This document shows positions 1 through 47,281 of a DNA stretch of 47,281 bases, piece by piece. Every line of letters begins with the position of its first letter. Within the stretch, counting starts at the first letter, position 1. The position numbers and the translations under genes are program-made. This stretch comes from Desulfatibacillum sp. (GTDB lineage: Bacteria > Desulfobacterota > Desulfobacteria > Desulfobacterales > Desulfatibacillaceae). The stretch covers positions 1-47,281 of the forward strand of contig JAEINP010000041.1 in the NCBI GenBank assembly GCA_016342355.1. The letters are read 5' to 3'. The notes below the pieces were generated by a model, which was given only the letters and a program-made list of their open reading frames with translations, was not told where the DNA came from and made no database searches.

Positions 1-60
1 ATCGCAAACGAGAAAGGGCGACTTCGGTATGTATCTGAAATCGCCCTTGTTTCTTTCGCA

Positions 61-147
61 TGGTGCCGAAGGGGAGACTCGAACTCCCACCCGCATTCGC
101 GGACTAGACCCTGAACCTAGCGCGTCTACCAATTCCGCCACTTCGGC
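61..147 (-). tRNA. tRNA-Leu (anticodon CAG)
   Basis: Read on the minus strand this folds as a class II tRNA. The 7-bp acceptor stem pairs GCCGAAG with CTTCGGC, followed by discriminator A and an encoded CCA. The D-arm is leucine-like (GGAATTGGTAGACGC). The anticodon stem CTAGG/TCTAG holds the loop TTCAGGG, giving anticodon CAG. The long variable arm and GTTCGAGTC T-arm complete it. It would decode CUG leucine codons. A second leucine tRNA (GAG) with the same acceptor stem lies at 46846-46932. Confidence 0.96.
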
Positions 148-316
148 ACTTATGTACTGGCCTTTTCCCGAAATTTTTGCTCTATTGCCCTTTTGGGTCA
201 GAGCGGCTTGTCTCGGTCCGGCCTTTCCGGGAAAATGATTGATTTCCCCGAACGGATGCAGTAATTAAACGGATTTGGTCTGTCTGTCAAGCGAAATATG
301 GGAGCTTTTTATACAA

Positions 317-1252
317 ATGCAATTAATCGAGAATCTGGAATCCATTAAACAGCCGTTTTCAAAGGCTGTTATTACCATTGGGAATTTTGACGGGGTCCAT
401 ATAGGACATCAGGCCCTTTTTTCCGAAGTCATCGAGAAAGCGGATGCCATCGGGGGCGATTCCCTGGCCATGACCTTTGAACCCCATCCGGCCCGATTTT
501 TGAAAAAGGAGAATTTTCCGCCACTTATCACCCTGTATGAACAAAAAGTGGAGCTTATCAGTCGCACGGGCCTGGACGCCCTGGTGGTGATTCCCTTTGA
601 TCAGGCCTTTGCCTCTCTCAGCCCCAGGGAATTTGTGGAGGACGTTTTAATCAGGCGTTTGGGTGTAAAAGTGCTGGTGGTGGGACCGGACTATTGTTTT
701 GGAAAGGGCCGGGAGGGCAACGTGGAGTATCTGCAGAATATCGCCGCGCCCCTGGATTTCGAACTCATGGTGGTGCCCTGGATCGGGCAGGCCGGACCGG
801 ACGGGGAGCGCATTAGCAGCACCCGCATCCGGGATCTGGTTGGCGACGGCAAGATTGAGGAGGCCAAACGGCTTTTGGGCCGGGACTATCAGGTGCGCGG
901 GGTGGTGGTGAAGGGCCGGAACCGGGGGGGTAAAATGTTGGGTTTTCCCACGGCCAACATTCATCTGAGCGATGAGTTATGCCCCAAGGCCGGGGTGTAC
1001 GCCGTGACCATGCAGGTGGGGGACACTCTTTATCCTGCTGTGGCCAATATCGGGTACAGTCCGACCTTTGACGATCATATTTTTACGGTGGAAGTGCACG
1101 CCCTGGATTTTTCCGGGGATCTGTATGACCGGAAGATCAAGGTGAATTTTATTTCCAGGCTGCGGGGAGAGGTAAAGTTTCCCAATATTGAGGCCCTGAT
1201 CGAGCAGATTCGGGAGGATATCAAAGTCGCCAGGGGGATACTTCCCCTATGA
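317..1252 (+). CDS. ribF: Bifunctional riboflavin kinase / FAD synthetase
   Basis: Cytoplasmic enzyme that phosphorylates riboflavin to FMN and adenylylates FMN to FAD. The 311-residue protein has the family's normal two-domain order. The N-terminal nucleotidyltransferase domain carries GNFDGVHIGH at residues 22-31 and a later ISSTRIR motif. The C-terminal riboflavin kinase domain starts near residue 185 with GVVVKGRNRGGKMLGFPTANI. The ATG at 317 is chosen because homology begins just after it and GGGAG lies about 12 bases upstream. An in-frame GTG at 275 would add 14 residues with no family similarity. The gene heads a packed same-strand run and its stop overlaps the next start by four bases. 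Confidence 0.95.
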   Translation: MQLIENLESIKQPFSKAVITIGNFDGVHIGHQALFSEVIEKADAIGGDSLAMTFEPHPARFLKKENFPPLITLYEQKVELISRTGLDALVVIPFDQAFASLSPREFVEDVLIRRLGVKVLVVGPDYCFGKGREGNVEYLQNIAAPLDFELMVVPWIGQAGPDGERISSTRIRDLVGDGKIEEAKRLLGRDYQVRGVVVKGRNRGGKMLGFPTANIHLSDELCPKAGVYAVTMQVGDTLYPAVANIGYSPTFDDHIFTVEVHALDFSGDLYDRKIKVNFISRLRGEVKFPNIEALIEQIREDIKVARGILPL

Positions 1253-2355
1253 AGGGAAAAAAACTTATTATTTCCCTGGTGATCGGATTGGCCATATCCG
1301 GGGCGGGCCTGTACTTTTCTTTCAGGAATGTCCAGTTTGGCCCTTTGATGGAGTATATTGCCTCCATCAATTACTGGTGGACCCTGCCTGCCTTGGTCAT
1401 GGGCATGGGAAGTTTTTTCCTGCGGGCGTGGCGTTGGCAGGTGATCATGGGCTCGGTGGAGCGCATCAGCTTTTGGGAAGCCTACCATCCCATGATGATC
1501 GGATTCATGATGAACTGCATCCTGCCGGGCAGGGTGGGTGAACTGGCGAGGCCCGCCATCTTAAAGCGGCAAAAGGGCGTGCCTTTTTTTCAGACCCTGG
1601 CCACGGTAGCTGCGGAAAGAGCTTTTGACCTGATTATCCTGTTAGGGCTTTTCGCCATTGTGACCTCTTATGTGCAGATTGACCCCAACCTGGAGGTTGT
1701 GGTGGATCAATACACCATTTCCGGCCAGGTGTTGCAGCGTGCGGCCACGGCCATGACGCGCCTTTCCCTGGTGCTCATCACAGGCATCATCCTGGTGAGC
1801 TTTGAATTTACCCGAGGATTGATGGAGCGGGTTATCTTGGCCAGCCCTTTGGCGTTGTTTTTCCTGAGCCTGAACACCCAGGAAAAAATCCGGAAGGCTG
1901 TTTGTCAGCCCATTGTGGCGATCATGAACGGAATCGCCCAGGGTTTTGCGGCCATAAAGAATTTTGGAAAGGTGGCTTTATGCCTGGGGATTTCCGTGGT
2001 AATCTGGGTACTGCTGGCATCGACGTATTTTGTCATGGTCCAGGGATGCCCTGGGATTTCCATGTCGCCCCTGGAATTGACCGCCATGATGGTTATTATA
2101 TGCTTTGCAATCTCCTTGCCTTCGGCTCCGGGTTTTTGGGGGCTTTGGGAGGCAGGGGGGATTTTCGCCATGGTACTGTTTGGCGTGGCCCGGGATGAGG
2201 CCGCAGGATTCACCCTGGTCAACCATGTGATTCAGTTGATGGTTCCCATAGCCATGGGCCTTGTGAGCGTGGTCATGACAGGGGTCAGCATCAGGCAGAT
2301 ATCGAGCGCCAGTACGGAACTGGCTGACAAGGATACTCAAACAACAGAGAGGTGA
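1249..2355 (+). CDS. YbhN/AglD-type integral membrane protein (flippase-like domain)
   Basis: A 368-residue polytopic inner-membrane protein of the lysylphosphatidylglycerol synthase TM-region/UPF0104 superfamily. Its first membrane segment lies at about residues 7-27, and further hydrophobic segments cover much of the rest. The signature [12 protein letters not shown] segment is at about 97-108, and a conserved [16 protein letters not shown] loop follows near 284-299. Members are proposed to be involved in lipid or polyprenyl-linked substrate handling, but no reaction can be assigned from sequence. It overlaps ribF by ATGA, so it is probably translationally coupled. The C-terminal tail is polar. 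Confidence 0.8.
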
Positions 2356-2362
2356 TAGGCTT

Positions 2363-2881
2363 GTGGCTCTTTTGGACATAGTGACCTATCCGGCCCCCAT
2401 ACTGGATAAGCCATCAGAAATTATAGAAAATATTGATGACAGCATTATTTGTCTCATACAAGATATGACAGAAACCTTGTACGATGCTCCAGGCATTGGC
2501 CTGGCTGCCGTGCAGGTGGGGCATAACAAGGCCATGCTGCTTTATGACGTGGCGGAGGACGAAGATTCCCCCGGCACCGGCCTGAAGGTGCTTATCAATC
2601 CCCGTATTGTGCATACGGAGGGCAAGGTTTGCTCGGAAAACGAGGGCTGCCTGAGCGTCCCGGGATTGCGGGCCGATGTTCCCAGGCACGCCTGCGTGTC
2701 CGTGGAAGGAGTGGACCATGAGGGCAAACCGGTAAAAATCGACGCCGAGGGCTTGCTGTCCATTGTACTCCAGCACGAAATCGACCACCTGGAAGGCAGG
2801 CTTTTTATAGAGCGCATCAGTTCCCTCAAGCGCAATATGTACAAAAGGCGCGTACAAAAGGCCTTGAAAGAGGAAGGGTGA
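2363..2881 (+). CDS. def: Peptide deformylase
   Basis: Cytoplasmic metalloenzyme that removes the formyl group from the N-terminal methionine of new proteins. All three family motifs are present: GIGLAAVQ (44-51), EGCLS (94-98, metal ligand Cys96) and QHEIDH (137-142; metal ligands His138 and His142, catalytic Glu139). The length of 172 residues is standard. The start is GTG with GAGAGG about 12 bases upstream. fmt follows after seven bases, the usual pairing of the enzymes that add and remove the formyl group. Confidence 0.97.
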
Positions 2882-2888
2882 TCGCCCG

Positions 2889-3812
2889 GTGAGAATTGTA
2901 TTTATGGGCACTCCGGACTTTGCGGTTCCGCCCTTAAGAAATTTATGCAAGCGGGGCTATGACGTGGCCGCGGTGGTGACCCAGCCAGACCGACCCAGGG
3001 GTCGGGGAAAAAAACTGGCGCCGCCGCCGGTCAAAGTGGAAGCCCTGGATCAGGGACTGCCGGTGTTGCAGCCGGAAAAGGTACGCACCCGGGAATTCGA
3101 GGAAACCCTGGCGGCTTATGAGGCGGACCTTTTTGTGGTCATTGCCTACGGGCACATCCTGCCTCAGGCCATCCTGGATTTGCCCAAAATCATGCCCATC
3201 AACATTCATGCTTCCCTGCTGCCAGCTTACCGAGGGCCTGCTCCTATTCAATGGGCCATCATCAACGGCGAAAGCAAGACCGGAGTCACGGCCATGCGCA
3301 TGGACTCGGGCATGGACACGGGCGATATTCTTTCCGTGGCTGAGGTGGATATTCTTGACACGGACACTTCGGAAAGCCTCCACGACAAGTTGTCCCTGGC
3401 CGGAGCGGATTTGCTGATCAAAACCCTGGAAAACCTGGACTCCATCACGCCCCGGGTTCAGGAGCACGAAAAAGCCACCTATGCCCGGGCCTTGGAAAAG
3501 GCCGACGGTCGCGTCCGGTGGGCGGAGCCTGCCTTTGCCATTGAGCGCCTGATTCGGGGCGTAACCCCCTGGCCCGGGGCCTTTACCTTTTTTGAAGGCA
3601 AGCGTTTGAGGATTCTGGAAGCCCGAATATGGAACGAGCCAACCCAGGCTGGCCCGGGCACGGTCATTTCAAGCACTGGCGGGGTGTTTCTTGTCGCCAC
3701 CGGAGACGGCGTGCTGAACATTCTCCGGGTCCAGGGCGCCTCGGGCAAACCCTTGAATGCTGAGGATTACTTGCGAGGGGCGAGGATCGACCCCGGCGCC
3801 GTACTGGAATAG
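2889..3812 (+). CDS. fmt: Methionyl-tRNA formyltransferase
   Basis: Transfers a formyl group from 10-formyltetrahydrofolate to initiator Met-tRNA. The 307-residue protein has the N-terminal Rossmann-like catalytic domain with the NIHASLLPAYRGPAPIQWAI block (105-124; catalytic Asn105 and His107). The catalytic Asp143 sits in SGMDTGDIL, and the C-terminal tRNA-binding domain carries TPWPGAF near 232. The start is GTG. It lies between def and rsmB with spacings of seven and three bases, so the three translation and ribosome genes are almost certainly one transcript. Confidence 0.97.
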   Translation: MRIVFMGTPDFAVPPLRNLCKRGYDVAAVVTQPDRPRGRGKKLAPPPVKVEALDQGLPVLQPEKVRTREFEETLAAYEADLFVVIAYGHILPQAILDLPKIMPINIHASLLPAYRGPAPIQWAIINGESKTGVTAMRMDSGMDTGDILSVAEVDILDTDTSESLHDKLSLAGADLLIKTLENLDSITPRVQEHEKATYARALEKADGRVRWAEPAFAIERLIRGVTPWPGAFTFFEGKRLRILEARIWNEPTQAGPGTVISSTGGVFLVATGDGVLNILRVQGASGKPLNAEDYLRGARIDPGAVLE

Positions 3813-3815
3813 GCC

Positions 3816-5183
3816 GTGAAACCTTCCGCCGGAAAGGATACTCCCCGCAAAACCGCGGCGCGCATTCTGGATCGCCTGGACACCGGCGACTTGGTGCTTG
3901 ACGTGCTCATGGACCGTGCTCTGGAAGAAGATCTCGGGCTCACCCGGAAGGACCGGGCCTTGGTCATGGCCTTGGTTTTTGGGGTGACAAGGAACCGGGG
4001 CCGTATTGACTGGATCATCGGCAATTTTTCCAAGACAAAGTTGAACAAAATCCAACCAGGTGTTTTGAATATATTGAGGATGGGGGTTTTTCAACTGCTT
4101 TTCCTGGACCGGGTGCCACCGGCTTTGGCTGTGGATTCCTCGGTGGAAATGGCCAAAAAGACGGCTCCCGCCTACGTGGTCAAGTTCGTCAACGGCTTGT
4201 TGAGAAACGTGGAACGGAATGGCAGGGAACTCGTCCTGCCGGATTTCGCCAAGGACCCGGTCAAGGCCATATGCGTAGGAGAGTCCTATCCCGAATGGCT
4301 GGTTAGGCGATGGGTGAAAAGGTTCGGGCCGGAACAGGCCCTGGAACTGTGCCGGGCAGGCAACCGGATTGCGCCTATCACCATAAGGGTCAATCCCCTG
4401 GCCGCCACAAGGGATCAGGTTTTGGAGGAGATTCTGGATCTTGTGCAGGAACCTGAAAATCATCCCTGGCTGCCCGATGCCGTGTCCTTTTCCGCTCCCA
4501 ATGTACCAGTGTTTGAACTTCCCGGCTTTAGGGAAGGAAGATTTTCCGTGCAGGATGCTGCTTCCCAGCTTGTGGCCCTGTGCCTCAGTCCGCAGCCTGG
4601 AGATAAGGTCCTGGACGCATGTGCAGGCCTGGGGTCCAAGACAGCCCACCTGGCCCAATTGATGGGCAACCAAGGCGAAATTCTGGCCACGGACGTGGAA
4701 CCAAGCAAGATTAGGCATCTTTCGGACGAAATGAAGCGACTTGGCATTGCCATTGTCAGAACGGAAAAGCAGGATTTTTCCCGGGCTGTGAGTTTGCCCG
4801 GGACTTTGTTTGACAATGTTTTGGTGGATGCGCCGTGCACCGGGCTTGGGGTCATACGCCGGAACCCGGACAGCAAGTGGTCCAAAAACATGGATTCGGT
4901 CCGCAGGCACGCAGGGCTTCAGGCAGGGATTTTGGCGAACGCCTCGGCCCTGGTCAAACCCGGGGGCTTGATCGTGTACTCGGTTTGCAGTATGGAACCG
5001 GAGGAAACAGAAAACATCGTCAGGGAATTTTTAAAAGATCATCCGGACTTTGCGGTGGAGGAATGTCCGTTGCCCCAGAGCGCTGACAAAACCATGCTTG
5101 ACGGGCTGGGTTGTTTGCGCACATTCCCTCACAAGCATGATATGGACGGCTTTTTTGCGGCTCGTATGAGGCGCCAATCATGA
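3816..5183 (+). CDS. rsmB: 16S rRNA (cytosine-967-C5)-methyltransferase RsmB/Sun
   Basis: SAM-dependent RNA m5C methyltransferase with an N-terminal NusB-like RNA-binding domain (about 1-140) and a C-terminal Rossmann methyltransferase domain. The SAM motif DACAGLGSKTAHLAQL is near 265-280. The two conserved cysteines of the m5C class are visible: Cys341 in DAPCTGLG and Cys391 in YSVCSMEPEE. The 455-residue length is typical. The start is GTG, three bases after fmt. The final bases overlap the PASTA-protein start (ATGA). Confidence 0.95.
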   Translation: MKPSAGKDTPRKTAARILDRLDTGDLVLDVLMDRALEEDLGLTRKDRALVMALVFGVTRNRGRIDWIIGNFSKTKLNKIQPGVLNILRMGVFQLLFLDRVPPALAVDSSVEMAKKTAPAYVVKFVNGLLRNVERNGRELVLPDFAKDPVKAICVGESYPEWLVRRWVKRFGPEQALELCRAGNRIAPITIRVNPLAATRDQVLEEILDLVQEPENHPWLPDAVSFSAPNVPVFELPGFREGRFSVQDAASQLVALCLSPQPGDKVLDACAGLGSKTAHLAQLMGNQGEILATDVEPSKIRHLSDEMKRLGIAIVRTEKQDFSRAVSLPGTLFDNVLVDAPCTGLGVIRRNPDSKWSKNMDSVRRHAGLQAGILANASALVKPGGLIVYSVCSMEPEETENIVREFLKDHPDFAVEECPLPQSADKTMLDGLGCLRTFPHKHDMDGFFAARMRRQS

Positions 5184-6160
5184 TAAAAAAACTACCCAAG
5201 TTTTTTTTATATGTGGGAATATTTGTGCTGGCCCTGGGAGGGAGCGCTTATTTTTCCCTCCATTTTTTATTGACCACGGCGGACACGGTGGTAGTCCCGA
5301 GTTTGGTAGGCAAGGACGTGGTGTATGTCCTGGAAACCTTGTCCGCCATGGGTTTGAACACCAAGGTCGCGGGTAGGCGCTATCATCCCGTCATTCCGGA
5401 GAACAGTGTGGTCACCCAGGAACCGGAAGCCGGCAGTGAAATCAAAAAGGATCGGGACGTGCGCATCGTCCTTTCCGCCGGGCCGGAAACTTTGTCCATG
5501 CCCAATCTGGTGGGGACCGATCTGCGCAAGGCCCGGATTTGGCTGGAGGACAACGACCTGTCCCTCGCCTGGGTCTCCCGGGTGTACGATGATGCCATAA
5601 CTGACACGATTCTTGCCCAGAACCCCTTACCACCCGACCCTGTTGAACGGGGGGGCGAGGTACGTCTGCTGGTGAGCATGGGGAAACGCCCCAAGGCCAT
5701 GATGATGCCGGATTTTTCCGGCCTTAGCCCGGAGGACGCCATACTTTTGGCCGAGCGTTGGGGCTTTAAGGTGGAAAAAATCCACGCAGCCCAGACCGTG
5801 GATCGGCCCCCGGACGTGGTGGTTGACCAGTCTCCGGCCATGGGATATCGTGTGATGGAGGGCCAGGGAATTGAGATTACCGTAAACAGGCCGCGTCATA
5901 AGGATGGCCCGGAAAGGGACGGCGGAGGTGGGATGGGTTTTATTTCCTTTCGTGTTCCTGCGGGCTTCCTGAAAAGCCATATGGAGCTGAAGGCCAGCGT
6001 GGGTAACAGCCTGGAGATCCTGTTTGACGAGTATGTGCAGCCCGGAACCCGTTTATGGTTCCTGTTGCCGGACAAGGATGGGGAGTTTTTCCTGTACCGG
6101 GACGGCGAGACAATCAAACAAAGCCACGAACAGTTTTTTTATGGGAGACTTAAAAAGTGA
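5180..6160 (+). CDS. Membrane-anchored protein with three PASTA domains
   Basis: A 326-residue protein with a short cytoplasmic N-terminus (MIKKLPK), one membrane anchor or uncleaved signal at about 8-30, then three PASTA repeats. These begin near [11 protein letters not shown] (36), [11 protein letters not shown] (105) and [11 protein letters not shown] (175), each about 70 residues. A C-terminal domain of about 90 residues carries no motif I recognise. PASTA domains usually bind peptidoglycan fragments or mediate divisome contacts in serine/threonine kinases and PBPs. Neither a kinase nor a transpeptidase domain is fused here, so the role in the envelope is inferred only. It is coupled to both neighbours: ATGA with rsmB, GTGA with rpe. 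Confidence 0.82.
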
Positions 6161-6816
6161 AAATTATAGCACCCTCGATTCTGTCCGCAGATTTTGCCCG
6201 CCTGGGCGAGGAAGTCCGTGCCGTGGAAAAGGCCGGAGCCGATTGGATTCATGTGGATGTGATGGACGGTCGTTTTGTGCCCAACATCACCATAGGACCC
6301 ATAGTCTGCGAGGCTGTGAACAGGGTTACGGACCTTCCCCTGGACGTGCATTTGATGATCAAGCAGCCGGAGTTGTACGTGGAGGATTTCATCAAGGCCG
6401 GAGCCGATTGGGTCACCATCCAGGTGGAGTCCACCACCCATTTGAACCGGACCGTGAATCTAATTCGGGAACTGGGCGCCAGGCCGGGTGTGGTTTTGAA
6501 TCCCACCACTCCCTTGTCCGGGTTGGAGTGGGTGCTGGAATATGTGGATCTGGTCATGCTCATGAGCGTCAACCCGGGTTTTGGGGGTCAGAAGTTTATC
6601 AGCAACACCCTGCGTAAGACCGAGGCATTGGCGGAAATGATTCAGGCCAAAGGCCTGGACGTATTGATCGAACTGGATGGCGGGATCAATTCAAAGACCA
6701 TCAGGGCGGCTGCGGACGCCGGGGCGGGCGCCTTTGTGGCAGGTTCGGCCATTTTCGGCAGCCAGGATTATGCGGCCGCCATCCAGGAGTTCCGGAAGCT
6801 GTTGGGAGAAGCCTAA
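6157..6816 (+). CDS. rpe: Ribulose-phosphate 3-epimerase
   Basis: Interconverts ribulose-5-phosphate and xylulose-5-phosphate in the pentose phosphate pathway. The 219-residue TIM-barrel protein shows [15 protein letters not shown] at the N-terminus, the metal-site [13 protein letters not shown] block (31-43), LPLDVHLMI, the [10 protein letters not shown] phosphate loop, and ELDGGIN with the second catalytic aspartate. The start is GTG, overlapping the preceding TGA. Homology begins at residue 2, which supports it. Confidence 0.97.
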
Positions 6817-6933
6817 ACCACCGGGACAGGAGAATTTTTTCCTGCCCAAGGCTTTCTGTTAATGGCGCCAAACCGGGAAGACAGGTTTTTAAATTTTTCG
6901 AGCCACCCCTATTTATTGAATGGAAGGAAGGCC

Positions 6934-7389
6934 ATGGCTGACAAGATAAAACCCACAGTGCTGGTGCTGAACGGGCCGAACCTGAACATGCTGGGTAAAA
7001 GGGAGCCCGAGGTTTACGGGTCCACCACGCTGGATGAAATCAACCAGGGCCTGAAAAAACAGGGGCTGGAGCTTGGCCTGGAAATCCAATGCTATCAATC
7101 CAATTCCGAAGGGGCCCTGGTGGACCGGATTCAGGAGGCCTATGAAAAGGTGGCAGGAATCATCATCAATCCGGCGGCCTATACCCACACCAGCGTGGCG
7201 ATTCGGGATGCTTTGCTGCTTCATAACGTGCCCATCATAGAGGTCCATTTGTCCAATGTGTATCAGCGGGAGGAATTTCGTCACAAATCCTTTGTTTCGG
7301 GAGTGGCGACTGCCCAGATGGCGGGCTTTGGGGCCATGGGATATACCATGGCGTTGAATGCCTTGGCCAAGATGATTTTAGAAGTATAG
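6934..7389 (+). CDS. aroQ: 3-dehydroquinate dehydratase, type II
   Basis: Third step of the shikimate pathway. The 151-residue protein has [18 protein letters not shown] (catalytic tyrosine at its end), [16 protein letters not shown], and [17 protein letters not shown] with the catalytic histidine. Family members assemble as dodecamers. The ATG at 6934 is chosen because AAGGAAGG lies just upstream and homology starts there. An upstream in-frame ATG at 6862 would add 24 residues with no family similarity. The 117-base gap after rpe suggests it may have its own promoter, though none is obvious. Confidence 0.95.
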
Positions 7390-7397
7390 GGTATCAA

Positions 7398-7420
7398 CCC
7401 GTTTAACGGGATTTGATTTG
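7398..7420 (+). terminator. Possible weak terminator after aroQ
   Basis: A short GC-rich palindrome, CCCGTTTAACGGG, can form a 5-bp stem with a 3-nt loop and is followed by a T-rich but interrupted run (ATTTGATTTG). It sits nine bases past the aroQ stop. The stem is short and the U-tract imperfect, so termination would be leaky. Confidence 0.35.
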
Positions 7421-7555
7421 TTCATTGCATATCGTATGGAAACAAGTATAGTTTGTCTAAAGCCTTATGAGCGATGACAGACCGGACGCCGCCCCAGCGA
7501 GCGACATCCTGCGATGGAAACGGGTAGGAATATGGAAATTGAGGAAGGAAACGGA

Positions 7556-8110
7556 ATGAAAGAGGTTTTGGAGGCGCTTGAACAGGCTATTAAGCGAAAG
7601 ATCATAGTCCAGTTAGGCCGCCATGAGTTGGAGGAGGATGATTATTTTTTTCATGGGTTTGTCATGGACTATTCTGAAACCTTTGTGCTCATGCAATTGG
7701 TGAGCGACCGTTTTGACCTGGACGGATACGAGGTGCTGAGAACCAAGGACATCACTTTTATAGATTCCGAGTTTCCGGAAAGGCGATTTTTGGAAAAGGC
7801 TTTGACCGCCCAAGGTGTTCGCCCGACGCCGCTCAAGGGAATTGATCTGTCCGGGGCTCGTCCTTTGTTTAAGTCCATTGAAAAGCAGTTCCCCCTTCTT
7901 GTAATACATCGTGAGTGGGTTTCGGATGATGATTGCGAAGTCGGACGCATAAAATTGGCGGCTGACGAGTTTTATACCCTCAAGAATCTATCGCCCACAG
8001 CCCGATGGGTGGATGACGACAAAATGTACCGGTACAGTGACGTGACCCGGGTTTGTTTTGGGGGCGCCTACGAGACTACTCTTGCCTTGGTGGCCGAAAT
8101 TCAGGTTTGA
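7556..8110 (+). CDS. Conserved-looking hypothetical protein, function unknown
   Basis: I do not recognise a family. The product is an acidic soluble protein of 184 residues with no signal peptide or membrane segment. The first 60 residues (for example KRKIIVQLGRHELEEDDYFFHGFVM) alternate charged and hydrophobic positions as in a small beta-barrel. DGYEVLRTKDITFID and the late YRYSDVTRVCFGGAYE block echo each other and may be two copies of one fold, but this is weak. The ATG at 7556 has AGGAAGGAAA about six bases upstream. In-frame ATGs at 7514 and 7532 are alternatives. Codon use matches the neighbours. It lies between aroQ and the ilv leader, apparently with its own unit. Confidence 0.6.
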   Translation: MKEVLEALEQAIKRKIIVQLGRHELEEDDYFFHGFVMDYSETFVLMQLVSDRFDLDGYEVLRTKDITFIDSEFPERRFLEKALTAQGVRPTPLKGIDLSGARPLFKSIEKQFPLLVIHREWVSDDDCEVGRIKLAADEFYTLKNLSPTARWVDDDKMYRYSDVTRVCFGGAYETTLALVAEIQV

Positions 8111-8145
8111 TTCGGGTTAGTGTACAAATAGTGAATAAAAAAGGC

Positions 8146-8173
8146 TTGACAGGGAGTTCATGGGCTTGATACA
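8146..8173 (+). promoter_or_regulatory. Likely sigma-70 promoter of the ilv operon
   Basis: A perfect -35 hexamer TTGACA is followed after 16 bases by GATACA, a 3/6 match to the -10 consensus. Transcription would start near 8180, about 45 bases before the leader peptide. The perfect -35 and the position directly ahead of the attenuator support the call; the poor -10 limits confidence. Confidence 0.5.
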
Positions 8174-8225
8174 AGTGCCCAGATTTTGCAGAAGGAATTT
8201 TTTATCAAAGGAATCCAGTAATACC

Positions 8226-8312
8226 ATGAAGAATATTTTTTCCGTTATCATTATTAGCCTCGGTCTTATTATCGTAGTAGGGATTCTTCCCTGCTACGGA
8301 CGGGCTGGATAA
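8226..8312 (+). CDS. Ile/Val/Leu-rich leader peptide of the ilv attenuator
   Basis: A 28-codon reading frame starting ATG-AAG-AAT and ending at TAA. Residues 4-21 contain 13 branched-chain residues (7 Ile, 3 Val, 3 Leu), including runs of three Ile codons, Ile-Ile-Val-Val, and Ile-Leu. Such runs are the hallmark of leader peptides controlling branched-chain biosynthesis. AAAGGAA lies about 12 bases upstream. The stop sits next to the RNA segment that would form the antiterminator, so a ribosome that finishes translation would cover it. The peptide itself probably has no function after synthesis. The hydrophobic sequence could mimic a membrane segment, but the position ahead of ilvD and the RNA structures make a regulatory leader far more likely. 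Confidence 0.82.
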   Translation: MKNIFSVIIISLGLIIVVGILPCYGRAG

Positions 8313-8355
8313 CGGGATAATTTCAATACAAGTTAAAAAATCCGTTGCCAGCCCG
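8273..8355 (+). promoter_or_regulatory. ilv leader RNA: pause hairpin and antiterminator
   Basis: Two structures lie before the terminator. First, CGTAGTAGGG (8273-8282) pairs with CCCTGCTACG (8289-8298), 10 bp with one G-U and a 6-nt loop, inside the leader codons: a candidate RNA-polymerase pause hairpin. Second, CGGGCTGG (8301-8308) and AACGG (8311-8315) are complementary to CCAGCCCG (8348-8355) and CCGTT (8342-8346). That gives a 13-bp antiterminator with a small internal loop that uses up the left arm of the terminator. A ribosome stalled on the Val/Ile codons near 8274-8288 leaves 8301-8315 free; one at the stop codon hides it. Pairings were read by eye. Confidence 0.75.
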
Positions 8356-8375
8356 CTGGCAACGGATTTTTTTTT
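8335..8375 (+). terminator. Rho-independent terminator (attenuator) before ilvD
   Basis: TCCGTTGCCAG (8341-8351) pairs perfectly with CTGGCAACGGA (8356-8366) around a CCCG loop. The 11-bp stem is flanked by six A before and nine T after, so it can extend by A-U pairs. It lies 52 bases before the ilvD start and after the leader peptide, where it would end transcription when branched-chain aminoacyl-tRNAs are plentiful. Its left arm is shared with the antiterminator. Confidence 0.92.
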
Positions 8376-8427
8376 GGCTGAAGGACCGGGACGAGTTTTT
8401 GTCCAACAAGCATAAAAAGGAAACCTA

Positions 8428-10098
8428 ATGAAAAGCGATAATGTTCGGAAAGGATTGGAAAGAGCCCCACACCGGAGCCTGTTCAAGGCTATGGGGTACA
8501 CCAACGAAGAGCTGAACAGGCCCCTTATCGGCGTGGCCAATACCATGAACGCCGTAATCCCCGGGCATGTTCACCTCAACACCATTACCGAAGCCGTGCA
8601 AAAGGGGATCTATCTGGCCGGGGGAACGCCCGCGGTATTTGGCGCCATCGGGGTATGCGATGGCATTGCCATGAACCATGCGGGCATGAAATATTCCCTG
8701 GCCAGCCGTGAGATTATCGCTGATTCAGTGGAGATTATGGCAATGGCCCATGCTTTTGACGGGCTGGTGCTGGTTTGTAATTGCGACAAGATTGTTCCTG
8801 CCATGCTCATGGCGGCGGCCAGGCTGGACATTCCTACCGTGATCATAAGCGGAGGCCCCATGCTGGCCGGAAGCCATCCTTTGGCCAAGGGCGGGGAGAA
8901 AATCGACCTGATCTCCGTGTTCGAGGCTGTGGGCGCGGTCAAGACCGGCAAAATGTCCCGGGAAGAATTGGACATTCTGGAAGACGAGGCCTGCCCCACC
9001 TGCGGCTCTTGCGCAGGCATGTTCACGGCAAACTCCATGAACTGCCTGACCGAGGTCATTGGCATGGGTCTGCCCGGGAACGGAACCATTCCGGCTGTTT
9101 TTTCCGCCCGGATCCGTTTGGCCAAGCAGGCAGGCATGAAGGTCATGGAAATGGTGGAGAAGAACATCACGCCCAGCCAGATCATGACGCCCCAAGCCTT
9201 TGCCAACGCCCTGGCCGTGGACATGGCCCTGGGCTGCTCCACCAACACAGTCCTGCATCTTCCCGCCATAGCCCGGGAAGCGGGCGTGGAGTTCGATCTT
9301 CGGCAAATCAATGAAATCAGCCGGAAAATTCCCCATCTGTGCCAACTGAGCCCCGGGGGCTACCACCGTATTGAAGATTTGCACCGTGCGGGCGGCATCC
9401 AGGCCCTGTTGGCGGAGCTGGCGAGACACGACCTTATTAATACGGATTGCATCACGGTTAGCGGCAAGACCGTGGGCGAGAATATCCGGAACGCTGAAAT
9501 TCTGGATAAGGAAGTGATCCGGACCGTGGATAATCCCTACCATAAGGAAGGCGGACTGGCTGTGTTGTTCGGCAACCTGTCCCCCGAGGGTTGCGTGGTC
9601 AAGCAATCCGCCGTGGTGGATAAAATGTTGGTTCATGAGGGTCCTGCACGGGTGTTTGAATCGGAAGAGACAGCCACCCAGGCCATTATGGACGGTTTGA
9701 TCAAGAAAGGAGATGTTGTGGTGGTGCGCTACGAGGGACCCAGAGGCGGTCCGGGCATGCGTGAGATGCTCACCCCCACATCTGTAATCGCGGGTATGGG
9801 ACTGGATGCTGATGTGGCGCTGATCACGGACGGCCGCTTTTCCGGCGGCACCCGGGGCGCAGCCATCGGCCATGTATCCCCCGAGGCTATGGGAGGCGGT
9901 CCCATTGCCGCGGTCAAGGAAGGGGACATCATTAAGATCAACATCCCTGAAAAGACAATCACCCTGGACGTTCCCGAAAAGGAAATCGCGGAGCGTCTGG
10001 CCCAGTGGACCCGGCCGGAACCCAAAATCACCAAGGGGTATATGGCGCGTTACGCCCGGAATGTGGAATCGGCCAGCAAAGGCGCTGTGGTCCTTTAG
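8428..10098 (+). CDS. ilvD: Dihydroxy-acid dehydratase
   Basis: Fe-S enzyme that dehydrates 2,3-dihydroxy-isovalerate and 2,3-dihydroxy-3-methylvalerate to the 2-keto acids for valine/leucine and isoleucine. The 556-residue protein has the conserved [11 protein letters not shown] block, [19 protein letters not shown], the [14 protein letters not shown] block, and the C-terminal GRFSGGTRG motif. The cysteines for the cluster are present. The start is ATG with AAAGGAAA upstream. First structural gene after the attenuator. Confidence 0.97.
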
Positions 10099-10134
10099 AC
10101 AGGGGTTTTTCGAAGAAAAGCAAGGAGGTGCACC

Positions 10135-11823
10135 ATTAAGATCTCAGGCTCTGAAATATTATTGAAGATGTTGGAATCCGAAGGGGTGGACAGTATATTC
10201 GGCTATCCCGGCGGCGTACTCATCGGCCTGTACGATGAACTGGAAAAATCCGACATCCGCCACTACCTGGTGCGGCATGAACAAGGTGCGGTTCACGCCG
10301 CCGACGGCTATGCCAGGGTATCGGGCAAGGTGGGCGTGTGTCTGGTCACTAGCGGGCCGGGCGCCACCAACACAGTTACGGGCATTGCCTCGGCCTATTG
10401 CGACTCCATACCCATGGTTGTTTTAACGGGGCAGGTTCCCACGGGTCTGATCGGCAACGATGCGTTCCAGGAAGTGGACATTGTGGGAATCACGCGGCCC
10501 TGCACCAAGCATAATTATCTGGTGAAGGACGTGAACGAACTGGCCGACACCATCCGGGAGGCTTTTCACATCGCCCGGAGCGGCAGACCCGGGCCTGTTT
10601 TGATCGATCTGCCCAAGGACGTATTGGCTGCAGTCACGAATTTCAAGGAGCCCAAGGGACCTGTGGCCATGCGTTCGTACAATCCCACGGTCAAGCCCAA
10701 TATCAAACAATTGACTAAAGTCATCAAGGAGTTGTTGAAGGCGAAACGGCCCCTGATCGTGGCGGGCGGAGGCATTATTTCCTCCCATTCCTCCCAGGCG
10801 TTGACGGATTTCGCCCGTAAACTGCAAATTCCCGTCACCACCACCCTCATGGGGCTGGGCGCTTTTCCAGGCTCCGATCCCTTGTCTTTGGGAATGCTTG
10901 GCATGCACGGAACCTACCGGGCCAACATGAGCACCGGAGATTGTGACGTAATGCTGGGCGTGGGCGTGCGGTTTGATGACAGGGTGACGGGCAAGACCGA
11001 CACCTTTGCCTCCCAGGCCAGGATCATCCATGTGGATATCGACCCCACTTCCATCCGCAAGAATGTGCCGGTGGCCATTCCCGTGGTGGGGGACTGCAAG
11101 GCGACCCTGGACATGTTGAACGAATTACTGGCCGAGGAAAACCTGGGGGATATTCCCGAAAAACGGGAACCCTGGCTGGGGCGCATTGCCCAATGGAAAG
11201 CAGCCCAGCGCCTGGCCTACGATCAAAAGGATGTCATCAAGCCCCAATATGTGGTGGAACGGCTGTGCGCCATTACCGAGGGCAAGGCCATCATCAGCAC
11301 GGAAGTGGGCCAGAACCAGATGTGGGCGGCCCAGTACTATAATTTTGACCGGCCCGACCATTTTATCACCTCCGGTGGCCTGGGAGTTATGGGTTTTGGA
11401 TTGCCCGCGGCCATCGGCGCCCAGGTGGCGGCCCCCAATGAGTTGGTTGTGGATATTGCCGGGGACGGCAGCATCCAGATGAACATCCAGGAACTGGGTA
11501 CGGCCATGCAACACAAGTTGCCCGTCAAGGTGGTTATCTTGAACAACGGGTACCTGGGGATGGTTCGCCAATGGCAGGAGTTGTTTTTCGGCAAACGCTA
11601 TTGCGCCACCAACATGGAAACACAGCCGGATTTCGTAAAGCTGGCCGAGGCCTACGGGGCCACGGGCCTGCGGGCCACCAAGCCGGAGGAGGTGGACGCC
11701 GTTCTCAGGAAGGGCCTGGCCGCGGAAGGGCCTGTGATCATGGACTTTGTGGTGGAACGGGAAGAGTGTGTATATCCCATGGTGCCTGCCGGGGCGGCCA
11801 TTACTGAAATGCTGCTGGTTTAG
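10135..11823 (+). CDS. ilvB: Acetolactate synthase large subunit, apparent AUU start
   Basis: TPP/FAD enzyme making acetolactate and acetohydroxybutyrate. Family blocks include FGYPGGVLIGLYDEL, the TPP-site EQGAVHAADGYARV, and the C-terminal GDGSIQMNIQELGTA and NNGYLGMVRQWQE. The usual N-terminus (Lys-Ile-Ser-Gly-Ser-Glu) is encoded right after an ATT at 10135, which has a perfect AGGAGG six bases upstream. Between the ilvD stop and 10162 this frame contains no ATG, GTG or TTG. The TTG at 10162 has no Shine-Dalgarno and would remove nine conserved-looking residues. With the ATT start the protein is 562 residues. Spacing to ilvD is 36 bases. Confidence 0.9.
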   Translation: MKISGSEILLKMLESEGVDSIFGYPGGVLIGLYDELEKSDIRHYLVRHEQGAVHAADGYARVSGKVGVCLVTSGPGATNTVTGIASAYCDSIPMVVLTGQVPTGLIGNDAFQEVDIVGITRPCTKHNYLVKDVNELADTIREAFHIARSGRPGPVLIDLPKDVLAAVTNFKEPKGPVAMRSYNPTVKPNIKQLTKVIKELLKAKRPLIVAGGGIISSHSSQALTDFARKLQIPVTTTLMGLGAFPGSDPLSLGMLGMHGTYRANMSTGDCDVMLGVGVRFDDRVTGKTDTFASQARIIHVDIDPTSIRKNVPVAIPVVGDCKATLDMLNELLAEENLGDIPEKREPWLGRIAQWKAAQRLAYDQKDVIKPQYVVERLCAITEGKAIISTEVGQNQMWAAQYYNFDRPDHFITSGGLGVMGFGLPAAIGAQVAAPNELVVDIAGDGSIQMNIQELGTAMQHKLPVKVVILNNGYLGMVRQWQELFFGKRYCATNMETQPDFVKLAEAYGATGLRATKPEEVDAVLRKGLAAEGPVIMDFVVEREECVYPMVPAGAAITEMLLV

Positions 11824-11864
11824 AACCGGGTTTGATCCCGAAGGATGAAATTGAGGAAAAAAAC

Positions 11865-12362
11865 ATGTCCGACGAACAACATGTCTTGTCAATTTTGGTG
11901 GAAGATCGCCCCGGGGTCCTTTCCCGCATAGCCGGATTGTTTTCCGGCAGGGGGTTTAATATCGAAAGCCTTTGTGTGGCCAACGCGGCCCAGGAAGGGA
12001 TTTCGCGTATAACCTTAGTAACCTGGGCCGATTCCGTGATCATTGAGCAGATTATCAAACAACTGCACAAACTAATCAATGTGGTCAAGGTCAATGACCT
12101 GACCGAGGCGCCGGCGGTGTTCCGGGAGATGGCCCTCATCAAGGTGAGCGCCAAGCCCGAGTTTCGCGCCGAAATTTTAAGGATCGTCGATATCTTCCGG
12201 TGCAAGGTGGTAGACGTAAGCGCCGAGCATTACACGGTAGAGGTCACGGGGGACCAGGGCAAGATCGCGGCTCTTCTGGACCTGTTAAAACCCATGGGCA
12301 TCAAGGAAGTGGCCCGGACCGGCATTACGGCCCTATCCCGGGAGAACAAGAACGGCCACTGA
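11865..12362 (+). CDS. ilvN: Acetolactate synthase small (regulatory) subunit
   Basis: Regulatory partner of IlvB that confers valine feedback control. The 165-residue protein has an N-terminal ACT domain (HVLSILVEDRPGVLSRIAGL, then RGFNIESLCV) and the family C-terminal domain (about 80-160, ALIKVSAKPEFRAEILRI). The ATG at 11865 has GAGGAAA about seven bases upstream and matches the family N-terminus; an upstream TTG at 11832 is less likely. The symbol ilvH would be equally suitable. Confidence 0.95.
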   Translation: MSDEQHVLSILVEDRPGVLSRIAGLFSGRGFNIESLCVANAAQEGISRITLVTWADSVIIEQIIKQLHKLINVVKVNDLTEAPAVFREMALIKVSAKPEFRAEILRIVDIFRCKVVDVSAEHYTVEVTGDQGKIAALLDLLKPMGIKEVARTGITALSRENKNGH

Positions 12363-12439
12363 AACCAAGCAGTGACTTTACTTGCTGAAAATATATAAAC
12401 CATAACTTTAACAAAACACTCAAACAAGGAGAACAGGGG

Positions 12440-13492
12440 ATGGCAAAGATCGATTTTGGAGGCACTATTGAGGAAGTGGTCACCAGGCAGGAATTCACAC
12501 TGGAAAAGGCCAGGGAAGTCCTGAAGGATGAAGTGATCGCCGTGATCGGCTACGGAGTCCAGGGTCCGGCCCAGGCGATGAACCTGCGCGATAATGGCTT
12601 CAAGGTTATCATCGGCCAGAGAGAAGGCGGAAAATCCTGGGATAAGGCCATTGCCGACGGGTTTGTTCCCGGCGAGACCCTGTTCCCCATCGCCGAAGCG
12701 GCAGCCAAGGGCACCATGATCAAGTATCTGCTGTCCGATGCAGCCCAGATGATGCTGTGGCCCGTCATCAAGGAAAACCTGAACGCAGGGGACTGCCTGT
12801 ATTTTTCCCACGGATTTTCCATTGTGTACAAGGAACAGACCAAAATCATCGCCCCGGAAAACGTGGACGTGATTTTGGTGGCGCCCAAGGGTTCGGGCAC
12901 CAATGTGCGCCGGAACTTCCTGGATGGAAGCGGCATCAACTCCAGCTTCGCCGTGTTCCAGGACGCCACAGGCCGCGCCATGGATCGTTGCATGGCCATG
13001 GGAATCGCCGTGGGTTCCGGCTATCTGTTCCCCACCACCTTTGAAAAGGAAGTCTATTCCGACCTTACCGGCGAACGCGGCGTGCTTATGGGCTGCCTGG
13101 CAGGCGTCATGGAAGCCCAATACAACCTGTTGCGCAAGCACGGCCATTCCCCCAGCGAAGCCTTTAACGAAACCGTGGAGGAACTCACCCAGTCCCTTAT
13201 CCGGCTGGTTGCGGAAAACGGTATGGACTGGATGTTCGGCAATTGCTCCACCACGGCCCAGCGGGGCGCTCTGGACTGGGCCCCCAAGTTCCGTGATGCG
13301 GTTATTCCCGTGTTTGACGACCTGTACGAGAGCGTGATTTCCGGCGAGGAGACCCGTGTGTCCCTGGAATCCAACAGCCAGCCTGATTACGCGGAAAAAC
13401 TTCAGGTGGAACTGGACGCTATCAAAAATTCGGAAATGTGGCGTGCTGGCGCTGCGGTACGCAGCCTTCGCCCTGAAAATCAGGGCAAATAA
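12440..13492 (+). CDS. ilvC: Ketol-acid reductoisomerase
   Basis: Isomerises and reduces acetolactate or acetohydroxybutyrate. The 350-residue protein has the nucleotide loop IGYGVQGPAQAMNLRDNG near 35-52, HGF in the active-site block LYFSHGFSIVY, and the Mg-binding SDLTGERGVL block. The nucleotide loop reads GVQGPAQ where the common class I enzyme has GSQGHAHA, so this is a divergent subgroup. AAGGAGAACAGGGG precedes the ATG. The 77-base gap after ilvN is AT-rich with no terminator, so it stays in the operon. Confidence 0.95.
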   Translation: MAKIDFGGTIEEVVTRQEFTLEKAREVLKDEVIAVIGYGVQGPAQAMNLRDNGFKVIIGQREGGKSWDKAIADGFVPGETLFPIAEAAAKGTMIKYLLSDAAQMMLWPVIKENLNAGDCLYFSHGFSIVYKEQTKIIAPENVDVILVAPKGSGTNVRRNFLDGSGINSSFAVFQDATGRAMDRCMAMGIAVGSGYLFPTTFEKEVYSDLTGERGVLMGCLAGVMEAQYNLLRKHGHSPSEAFNETVEELTQSLIRLVAENGMDWMFGNCSTTAQRGALDWAPKFRDAVIPVFDDLYESVISGEETRVSLESNSQPDYAEKLQVELDAIKNSEMWRAGAAVRSLRPENQGK

Positions 13493-13508
13493 TATTTTTT
13501 TATAGACT

Positions 13509-13570
13509 GGGGAAATACCCCGCAGCCTATTGCGCTTTTTCTATGAGTTACCCCACAGCTTGCTGCGGGG
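13509..13570 (+). promoter_or_regulatory. Mutually exclusive hairpins before cimA
   Basis: Four segments can pair alternatively: GGGG (13509-13512), CCCCGCAG (13518-13525), CCCCACAG (13551-13558) and CTGCGGGG (13563-13570). The first two can pair. The fourth can pair perfectly with the second or, with one mismatch, with the third. No T-tract follows, so this is not an obvious terminator. It ends 16 bases before the cimA Shine-Dalgarno and could influence translation or RNA processing. Role inferred only. Confidence 0.35.
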
Positions 13571-13600
13571 AGCGTCAGTAGGACAGAGGAGACTTTGGAT

Positions 13601-15226
13601 ATGGAACCTGTATGGCTATACGACACGACCTTAAGAGATGGAACCCAGGGAGAAGACATCAACTTCACGGCGGAAGAGAAGATTCGAATCGCCATGAGGC
13701 TGGATGACATTGGGATCCATTATATTGAGGGCGGTTGGCCGGGTTCCAATCCAAGGGACGACGCCTTTTTTGACCTGGCCTCCCGGGTCAGGTTCAAAAA
13801 GGCGAAGCTGGTGGCTTTCGGCTCCACCCGCAGGCAAGGGGTGAGGCCGTCGGCGGACGCCAACCTGAACGCTCTGGTCCACGCCAATACTCCGGCGGTG
13901 GCCATGTTTGGCAAGACCTGGGATCTGCATGTGGAACAGGTCATGGACAATACCCTGGCGGAAAATTTGGCCATGATCCGGGAGTCCGTGGAATATGTGA
14001 AAGGCAAGGGCAAGGAAGTCTTGTACGACGCCGAGCATTTTTTTGACGGATACAAGGGCAACCAGGAGTATGCCCAAAAAACAATAGCAGCGGCTTTGGA
14101 CGGAGGGACGGACTCCATCGTGCTGTGCGATACCAACGGGGGATCGTTGCCTTCGGAGATCACGGTCATTGTAGGGGAAATCCGGGAGTTCATCCAAAAG
14201 CACAGCAAAAAGAACGGCGGCAAGCCGGTGATCCTGGGCATCCATACCCATAACGACTGCAGCCTGGCCGTGGCCAACACCCTTACTGCGGTGGATAGCG
14301 GGGTCACGATGGTGCAGGGCACCATCAACGGATATGGGGAGCGCTGCGGCAACGCGGATCTGACTTCCATCATTCCGGTCCTGCAACTGAAGATGAACCG
14401 ACCCTGCCTGAATGATGAGAACCTGGCCCGGCTTCGGGAGCTTTCCCGGTACGTGAGCGAGGCCGCCAACATGACTCCGGTGAGCAATCGTCCCTTTGTG
14501 GGGGAAAGCGCCTTCGCCCATAAGGGCGGCATCCATGTGAGCGCCATCATGAAATGTCCCCAGGCCTACGAGCACATGAAACCGGAACTGGTGGGCAACC
14601 GCCGCAGGGTTTTGGTTTCGGATCTCTCCGGCAAGAGCAATGTGGCCTATAAAGCCAAGGAACTGGGCATCGACATCGAAAGCAATGGGACCGACACGGC
14701 GGCCCTGGTTTCGGAAGTCAAGAAAATGGAAAACCAAGGGTACCAGTTTGACGCGGCGGAAGGCTCTTTTGAAATCTGGCTGAAAAAGAAAATCGGCCAG
14801 TACGAACCCGCGTTTGAATTGCTTTCCTTTTTGGTGACCATCCGCAAGGAAAAAAACACCCGGTGTTATGCCGAGGCCACCATCAAACTGCTGGTAAACG
14901 GCGAGGAACGCTTTACAGCCGCTGAAGGCGACGGCCCGGTGGGAGCTTTGGATAACGCCCTGCGCCGCGCTTTGCATAAGTTCTATCCCGAAGAATGCGA
15001 AAACATGCGTCTGGTGGACTTTAAGGTGCGCGTGATTGATGGCCGGGAAGGCACAGCGGCCCGGGTCAAGGTGTTCATTGAATCCCGGGACAAAAAAGAG
15101 ATTTGGAGAACCATTGGAGTCTCTGAAGATATTATCGAGGCAAGCTGGCAGGCCCTGGCGGATAGTTTCCAGTACAGACTGAACAAGGCCAGGGAAGAAC
15201 TGAGTCAACCACAAGGAAAAAAATAA
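13601..15226 (+). CDS. cimA: (R)-citramalate synthase
   Basis: Condenses pyruvate and acetyl-CoA to citramalate, the first step of the threonine-independent route to 2-ketobutyrate and isoleucine. The 541-residue protein has the HMGL-like barrel (LYDTTLRDGTQGED at 6-19, then EGGWPGSNPRD and HTHNDCSLAVAN) and a C-terminal LeuA-type regulatory dimer domain from about residue 400. The GGWPGSNP block is characteristic of the CimA branch and differs from LeuA (AGFPAAS, seen in the next gene). The ATG at 13601 has GAGGAG nine bases upstream; a TTG two codons earlier is too close to it. Confidence 0.93.
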   Translation: MEPVWLYDTTLRDGTQGEDINFTAEEKIRIAMRLDDIGIHYIEGGWPGSNPRDDAFFDLASRVRFKKAKLVAFGSTRRQGVRPSADANLNALVHANTPAVAMFGKTWDLHVEQVMDNTLAENLAMIRESVEYVKGKGKEVLYDAEHFFDGYKGNQEYAQKTIAAALDGGTDSIVLCDTNGGSLPSEITVIVGEIREFIQKHSKKNGGKPVILGIHTHNDCSLAVANTLTAVDSGVTMVQGTINGYGERCGNADLTSIIPVLQLKMNRPCLNDENLARLRELSRYVSEAANMTPVSNRPFVGESAFAHKGGIHVSAIMKCPQAYEHMKPELVGNRRRVLVSDLSGKSNVAYKAKELGIDIESNGTDTAALVSEVKKMENQGYQFDAAEGSFEIWLKKKIGQYEPAFELLSFLVTIRKEKNTRCYAEATIKLLVNGEERFTAAEGDGPVGALDNALRRALHKFYPEECENMRLVDFKVRVIDGREGTAARVKVFIESRDKKEIWRTIGVSEDIIEASWQALADSFQYRLNKAREELSQPQGKK

Positions 15227-15398
15227 TGAATACCGACCCCGATGTAGATGTAGATGGTCATGCGAGGTGCGCTGCAGGGTGTTTAATTAACGCCGCCCTG
15301 CGGCATGTCCTTAAAGGTTTTGCCCACGGTTTCTGATTACTGAATCCGGCAAATGCCGGACCCGATAAAAACAGTTTGAAACATGAAGGAGCAAAACC
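15227..15398 (+). other. cimA-leuA intergenic region with hairpins
   Basis: A 172-base spacer inside the operon. GCCGCCCTGCGGC (around 15291-15303) and TCCGGCAAATGCCGGA (around 15345-15360) can each form a compact hairpin; neither has a T-tract. A 36-codon frame overlaps the cimA stop (TAATG) and ends in the middle of the spacer. It has scattered Leu codons but no tandem run, so I do not call it a leader peptide. An internal promoter or processing site is possible. Confidence 0.35.
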
Positions 15399-16946
15399 AT
15401 GAGCGATAGAGTTTATATTTTCGATACCACCCTGCGTGACGGAGAACAATCCCCGGGCGCCACCATGAACGCCAAGGAAAAGGTCCGTATTGCCAACCGT
15501 CTGGAAGCTCTGGGCGTGGACATTATGGAAGCAGGCTTTCCCGCAGCCTCGGAAGGGGATTTTGCGGCTGTGGCCGACGTTGCGGCGGCTTGTCAGAAAT
15601 CCAGCGTGGCAGGTTTGGCCAGGACTTCCAAGAGTGATATTGACAAGGCCTGGGGCGCTATTCAGCATGCAAAAAAGCCCCGGATTCACACATTTATCGC
15701 CACTTCGGACATCCATTTGGAGCATAAACTGAAGATGGACCGGGACCAGGTGGTGGAAGCGGCTGTGAACGCCGTCAAATACGCCAAGAGCTTTACCAGT
15801 GACGTGGAGTTTTCTGCCGAGGACGGCTCCCGGAGCGATAGGGATTACCTGTGCCGGGTGTTCGAGGCGGTCATCGCCGCCGGCGCCACCACCGTCAACC
15901 TGCCCGATACCGTGGGTTACGCCATCCCCCACGAGTTCGCCGAGTTGGTCAAATACGTCATGGCCCATACGCCCAACATGCATCAGGCCATCCTGTCGGT
16001 CCATTGCCATAATGACCTGGGGCTGGCCACGGCCAATACTCTGGCCGCCATACAGGCGGGGGCGCGGCAGGCGGAGGTCACGGTCAACGGCATTGGGGAA
16101 CGGGCGGGCAACACCTCGTTGGAAGAAGTGGTCATGGCCATGCATACCCGGCCCAATTACCTGGATTACCATACCAACATCGTGACCGAGCAGATTCATC
16201 CGGCCAGCAGGCTGGTCCGCATGGTTACGGGCATTATGGTGCAACCCAACAAGGCTATTGTGGGGGCCAACGCCTTTGCTCACGAGGCCGGCATCCATCA
16301 GGACGGGGTGTTGAAGAATCCCATGACCTACGAGATCATGAAGCCGGAAACCGTGGGCCTGTCCAGCAACAGCATGGTGTTGGGCAAGCATTCGGGCCGC
16401 CACGCCCTGCGGTCTCATCTGGCGGATATGGGGTATGTGCTGTCCGACGAGGAATTGCAGGATCTGTTTGTCAAATTCAAGGATCTGGCGGACAAGAAAA
16501 AACATGTGGTGGACGAGGATTTGGAAGCCCTGGTTTCCATTGGCATCCTGCGGGTTTCGGACAAGTACCAAATGGATTACCTGCACGTGTCCGCAGGGAC
16601 CGGCGTCAAGCCCACGGCCACGGTGGGGTTGAAGGTTAACGGCGACACCATTATGGGCGCGGAATTCGGGAACGGCCCCATTGATGCGGCCTTCAACACC
16701 ATCGCCAAGCTGACCAACACCGAGTCCGAGTTGCTGCGCTTTACTGTAAGCGCCCTGACCGGCGGCACCGACGCCCAGGGCGAAGTGACGGTTCGGTTGA
16801 AGGAAGGCAATAATGTCGCCTTGGGCCGGGGCGTGGACCCGGATATCATCACGGCCAGCGCCAAGGCCTATGTGAATGGTATCAACCGCCTGGAATATCT
16901 GCGGGAAAACCCGGCAATCTCGGCTGAAGATGCTGTGGTGGATTAG
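15399..16946 (+). CDS. leuA: 2-isopropylmalate synthase
   Basis: First committed step of leucine synthesis: acetyl-CoA plus 2-ketoisovalerate. The 515-residue protein has [16 protein letters not shown] at the N-terminus, [12 protein letters not shown], the metal-binding [21 protein letters not shown], and the C-terminal allosteric domain (from about 385) ending in the [16 protein letters not shown] block. It is the standard bacterial long form with leucine feedback domain. GAAGGAG precedes the ATG. The next gene is convergent, so leuA ends the operon. Confidence 0.97.
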
Positions 16947-17146
16947 CGAGAGCAGTAATTAAAAACCTCGCACAAATATGATAAAAAATGAATCAACCAC
17001 CTGCATAGCGGGCGCCCGGAGATTGAGGAATCCGAGGGGAGGGTAGTCCATGCCACGATCATCCATTGTCAACGGTCGTTTAAAAACGAGCCAGTTTCGG
17101 TCGTGAGAATTGCGCCGCCCTTGCAAGTGTCTCGTGCGCTATATAA

Positions 17147-17182
17147 AAAGCCCCCGGCGGGAGGATTTCCGCCGGGGGCTTT
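17147..17182. terminator. Bidirectional terminator between leuA and the glutamate synthase operon
   Basis: AAAGCCCCCGGCGG pairs with CCGCCGGGGGCTTT: a 14-bp, very GC-rich stem with an 8-nt loop. On the minus strand it is followed by a good T-run (CTTTTTATA), so it ends the glutamate synthase transcript. On the plus strand the run after the stem is short (CTTTGAATTT), so it probably also stops leuA transcripts, less efficiently. Confidence 0.88.
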
Positions 17183-17228
17183 GAATTTGCGGGGTAATGG
17201 CTTGGATTAGCCGACATGGTACAAAAAA

Positions 17229-19553
17229 CTATCCCATGGGGTCGTTTTCCACCAACGCCCAGATGCCGCAAGGACACGCACCGGCGCAAAAACCGCATCC
17301 AATGCATTTTTCCGGGTTCACCACCATTTCAAAACGTTTGCCAGGTTCTTCCACCCGGGAGATGGCAGCCTGGGGGCAGATCGCTTCGCAGATTCCGCAG
17401 TCGCGGCAGGTTCCGCAGGAGGAGCAATCCATAGCGCATGTCTTCACCTCTTCAAACTCCTTGATGCGGGGATTGAAGTAGGAAAGGCTCACGCGGGTTT
17501 TATCGATCTGGGGTTTTTCCAGAGCCTGGGGCCGTTTGCCTTCCAGGATGGCGTTAATGGCCATGGCGGCCTTGCGCCCGGCGCCGATGGCGTCGGTAAG
17601 GAGTCCGGGCTTAACAATATCGCCGATGGCGAAAAAGGTTGAGTCCGTGGTCTGGAAGTTTTGGTCCACTTCCACAAAGCCCCGTTGTGTTTTGACCGTT
17701 TCCGGCAGGAAGCCCAGGTCTGGGGCATCGCCGATGGCGACCACCACCGTGTCTGCATCCAGGAAATCTCCATTGGTTAGAGCCACGCCCTTATCGGTGA
17801 TTTCTTTGGTGAACACCGGCCACAAAAAGATTGCTCCCACTTCTTCGGCAGCTTTTCTTTCCTCGCCAAAAGAAGCGGGTTTTTGCACGTCGATAAGCGT
17901 GATATGGGTGGCGCCCAGGCGATGGGCCTCGGTGGCCACGTCGCATCCCACGTTTCCGGCGCCGATAATCACAACGCTTTTTCCGGGCCGGGCGTTTTCC
18001 GCTTTGGCCTTGCCAAGGAAATCCATGGCGGAAACGGCGTTTTCGATTCCTGCCATGGGGGGCATTTTGGGCTTGCTGGCGCCAGCTGCCACCACAATGA
18101 ATTCATGGTCTTCTTTCAGCCTTTCCACATCCTCTTTTTGGAGTTTTTGCTCCAACTGCACATGGGACAGGGCCTTTTCCATGCGTTCCAGTTCGGAATC
18201 CAGAACTTCTTTGGGAATCCTGGTGGAAGGAATGACCGAGGACATCTTGCCGCCCAGCTTCTTGTCCGTGTCGTAAATCACGGCCTCGTGTCCGGCCATG
18301 CGGAGCTGCCACGCCACGGAGATACCGGCCACACCGCCGCCGATTACGGCAATCTTCTTGCCGGATAAGGGCGGCAGTTCAGGCATGTTGGCTCTGAGGC
18401 TGGCCTTGCCCAAAACCTTGATGTCGATGGGCGCCATGCCCGAAAGGTTGCGGGTACAGGCCTGCATGCACAGGTTGGGGCAAAGGTATCCGCACACCGT
18501 GGCAGGGAAGGGAGTGAATGACAAGGCCATGTCCACGGCTTCGTCCACCTTGCCTGCCCGGATCATTCCCCAGCGTTGCTGGACCGGAATGCCCGAGGGA
18601 CAGGATGCCTGACAGGGTGAGGCGTAGACCTGATCTTCCCAAACCGGGACAAAACGGCGGAACTCCCCAGTGGTGATGACCGGGATGGGATCGTGTTCCA
18701 CCTTGATCAGATCCCCCACCAGGCCGCCGGGGCCCAGTTCCTTTTCCCATACATCTTTGGCGAATTCCTTGAGAGACATCCGGGGGGAAGACTCTCGCTG
18801 CATGGGAGATTTAGCTGCAATAAGCTGCCAATCCCCGGGCTTGGACAGTTCCTCGAAAAGTTCCGGGCGCTGGATTCGGTCCAGGAAAGTCTTGAGGTTG
18901 GAGAACAACCAGTCCAGGGTTTCCTGGTCGATGGGAACGATTTGGGCGTCAGCTTGGGAAAAACCTTTAAAGGGGCCGCGGACAAAAACCTGTCCGCGCA
19001 CCATGCCCACGCAAGGGCGGTATCCCAATACATTTTCAGATGATTGGGGATTGAATCCGCAGACCACCGCCACGCCGCCAGCCATGAATTCGGCGAAATA
19101 GTCGCCCACCGAGCCAAGGACCCAAAGTTCCGGGGGGGCGAAACGGGGGTTGGCCTTGGTCATGGTCATGGCACGGGAACCGATGTTTCCGCCCACAAAG
19201 ATTTTACCTTGGGCCATGGCGTTTCCGGTTCCGTTGGTGGCGTTGCCCAAAATGGCGATTTCAGCACCGGCATTGAGCCAGCCCGTGTCATCGGATGCCG
19301 GACCATCCAGGGTGATCCTGGTATTGGGAAAACCCATGGAGCCCAGGCGCTGGCCCGGGGATCCTGTCACCATGATGTTTACAATGTCATCGCCGGCATT
19401 CCACAGCCTGCCGCCAATCCCATGTTGACCCGCGGCGTCCACTTCCAGGTATCGCACACCGGAAGCCACGGCGTTTTGTATTTGTTCTTCCAGGGTGCGG
19501 GAATCTATCCGATGTCCCAATTCTATTCCCGAAAGCCTGCATACGTTTTTCAT
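17229..19553 (-). CDS. Glutamate synthase: GXGXG domain fused to GltD-like oxidoreductase and ferredoxin
   Basis: 774 residues. Order: GltB alpha-subunit C-terminal GXGXG beta-helix domain (about 1-235; GPASDDTGWLNAGAEI, GGNIGSRAMT); cysteine-rich linker as in GltD/DPYD (CQASCPSGIPVQQRWG, CGYLCPNLCMQACTRN); FAD-binding GGGVAGISVAW; NAD(P)-binding GAGNVGCDVATEA; FAD motif FFAIGDIVKPGL; and a two-cluster ferredoxin tail (CGTCRDCGICEAICP, CIGCGFCAGACPCG). It should pass electrons from a nicotinamide or ferredoxin donor to the FMN subunit encoded just upstream. The ATG at 19553 has GGAG eight bases upstream; an in-frame start seven codons earlier is less likely. Last gene of the three-gene unit. 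Confidence 0.9.
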   Translation of the reverse strand: MKNVCRLSGIELGHRIDSRTLEEQIQNAVASGVRYLEVDAAGQHGIGGRLWNAGDDIVNIMVTGSPGQRLGSMGFPNTRITLDGPASDDTGWLNAGAEIAILGNATNGTGNAMAQGKIFVGGNIGSRAMTMTKANPRFAPPELWVLGSVGDYFAEFMAGGVAVVCGFNPQSSENVLGYRPCVGMVRGQVFVRGPFKGFSQADAQIVPIDQETLDWLFSNLKTFLDRIQRPELFEELSKPGDWQLIAAKSPMQRESSPRMSLKEFAKDVWEKELGPGGLVGDLIKVEHDPIPVITTGEFRRFVPVWEDQVYASPCQASCPSGIPVQQRWGMIRAGKVDEAVDMALSFTPFPATVCGYLCPNLCMQACTRNLSGMAPIDIKVLGKASLRANMPELPPLSGKKIAVIGGGVAGISVAWQLRMAGHEAVIYDTDKKLGGKMSSVIPSTRIPKEVLDSELERMEKALSHVQLEQKLQKEDVERLKEDHEFIVVAAGASKPKMPPMAGIENAVSAMDFLGKAKAENARPGKSVVIIGAGNVGCDVATEAHRLGATHITLIDVQKPASFGEERKAAEEVGAIFLWPVFTKEITDKGVALTNGDFLDADTVVVAIGDAPDLGFLPETVKTQRGFVEVDQNFQTTDSTFFAIGDIVKPGLLTDAIGAGRKAAMAINAILEGKRPQALEKPQIDKTRVSLSYFNPRIKEFEEVKTCAMDCSSCGTCRDCGICEAICPQAAISRVEEPGKRFEMVVNPEKCIGCGFCAGACPCGIWALVENDPMG

Positions 19554-19604
19554 ATATCTAACTCCATCCGGCAAAGAGCCGGCCTCTGGTTCTTTATGGG
19601 GCTC

Positions 19605-21239
19605 CTATACCACATAGTTGATGCTGAGCCTTTCCGCCACACGGTAATCGTCAATTCCTAATGCATCGGACATGCCGATGGGCAGGGAAGTGGAGCGGCC
19701 CAGGGGGGCCACGATTTTTTTCAGCTCCGTATCAAAGGAAAGGAACATGTCCACCAGGCGTTGGGCCACCTTTTCAGGGTCCAGGCGTCTGTAAAGCCTG
19801 GGGTCTTGGGAGGTAATTCCCTTGGGGCAACGGCCGATGTTGCAAATATTGCAACGGTCGGTTTCGCTTCCCAGGCATCCGGCGGCGGCCTGCATTACAT
19901 ATTTGCCTGTTTGCACTCCGCTGGCGCCAAGCATGATGAGAGCTGCTGCGTTGGCAGCCAGATTGCCCCGCTTGCCGATTCCGCCTCCTGCGAACAACGG
20001 AAGCTCATTTTGCTTGCCGATTTTCACCAGATTGAGATAGCAGTCCCGGATATTACTGGCTATGGGATGTCCCATATGGTCCATGGACACGTTGTAGGCC
20101 GCACCGGTTCCTCCGTCTTCGCCGTCAATGGCCAGACCCGCTGCAATGGGGTTGCGGGCCAGGTTGTTTAACACGGCCAGGGAGGTGGATGTGGCTGAAA
20201 TTTTGGGATACACAGGCACCCGGAATCCCCAGGCCATGTACATGGACTGGGTCATTTTGGCCACAGCCTCCTCAATGGAGTATTTGGTCTGGTGCGTGGG
20301 AGGGCTGGGCAGGCTCACGCCCTGAGGCACGCCCCGGATGGCGGCGATGAGCTTGTTAACCTTGTGCCACATCAGGAGGCCGCCGTCGCCGGGCTTCGCC
20401 CCCTGGCCGTACTTGATTTCCACGGCGCAGGGATCCACCTTCATTTCCGGCAGGGCATGGATGATTTCATCCCATCCAAAATATCCGGAAGCAATCTGGA
20501 GAATGACATATTTGAGGAACCGGGACCTCAAGAGCCGGGGAGGGCATCCGCCTTCTCCGGTGCTAATGACCACGGGCAGGCCCACCTGCTCGTTCAGATA
20601 GGTGACGCCCATCTGGAGCCCTTCCCACATGGTGGGGGAGAGGGCGCCGAAGCTCATGCCGCCTATTATTAAAGGATAGATTTCCCGAACCGGGGGAATC
20701 CAGCCTTGCTCCCTCTGGAGCTTGAGGTTTTCCTCGGGAGGCAGAACCCTGCCCAAAAGGGTGGTGAGCTCGAATTTGTGGCGTCCCGCATCCAGGGCCG
20801 GGTCCGTGAGCATGGAAATCCGGGTGAACTTGATCCGGTCCAGGATGCCAGCAGGATCGTTTCGCCTGCCGCCCCGGCGGCGGGGAACTCCCCCCTGGTT
20901 ATTGTGAAACCGAAGCTTGTCCGCCTCGTCCGTATGCATGGGCATGATGGCGTCGTTGGGGCAAACCAGGTTGCACATGCCGCAGCCCACGCAGGCATTG
21001 TCGGGAGTGGTTTTCTGGCGGACGCCGTAAAAGGATTCAAAGGTGTTTTCCGGCGGCTTTTCCAGGCCCATGGGTGGCTGGACAACCCTTTTACGGTACA
21101 CGGCAAGTTCCAGGGCAAGCATGGGGCACACGGCGGTGCAACGTCCGCACAAGGTGCATTTATCCTTATCCCATGCAATCTGCCAGGGTAAGTCTTTTAC
21201 GCACAGAGTGCTTGGGGTAATGATTGTGTCTGCCTGCAT
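19605..21239 (-). CDS. Glutamate synthase FMN-binding subunit with N-terminal ferredoxin domain
   Basis: 544 residues. Two 4Fe-4S motifs lie at the N-terminus (CTLCGRCTAVCP at about 31-42, CVGCGMCNLVCP at about 100-111). The GOGAT central domain follows: IIGGMSFGALS, STGEGG, KYGQGAKPG, DGEDGGTGAA. The 3Fe-4S ligand block CNICNIGRCPKGI is at about 467-479. It uses ammonia channelled from the amidotransferase subunit to convert 2-oxoglutarate to glutamate. The ATG has AGGAGG upstream. It overlaps the amidotransferase gene by 43 bases, so the two are translationally coupled. This is the archaeal/anaerobe split arrangement rather than one large GltB. Confidence 0.93.
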   Translation of the reverse strand: MQADTIITPSTLCVKDLPWQIAWDKDKCTLCGRCTAVCPMLALELAVYRKRVVQPPMGLEKPPENTFESFYGVRQKTTPDNACVGCGMCNLVCPNDAIMPMHTDEADKLRFHNNQGGVPRRRGGRRNDPAGILDRIKFTRISMLTDPALDAGRHKFELTTLLGRVLPPEENLKLQREQGWIPPVREIYPLIIGGMSFGALSPTMWEGLQMGVTYLNEQVGLPVVISTGEGGCPPRLLRSRFLKYVILQIASGYFGWDEIIHALPEMKVDPCAVEIKYGQGAKPGDGGLLMWHKVNKLIAAIRGVPQGVSLPSPPTHQTKYSIEEAVAKMTQSMYMAWGFRVPVYPKISATSTSLAVLNNLARNPIAAGLAIDGEDGGTGAAYNVSMDHMGHPIASNIRDCYLNLVKIGKQNELPLFAGGGIGKRGNLAANAAALIMLGASGVQTGKYVMQAAAGCLGSETDRCNICNIGRCPKGITSQDPRLYRRLDPEKVAQRLVDMFLSFDTELKKIVAPLGRSTSLPIGMSDALGIDDYRVAERLSINYVV

Positions 21240-22333
21240 ATGTGAACCTCCTGACGATCTGAAGAAACAATTGCCGTATCCAGATGCATTGGTTGAAAAT
21301 CCATACTTTTGTCACGATCGGGAAGCACTGCGTCCAGGCCGCAGGTTTCCGAGGAAAACACCCAGCAGCCCGGTCTGCCGCCCACGATGCCGGGCCGGAG
21401 TTTTTTCCGGTCCTGGACCATGAACAAGGCTTTGTTGGGCAGGCAGCCAATGACGCAGTTGGGGCCGTCAATGATCAGTCTGCGGCAGGTTTGCCTGAGT
21501 TGTTTCAGGAAAACCTTGTTGGGGTGGTCTTCCATCTCGTCATCGGACAAGGGGGTGATGATATGTTTATAAGCCTCCAGGGGAAGGCCCAGCTTGTAGG
21601 CTGAATAATGGAGAATATGGGCGAAAACCTCGGAATCCGATTGGTAGCCGGTGTATCCGGGAAATCCCCTGGAAGACAGGTATTCCCTGATGGGCACGAA
21701 GGCGGTGTTTTCCCCGTTGGTCATGGTGGCTATCCCTTGGATGAAAAAGGGATGGCAGGCGTACAGGTTAATGGCGTAGTTGGTGTTTTGCCTGCCTTGA
21801 GCCATGATGACTCTCGCCATGAGCTCCTTGCGGTCCAGTCCCAGGTGTTGGACCACGGTGAGGGGGTCCCCGATTTCCTTGATCATGATGGTATCGGGCC
21901 AGAAACTGAAGACGATCATGTCCTGCTCCGCCTGTCCCATGGCCCGGAGATCCAGGCGCACCTTGAGCAATTCATTGGCCCGCCTTTCCGAGGTGTAGCT
22001 GTGCCATTCATCGGGGTATTCATAAGCCCGGATCAGGTACACATCCCGCTGGGGGATGCCGGGAGGGCTTGGCTTGGGAGCCTTGATGGTGACCTTGTAT
22101 TTGGTGGTGAAGCCCAGCTCCATCATATAGACGTCGAGCTTTTTAAGGCCTTTGGAGGTGAATATCCCGGAAAGCACCGGGGCGTCCTTAAGGTCTTCGA
22201 AGGGTCCGCTCAGGTCGGAGAGGAGCAGGCCAACACCTGAGCCGTCGTGACCTTCCCGCATCACGTCCAGGGCCTTTGCTGCCACCAACGGGGAGAATGG
22301 CTCGTCGCTAGTCATGGCAAATAAGCGGCACAT
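21197..22333 (-). CDS. Glutamate synthase amidotransferase (class II GATase) subunit
   Basis: 378 residues corresponding to the N-terminal glutaminase domain of GltB. It starts Met-Cys-Arg-Leu-Phe; removal of Met would expose the catalytic Cys1 of class II amidotransferases. TNGENTAF and GYTGYQSDSEVFAHIL match the GATase II substrate-binding blocks. The ATG at 22333 is chosen because the cysteine must follow it. GGAG lies 11 bases upstream, and an in-frame start seven codons earlier would bury the nucleophile. First gene of the three-gene operon. Confidence 0.92.
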   Translation of the reverse strand: MCRLFAMTSDEPFSPLVAAKALDVMREGHDGSGVGLLLSDLSGPFEDLKDAPVLSGIFTSKGLKKLDVYMMELGFTTKYKVTIKAPKPSPPGIPQRDVYLIRAYEYPDEWHSYTSERRANELLKVRLDLRAMGQAEQDMIVFSFWPDTIMIKEIGDPLTVVQHLGLDRKELMARVIMAQGRQNTNYAINLYACHPFFIQGIATMTNGENTAFVPIREYLSSRGFPGYTGYQSDSEVFAHILHYSAYKLGLPLEAYKHIITPLSDDEMEDHPNKVFLKQLRQTCRRLIIDGPNCVIGCLPNKALFMVQDRKKLRPGIVGGRPGCWVFSSETCGLDAVLPDRDKSMDFQPMHLDTAIVSSDRQEVHICRQTQSLPQALCA

Positions 22334-22407
22334 TTTTGAATTAACTCCTTTCAAAAACTACAATATTGTTGTTTTTAGGAGAATAAACTGCTTTCTCGTA
22401 AACAAAT

Positions 22408-22436
22408 CTTTTACCCCATTCCCGCCTGTATGGCAA
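22408..22436 (-). promoter_or_regulatory. Candidate promoter of the glutamate synthase operon
   Basis: On the minus strand TTGCCA (5/6 match to -35) is followed after 17 bases by TAAAAG (4/6 match to -10). Transcription would begin about 70 bases before the amidotransferase ATG. An AGGAATG/CATTCCT inverted repeat lies just upstream (about 22443-22497), role unknown. No ANTAR-type hairpin pair is visible in this leader. Confidence 0.45.
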
Positions 22437-22555
22437 GTTTTTTTAGGAATGGTTTTTAAAACAGCCCAGTTACAGTGCTTAGCCAGGTGCATTCCTATGA
22501 GAAATCCAAAACACGCCTGCGGCGTAAATGCTTTTAAAAGCACAATTGATGCCAT

Positions 22556-22596
22556 AAAAAAAAGCCCCTTCCGGGTTTCAAGATCCGGAAGGGGCT
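22556..22596 (-). terminator. Rho-independent terminator of the stand-alone GOGAT-like gene
   Basis: On the minus strand AGCCCCTTCCGG pairs with CCGGAAGGGGCT (12 bp, 10-nt loop) and is followed directly by an uninterrupted T run. It starts about 44 bases after the stop codon of the gene at 22640-24292. It separates that gene from the three-gene glutamate synthase operon, so the two are independent transcripts. Confidence 0.95.
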
Positions 22597-22639
22597 ATGG
22601 GAGGAAGGAGTCAGTCAGCTCCCGGGCCAGTGCTGCGGC

Positions 22640-24292
22640 CTAGGCGTTGAGGATCTTCCTGGCAGTCTCATCGTTGGCATCCGTAATATATGTGACGCCT
22701 GTTTCCGTAGCGGTTTCCCGGTTGGCGGCGAAGATGTCGTTCCGGGTGATCTGGCTGATGCGGAACTTCCTGGCGCCGGCCATGAGTTGCTGGAGGCCGC
22801 AGGACAGCTTGTCGGCCATGGTGTAGAAGGCGATGGCGCCGTAGGGGATTTTTTTCATTTCGTCTTTGCCCAGTTTTTTCTCTACATCAAAGTATGCGGC
22901 AAAGAGTTCTTCGGCGCTGTTGCCGAGGCTGGAGACGGTCTTGGGCAGGGTGTCCCAGTTGCCGCAAACCGCTTCCCGGCGTTCCGGATGGAGGGCGCCT
23001 TCGATGTTGGAGCCCAGGAATCCGGGAACCATGATGGCCCGGCCCATGCACACCAGTTTGGTGAAGGGAGCGCCCAAGGCCAACGCCTTGAAGATATGGT
23101 CTTCCAGGGCGAAGCCTCCGGCAAAGGACATGTCCACCACGTCGTCGCCGCGGGCAGCCAGGATGGAAGCGTATTCATAGGCTTTGGAATGGAGGTTGAT
23201 GGAAGGCACGCCCCAGCTCTGCATCATGTTCCAGGGGCTCATGCCCGTTCCGCCGCCGGAGCCGTCAATGGTCAGGAGGTCCAGCTTGGCGTCGGTGGCG
23301 AACTTGATGGCCATGGCCAGTTCTTCCATGCCGTAGGAGCCGGTTTTGAGGGTGATTCTTTTGAAACCGATGCTCCGAAGGTAGTCCACGCTGGACATGA
23401 AGTCTTCACGTACCTTGTCCACGGTGCCAAGGTTGGTTCCGCCCAGGCGGCTGTGGCGAGCAAAGGACTTGATGGCGCCCTCTTTGAAAGCGGTCTGGAC
23501 TTCGGGCTTGCTGGGATCGGGGTCAACCACGTATCCGCGGTTTTTCAGGAACAGGGCGTAGTCCAGGCTGGTGACCTGAATTTCGCCGCCGATGTCCTTG
23601 GCGCCCTGGCCCCATTTGAGCTCGATGATGCATTTTTCGCCGTATTTGTCCACCACGAATTCGGCCACGCCGTTCCGGGTGTCTTCCACATTAAGCTGGA
23701 CTATAATTGCTCCATATCCATCGTAGTAGCGCAAATAGCCGTCAATACGCCTTTCCAGTTCGGGAGCGCTTTTGATTTTGCCCTTTTTTTCGGATCCGGG
23801 AGTGATGTCGGATTTTCTGTCAACACCCACCACGTTTTCGCCGATGACAACGGGGATGCCGCACAGGGCGCCGCCGATGGAAAAGGAATCCCAATACTTA
23901 GCTGCGATGAAGGTGGAGCCCAAAGCACCGGTCATGAGGGGGATGCGGGCCTTGGTTTTGACTTCCCTGCCAAACTCTGTTTCCAGGTTAACGTTGGGAA
24001 AAATGCAATCGTCGGGATCGGTGCTGAGGCCCTGGTTCAGGCCATGGGCGCCGTAAGCGTATCCCTGGACCCTAAGAGAATTGTAGGAAACCCCTACATG
24101 AGTGGTGTTGTTGGCGCCGGCGGTAACCAGCCCAAAATCCCTGGGGTACAGCAGCTTGCGGCCAACCAGGCTAGACATCCAGGTTTCACATTTGCCCTGG
24201 CAGTCGGCGCGGCACAAGGTGCACAGGCTTGACTCAGTGGGATTACCGCGATTGGTGGTTCCGATGGCGTCATTGCTTTTGGAAAAACGCAT
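22640..24292 (-). CDS. Stand-alone FMN-binding glutamate-synthase-family protein
   Basis: 550 residues. A short N-terminal cysteine cluster (CTLCRADCQGKCETW, about 24-38) precedes a GOGAT-type FMN barrel with ELKWGQGAKDIGGEI, HSRLGGTN, and TIDGSGGGTGMSPW. It is a paralogue of the FMN subunit at 19605-21239. It lacks the long ferredoxin N-terminus, and I do not see the CxxCxxxxC cluster motif at the usual late position. The exact reaction is therefore unsure: amino transfer to 2-oxoglutarate is inferred from the family only. The ATG at 24292 has GAGGGAG eight bases upstream. Expression appears controlled by an ANTAR-type leader and a GAF-ANTAR protein encoded divergently. Confidence 0.82.
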   Translation of the reverse strand: MRFSKSNDAIGTTNRGNPTESSLCTLCRADCQGKCETWMSSLVGRKLLYPRDFGLVTAGANNTTHVGVSYNSLRVQGYAYGAHGLNQGLSTDPDDCIFPNVNLETEFGREVKTKARIPLMTGALGSTFIAAKYWDSFSIGGALCGIPVVIGENVVGVDRKSDITPGSEKKGKIKSAPELERRIDGYLRYYDGYGAIIVQLNVEDTRNGVAEFVVDKYGEKCIIELKWGQGAKDIGGEIQVTSLDYALFLKNRGYVVDPDPSKPEVQTAFKEGAIKSFARHSRLGGTNLGTVDKVREDFMSSVDYLRSIGFKRITLKTGSYGMEELAMAIKFATDAKLDLLTIDGSGGGTGMSPWNMMQSWGVPSINLHSKAYEYASILAARGDDVVDMSFAGGFALEDHIFKALALGAPFTKLVCMGRAIMVPGFLGSNIEGALHPERREAVCGNWDTLPKTVSSLGNSAEELFAAYFDVEKKLGKDEMKKIPYGAIAFYTMADKLSCGLQQLMAGARKFRISQITRNDIFAANRETATETGVTYITDANDETARKILNA

Positions 24293-24381
24293 GGTGTTAT
24301 CTCCCTCTTCTGGTAAGATCACGTTAATGAGGTATTTTGATGGTCGCTGTCCCAATGGGGGCAACCGGTTCCAAGAAGAAC

Positions 24382-24420
24382 AAAAAAAAAGACACCTACC
24401 ATAAAAAGGTAGACGTCTTT
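24382..24420 (-). terminator. Leader terminator ahead of the GOGAT-like gene
   Basis: On the minus strand AAAGACGTCTACC pairs with GGTAGGTGTCTTT (13 bp including two G-U pairs) around TTTTTAT. Nine T follow. It lies about 90 bases before the start codon of the gene, so it is an attenuator rather than an end-of-gene terminator. Its left arm overlaps the second ANTAR-type hairpin. Confidence 0.88.
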
Positions 24421-24461
24421 GTCCCTTCACTACTGAGGCCTTTGTGCGCACGCCATTGTGC
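24411..24461 (-). promoter_or_regulatory. ANTAR-type tandem hexaloop antiterminator RNA
   Basis: Two small hairpins are encoded on the minus strand. P1 (24461-24448) has stem GCAC/GTGC and loop AATGGC. P2 (24424-24411) has stem GGAC/GTCT (one G-U) and loop AAAGAC. Both loops are six bases with A at position 1 and G at position 4, the published signature of ANTAR protein binding sites. P2 uses the same bases (24420-24411) as the left arm of the terminator, so forming P2 would prevent termination. Stems are only 4 bp, so protein binding would be needed to stabilise them. The regulator is encoded about 120 bases away. Confidence 0.75.
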
Positions 24462-24483
24462 TGCTGCGGCCTTGATTCAGTAA

Positions 24484-24512
24484 TACTTAATATTGGATTG
24501 TTTTTTTGTCAA
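24484..24512 (-). promoter_or_regulatory. Candidate promoter for the GOGAT-like gene
   Basis: A perfect TTGACA -35 on the minus strand is followed after 17 bases by TAAGTA, a poor -10; neighbouring registers are AT-rich but no better. Transcription would start about 18 bases before the first ANTAR hairpin, which fits a leader-controlled unit. Confidence 0.42.
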
Positions 24513-24543
24513 TAACTTTTTTTGGGTCGCCCGTCTCCCTGCG

Positions 24544-24573
24544 TTGACTTTTTTAAGAAAACAATGCTAATCA
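24544..24573 (+). promoter_or_regulatory. Candidate promoter of the GAF-ANTAR gene
   Basis: TTGACT followed after 17 bases by CTAATC (or after 18 by TAATCA). The predicted start of transcription falls within a few bases of the ATG at 24581, which also lacks a Shine-Dalgarno. The mRNA may therefore be leaderless. The -10 match is weak. Confidence 0.3.
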
Positions 24574-24580
24574 ATCATCC

Positions 24581-25297
24581 ATGGAAAAAGTATCGCCTCA
24601 AGAATATGACGCCTACATCAAGGGTCTAATGGATATCAGCCGGGCCATCACCTCGGAATTGTTCCTGGAGGATATCCTCAGGCTCATTGTCCTGGTGACC
24701 GCCAAGGTCACCGGGGTGGACATCTGCTCCCTGTGGTTGGTGGAGGACGGAAGGGAACCGGGCAGGCCCGTGATCCGGCTGGCCGCCACCCAGGCCATGG
24801 ACCCGGACTATGTGAAGGACAGGACCCTGACCATGGGGGAGGGAGTAGTAGGATATGTGGCTGAAAAAAACAGCTCCCTGATTTTGGAGGACGTCCTCCA
24901 GGAACCCCGGTTTAAAGAAAAGGATATGGCCCGCAAACTGGATTTGGTGTCCATGATGAGTGTGCCCATGAGCCTGGGCGACGGCGAGGTGATAGGGGTG
25001 CTAAACTGTTTTACATGCAACCCACACTCCTTTTCGGAAACCGAAATCAACTTGGTGAGAACCGTGGCTAATCAGGCCTCCCTGGCCATCCACAACGCCC
25101 GCCTTATGGTCCGCACCAAGGTCATCGAACAGGAACTGGCTACCCGGAAAACCATAGAAAAGGCCAAAGAAATTGTCATGGCCCGCAAGGGCCTGTCCGG
25201 AGACAAAGCCTTCCGCTGGATTCAAAAAAAGAGTATGGATAACCGCAAGAACATGAAGGAAATCGCTGAAGCCATCATTCTTTCAGAAGAGATGTGA
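24581..25297 (+). CDS. GAF-ANTAR transcription antiterminator
   Basis: 238 residues. An N-terminal GAF sensor domain (about 20-175; TMGEGVVGYVAEKNSSLILEDV is typical) is followed by a short coiled helix and a C-terminal ANTAR RNA-binding domain (about 180-236). The ANTAR pattern of Ala/Arg, IEKAKEIVMARKGLS, Ala-Phe-Arg-Trp and a terminal KEIAEAIILSEE helix is present. ANTAR proteins bind paired hexaloop hairpins and prevent transcription termination, often of nitrogen-metabolism genes. The ligand of the GAF domain is unknown, and no phospho-acceptor receiver domain is present. Divergent from the GOGAT-like gene whose leader has matching hairpins. No Shine-Dalgarno is seen before the ATG. Confidence 0.88.
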   Translation: MEKVSPQEYDAYIKGLMDISRAITSELFLEDILRLIVLVTAKVTGVDICSLWLVEDGREPGRPVIRLAATQAMDPDYVKDRTLTMGEGVVGYVAEKNSSLILEDVLQEPRFKEKDMARKLDLVSMMSVPMSLGDGEVIGVLNCFTCNPHSFSETEINLVRTVANQASLAIHNARLMVRTKVIEQELATRKTIEKAKEIVMARKGLSGDKAFRWIQKKSMDNRKNMKEIAEAIILSEEM

Positions 25298-25362
25298 TTC
25301 AAGTCTCGCCATATCCTGGAATTTTTCCTAACCCCTTATCAATCCTGATTATGACTTGGCTC

Positions 25363-25398
25363 CTCAGGCCGCCACAATATTATGCGTCGAGGCCTGAG
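25363..25398. repeat. Inverted repeat between convergent genes
   Basis: CTCAGGCC and GGCCTGAG form an 8-bp perfect stem with a 20-nt loop. It lies between the convergent ends of the GAF-ANTAR gene and the KaiC/XRE/cupin gene. No T-tract follows on either strand, so it may be a weak or factor-dependent terminator. Confidence 0.35.
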
Positions 25399-25508
25399 CA
25401 AGATACATGGGGCTGGTATTGCGACTTGGGAAAGGGGCATCCGGAGGGGATGCGTTCAGGGAATGGAAAAACATCGGGGGCGCCGACAAAAAACATGAGG
25501 CAAGATTG

Positions 25509-26810
25509 CTACCGCAGCTTAGCCCAGAAAAGACGGGCCGTGCCCGGCCCGGGGTTATACCACCGGGTGGGAGTCTGGTCCTGCAAATAGACCAAATCCC
25601 CTGTCTTGGCTTTGTGGATTTCATCCCCGAAACTGATCTCCAGGGCTCCCTGGGCCACGAAGCCCATCTCCTGGCCCCGGTGAGAGAAAAAATGCCCTGC
25701 AACAGTCTGTTCCGGTTCAATCTCTATCATAAAAGGCTCGGCGTTTCCTTCAAAATCCAGGGGGGTGAGCATTTTCACCGATCCTTCATATTCCCCAATG
25801 TTGGCCAGGGTCACCTGGGAGGCTTGGCTTGCGGGGAAAACAATCTGGGAGCGCTTTTCAAAGTCGCTGGAAAACAGGTACCCGGGCGACACATTGAGGA
25901 TTTCAGCCATTTTCAGGAGCCCGGGAATGGAGGGGTAAATGGAATTATTTTCCACCTGGGATATGGTGCTGGCGGTCACGCCCACCATTTTGGCCATCTG
26001 AACCTGGGAAAGCCCCTTTTTTGTCCTCAATTGCTTGATGCGTGTACCAAGGTCCCTGAAGCCCGCTCCCCCCCGGTCTCCGGAGAAGATGATGTCAGCG
26101 CCCTTTATTTGGTAATGGTGGGGCTGTTGGATTCGGTCCGGCGTCCTTCCTTCGGCCTTGATCACGGATACGGAGGAGGTTCCCCGTTTGATGGACAATT
26201 CCATGGCCACTTGGGCGATCTGGTTGATCTGGGCCCTCAGCCTTTCCGAATGCGCTCCTTTTTCCATGATCCAATAGGCCACTGTGGAGAGGTCATACAA
26301 CCGGGGGCATGAATGGGAGTAAAAGCTGCCCACCTGGTCTTCTCCGCCCCATACTTCCTGCATGCCGGTCAGGCTTTCAAAGACAAGGTGCACGTCACCG
26401 TTGCATTTTTCGTGGGCGGAATACAGGGCGTCATCAAATGCCTTAATATCTCCGGGGGTCTCCACGCTGATCACTGTCTGTTTGATTTTTTCCGGGGCGT
26501 TCTCCAAAAATTTCAAAAAGGCCGAGGCGCCTTTGCCCTTGCCGTATGTAAAACAATCCAGAACAGTGAGCAGGGGGTTTTTGCCCATGGACCCCAGGCG
26601 TTCAAACAGGTTTTTGGGAGACCGGTCAAAACTGATGAAAATAACCGGGATTTTATTTTCCAGGGAAGTCCTGACAAAGCGATGCCAGAAGGTGCTGGCC
26701 AGGTTGCCTGATTCATCGTACCACACCACATTATCCCCAAGAAGCAGGCCCCCTAATATTTCATCCAGGCCTTTGACTCCCGTGGAAACTTCTTTGCGTT
26801 TGGTTATCAT
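25509..26810 (-). CDS. KaiC-like/XRE/cupin fusion regulator
   Basis: 433 residues with three parts. Residues about 1-250 resemble the RecA/KaiC-type ATPase fold (VSTGVKGLDEILGGLLLGDNVVWYDESG, VIFISFDRSPKNLFERL). However, the Walker A Gly-Lys-Ser/Thr is missing, so nucleotide hydrolysis is doubtful. Residues about 262-318 are an XRE helix-turn-helix (IKQLRTKKGLSQVQMAKMVG, then TASTISQVENN). Residues about 345-433 are a cupin with FFSHRGQEMGFVAQG and a TGDLVYLQDQTPTRW block. XRE-cupin proteins are usually metabolite-responsive repressors. The KaiC-like part may be a sensor. The ATG at 26810 has AAGGAGA nine bases upstream. Downstream target unknown, possibly itself. Confidence 0.78.
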   Translation of the reverse strand: MITKRKEVSTGVKGLDEILGGLLLGDNVVWYDESGNLASTFWHRFVRTSLENKIPVIFISFDRSPKNLFERLGSMGKNPLLTVLDCFTYGKGKGASAFLKFLENAPEKIKQTVISVETPGDIKAFDDALYSAHEKCNGDVHLVFESLTGMQEVWGGEDQVGSFYSHSCPRLYDLSTVAYWIMEKGAHSERLRAQINQIAQVAMELSIKRGTSSVSVIKAEGRTPDRIQQPHHYQIKGADIIFSGDRGGAGFRDLGTRIKQLRTKKGLSQVQMAKMVGVTASTISQVENNSIYPSIPGLLKMAEILNVSPGYLFSSDFEKRSQIVFPASQASQVTLANIGEYEGSVKMLTPLDFEGNAEPFMIEIEPEQTVAGHFFSHRGQEMGFVAQGALEISFGDEIHKAKTGDLVYLQDQTPTRWYNPGPGTARLFWAKLR

Positions 26811-27184
26811 GGTGTGCGGTCTCCTTGGTTTTCTGCAATTTTCAGCAGGGACATCCCTTATCAGGCCCATGCGGTTGAATCGTTATGACTCCTCGTCATT
26901 ACGGTTTCATACTACGATTATCAAAGTCCCGGAAAGGAGGCAAGATGAAAACCCCGCATGCTATTACCTGACAACATAGCGGCGCCAAACTTCTTGCAAC
27001 ATTGGCATGTTTTTATCCCCTGGGCATTCACCCATAGGTTGGCAATCCGCAAAAGGAATTGACCGCATGGCAGTGGGGGCGCCTCAGTAAAACCAAATAT
27101 GCCCCTGCTTATGGAATTGTTCGTACCAGGATGGGGGCAAAATTTCGTGGGAAATTATGGGTCCAGGTCTTTTTTTTCCTCCCC
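26811..27184. other. Upstream region of the KaiC/XRE/cupin gene
   Basis: About 370 bases between this gene and the pilin terminator. The only structures I can support are the promoter-operator listed at 26881-26924. Frames in this stretch are short, start without Shine-Dalgarno and look non-coding. The remainder (26925-27184) shows nothing I recognise. Confidence 0.5.
26881..26924 (-). promoter_or_regulatory. Promoter with overlapping palindromic operator
   Basis: CGTTATGAC and GTCATTACG form an inverted repeat with 8 of 9 positions matching and a 5-base centre (26881-26903). On the minus strand TTGATA (26924-26919, 5/6 to -35) lies 17 bases from TAATGA (26901-26896, a weak -10), so the palindrome covers the presumed -10. 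It sits 70 bases before the start of the XRE-containing gene, suggesting autorepression. Read by eye; no expression evidence. Confidence 0.45.
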
Positions 27185-27219
27185 AAAAAAAAACGGGATG
27201 GCCTGTACAGGCCATCCCG
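27185..27219 (-). terminator. Rho-independent terminator of the pilin gene
   Basis: On the minus strand CGGGATGGCC pairs with GGCCATCCCG around TGTACA (10 bp, extendable since the core is a perfect palindrome) and is followed by nine T. It begins about 33 bases after the pilin stop codon, so the pilin is transcribed alone. Confidence 0.95.
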
Positions 27220-27252
27220 AAATTTTTGCAGTTTTCAGACCGAAGTCAAGCC

Positions 27253-27633
27253 TTATGATGTGCTTTCAGTCTTGGTGCCGTCAGATTCAGAGGTGTAGGT
27301 GGTGTCGCCTTTGGTATGCTTGGCGGTGATAAGCCAATCGTCGCTGGCGGTCACATTGAAGCCAATTTCAACGCCTGTGGACTGACGGAAGCCGGCAGTT
27401 TCGTAATCGGTAGTGGCCATGACGTTATCTTGACGACCGGTGGGGGCATAGTAACTTTCAATGCTTTGAGCCAAGTTGTAAATGTCAGAGTTGGCGGCAG
27501 AGTCGTATGCCTTTTTACGGTAGTTGATGAAGTTGGGGATGGCGATGGCGGCCAGGATCCCGATAATGGCGATAACAATCATCAGTTCGATAAGGGTAAA
27601 ACCAGATTCTTTCTTCGTCAGTTTTTGCATCAT
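27253..27633 (-). CDS. pilA: Type IV major-pilin-like prepilin
   Basis: 126 residues. A short basic leader ends in Gly just before the mature [18 protein letters not shown] helix, with Glu at mature position 5, the prepilin peptidase and assembly signature. Mature protein is about 115 residues. The helix continues into [12 protein letters not shown], with aromatics at mature positions 1, 24, 27, 32, 41, 50 and 51. The C-terminal part is Thr/Ser/Asp-rich and has no cysteine pair, so no D-loop disulfide. GGAGGAAAG precedes tandem ATG codons (27633 and 27630; either could start). It is a single-gene unit with a sigma-54 promoter. Other pilus assembly genes are not in the window. Confidence 0.9.
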
Positions 27634-27794
27634 GATTCTTTCCTCCTGTTTGGATGTTGTGGTTTGATGCTTCGTGAATAAAACTCTTGAAAAAGGTTAA
27701 AATTAATTTTCAGCCAACTTTTCCCTGAACTGCCAGCCTCCCTCGGGAGCAGCCGGTTGAAAAAAACCAGCGTTGTCTTTCGCTTTGATACATA

Positions 27795-27810
27795 AGCAGA
27801 TTGCGTGCCA
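27795..27810 (-). promoter_or_regulatory. Sigma-54 (-24/-12) promoter of the pilin gene
   Basis: On the minus strand TGGCACG-CAAT-CTGCT matches the TGGCACG-N4-TTGCW consensus at every fixed position but one (C for the first T of TTGC). GG-to-GC spacing is exact. It lies about 160 bases upstream of the pilin ATG. RpoN is encoded at 39879-41339 and an NtrC-type activator at 30170-31570. Confidence 0.85.
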
Positions 27811-27917
27811 AAACTATATGTATTTTGATGGATATTTTTTTTCATTTAAAAGCAGCTACTTAAATGTTGAATAGCAATAAGCCCTAATGCTGTTTCTTCT
27901 GGGAATCGATAATGTCC

Positions 27918-27950
27918 GGTGATTTTCACTGGGTATGGGGTGATTTTCAC
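27918..27950 (-). promoter_or_regulatory. Tandem activator-binding sites upstream of the pilin promoter
   Basis: GGTGATTTTCAC occurs twice, 27918-27929 and 27939-27950, exactly 21 bases apart (two helical turns). Each contains the palindrome GTGA-N3-TCAC. They lie about 110-140 bases upstream of the -24 element, the usual distance for enhancer sites of sigma-54 activators. The likely binder is the NtrC-type regulator encoded nearby; this is inferred. Confidence 0.65.
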
Positions 27951-28023
27951 GGATTATGCCTTGATGAAGATATTTGAGGATAGCTTGGAAACGGCTTCAT
28001 TTTTCGAATGAACATTGAAAAAA

Positions 28024-28037
28024 GTGATATATTTCAC
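28024..28037. promoter_or_regulatory. Related GTGA-N6-TCAC palindrome
   Basis: GTGATATATTTCAC shares the GTGA/TCAC half-sites of the tandem pair but with a 6-base centre. It lies about 75 bases further upstream of the pilin promoter. It could be a distal or lower-affinity site, or chance in AT-rich DNA. Confidence 0.35.
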
Positions 28038-28125
28038 AGAAAACATGCGAAGTAGGGCATATGGTTCCCACTGAAAGACAAAAAATAGGCTATGTTGTGA
28101 ATGGGCATGGAGCCCAAAGCAGGGC

Positions 28126-30144
28126 CTAAGAGCCTGGCTGTTTCCTGGTTTGAATCAGCTCCAGCAGAGAAATGGCATCTGCACTTTCAGGGCTTTTTTG
28201 AATAATCTCTTGCAGCAACAGTTGTGCTTGGGGGTAGCTGTGGAGTTGAAAAAGCAGATACGCCAGGTTGTATGTGGCGTCTGTGAAATCGGGGTCCAGG
28301 TTACGGGCTTGGTCAAAATGCATGGCGGCAAGTCTGGCCTGCCCCTTTTTCGCAAATAGCAGCCCCAGTCGGTTATGCACCTGAGGCAAGTTCGGCTTAA
28401 ATTTGACGGCCTGCTGGTATTCTTCAATGGCCTTTTCCTCCTCTCCCGCTTCCAAAAAGATTGCAGCCATGTACGAATGGGCCTGATGCAGGCTGGGATT
28501 CATGCTTATGGCCTTTTTGAAATGGACCAGGGCATTTTCATGGTCGCCGAGGAGGAAGTACATAGTCCCCAGGTTGAGTGAGGTCGTGAAATGGTCAGAA
28601 GGCAACTCCAGGGTTTTGTTCAGGCATTCCCGGCCTTTTTCCATGTTGCCCGATTTGAGGTATAAAATTCCCAAGGCGCTTATGGTGGTGACGTAGTCGG
28701 GCCTAACCTCTACGGCCCGCTCACAATATTTAATGGCCTCTTCCATTTTTCCTTGGCTTTCCATGGCTGAACTCAAGGCTCTTAAGGCCTTTTCGTTGTT
28801 TGGGTTTAGTTCCAGGGCCATTTCCAGATATTTTGTTGCCGCTTCATTATCGCCCTTGCTCAAGGAGGTGGCGCCCATGATTTCATAGCCAAAGGAATTG
28901 TCCCCGGTGATCTTCAGGGAATGCGTCATCAAGGAGATGCCATTCAACCAAAGGTTTGCCTGAGCATACCCCAAAGCCGCCGCGGTTAATGTCGCAAATA
29001 TTGCGGCGACTGCCAAAATGATTGTTTTTGATTTCACACGAGCAAGGAGGTCCGGCACTCCCCAGGCAATCATTATATACAGGCCGATAGCTGGAATGTA
29101 CATGAATCGGGCAGCCATAGCCTGGGGGCCTGATTGGCTGATCCCTATGACGGGAAAAAGCACCCCCAGAAAAAGAAACCAACCCGTGAAAAGGTATTGT
29201 TTTGAATTTTTTAAGGCAAATACTCCGGCAGTGACCAGCAATAGCAAGGCCAGGGCGCCTCCCCATGTCCACCAGGGGGCAGGGGCATCTGGCAGGGGAT
29301 AATAAACGGCAATATCAAAAGGCCAGAATGTTTTAAATAGGTAAGTGGCGTAAGCAACCAGGGCATTCGCCCCTCTGTTTCTCAGGGAGAGAGCCTCTAT
29401 GGAAGATAGCGCGTCAGCCTGTTGCTGCAGGAAAAAGGTAATGGTGGAAAAAGCGCATGCAATACCCAAAAGAGGGATTTTTTCCCCTATTACAAAAAGG
29501 GCCTTTTTGCCGGGATGGCTGAAATCTTCCTTTGCCAGGCGCCCCAGGGGCCAGTAATCCAAAAGCAGGAACACAAAGGGCAGGGTGACGATCATGGGTT
29601 TTGCCATGAGTCCCATGGTAAAAAAGAATGCAATGGGCAGATAGGTCAACAGACCGGGCTTCCGCATATACCTGCTGTAAGCCCACACCGAGAGCATCCA
29701 AAAAAAACCGAAAAGCACATCCTTGCGTTCCGTGATCCAGGCCACCGATTCCACATGCATGGGATGGACGCCAAAAAGTGCGGCAACAAAAGCGCTTTTG
29801 AATACAGAACCCGTCATTCGGCGCAAGACCCAAAAAAGCAACAGGGTGTTGGCTATATGGAAGAGCAGGTTGGTGAGGTGAAATCCCCCGGGATTGAGTC
29901 CGTAAACCTGGGCGTCAGCGAGCAGGGACAGCCAGGTCAAGGGGATCCAAAATCCCCCCCGATCCGTGGTAAAGGCCCATTTGATCCCTTCCCAGGAAAG
30001 ACCCAGGTGCATATTTGGGTTTTCAATGACGTACCGGGAATCATCCAACAGAAAGAAATCCGCCTGGGGAATCCGGTGATAGACCGCAGCCACCAGGGCT
30101 AACAACCCAAGGCAGAGCAATAATTCAGTGCGTAAGGCGCGCAA
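28126..30144 (-). CDS. Polytopic membrane protein with C-terminal TPR repeats (TMTC-like)
   Basis: 672 residues. The N-terminal half is a multi-span membrane region. It has an early DD motif after the first segment (FLLDDSRYVIEN) and the loop FGVHPMHVESVAWITERKD, features of the GT-C glycosyltransferase-like and eukaryotic TMTC O-mannosyltransferase group. From about residue 410 come roughly seven TPR repeats (YLEMALELNPNNEKAL, CERAVEVRPDYVTT, HFKKAISMNPSLHQAH and others). A role in protein glycosylation is possible but unproven. Two TTG starts have Shine-Dalgarno-like GGGAG: the one chosen here, just after the regulator gene, and one at 30216 that would overlap it by 47 bases. Confidence 0.72.
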   Translation of the reverse strand: MRALRTELLLCLGLLALVAAVYHRIPQADFFLLDDSRYVIENPNMHLGLSWEGIKWAFTTDRGGFWIPLTWLSLLADAQVYGLNPGGFHLTNLLFHIANTLLLFWVLRRMTGSVFKSAFVAALFGVHPMHVESVAWITERKDVLFGFFWMLSVWAYSRYMRKPGLLTYLPIAFFFTMGLMAKPMIVTLPFVFLLLDYWPLGRLAKEDFSHPGKKALFVIGEKIPLLGIACAFSTITFFLQQQADALSSIEALSLRNRGANALVAYATYLFKTFWPFDIAVYYPLPDAPAPWWTWGGALALLLLVTAGVFALKNSKQYLFTGWFLFLGVLFPVIGISQSGPQAMAARFMYIPAIGLYIMIAWGVPDLLARVKSKTIILAVAAIFATLTAAALGYAQANLWLNGISLMTHSLKITGDNSFGYEIMGATSLSKGDNEAATKYLEMALELNPNNEKALRALSSAMESQGKMEEAIKYCERAVEVRPDYVTTISALGILYLKSGNMEKGRECLNKTLELPSDHFTTSLNLGTMYFLLGDHENALVHFKKAISMNPSLHQAHSYMAAIFLEAGEEEKAIEEYQQAVKFKPNLPQVHNRLGLLFAKKGQARLAAMHFDQARNLDPDFTDATYNLAYLLFQLHSYPQAQLLLQEIIQKSPESADAISLLELIQTRKQPGS

Positions 30145-30169
30145 CTTAACTCCCAAAAAAGGTTTGGCA

Positions 30170-31570
30170 CTAAGTGGAAGTGTAGTATTTATCGTAGCGG
30201 TACCGGAAAGAATCAATACTCACTCCCAGGAGTTTGGCCGCCTTGTGCTTGACGCCTCCGGCTGTTTCCAGGGCTTTGTCCAGGCAGACCCTTTCCACGT
30301 CCGACAACAGGTCATCCAGGTTCATCCCCGAGCTGGGTACGGATATGACCTGCTCCCAGGACGGTTCGTCATCCATGCTTTGGGACATTTTATAAGAAGA
30401 AAGGGCCAGGCTGTCCGGCAGGATGATATTGGTGTTGGACAGGGCGACGCTTCGTTCGATCATGTTTTCCAGTTCACGGACATTGCCGGGAAACGGATAG
30501 CGGATTAAAAGATTTACGGCATAGGACGACAGCTTGGAAATCTCCTTGCCCATTTCCTTGGAGTATTTTTCCAAAAAATGCTGGGCCAGCAGGCGAAGGT
30601 CTTCTTTTCTTTCCCGGAGGGGGGGGACCCGGAGTTCTATGACGTTCAGGCGATAGAAAAGGTCTTCCCGGAAGCGGCCCGCAATGACTTCTTTTTCCAA
30701 CTGGCGGTTGGTGGCGGACAGGATGCGAATGTCCACCTCCACGTCCTGGGTGGCGCCTACGGGTCTGCAAACCCTTTCCTGGATGACCCGGAGCAATTTG
30801 ACCTGGATGGACAGGGAAAGTTCCCCGATTTCATCCAGGAACACGGTGCCTCCGTTGGCAGTTGCAAACAAGCCCTGTTTTTCATGAATGGCCCCGGTAA
30901 AAGCTCCTTTCACATGCCCGAAGAGCTCGCTTTCCATCAGGGTTTCGGGAATGCCTCCGCAATGGATCGCCACAAAAGGCGCCTTTGCCCTCTTGCTTTC
31001 CTTATGGACGGCCCGGGCAATGAGTTCCTTACCGGTGCCGGATTCTCCGGTTATGAGGATATTGGTTCGGGTGGGAGCCGCCTGCCGTATAAGGTCATAC
31101 ACTTTGGTCATGGCCGGGCTATTGCCCACAATCCCCCCAAAAAAGGAGGTGGCAGCCACTTCCTGTTCCAGGATCTGTTTTTCCCGCTCCAGGGTCTTGC
31201 GTTCCAGGGCGTTGGCGATGGTTTCCCGCAATTCATCATTATCAAAGGGCTTTGGGATGTAGTCAAACGCGCCCTCATTCATGGCCTTGACCGCGGTTTC
31301 CGTGCTGGAAAAGGCGGATATCATAATCACAACGGGCTTGGGGGAAAGCCCCATGGCCATCCTCAACACTTCCAGGCCGGATATGTCCCCCAATCGGATA
31401 TCGCACAACAAAAGGTCGTAGGATTGATCCTTCAGAAGGGAAAGAGCTTCCCGTCCCCCCCCCGCACAGGTTACATGGTAACCGTCGCGTTCAAGCATAA
31501 GGCTAAGGAATTCCCGCATGCCCAGTTCATCGTCAACAATCAGAATTTTATGGGGAGATTTAGCAATCAT
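30170..31570 (-). CDS. Sigma-54-dependent NtrC-family response regulator
   Basis: 466 residues: receiver domain (about 8-125; phospho-acceptor Asp in LLLCDIRLGD), AAA+ domain (about 145-375; Walker A GESGTGKE, sigma-54 contact loop GAFTGA, Walker B GGTVFLDEIGEL, arginine-finger block FREDLFYRLNVIELRVPPLRER), and a C-terminal Fis-type helix-turn-helix ending near KHKAAKLLGVSIDSFRYR. It activates RpoN promoters by ATP-driven remodelling. No histidine kinase is adjacent in the window. Layout and nearness to the pilin suggest a PilR-like role, not certain. Its start overlaps the pyrC stop by four bases. Confidence 0.93.
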   Translation of the reverse strand: MIAKSPHKILIVDDELGMREFLSLMLERDGYHVTCAGGGREALSLLKDQSYDLLLCDIRLGDISGLEVLRMAMGLSPKPVVIMISAFSSTETAVKAMNEGAFDYIPKPFDNDELRETIANALERKTLEREKQILEQEVAATSFFGGIVGNSPAMTKVYDLIRQAAPTRTNILITGESGTGKELIARAVHKESKRAKAPFVAIHCGGIPETLMESELFGHVKGAFTGAIHEKQGLFATANGGTVFLDEIGELSLSIQVKLLRVIQERVCRPVGATQDVEVDIRILSATNRQLEKEVIAGRFREDLFYRLNVIELRVPPLRERKEDLRLLAQHFLEKYSKEMGKEISKLSSYAVNLLIRYPFPGNVRELENMIERSVALSNTNIILPDSLALSSYKMSQSMDDEPSWEQVISVPSSGMNLDDLLSDVERVCLDKALETAGGVKHKAAKLLGVSIDSFRYRYDKYYTST

Positions 31571-32892
31571 GGCAACTCGCGTGTGCTTGTAGGTTTTGGG
31601 CCAAGGCGGTATGTGATCTTTCCATCAACCAGGGTGATGGCCGCCGCCCCGGTCAGCTTCATGTCTGAGAATGGGGTATTCCGGCTTTTGGAAACAAACC
31701 GTTCAGGATCCACCACAACGGATTTTTCGAGGTCGAGAAAGGTTATGTCCGCCTGAGCGCCTTCCCTGATGCCCCTGGGGGCCAAGCCAAGAATCCGTGC
31801 GGGATTGACAGACATCTTCATAATCAGGTCCGGCAGGCTCAAAACCCCTTCCCGCACCAGGGCCAGGCTCAGGGCCAGGGAGGTTTCCAAACCCACTATA
31901 CCATTGGGGGCGCTTTCAAAAGGGGCATCCTTTTCAGCAGGGGAGTGGGGGGCGTGATCCGTGGCGATAGCATCAATTGTTCCCTCTGCTAGGGCCTTGC
32001 GGATGGCTTGGCGATCCCTTTCGGACCTTAGGGGCGGGTTCATTTTGGCGTTCGCGCCCCTGGCTGCCACTGCCTCGTCCGTCAGGGTGAAATAGTGGGG
32101 CGCGGTTTCCGCGGTCACCGGTAGGCCTTCATCTTTGGCTTTTTCCAGGGCCAGGACCGATTCCTCTGTACTTACATGGCAGATATGCAGGGATGCGCCG
32201 GTTTTCCTGCACAGGTCGATATCCCGCTCTACCATTCGGCTTTCCGCCGTGTTGGGAATACCCGGGCAACCCAGTTTTTCAGCCACAGGCCCATGGTTCA
32301 TGAGCCCCTTGCCCACCAGGGAAATTTCTTCACAATGACTGAGAATGGGAACGCCCAGGGCGGCAGCACTTTCAAGAGCCCGGCGCATCATGGCCGGATT
32401 TTTTACCGGCATGCCGTCATCCGTAAAGGCCACAGCGCCCAGCCGCACGAGCTCGGCGAAATCCACCAGCATTTCCCCGGCAAGCCCCCTGGTAATGGCG
32501 CAGGCAGGGTACACCCTGCAATGGCCTTGTGTTTGGGCCGTAGTCAGGATTTGTTCCAGAACAACGGAAGAGTCGTTGGCCGGAGTGGTGTTGGGCATGC
32601 AGCAAACCGCCGTAAAGCCGCCTGTTACAGCGGCCCGGGTGCCTGTTTCGATGGTTTCCTTATGTTCCTGACCAGGCTCCCGCAAGTGTACATGCATATC
32701 CACCAGACCGGGCACAGCCGCCAGCCCCGAAACATCGATGACCTCATGGGGATGGGGCCAGGCATTCTCATGCCCCGGGGGGAGCAGGCTATGGATGCGT
32801 CCATCCGCCACAATAATGTCCATTGCGGCATCAATCCGATTGATGGGGTCCACGATCCGGGCGCCCCGGAAGATCAGATATTTGGAATCCAA
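31567..32892 (-). CDS. pyrC: Dihydroorotase
   Basis: Class I (long) amidohydrolase-fold dihydroorotase of pyrimidine synthesis, 441 residues. It shows VPGLVDMHVHLREPGQEHKE with the metal histidines (about 55-74), HICHVSTEES, the CMPNTTPAND segment, and ATDHAPHSPAEK with the catalytic Asp. The start is TTG with AGGAGA nine bases upstream; no in-frame ATG lies near. It is translationally coupled to the downstream regulator gene. Confidence 0.93.
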   Translation of the reverse strand: MDSKYLIFRGARIVDPINRIDAAMDIIVADGRIHSLLPPGHENAWPHPHEVIDVSGLAAVPGLVDMHVHLREPGQEHKETIETGTRAAVTGGFTAVCCMPNTTPANDSSVVLEQILTTAQTQGHCRVYPACAITRGLAGEMLVDFAELVRLGAVAFTDDGMPVKNPAMMRRALESAAALGVPILSHCEEISLVGKGLMNHGPVAEKLGCPGIPNTAESRMVERDIDLCRKTGASLHICHVSTEESVLALEKAKDEGLPVTAETAPHYFTLTDEAVAARGANAKMNPPLRSERDRQAIRKALAEGTIDAIATDHAPHSPAEKDAPFESAPNGIVGLETSLALSLALVREGVLSLPDLIMKMSVNPARILGLAPRGIREGAQADITFLDLEKSVVVDPERFVSKSRNTPFSDMKLTGAAAITLVDGKITYRLGPKPTSTRELP

Positions 32893-32926
32893 TGCCTGTT
32901 TTCTCCTGGTTTTGCGGAATTCTTGG

Positions 32927-33595
32927 TTAATGGAGGATTTTTGCTATCCGGTTCCACCGAACGTCGAAAATGCTCTTGTTTTTGGAATAGTAAATCATAA
33001 AAGCCCTGCCCCGAAGGTTTTCGTAGGGCACAAATCCCCAGTAACGGCTGTCGCTGCTTCGGTCTCGGTTGTCTCCCATGGCGAACAATTTGTTTTCCGG
33101 AACTTTAAGCGGTCCCCAATTTCTTTTTAACGAATTATTGAAATTGCCCCCGGTTTCCTTAAAAATACCCCATTGTTTGGGGTAACGCTTTCCATTTATA
33201 TACACGATTCCTTCGACGACCTGAAATTCGTCCCCGGGCAGGGCCACAACCCTTTTCACATAATCCAGCTTGCGGTTTTCGGGATAGATAAAAACAATAA
33301 TATCCCCCCGCTCCGGAGCGCCAGTGGGAATGATAACCTTGTTGGAAAAAGGAAGCCTGATTCCGTAGGAAAATTTGCTCACAAAAATTTGGTCCCCAAT
33401 GAGCAGGGTATCTTCCATGGAGCCGGAAGGTATTTTAAAGGGGGCAACCAAAAAAGCGCGTATGAACAAAGCCAGCAACAGGGCGATCATGAGCGCTTCG
33501 ATATTTTCCCTGATAATGCCCCGGGGCTTTTCCGCCTGGTTTTGGGCAGTCGCCGCCTTTATTTTGTCAATTTTGTTTGTCGTGTTTTGTTTCAA
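32927..33595 (-). CDS. lepB: Signal peptidase I
   Basis: 222-residue membrane serine protease that removes signal peptides from exported proteins. Basic N-terminus, one membrane segment (about 32-52), then the catalytic FKIPSGSMEDTLL block (nucleophile serine before Met-Glu), the lysine general base in YVKRVVALPGD, and the conserved MGDNRDRSSDSR block. The start is TTG with GAGG five to six bases upstream and matches family length. Separated from pyrC by 34 bases. Confidence 0.95.
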   Translation of the reverse strand: MKQNTTNKIDKIKAATAQNQAEKPRGIIRENIEALMIALLLALFIRAFLVAPFKIPSGSMEDTLLIGDQIFVSKFSYGIRLPFSNKVIIPTGAPERGDIIVFIYPENRKLDYVKRVVALPGDEFQVVEGIVYINGKRYPKQWGIFKETGGNFNNSLKRNWGPLKVPENKLFAMGDNRDRSSDSRYWGFVPYENLRGRAFMIYYSKNKSIFDVRWNRIAKILH

Positions 33596-33656
33596 AATAC
33601 CTCGGGCATCAGTGAAAGATTTGGTTTAACAAAAAAAACATCCCGAATGCATGGGG

Positions 33657-34820
33657 TCAGGGCAGGGCGCCCTGGGGCTCGGTGATTAAAAATTCTCCCC
33701 GGGAGATTTGTTGCTTCAATATTCCGCAAATCTCCCGAGCCCTTACTATGCTGGAGAGAGGGGTTGTGGGTACGTCGTTTCCCTGGAAGCGAATGGTTCC
33801 GCTCATGAGTTCCCCGTAGCTCACCTGCTGCAAACTCTTGGCATTGCCGGTGGGATAATCGTTTCCATAATCCAGTATCTGAGTGAACAGGTCGTCGTTG
33901 GAAACCCCTGTATAAGCTGCCATTTCTTCGTTGAGGATGGGAATGGGAATGCCAAGGCCCACGGACAAGGACGGTCCGTAGCCCAAGATGCTCACGCCCA
34001 CCAAAAATTTGGGATCCATCTGTTTCAAGTCGCCTGTGACCATAAGGGTTCTGGCCGGTCGAACCGGCGCACCCATGGGCGTGGATTCCACATTGGGGTT
34101 GTGCTGGGATCCGTGGAAGGACACATATCCCGTGCCTCCACCCAGGAAAATCCGGGTGCCTATCCCTATGGTCTTGCACAGGGGGTCATTGAACAAGGGC
34201 GACAGTTGGCCCGAAGTGGAATAATTGGCGTTGGAACCCCTGGGCTTTAGTACGCCCATATAGGTGTAAACCGTTTTGCTGGTCAGGTTTATGGCGCAGG
34301 CATAGTTCTGGTAGGCGTTCCTGGGATTGCACAGGACCGCATAGGGCAGGTCGTCCAGGGTGACCATTTTTTCAATGCGCCTGCTGGGGTAGCACTGGGT
34401 GCCATAGGCCGTAGCCAGCAAATGCACCTTTTCTCCCGCAACCAGGTCGTGGATCACATGCCCGCCGCCATAGTTGAATTCCCCGGGGTGAACCCGGTTA
34501 AGGGGGTCTTCCTCACAGGGTTCGGTGGCGCCTATATAGCAATCCACGGCGGCAATCCCTCCGTAGGCAGGCACATTGTTGAGCCAGGTTTTGGAGGCCT
34601 TGATCCCGGGCTTGGAATGGCCGAAATTGATAAACGCGCCCGATGAGCACATGGGAGCGAATGTGCCCGTGGTCACCACGTCCACTTCCCGGGCTGCTTC
34701 TTCAGGACCGTTTTCCTTAACAACCTCCACCATTTCGTCGGCGGTTACCACCACGACCTTGCCGGCTTTTATTTTTTTGTTGATCTCAGCGTAGGTTTTA
34801 TTGATTTTGAACTTGCTCAT
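33657..34820 (-). CDS. DUF39-type homocysteine biosynthesis protein
   Basis: 387 residues matching the DUF39/HcyBio family. Blocks that identify it are TGTFAPMCSSGAFINFGHSK, AYGGIAAVDCYIGATEPCEED, FNYGGGHVIHDLVAGE, TQCYPSRR, and FLGGGTGYVSFHGSQHNP. In methanogens and sulfate reducers this family takes part in sulfide-dependent conversion of aspartate semialdehyde to homocysteine, with a ferredoxin-type partner. The conserved cysteine in MCSSGAF is present. I see neither a C-terminal CBS pair nor the NIL/ferredoxin partner in the window. The ATG at 34820 has GGAGA seven bases upstream; an in-frame ATG seven codons earlier is less likely. Confidence 0.85.
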   Translation of the reverse strand: MSKFKINKTYAEINKKIKAGKVVVVTADEMVEVVKENGPEEAAREVDVVTTGTFAPMCSSGAFINFGHSKPGIKASKTWLNNVPAYGGIAAVDCYIGATEPCEEDPLNRVHPGEFNYGGGHVIHDLVAGEKVHLLATAYGTQCYPSRRIEKMVTLDDLPYAVLCNPRNAYQNYACAINLTSKTVYTYMGVLKPRGSNANYSTSGQLSPLFNDPLCKTIGIGTRIFLGGGTGYVSFHGSQHNPNVESTPMGAPVRPARTLMVTGDLKQMDPKFLVGVSILGYGPSLSVGLGIPIPILNEEMAAYTGVSNDDLFTQILDYGNDYPTGNAKSLQQVSYGELMSGTIRFQGNDVPTTPLSSIVRAREICGILKQQISRGEFLITEPQGALP

Positions 34821-34916
34821 AATATTTTCTCCGAACATCACCCGTCACAAAAAAATGATAATTCTATTCCATGCTGGCTGACAGCCTGGAGGAAACCCTC
34901 TCGCAAGGGGTCTGTA

Positions 34917-36299
34917 TTACTGGACGGCTGTTTTAACAGCATCAATTTTTGACTCCACGTTGTTTTTTACCCAGGCGCCGTCCCACCATTCCACGGGGTT
35001 GACAAAGGTGTTGCCCACCAGCACCCCAAAGTGCAAATGATCTCCAACAGCCAACCCGGTACTCCCTGTGAGTCCGATAACCTGCTCTTTTTCTACCCTT
35101 TGTCCCACACTCACGTCAATGCGGGAAAGATGGGAATACTGGGTGATCAGGCCAAAGCCATGGTCAAGATACACAGTCTGGCCATATATGCCCTGGGGAC
35201 CGGCAAAAAGAACCATACCGGTGTTGGCCGCAGGTACGGGAGCCTGGGATAGGGATGCCAGATCCACTCCCAGATGCACCTGACGGTCCACGGTTTCTCC
35301 TTTATAACGGTATTCCCTCCGGTCTGCGAACTGGGCCCGGTTGGCCGAACCCGAAAGTCTGGCAAAGGCCCCGCTCCAATAGACCACGGGTCTGGATTGC
35401 TCGTATATGGTCGAGGCAATGGCATAATCCGCCATTCTTTGCTCCCCGTTGATTTTCAGATACCGGTCTATGAGGGGAATTGCCGGATCAACTCTTTTAC
35501 CAGCTTCAAACTGGGGCAATACGGTTTCCATGAACCGGTCCGATATATTGAGAACATCATGGCGAAAATTGCCCGGATTGATCAGATTGGAGAAGGAGGC
35601 CGCTCCTTGATTCCCTGCCACGTCCGTGGCCTGGACCATGATGCGGGTGTCAGTGGGCTGGTCATGGGCTACGGCGAAAAAAGCCATATAGATGTCCGGG
35701 TCGCTGAACCCTCCGGGATGGCCGGGAAAAAAGTTCTCGCCCACCATGACCCCGTTGCGTGTATCCTTTTCGGATATCCGATAAATGGCCAACCCCGCGC
35801 CTCCCTGGCGCAGATAATGGCGCTTGGACAGGATGGCGATGGTGGGAGGGGCCGTATCAATGATGAGGGGATACTCCTTGTAAAAGAGGTTGCCCTTGGT
35901 CCATCCCCGCAAAGACCGGTCCCGGGCGCTGACCCGCAGGATAGCCTCTCCATCACTGATTCCCAGCTTGTCCGGCTCCACGGTAAAGGAAAAAGAGTCT
36001 TCCTTGACCTTGCCAGGCCCCAGGAAAGCCCTGGCTGGAAAATCCCTGGAAAGGAGTTCCACTTCCTTTTCCCCGGGTTTTGTCAGGACAATCCGGATGC
36101 CTGCCAGTCCGTTCCCGGAATCGCTCAGGGCGCCTGAAAGGGTCGTGGTTAAACCCACATGGGTTAGGGGAGCATTCCATTTGACCAGGGGGGCATTTCC
36201 CTCCAGGCGTTGAAACAAGTACCAGCCTCCCGGAAGCAAAACCACGGCCAGCAATACCACCACCATAAAGCCAAAAAATCGTTTTCCCTTCTGTTTCAA
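34917..36299 (-). CDS. Membrane-anchored M23-family (LytM) peptidase
   Basis: 460 residues. Signal anchor at about 7-28, then a long periplasmic region of beta-rich, Ig-like character (about 40-310), then an M23 domain (about 325-440). Zn ligands are visible: HLGVDLA (His and Asp) and HLHFGV, with QYSHL between them. All catalytic positions appear present, so it could cut peptidoglycan cross-links; targeting partners are unknown. The start is TTG with AGGA about nine bases upstream. It is divergent from kdsA, so the 190 bases between hold two promoters, one of which I can propose. Confidence 0.85.
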   Translation of the reverse strand: MKQKGKRFFGFMVVVLLAVVLLPGGWYLFQRLEGNAPLVKWNAPLTHVGLTTTLSGALSDSGNGLAGIRIVLTKPGEKEVELLSRDFPARAFLGPGKVKEDSFSFTVEPDKLGISDGEAILRVSARDRSLRGWTKGNLFYKEYPLIIDTAPPTIAILSKRHYLRQGGAGLAIYRISEKDTRNGVMVGENFFPGHPGGFSDPDIYMAFFAVAHDQPTDTRIMVQATDVAGNQGAASFSNLINPGNFRHDVLNISDRFMETVLPQFEAGKRVDPAIPLIDRYLKINGEQRMADYAIASTIYEQSRPVVYWSGAFARLSGSANRAQFADRREYRYKGETVDRQVHLGVDLASLSQAPVPAANTGMVLFAGPQGIYGQTVYLDHGFGLITQYSHLSRIDVSVGQRVEKEQVIGLTGSTGLAVGDHLHFGVLVGNTFVNPVEWWDGAWVKNNVESKIDAVKTAVQ

Positions 36300-36384
36300 T
36301 ATTTTATCCTATTTTTTAGAGGGCCCTTTTTTCCCCGAAATATAACAGGTCAGGACCCTTGAATCAAGCCTTGTTTTTCCCAAC

Positions 36385-36413
36385 TTGACAATACCCGGGT
36401 AGCAGGATAAACC
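36385..36413 (+). promoter_or_regulatory. Candidate promoter of the kds-lpt cluster
   Basis: Perfect TTGACA followed after 17 bases by TAAACC (3/6 to -10). It lies about 80 bases before the kdsA ATG, in the divergent spacer. No sequence-specific operator recognised. Confidence 0.4.
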
Positions 36414-36492
36414 AAAATAAAGGTTCTCGAGCCTTGTAACTACTGACTTTCCAACAATTGGCATGCATTTTGACTAAGGATGTCCGGGTATT

Positions 36493-37311
36493 ATGACAAA
36501 GACATTTTCAATCGGAAACATTGAGGTGGGTGAGGGAGCTCCCTTGCTCCTTATCGCCGGTCCTTGCGTCATTGAGAACGAAGAAAACACCCTGGAAATC
36601 GCCACGCGCATTCAGGAAATCGTCAAAGGCCTGGATTTGAACTTTGTGTTCAAAGCCTCTTTTGACAAGGCCAACCGCACATCCATCGAATCCTTTCGTG
36701 GGCCAGGTCTGGTTCGCGGCCTGGAGATATTGGAAAAGGTCAAGCAATCTTTGGGTGTGCCGGTTATATCGGACATTCATTCGCCCGATCAGGTGGAGCC
36801 AGCATCCAAGGTCTTGGATATTCTGCAAATTCCTGCATTTTTGTGCCGTCAGACAGATTTGCTGGTGGCGGCAGGTAACAGCGGCAAACCCGTGAATGTA
36901 AAAAAAGGCCAGTTTGTGGGGCCATGGGATATGAAGCACGTTGCCGGAAAAATCATGTCCACCGGATGTGATCGGATTATGCTTACGGAACGGGGCAGCA
37001 GTTTCGGATACAATAATCTGGTGGTGGATTTCAGGAATTTCAGCATTATGCGCGATCTGGGCTTTCCTGTGATCTTTGACGCCACCCACAGTGTGCAAAT
37101 GCCGGGAGGCCTGGGTAATTGCTCGGGCGGGGACCGGGCCTATGTTCCCCTGCTTGCCCGGGCAGCCGTGGCTGCAGGGGTGGACGGCGTATTCTTTGAA
37201 GTGCATACGGACCCTGACAAGGCCCTTTGCGATGGTCCTAATTCTTTAACCATGGAAATGCTGGAGAGGATATTGCCCCAATTGGCGGCCATCAGAAAGG
37301 CCGCCGCCTGA
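36493..37311 (+). CDS. kdsA: 3-deoxy-8-phosphooctulonate (KDO-8-P) synthase
   Basis: Condenses arabinose-5-phosphate and PEP for the KDO sugar of LPS inner core. 272 residues with LIAGPCVIENEENTLEIA at the N-terminus, FKASFDKANRTS, CRQTDLLVAAG, LTERGSSFGYNNLVVDFR, FDATHSVQMPGG, and EVHTDPDKALCDGPNSL near the end. Cysteine in AGPC and the CRQTD and DP blocks suggest a metal-dependent-type member, but this is not certain. It starts the LPS cluster, followed by kdsC after 54 bases. Confidence 0.97.
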   Translation: MTKTFSIGNIEVGEGAPLLLIAGPCVIENEENTLEIATRIQEIVKGLDLNFVFKASFDKANRTSIESFRGPGLVRGLEILEKVKQSLGVPVISDIHSPDQVEPASKVLDILQIPAFLCRQTDLLVAAGNSGKPVNVKKGQFVGPWDMKHVAGKIMSTGCDRIMLTERGSSFGYNNLVVDFRNFSIMRDLGFPVIFDATHSVQMPGGLGNCSGGDRAYVPLLARAAVAAGVDGVFFEVHTDPDKALCDGPNSLTMEMLERILPQLAAIRKAAA

Positions 37312-37365
37312 TACCCTGTTAAGCGCGGCCTGGCATAGTCAATCATGGGTTGGAGGAATATACCA

Positions 37366-37902
37366 ATGCCCCATAATCTGGCGAGTACCTGGAAAATTCT
37401 GGAACAGGTGGAAGTTCTTCTCTTGGACGTGGACGGTGTGCTCACAAACGGGTCCATTACCTACGGCGATGCCGGAGGCGAGATCAAAACCTTCAGCGTA
37501 AAGGACGGCCTGGGTATTCGTATGCTTCAACTGGCCGGAATCCCCACGGGTATTGTTACCGGACGCAGTTCCCTCGCATTGGAAAAAAGGTGCGAAAACC
37601 TGGGTATCAAACATCTTTGGGACGGGGTTAAAAACAAGTCCCTGCTCATTGATGCTATTTGCAAAGACATGAAAACCCTCCCCGAACGCATGGCCTTTGT
37701 AGGGGATGATATCCCGGATCTGGGCATCATGGGCAAAGTGGGTGTGTCGGTGGCTGTGGCGGACGCCCACCCGGAGGTGGTACAGGCCGCCAGGCTGGTT
37801 ACCACCAAGCCCGGCGGGTGTGGTGCGGTTCGGGAGGTTTGCGAAGGAATCCTAAAGGCTAGGGGATTATGGGATGAGACGCGGCAAAAGGTTGCAGTCT
37901 AA
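37366..37902 (+). CDS. kdsC: KDO-8-phosphate phosphatase (HAD family)
   Basis: Removes phosphate from KDO-8-P. 178 residues with HAD motif I LLLDVDGVLTNG (about 19-30), motif II GIVTGRSS, and motif IV FVGDDIPDLGIM. No cap domain, as usual for tetrameric KdsC. The ATG at 37366 has GGAGGA about nine bases upstream; an ATG seven codons earlier is an alternative. It overlaps lptC by 29 bases. Confidence 0.93.
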   Translation: MPHNLASTWKILEQVEVLLLDVDGVLTNGSITYGDAGGEIKTFSVKDGLGIRMLQLAGIPTGIVTGRSSLALEKRCENLGIKHLWDGVKNKSLLIDAICKDMKTLPERMAFVGDDIPDLGIMGKVGVSVAVADAHPEVVQAARLVTTKPGGCGAVREVCEGILKARGLWDETRQKVAV

Positions 37903-38446
37903 CATTATGTATCTTTTGGCGGGATTTCTGGTAGCCCTGCTCCTGGGGCCTATGGTAGGACGCCTTTACATGAAGGACAGCGGTGGGAATAATGTTGCCC
38001 AGGGGTCTGAAATGGCCCAGGATTCCAGCATGGTGCTTACTAAGGTGCACCATGAAGCGGTCCGGGACGGAGCCTTGGACTGGATACTGGAAGCGGCTTC
38101 GGCCCAACTCCAGGACATGGGGCGAAAAGGCAGGTTTTTTCGCCTCAATATATCGTTGTTCGACGCGGACAAGTCAGAGACCAAGGTCAATGCGCAAGAC
38201 GGGAATGTGGACTTTGTATCCAATGATTTTACCCTTGAAAACCTTGTGCGGGTGACCAATCAGTCTTATGTTTTAACCAGCGATAAGGTTGTTTATACCA
38301 ATGCCCAAAAAATGCTCCGCTCTCCTGGCGCGGTGAAGGTTGAGGGACCTTCCCTGGATGTGGTTGCGGACTCCATGGAATATGACCTGGAGAAAAAAGA
38401 GGCTATGTTTAAAGGAAACGTTGTCGCTATCATCGGAGGCACTTGA
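37874..38446 (+). CDS. lptC: LPS export system protein LptC
   Basis: 190 residues: N-terminal membrane anchor (about 11-29) and a periplasmic beta-jellyroll (LDWILEAASAQLQD, FRLNISLFDADK, KVNAQDGNVDFVSND, YDLEKKEAMFKGNVVAII). Family similarity is weak, as normal for LptC, but the position between kdsC and lptA settles it. Bridges LptB2FG to LptA. Confidence 0.85.
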   Translation: MRRGKRLQSNIMYLLAGFLVALLLGPMVGRLYMKDSGGNNVAQGSEMAQDSSMVLTKVHHEAVRDGALDWILEAASAQLQDMGRKGRFFRLNISLFDADKSETKVNAQDGNVDFVSNDFTLENLVRVTNQSYVLTSDKVVYTNAQKMLRSPGAVKVEGPSLDVVADSMEYDLEKKEAMFKGNVVAIIGGT

Positions 38447-38447
38447 T

Positions 38448-39056
38448 ATGTCGAACACCTTATGGCGATGGAATCTTGGGAATCCGGGGCGCATTGTCCT
38501 GTTTGCTGTTTTGATCTGGCTGGCGGCTTTGGTCCCGGCTTTGGCGGAACCCGATGCTTTCAGTGCTCCTGCCGCATCCATGGTTGGTTTTGATCTTTCC
38601 AAAGGGTCCATCCGGATAAAAGCCGATACCCTGGTGGCCAGCCAGGCGGAGAACATGGCCCGGTTTGAGGGCCATGTGGTGGCTACCCAGGAGAAAACCA
38701 TCATCAAGTCGGATACATTGAAAATTTGGTACACCCCTGCGCCCGGTGCGGATAAGGAGCAGGGCGCCCTGCCTTCCACTCAGGCGCTGGAGAAGATCCA
38801 GGCTTCCGGAAACGTAAGAATTACTAATGATTCCTTCACCTCCCAATCCGACCAAGCCATTTACACCCAAAAGGACGGAAACCTTGTCCTTACCGGGGAT
38901 CAGGCTGAAGTCATAAGCGGCAGGAATAAGGTCCAAGGCGCCACTATCACCCGGAGCAGGGAAGGTCTGTTGACCTTTGAAGGGGGCGTGGTGGCGGAAT
39001 TTTTCCCCGAGGAATCAGGGGCAGGAGAGAGCAAGCCCGCGCAAGAGGGTAAGTAA
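38448..39056 (+). CDS. lptA: LPS transport periplasmic protein LptA
   Basis: 202 residues with a Sec signal peptide (hydrophobic core LFAVLIWLAALVPALA, likely cut after Ala-Leu-Ala) and OstA-type repeats (GSIRIKADTLVASQAENMAR, FEGHVVATQEKTIIKSD, YTQKDGNLVLTGDQAEV, FEGGVVAEF). The ATG at 38448 has GGAGG seven bases upstream. It lies two bases after the lptC stop. The tail is polar. Forms the periplasmic LPS bridge. Confidence 0.9.
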   Translation: MSNTLWRWNLGNPGRIVLFAVLIWLAALVPALAEPDAFSAPAASMVGFDLSKGSIRIKADTLVASQAENMARFEGHVVATQEKTIIKSDTLKIWYTPAPGADKEQGALPSTQALEKIQASGNVRITNDSFTSQSDQAIYTQKDGNLVLTGDQAEVISGRNKVQGATITRSREGLLTFEGGVVAEFFPEESGAGESKPAQEGK

Positions 39057-39059
39057 CGG

Positions 39060-39782
39060 ATGGCAACCTTGCTTTTGGAAGACCTGGTAAAGGTCTACAA
39101 TAAAAAACTTACTGTGGACCATGTGACCATGGAAGTGACCAGTGGCGTCGTCACTGGGCTTTTGGGGCCTAATGGCGCGGGAAAGACCACAACCTTTTAT
39201 ATGGCCGTGGGCATGATCCCGGCTGACGGGGGCAGGGTGCTCCTGGACGGACAGGATTTGACCCATGATCCCATGTATGTCCGGGCCAGGAAAGGGTTGG
39301 GATATCTTCCCCAGGAAAGCTCGGTTTTTGGTAAGTTGACGGTTGCTGAAAATATCCTGGCCATCCTGGAAATCGGAAAAATGCCGAGGGTCCGCCGTGA
39401 GGAAAAAGTCAGGAATCTCATGGATGAACTGGGTATTGGGCGTCTGGCCGACCGAAAAGCCTTTCTTCTTTCCGGAGGAGAAAGAAGGCGTTTGGAAATA
39501 GCCCGGGCTCTGGCCACAGAGCCTTTGTTCATGCTGCTGGACGAACCCTTTGCCGGGATTGATCCCCTGGCTGTGATTGATATATCAAATATTATAAGGC
39601 ATTTGACAGCAAGGGGGATTGGGGTTCTTATTTCGGATCATAGTGTGAGGGAGACTTTGGGCGTTTGTGACACAGCCTATATTTTGAATCACGGTGCGGT
39701 GATTGAATCCGGTTCTCCCGAAAAAATTGCTTCCAGCGAGGTGGCGAGGCGTTTTTATCTTGGCGAGGGATTTACTCTGTGA
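39060..39782 (+). CDS. lptB: LPS export ABC transporter ATPase LptB
   Basis: 240 residues with Walker A GPNGAGKTT (about 36-44), Q-loop GYLPQESSVFGKLTV, ABC signature LSGGERRRLEIARAL, and Walker B MLLDEPFAGIDP, ending in the family YLGEGFTL tail. Powers LPS extraction with LptFG, not encoded in the window. Three bases after lptA. Confidence 0.97.
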   Translation: MATLLLEDLVKVYNKKLTVDHVTMEVTSGVVTGLLGPNGAGKTTTFYMAVGMIPADGGRVLLDGQDLTHDPMYVRARKGLGYLPQESSVFGKLTVAENILAILEIGKMPRVRREEKVRNLMDELGIGRLADRKAFLLSGGERRRLEIARALATEPLFMLLDEPFAGIDPLAVIDISNIIRHLTARGIGVLISDHSVRETLGVCDTAYILNHGAVIESGSPEKIASSEVARRFYLGEGFTL

Positions 39783-39878
39783 TAGGATTTTGGCATAAAA
39801 CATGCACGGGATGAAGGGCATCACCATCCTGCATCAGTCCAAATTGTTAGCGAACACAATCAGGCAGTCAGGAACCTA

Positions 39879-41339
39879 ATGGCATTGGAACTACGACAGC
39901 AACTTCGTCTGACCCAACAACTCATCATGACGCCCCAGTTGCAGATGGCTATCAAGCTACTGCAATTGTCCCATATGGAACTCTTGGACGTTATCCAGCA
40001 GGAAATGGAACAAAACGCGGCCATAGAGGAAGGGGACGAATCTGGGGGGGGAGATGATGAGGTCCCGGAAACCAGGAGGGACGACCCCCTGGATCTGGCG
40101 GCAAAGGACGCGACGCCTACCGAAGAAAAGGAAGTGGTCATTGAGGAACGCGCCCCGGACGATATGGATTGGAGCAACTATATGGACGAATATAGTGCTC
40201 CGGGACCTGCCGTATTTGAAAGTGAGGAAAGGGAAGCCCCCAAGTACGAGAGTTTTATAGCCAGAAAAGAATCCTTGTCAGAGCATCTCCTGTGGCAGCT
40301 TATGCTAAAGTTCTCCAATTCCAGCGAACAGAAAATTGGAGAAATGATTATTGGAAACCTCAATAAAGACGGATATCTTGACGCCTCTATTGAGGAGCTT
40401 GCGCAGGTAACCCAGGCGGAACCCATCCTGGTGGAAAAGGTTCTGGGGCAAATGCAGACCCTGGACCCGGTGGGGGTTTGCGCCCGTAATCTGAGCGAAT
40501 GCCTTTTGATCCAGATTCGCCATCTCCAGTTGGACAACTCGGTGGTGGAGCAGATTATCTGTAACCACCTCAATCATCTCCAAAATAAGAATTACAAGGC
40601 CATTGCTTCCGCCCTGCACATTTCCATGGATGAAGTGCTTATTGCCGTGCGCATTATCATGAGCCTGGAACCCAAGCCCGGGCGCCAGTTTTCTGACGAG
40701 GAGCCCCATTATATTGTTCCGGATATTTTTGTGTACAAGATCGGCGATAATTTTGAAATCGTCTTGAATGATGATGGCCTTCCCAAGCTCCATGTAAGCA
40801 ACTTTTATAAAAAAGCCATGCAAAAAGACGCCAATCTGCCGGAAGAAACCAAAAATTATGTGCAGGGCAAGCTCCGGTCCGCCGCATGGCTTATCCGTAG
40901 CATTCACCAGAGGCAGCGCACCATATTCAAGGTCATGGAAAGCATTGTCAAATTCCAGAGGCCTTTCCTGGACAAGGGCATTGCCCATCTCAAGCCCATG
41001 GTCCTCAGGGATGTGGCAGAAGATATTGAAATGCATGAATCCACCATCAGCCGGGTCACCACCAATAAATACGCCCACACCCCCCAGGGGATTTTTGAGC
41101 TGAAATATTTTTTCAACAGCTCCATCAACCGGGTGAACGGCGGCTCCATTGCCTCGGCGAGCGTCAAGGAGCGAATTCTCCAGATCGTTAAGAGCGAAAG
41201 TCCGCTCAAGCCGTTTTCCGATGATAAAATTGCCGCCATGTTGGAGGACAATAATATTCAAATCGCCCGCCGTACAGTAGCCAAGTACCGCGAAATGTTG
41301 GGGATTCTTCCATCCAGTAAACGGAAGAAATTGGCCTGA
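39879..41339 (+). CDS. rpoN: RNA polymerase sigma-54 factor
   Basis: 486 residues. Region I is glutamine-rich (LRQQLRLTQQLIMTPQLQMAIKLL, with later Gln/Leu), then an acidic region II, a core-binding domain and the RpoN box ARRTVAKYREML near the C-terminus. Directs transcription from -24/-12 promoters with NtrC-type activators. The lptB-rpoN-hpf-ptsN-rapZ order is widely conserved. A clear sigma-54 site precedes the pilin gene in the same window. Confidence 0.97.
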   Translation: MALELRQQLRLTQQLIMTPQLQMAIKLLQLSHMELLDVIQQEMEQNAAIEEGDESGGGDDEVPETRRDDPLDLAAKDATPTEEKEVVIEERAPDDMDWSNYMDEYSAPGPAVFESEEREAPKYESFIARKESLSEHLLWQLMLKFSNSSEQKIGEMIIGNLNKDGYLDASIEELAQVTQAEPILVEKVLGQMQTLDPVGVCARNLSECLLIQIRHLQLDNSVVEQIICNHLNHLQNKNYKAIASALHISMDEVLIAVRIIMSLEPKPGRQFSDEEPHYIVPDIFVYKIGDNFEIVLNDDGLPKLHVSNFYKKAMQKDANLPEETKNYVQGKLRSAAWLIRSIHQRQRTIFKVMESIVKFQRPFLDKGIAHLKPMVLRDVAEDIEMHESTISRVTTNKYAHTPQGIFELKYFFNSSINRVNGGSIASASVKERILQIVKSESPLKPFSDDKIAAMLEDNNIQIARRTVAKYREMLGILPSSKRKKLA

Positions 41340-41425
41340 CGGCAACGTTGTTAACCTTGTTGTCCCTTTAAAAGGAGTTAAAAGAAATCTAATTCAACCA
41401 TTTAACAGGCATCGGCCAAATGCCC

Positions 41426-41507
41426 AAACCCTTGTTTAAAAGGGTTTCCTTCGTTGCCGGTCCCCTGAAAGCGGCCGGCTTGGTACACAATGCGGGCTTA
41501 GCCCGCG
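41426..41507 (+). other. Hairpins in the rpoN-hpf spacer
   Basis: AAACCCTT and AAGGGTTT (41426-41447) form an 8-bp stem with a 6-nt loop followed by a very short T-run. GCGGGC-TTA-GCCCGC (about 41493-41507) forms a second hairpin. They may act as an inefficient terminator/leader before hpf, or stabilise RNA ends; undecided. Confidence 0.35.
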
Positions 41508-41533
41508 CAACCGAAATAAGGGAGGTCGTTCCT

Positions 41534-42076
41534 ATGCACACATCGGTTACTTTTAAGAACCTGGATCCCTCCGACGCTCTGCGTGACTACGCTAGCGAAA
41601 AACTGGACAGGTTTGACAAGTACCTGGACAACCCGGCCGAGGCAAACGTGGTATTGACTGTGGAGAAACATCGCCACATTGTGGAAATCAATGTGGCGGG
41701 AGACCGGCTTTCCATCAACGGAAAAGAAGAAACCGTCGATATGTACACCTCCATAGACAAGGTATTGGATAAACTGGAAACGCAAATCAAAAAGGGCAAA
41801 CAAAAAGTCAGAAAACGCCGGGGAGCCTCCCGGGACAAGGTCCGTCAGCAAGAGTCGGAGACCATCGCCGCCCTGGAACCGGATGACGATCCTCGTGAAA
41901 ACACCATCAGGGTGGAAACCATCGAATACAAGCCCATGGATGTGGAAGAAGCCGTATTGCAAATGGAACTGGTGGACAACCAGTTCATGGTTTTTACCAA
42001 CGCCAAAACTGGTCAGGTAAATGTGCTATACCGTAGACGAGGTAATAACCTGGGGCTCATTGAACCCATGATGTGA
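41534..42076 (+). CDS. hpf: Ribosome hibernation promoting factor, long form
   Basis: 180 residues: N-terminal S30AE/YfiA domain (about 1-100; FKNLDPSDALRDYASEKLDRFDKYL) and C-terminal dimerisation domain (about 125-180; KPMDVEEAVLQMELVDNQFMVF). The two-domain form makes 100S ribosome dimers in stationary phase. The ATG at 41534 has GGAGG eight bases upstream. A longer frame from 41420 has no similarity and overlaps the hairpins. Confidence 0.95.
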   Translation: MHTSVTFKNLDPSDALRDYASEKLDRFDKYLDNPAEANVVLTVEKHRHIVEINVAGDRLSINGKEETVDMYTSIDKVLDKLETQIKKGKQKVRKRRGASRDKVRQQESETIAALEPDDDPRENTIRVETIEYKPMDVEEAVLQMELVDNQFMVFTNAKTGQVNVLYRRRGNNLGLIEPMM

Positions 42077-42100
42077 AAAGGTTTGTAAGTGACTTGATTT

Positions 42101-42559
42101 ATGAAAATTCTTGATAACATAACTCCCGAATGCATGCTGTGTGACTTGCAGGCTCGGGATAAGAAGGGGATTATAGAGGAACTGGCTACCCCGGTGGCGC
42201 AAGCCGCCGGGGTTAAGGTGGAGGATATGGTTCGTGTGCTTTTGGAGCGGGAACGCCTGGGAAGCACAGGAGTGGGCAACGGTATAGGTATCCCTCACGG
42301 AAAAATGAAGGAACTCAAAAATCTGCACCTTGGATTCGGTATCAGCCGTCAAGGCGTGGACTTCGAGTCCATTGACAGGAAACCCACCCATATTTTCTTT
42401 CTTTTGGCGGTTCCGGCCGATTCCGCTGGACTGCATCTTGCCATGCTGGCCCAGATATCAAGACTCCTGCGAGACGAAGCCTTTCGCAAGCGCCTTATGG
42501 CCATAGATTCCCCCCAGGAAGTGATCCAAGCAATCGGAGAAGCGGATCAGGAGTTCTAA
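42101..42559 (+). CDS. ptsN: Nitrogen-PTS EIIA protein
   Basis: 152 residues; a PTS EIIA-type-2 domain. The phospho-accepting His is in GIGIPHGKMKEL (about residue 66). No EIIB or EIIC is fused. It acts in regulation, not sugar uptake: usual targets are potassium, nitrogen and envelope control. EI-Ntr and NPr are not in the window. Confidence 0.95.
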   Translation: MKILDNITPECMLCDLQARDKKGIIEELATPVAQAAGVKVEDMVRVLLERERLGSTGVGNGIGIPHGKMKELKNLHLGFGISRQGVDFESIDRKPTHIFFLLAVPADSAGLHLAMLAQISRLLRDEAFRKRLMAIDSPQEVIQAIGEADQEF

Positions 42560-42562
42560 ACC

Positions 42563-43426
42563 GTGGAACGCCTTAAAATCATAATTATCACGGGCTTGTC
42601 CGGGTCCGGAAAAAGCACGGCCCTGGCAGCCATGGAGGATGCCGGTTTTTTTTGCGTGGACAACCTGCCCGTGGCCCTCCTTCCCAAGTTCCTGGAACTC
42701 CAGGTCCAGACTGTCTCCGAGGTTACCCGTTTTGCCTTTGTCATGGATTTGAGGGAAAAGGGTTTTTTGTCCCGGTTTGAAAGTGTGTTCAAGGAACTGG
42801 AAACCCAAGGTTTTGCCTTTGAAATCATCTTCCTTGAATCCGACGAGGACACCCTTATCCGCCGTTATTCCGAAACAAGGCGGCATCATCCCCTTTCGGA
42901 GGAAAAGGGACTTTTGAATGGCATTCGCCTGGAAAATGAGATCCTGGCTCCCTTGCGAAAAATCGCCACCCGGGTAGTGGACTCCTCCAACCTCAATGTC
43001 CACGAACTCAAAGCCCTCATCCATAAGTTGGCGGCCCAGGAAACCCAAAAAAAATCCCTCCAGATCAGTGTGTTGTCTTTTGGGTTCAAGTATGGCATTC
43101 CCCGGGGCGCTGATTTGGTGATGGATGTGAGGTTTCTCCCCAATCCCTATTTCATCCCGGAGTTGAAAAATCAGACCGGCCTTATGGCCCCTGTAAGGGA
43201 TTTTGTCCTGGAAAAGGTTCAAACCCTGGAATTCCTAGATAAATTTTTGGATTTATTGGATTTTTTGGTGCCCCAATATGAAAGAGAGGGCAAAGCCTAT
43301 CTGACCATTGCCATTGGATGCACTGGGGGCCAACATCGTTCGGTTGCTGTGGCCACCCACATCCACGAACATTTGGCCGGGCTTTTTCAGCGCCTTTCCT
43401 TGTCTCACCGGGATATTGACCGGTAA
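42563..43426 (+). CDS. rapZ: RapZ/YvcJ-family nucleotide-binding protein
   Basis: 287 residues with Walker [10 protein letters not shown] (about 9-17), the [11 protein letters not shown] block, [12 protein letters not shown], and C-terminal [17 protein letters not shown]. In enteric bacteria it is an RNase adapter that senses glucosamine-6-phosphate; in other groups its role is less clear. The start is GTG, three bases after ptsN. Confidence 0.95.
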
Positions 43427-43463
43427 AGGCCTTGCTTTTTGATCTGATACATGAAAATGTTCT

Positions 43464-43489
43464 GGCCCGTCAGGGCCGTTCTTTTTTTT
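43464..43489 (+). terminator. Terminator after rapZ
   Basis: GGCCC-GTCA-GGGCC, 5 bp of G-C, followed after four bases by eight T. Ends the kds/lpt/rpoN run about 37 bases after the rapZ stop. Confidence 0.75.
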
Positions 43490-43669
43490 GCCCGGGGCAG
43501 GATTGGGTCTTGCAATGAAATTGCCATGTGCCGTATAGTTACCTTTTTCCGGCATACACAATGAATCTTACCGCTAAACAGCGCGGGGTACCATGCGCCT
43601 GTGAGCGCACCTTGGAGCGGGACATCGACCGCCCTGGTACTAACACGGAGTCAGGAAACCTTAGTTATT

Positions 43670-44089
43670 ATGATTGGTATTGTTGTAGTAACCCACTCCC
43701 AACTTGGCGACGCCCTGCTCTCTGCCGGAGAGTTTGTTCTAGGGGCGCCCATTGAATCCGCCCAGGCGGTCTCCATCAATTTGAAGGAATCAGCCACCAA
43801 GCTGCGGGATGATATCGCCAAGGCCATTAAGAATGTAAACCAAAAGGAAGGCGTTCTACTCCTTACAGACATGTTTGGGGGAACCCCTTCCAATCTCAGT
43901 TATTCCTTCCTGGAGGAAGGGCGTGTGGAGGTCTTGTCCGGGGTCAATCTTCCCGTGCTTCTCAGGGCGGTTAAAACCCGGCAAAAAGAGGGTAAGGATA
44001 TTCGGGAGCTGGCCCTGGAAGTGGAAGCCTACGGTAAAAAGAGCATATGCCTTGCCAGCGGCATATTAAAGGGCAACAAGACAGGCTGA
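43670..44089 (+). CDS. Mannose-family PTS EIIA protein
   Basis: 139 residues: an EIIA-man fold with the phospho-accepting His in GIVVVTHSQLGDALL (about residue 9) and LLLTDMFGGTPSN. In the Desulfobacterota similar genes are found near ptsN and rapZ. EIIB/C/D-man are not visible here, so regulation rather than transport is the more likely role. An AGGAAA lies about 13 bases before the ATG, a loose fit. Confidence 0.9.
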   Translation: MIGIVVVTHSQLGDALLSAGEFVLGAPIESAQAVSINLKESATKLRDDIAKAIKNVNQKEGVLLLTDMFGGTPSNLSYSFLEEGRVEVLSGVNLPVLLRAVKTRQKEGKDIRELALEVEAYGKKSICLASGILKGNKTG

Positions 44090-44661
44090 TGAATTTATCC
44101 ATGACCCTGGATACAATGGGTGTGGCTGACCTGGAGGCTGTTTGCCAAGTGGACGGGCAATCCTTTGATTTTTCATGGCCCCGCCACTATTTTGAGAGTG
44201 AACTCTCCCTGTCCGAAGCCCACTGTCTGGTGGCCCGCCACCAGAAACAGGGAGCAGGCGTTGAAATCGGGGCCTACTCCTGTATCCGCATCCTGGTGGA
44301 CGAAATGCACCTCATGCGCCTGGCTGTGGACCCCCAATATAGGGGTAAGGGCATGGGGTTGTGGATTCTGGAAGCTACCTGCGCTATGGCAGGGGCCTTA
44401 GGGGCGGAAAGCGCCCTTCTTGAAGTGAGGGAATCCAATGCCGCTGCCGTCGCGCTTTACGAAAAGGCAGGTTTTACCTGCTGCGGCAGAAGGCCAAACT
44501 ATTATTCTGAAACCAGGGAGGCTGCCCTGGTAATGCAAAAAAAAATCCCAAGGAGGCATTATGACCACGAAAATCGCAATCAACGGCTTTGGCCGGATAG
44601 GGCGTCTTCTCTTCCGGGCCGCTTTAGCCAATCCTTCTCTGGAAGTGGTGGCAATCAATGA
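44089..44661 (+). CDS. rimI: RimI-like N-acetyltransferase, C-terminus probably frameshifted
   Basis: GNAT protein with [21 protein letters not shown] (acetyl-CoA site) and [13 protein letters not shown], as in RimI of ribosomal protein S18. The ATG overlaps the preceding TGA. As written the frame runs 190 residues and overlaps gap by 101 bases, with a tail of about 35 residues unlike the family. A run of nine A (44537-44545) is the likely cause. With one more A the protein would end at residue 158 (...KKNPKEAL) at a TGA overlapping the gap ATG. The gene may be truncated by a sequencing error or expressed through slippage. Confidence 0.8.
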
Positions 44662-45565
44662 CCTGATGGATACCAAAACCCTGGCTCACCTTCTGACCTA
44701 CGACTCCACCCATGGCAAGCTGGCATGCGATGTCAAGGCCGGAGAAGCCAGCATCGAAGTGGATGGCAGGTCCATTCCCGTATCCACGGTCAAGGACCCG
44801 GCCCTTCTTCCTTGGGAACATTATGGCGTGGATATCGTCGCAGAATGCACGGGTTTGTTCCGGGACCGGGAAAGCGCCGCCAAGCATCTCAAGGCAGGGG
44901 CCAAAAAGGTGATTATTTCTGCTCCGGCAAAAGATCCGGACGTGACCATTGTCCTGGGTGTGAATCACAAGGATTATGATCCTGCAAAGCACCACATCAT
45001 TTCCAACGCATCCTGCACCACCAACTGCCTGGCACCCATCGCCAAGGTGCTCATGGATAATTTCGGCATCCGTCAGGGTCTCATGACCACTACCCATGCC
45101 TACACTTCGGATCAACGCCTTCTGGATGCACCCCATAAGGATTTGCGCAGGGCCCGTTCCGCCGCCCTGTCCATGATCCCCACCACCACCGGCGCAGCTA
45201 AGGCCGTGGCCCTGGTGATTCCGGCACTGGAAGGCAGACTCAACGGCTTTGCCATCCGTGTGCCCACCCCGGACGTTTCCATTGTGGATCTGGTCGTGAG
45301 CGTGGAGAAGGCCCCGGGTTCGGCTGAAGCCGTGAACGCAGCCATGAAAAAGGCTGCCGACGGCGAGCTCAAAGGCATCCTGGATTATTCGGATCTGCCT
45401 TTGGTCTCCACGGATTACATCACCTGTCCGGCTTCCTCCACCCTGGACGCGGGCCTCACTTATGTCATCGACGACTTGGTAAAGGTCTGCTCGTGGTACG
45501 ATAACGAATGGGGATACGCCAACCGCGTGGCCGATCTGGCCGCCATGGTGGGACAATCATTATAG
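44561..45565 (+). CDS. gap: Glyceraldehyde-3-phosphate dehydrogenase, type I
   Basis: 334 residues: NAD site [16 protein letters not shown], catalytic cysteine in [12 protein letters not shown] (about 150-161), and [12 protein letters not shown] near the C-terminus. Glycolysis/gluconeogenesis. AAGGAGG lies about six bases upstream of the ATG. Followed by tpiA after 11 bases. Confidence 0.97.
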
Positions 45566-45576
45566 GAGGCCTTCAA

Positions 45577-46338
45577 GTGGACACCAGAACACCGCTCATT
45601 GCCGGAAACTGGAAGATGTTCAAGACCCCCCGGGAAGCGGCCCGAGACGCCGCAGCTTTGGCCAAACTGGTCCAAGGGGTGGAAGGGGTGGACGTGATGA
45701 TCGCCCCCACTTTCGTATGCTTGGCGCCTGTGGCCCAGGCCCTGGAAGGCAGTTCCATCGCCCTGGGAGGCCAAAACCTGCACTGGGAAAAGGAAGGGGC
45801 CTTTACCGGAGAGATTTCCGCTCCCATGCTCAAGGCTGTCGGGTGCTCTCATGTGATTATCGGCCATTCGGAACGGCGCCAGTATTTTGGAGAAACCGAC
45901 CAGACCGTGAATCAAAAGATCCGGGCCGCTCTAGACGTCGGCCTCAAGGCTGTTTTATGTGTGGGGGAGACCGAAGAGGAAAGAGATCAGGAAAAAACGC
46001 TTAATGTGCTTGACAAACAGCTTAAAGGCGGTCTAAAAGACATTTCCTTCAGTTCGGGGGATGACACCCTGGTGGTAGCCTACGAACCGGTCTGGGCCAT
46101 TGGTACAGGCAAAACAGCCACTGATGAACAGGCCCAGGAAGCCCATGCCTATATTCGTCAGGTTTTGGCAGTGCTTTTAGGAAAAGAACTTGCCAAATCC
46201 ACACGCATATTGTATGGGGGGAGCGTCAAACCGGCCAACATTGCCCAACTCATGAGCAAGCCGGACATTGACGGAGGACTGGTTGGCGGCGCCAGCCTGG
46301 ATCCCGAGACTTTCTCGCAGATCGTCAGGTTCCAATAA
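45577..46338 (+). CDS. tpiA: Triosephosphate isomerase
   Basis: 253 residues: GNWKMFKTPREA at the N-terminus, HVIIGHSERRQYFGET, the catalytic VAYEPVWAIGTGKTA block, ILYGGSVKPANI, and GGLVGGASLDPE. The start is GTG with AGGAGG eight bases upstream; longer frames overlap gap and lack similarity. Confidence 0.97.
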   Translation: MDTRTPLIAGNWKMFKTPREAARDAAALAKLVQGVEGVDVMIAPTFVCLAPVAQALEGSSIALGGQNLHWEKEGAFTGEISAPMLKAVGCSHVIIGHSERRQYFGETDQTVNQKIRAALDVGLKAVLCVGETEEERDQEKTLNVLDKQLKGGLKDISFSSGDDTLVVAYEPVWAIGTGKTATDEQAQEAHAYIRQVLAVLLGKELAKSTRILYGGSVKPANIAQLMSKPDIDGGLVGGASLDPETFSQIVRFQ

Positions 46339-46378
46339 ACCTTGCCGCAAAATCTAAGGAAGGCCGCCAAGCCGGAAA

Positions 46379-46834
46379 ATGGCGGATAAAGGAAATATGT
46401 ACACAGTATTAATAACCGTGCTACACATTGTCGTATGCATTGCGCTCATCCTCATTGTGCTCCTGCAAACCGGAAAGGGCGCCGACATGGGCGCCGCGTT
46501 CGGAGGCGGAAGCAGCCAGACTGTTTTTGGCAGTACCGGACCGGCAGGATTTCTGAGCAAGGGAACCACAGCTGCAGCCGTAATCTTCATGATTACCTCC
46601 CTGCTTTTGGCCATTCCTCAGAGCAGCGCGGTGGAAAGTGTGAATATTCCCGAACCTATCACCCAGGAGCAAATGGATCAGGCATCCCCTGCCTCCATGG
46701 ATGATTTGAATCTTCCTCCGATACAAACCGCAGCCCAGGCAACCAGTGAGGCAGCCCCTGCGGAAGAAACAACAGCTCCTGACGCACCGGCCGCCGCCGA
46801 GGCAGACGAAGCACCGGCTCCCGCAGCCGAATAA
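46379..46834 (+). CDS. secG: Protein-export membrane protein SecG
   Basis: 151 residues: two membrane segments (about 8-28 and 63-82) separated by the conserved LLQTGKGADMGAAFGGGSSQTVFG loop. The tail (about 100-151) is Ala/Pro/Glu-rich and low-complexity, longer than in a typical SecG. Starts at 46379 or at the in-frame ATG 46397; neither has an ideal Shine-Dalgarno. Part of SecYEG. The gap-tpiA-secG order is common. Confidence 0.93.
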   Translation: MADKGNMYTVLITVLHIVVCIALILIVLLQTGKGADMGAAFGGGSSQTVFGSTGPAGFLSKGTTAAAVIFMITSLLLAIPQSSAVESVNIPEPITQEQMDQASPASMDDLNLPPIQTAAQATSEAAPAEETTAPDAPAAAEADEAPAPAAE

Positions 46835-46845
46835 AGACATATCTT

Positions 46846-46932
46846 GCCGAAGTGGTGGAATTTGGTAGACACGCTATCTTGAGGGGGTAGTGACCTACGG
46901 TCGTGCCGGTTCAAGTCCGGCCTTCGGCACCA
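46846..46932 (+). tRNA. tRNA-Leu (anticodon GAG)
   Basis: Class II tRNA with acceptor stem GCCGAAG/CTTCGGC, the leucine-type D-arm GGAATTTGGTAGACAC, anticodon stem CTATC/GGTAG with loop TTGAGGG (anticodon GAG), a long variable arm, the T-arm loop GGTTCAAGTCC, and encoded CCA. Decodes CUU/CUC. Confidence 0.96.
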
Positions 46933-46942
46933 TAATAAAAAC

Positions 46943-46977
46943 AAGGGGTTACGAGATTGATCGTAGCCCCTTTTTTT
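46943..46977 (+). terminator. Terminator after tRNA-Leu(GAG)
   Basis: AAGGGGTTACG and CGTAGCCCCTT form an 11-bp stem (one G-U) with an 8-nt loop, followed by seven T in total. Starts 11 bases after the tRNA CCA end and would also serve the secG transcript. Confidence 0.93.
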
Positions 46978-47140
46978 GTAAAAAACCCACTTGGTCATCG
47001 AAATGGTCACTGTCGCCGTTTTCCCCAAAAATGCTTATTTTCCGCTTTTCGGCCCCTGATGGAATAACGCCTACCCTTTTTTAGAACCAATATTTCAGAT
47101 ATTCGGAATTGGATTTTGAACCTCACCCAGCCACATGGAG

Positions 47141-47207
47141 AGGGCCCTCCCACAGTCCCAAACATGCCCTGTTTGAAGAAGGACATAAGGGGGTAGGGGA
47201 GGGCCCT
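47141..47207. repeat. Long-arm inverted repeat downstream of the tRNA
   Basis: AGGGCCCTCCC (47141-47151) and GGGAGGGCCCT (47197-47207) are perfect inverted repeats, 11 bp, 45-base loop. It lies just past the end of the partial minus-strand gene, so it may be part of its 3-prime end. No strong T-tract. The rest of the 46978-47215 stretch shows nothing I can support. Confidence 0.5.
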
Positions 47208-47215
47208 TGCGAATT

Positions 47216-47281
47216 TCAAGCCTCCGCCTCCTGATAGTCTTCGCTCAAGTTGTCTGCCCAAGTCTCCAGGTCCTTGATGTC
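47216..47281 (-). CDS. C-terminal end of an unidentified protein (partial)
   Basis: The final 21 codons plus TGA of a minus-strand frame that enters from beyond the window edge. The tail is acidic (Asp/Glu-rich, ends EAEA) and not recognisable. The frame is open to the edge but short, so coding status is moderate. Confidence 0.4.
   Translation of the reverse strand, partial: DIKDLETWADNLSEDYQEAEA

Follow-up and report, generated by a model that had tools for sequence, protein, structure and literature searches.

We identified in the window, the whole 47,281-nt stretch of Desulfatibacillum sp. DNA analysed here (contig JAEINP010000041.1), a gene for a GAF-ANTAR protein that lies divergently beside a leader RNA with tandem hexaloop hairpins, and it is highly probable that the core of this arrangement is ANTAR antitermination, acting as a one-component switch on glutamate synthase (GOGAT) genes. 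The protein gene, the promoter-like boxes and the leader comprise the following features.

24581–25297, plus strand: 238-aa GAF-ANTAR protein, encoded divergently to the GOGAT genes, with Pfam GAF and ANTAR domains
24507–24512, minus strand: -35-like box TTGACA, recognised by comparison across elements
24490–24485, minus strand: weak -10-like TTAAGT, a poor hexamer 16 nt behind TTGACA
24448–24461, minus strand: P1 hexaloop hairpin GCAC[AATGGC]GTGC, predicted inside an outer stem and covarying in relatives
24411–24424, minus strand: P2 hexaloop hairpin GGAC[AAAGAC]GTCT, mutually exclusive with the terminator
24382–24420, minus strand: intrinsic terminator, a 13-bp stem-loop (24420–24388) with nine T at 24390–24382

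Two minus-strand hairpins with six-base loops carrying A1 and G4 had been described in the initial annotation, and both are present, at 24461–24448 and 24424–24411, with the stems of at least 3 bp expected of ANTAR RNAs. The second was said to overlap the left arm of the nine-T terminator, and indeed the 13-bp terminator stem takes up the entire P2 loop and 3' arm as its own 5' arm, so that P2 and the terminator exclude each other, as in ANTAR RNAs generally. Two further marks of this RNA type were found as well: the leader is conserved with compensatory base changes, and the same genome encodes an ANTAR protein. The 101-nt leader has a predicted folding energy of -34.4 kcal/mol compared with -23.65 (sd 2.86) for shuffled sequences (z -3.76; 0 of 200 shuffles as good), and its predicted fold consists of P1, inside the outer stem, and the terminator. 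At gathering score, Rfam matched a tRNA alone in the whole window; on the leader, with E up to 10, all matches were sub-threshold, and these, including the best (trpB motif, 20.9 bits against a cut-off of 59), were taken as chance.

Behind the leader lie a gene that we labelled GltB2 for this analysis and three further split-glutamate-synthase genes, presumed to form one four-gene operon.

22640–24292, minus strand: GltB2, glutamate-synthase-domain protein, 550 aa (Pfam Glu_synthase 1.1e-11), the first gene behind the leader
21197–22354, minus strand: GATase-labelled protein, presumed operon member, 286-nt gap behind GltB2
19605–21239, minus strand: glutamate synthase FMN-domain protein with a ferredoxin domain (Pfam Glu_synthase 6.6e-56, Fer4)
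17229–19574, minus strand: GXGXG and GltD-like NAD(P)H/FAD oxidoreductase with a ferredoxin domain (Pfam GXGXG 3.3e-10, Pyr_redox_2 2.2e-31)

The GATase-labelled protein had no match in Pfam or NCBIfam; we take it to be class-II glutamine-amidotransferase-like. Judged by where its homologues begin, GltB2 probably starts at ATG 24292 rather than at GTG 24451 of the longest open reading frame, and P1, P2 and the terminator would thus all be untranslated. In D. alkenivorans (L032:50-3739) a tandem GltB2 duplicate lies behind the leader, its copies 91.5% and 83% identical to that of the window. Of 42 elements (one row was dropped for short flank), 35, including that of the window, have a perfect TTGACA in the 80 nt upstream of them (0.84 expected from shuffles), and in 32 of these 35 it lies 41–62 nt before the element. 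A simple promoter scan returned no sigma-70-like site. From the TTGACA at 24512–24507, we infer a transcription start near 24475.

To compare the leader with those of relatives, hexaloop-plus-terminator scripts were run over loci L003–L031, and the arrangement was present in the ANTAR-gene flank of 15 of the 29 (L003, L006, L007, L010, L012, L015, L017, L020, L023, L024, L026, L027, L029, L030, L031) and, by eye, also in L028. A covariance model, R1, was made from an alignment of 15 elements that contained neither the window nor D. alkenivorans; adding these two gave a 17-row alignment. In the 5.26-Mb genome of the organism itself, this held-out model recovered the window leader as the sole good match (34.5 bits, E 1.7e-4 genome-wide, R1 E-values being rough to within about a factor of five), so that the covariance check proposed in the initial annotation came out in its favour. 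No second element was found in this genome, the next R1 matches having E-values of 7.89 and 8.95. The window element is among the weaker ones, ranking 39th of 43 by score. In a second set of orthologue loci, R1 matched 6 of 20 at E <= 0.01 (L032, L042, L043, L045, L046, L047).

Conservation and covariation of the two hexaloop hairpins in related leaders were seen in both alignments. The 17-row MAFFT alignment, which was not fitted to structure, has 15 double-changed cells compared with 5.9 in shuffles; pairing of the terminator helix is kept across it, and P2 loop position 5 changes together with its terminator partner in three of the 17 rows (pair 62-98: GC 14, AU 3). The alignment of 43 leaders has 49 double-changed cells (16.4 shuffled) with double changes at seven pairs, a covariation of 0.353 (0.177 shuffled, at most 0.174 when slid) and 90.8% paired cells (at most 44.8% with the partner slid by one to three columns); these counts lean towards the model because the alignment was fitted to the model's structure. 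Its rows L043 and L088 hardly differ and may represent a single locus assembled twice. The 43 do not include the weak matches of genomes G048, G003, G006, G034 and G019 or the tandem second unit of G045. In P1, the loop has A1 in 42 and G4 in 41 of 43 rows; in P2, A1 is kept in 39 and G4 in all 42 rows, one row lacking P2.

Several departures from the common form were observed. L015 (2370–2530) has two tandem P2-terminator units behind one P1, thus perhaps two attenuators in series. In L028 (about 1231–1331, minus strand), by eye, the terminator loop is enlarged by an inverted repeat some 40 nt long, with both terminator arms kept. Before an amidotransferase-like gene, L094:1241-1299 (G004:C12) has one hexaloop beside a terminator and no P2 by eye; it is possibly a single-hexaloop target or a decayed one. 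D. alkenivorans has a further match (G001:C43, E 9.6e-4) with a P1-like hairpin, no P2 by eye and an unassigned first downstream open reading frame of 86 aa; it was excluded from the 43 as doubtful.

Elements co-occur with ANTAR genes. A GAF-ANTAR orthologue is encoded in 36 of 59 genomes (own included), and 20 further loci with one were found; elements at E <= 1e-3 are present in 28 of the 36 genomes with the orthologue versus 1 of the 23 without it, the lone exception (G039) being 65% complete. Removal of the 12 genomes known to supply model rows leaves 16 of 24 versus 1 of 23 (Fisher 8.5e-6), three further model rows not being matched to genomes in this exclusion. In a phylum sample of 297 genomes, the element was detected in 43 of 125 genomes with any ANTAR domain versus 4 of 172 without (1.8e-14), or 38 of 120 versus 4 of 172 after removal of the own genus and three model genomes. 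Counting against the antitermination reading, 8 of the 36 orthologue-bearing genomes have no element at E <= 1e-3. These eight include every ANTAR-bearing genome from other genera of the family, five in all (G002, G003, G004, G006, G007), of which three have weak matches (E 0.016 to 0.095). Also against it, model R1 found no element in 82 of the 125 ANTAR-bearing phylum genomes. The own genome has one ANTAR match, the GAF-ANTAR protein being its sole PF03861 match, and one good element, in keeping with the earlier description of the pair as a self-contained module.

The first recognised downstream gene of the 43 elements is GltB2 in 28 cases (17 window-like, the other 11 forming a second type with about 50% identity to the window's), FlpD in five, an amidotransferase-like subunit in four and glutamate dehydrogenase in three, while three elements precede no query protein. 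One of these three (L064) is followed by the beginning of a GATase_2-type glutamate synthase; the second (L043), on a contig that stops right after an ATG, matches L088, an element in front of GltB2; behind the third (L059), no gene could be recognised in the 457 nt left on the contig. With L064 and L043 resolved, 41 of the 43 elements are assigned to glutamate-synthase, glutamate-dehydrogenase or FlpD genes. FlpD-MetV-MetF operons were observed behind ANTAR elements at L085, L089, L092 and L139 (G024, G011, G022). Proteins downstream of FlpD at L085, L089 and L092 are alike in sequence to one another; two scanned after FlpD of L092 gave DUF5981 and MTHFR matches, and we take the DUF5981 protein to be MetV-like. 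At L085 the gene in the corresponding next position, scanned as a 297-aa fragment, had no Pfam match. Next in the operon of L092 (G022) are two Glu_synthase-domain proteins (1.9e-13, 5.8e-90), which would place genes for C1 metabolism, electron transfer and glutamate synthase under a single RNA.

A search of the phylum listed 55 matches, and the downstream genes were inspected for 26 new loci: 20 precede GltB2 (one weak, 37% over 81 residues), one precedes FlpD and five precede no query protein. L127 has an ammonium transporter downstream (first 100 residues scanned) and L134, by eye, an exported-looking protein. At L132, L135 and L138 the longest downstream open reading frame encodes an exported-looking protein of 259–267 aa; the three are mutually alike with a common GIDNYF stretch, and the first 100 residues of one had no Pfam match. 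The same RNA repeatedly preceding GOGAT, GDH and FlpD-MetV-MetF operons suggests one regulon.

In the GAF-ANTAR protein, Pfam matched GAF (3.1e-22, residues 29–170) and ANTAR (3.6e-19, residues 183–233; PF03861 at 68.7 bits against a curated cut-off of 27.3). The orthologue of D. alkenivorans DSM 16219 (NZ_FQZU01000032.1) is 84% identical, and an AlphaFold2 model (mean pLDDT 85.2) has a GAF fold, a long helix and an ANTAR bundle. More distant GAF-ANTAR relatives, 44–48% identical, occur in Firestonebacteria and Omnitrophota (L048–L051), and the stretches fetched around them gave no covariance-model match at E <= 1. The closest solved ANTAR domain by single-sequence search is 1s8n (E 1.7e-9), which we take to be that of Rv1626 of Mycobacterium tuberculosis; Rv1626 presumably differs from the GAF-ANTAR protein in its receiver domain and its targets. 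Six of the 11 RNA-contact residues of EutV, as given in PMC8934654, are identical here (R142, K143, K147, K149, M172, R175); Y164 is F, this position being Y in 14 and F in 7 of 21 aligned proteins, and four contacts differ (E160G, R168Q, N173D, R177N).

What the GAF domain senses can be approached through its relatives. A profile search of solved structures placed 3ci6 (PtsP) first (3.6e-20), followed by 3e0y (Geobacter GAF) and 3trc (PtsP), with further matches to Nlh1 (8e-13), a Nif-specific regulator (2.2e-5), cyclic-nucleotide phosphodiesterases and other GAFs; in a single-sequence search 3e0y ranked first, and Foldseek returned an HD-GYP protein first and PtsP GAFs next. A nitrogen-status molecule, glutamine or 2-oxoglutarate, is our best guess for the ligand, and a tentative one, because the domain is nearest in sequence to PtsP GAFs, the GAF of EINtr (PtsP) binds glutamine and the GAF of NifA responds to 2-oxoglutarate. 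Glutamine bound to the EINtr GAF inhibits the enzyme (PMC4848567). The alternative that the ANTAR domain uses the leader while GAF senses a non-nitrogen cue (redox, a nucleotide, a partner protein, or nothing) falls just short of an even chance. GAF domains bind many ligands, cyclic-nucleotide GAFs are among the Foldseek neighbours and all 21 aligned proteins have C49, while against this alternative stand the targets with assigned function, which are nitrogen-assimilation or FlpD-operon genes, and the best GAF sequence relatives among solved structures, which are PtsP proteins and the Geobacter GAF. The redox cue in particular, which the initial annotation had offered as one option, gained no support beyond the C49 invariance.

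A second regulator might also act on the ANTAR protein or the promoter, so that GAF-ANTAR would not stand alone; one such candidate is encoded in the window.

25509–26870, minus strand: KaiC-HTH-cupin protein, with homologues at L017:67-1386, L143:1097-2401 and L145:1148-2446 (domains scanned in the window and L143)

This protein, possibly a second regulator, is encoded next to GAF-ANTAR in the window, as are its homologues in L017, L143 and L145. The other candidate, a GAF-GAF-HisKA-HATPase kinase, is encoded in cluster L141, and L142 and L143 have proteins that resemble it in length and start. We nevertheless regard control by either as unlikely: KaiC homologues are present in 4 of 53 other loci, one of them weak and partial (many loci being short-flanked), and the Pfam scan matched no receiver domain in the ANTAR protein. 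In L143 the KaiC-HTH-cupin gene separates the ANTAR gene from the element and GltB2. GAF domains about 50% identical to the window's are encoded at L141:212-1930, L142:491-2209 and L143:4556-6271, on contigs shared with GAF-ANTAR and near GDH and/or GltB2; the L141 protein, which was scanned, is a GAF-GAF-HisKA-HATPase kinase, as is one from a different contig (L144). That the hexaloops are incidental, the leader being a plain terminator against read-through out of the KaiC-HTH-cupin gene, the nearest upstream minus-strand gene and one that points towards the leader, is very improbable, since the P1-P2-terminator set recurs with other upstream neighbours and on other contigs, in some cases divergent from the ANTAR gene and in others downstream of it, P1 covaries though it is no part of the terminator, and TTGACA stands just upstream of 35 of 42 elements.

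ANTAR antitermination, the reading that we prefer, has its mechanism set out by Ramesh et al. 2012 (PMC3369931), and a close likeness is EutV/eutP of Enterococcus faecalis, with dual A1/G4 hexaloops, P2 over an intrinsic terminator and an ANTAR dimer as reader (PMC3369931, PMC8934654). EutV differs in having a receiver domain driven by phosphorylation where the window protein has GAF, and the eut leaders in serving ethanolamine genes rather than GOGAT. The linker is an awkward feature that counts against the ANTAR antitermination reading: in the window 23 nt separate the contiguous stems of P1 and P2, whereas eut linkers are 5–12 nt, 14 nt cut induction drastically (PMC3369931) and an added 20 nt abolished antitermination (PMC8934654). 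For actinobacterial ANTAR RNAs, linkers of 2–25 nt were accepted (PMC8164766). Over 42 elements the linker has a median of 16 nt (range 3–43 nt). The predicted outer stem of the window leaves about 11 nt to P2, and across the set predicted outer helices bring the linker under the shuffled mean in 32 of 42 elements, a moderate effect in fold prediction on which we do not claim that outer helices shorten long linkers.

Putative ANTAR RNAs have been reported in Desulfotomaculum reducens upstream of glutamate synthase genes, in D. acetoxidans upstream of nitrogen genes and in Pelobacter carbinolicus upstream of nitrogenase genes (PMC3369931). They are the same RNA type with the same kind of target, also found by covariance search; the present case differs in the organism, the adjacent sensor gene, the leaders aligned across relatives and the additional GDH and FlpD targets. 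NasR/nasF of Klebsiella is likewise a one-component ANTAR system with its own ligand sensor at nitrogen genes, and differs in its NIT nitrate-sensing domain and in serving nitrate assimilation, compared with GAF and GOGAT here (PMC3369931, PMC7496416). Among the papers listed, judged by title and abstract start in a library short of most subscription journals, none describes this leader. There is also earlier work on GnfR of Geobacter. The window leader may already be contained in the 1,902-genome hit table (Table S2) of PMC3369931. The mechanism is thus known, and what is added is a candidate lineage regulon, drawn from sequence comparison, that includes FlpD-MetV-MetF operons.

We propose the following course of events. 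By default a transcript from about 24475 would form P1 and the terminator would end the RNA near 24382, leaving the operon off. In the active state of GAF, which we guess to signal nitrogen limitation, sensed through falling glutamine or raised 2-oxoglutarate, the ANTAR dimer would bind P1 and then P2, a successive binding view taken from PMC8934654. With P2 held, the 5' arm of the terminator would be removed and polymerase could read into the presumed four-gene operon. The earlier proposal that the GAF-ANTAR protein switches on the glutamate-synthase-like gene draws support from the conserved, covarying hexaloops, the held-out match and the co-occurrence, binding and antitermination being its inferred steps. 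A bolder version, in which GAF-ANTAR directly binds glutamine or 2-oxoglutarate and antitermination alone runs the GOGAT, GDH and FlpD-MetV-MetF-GltB operons in place of Ntr/PII, is doubtful, somewhat more so than the nitrogen-status ligand by itself.

If that version were true, RNA antitermination would do in these anaerobes what Ntr/PII does elsewhere, the FlpD-MetV-MetF-GltB operons would join folate C1 metabolism to glutamate synthase, and other ANTAR proteins would extend this control to an ammonium transporter in certain lineages of the phylum. The target set hints at a little-explored glutamate-synthase-like enzyme tied to C1 metabolism and electron transfer. A clean pair of sensor and RNA with dozens of aligned natural variants offers a route to the molecule read by GAF-ANTAR, and bears on how nitrogen assimilation is kept in step in anaerobes that are genetically hard to work with.
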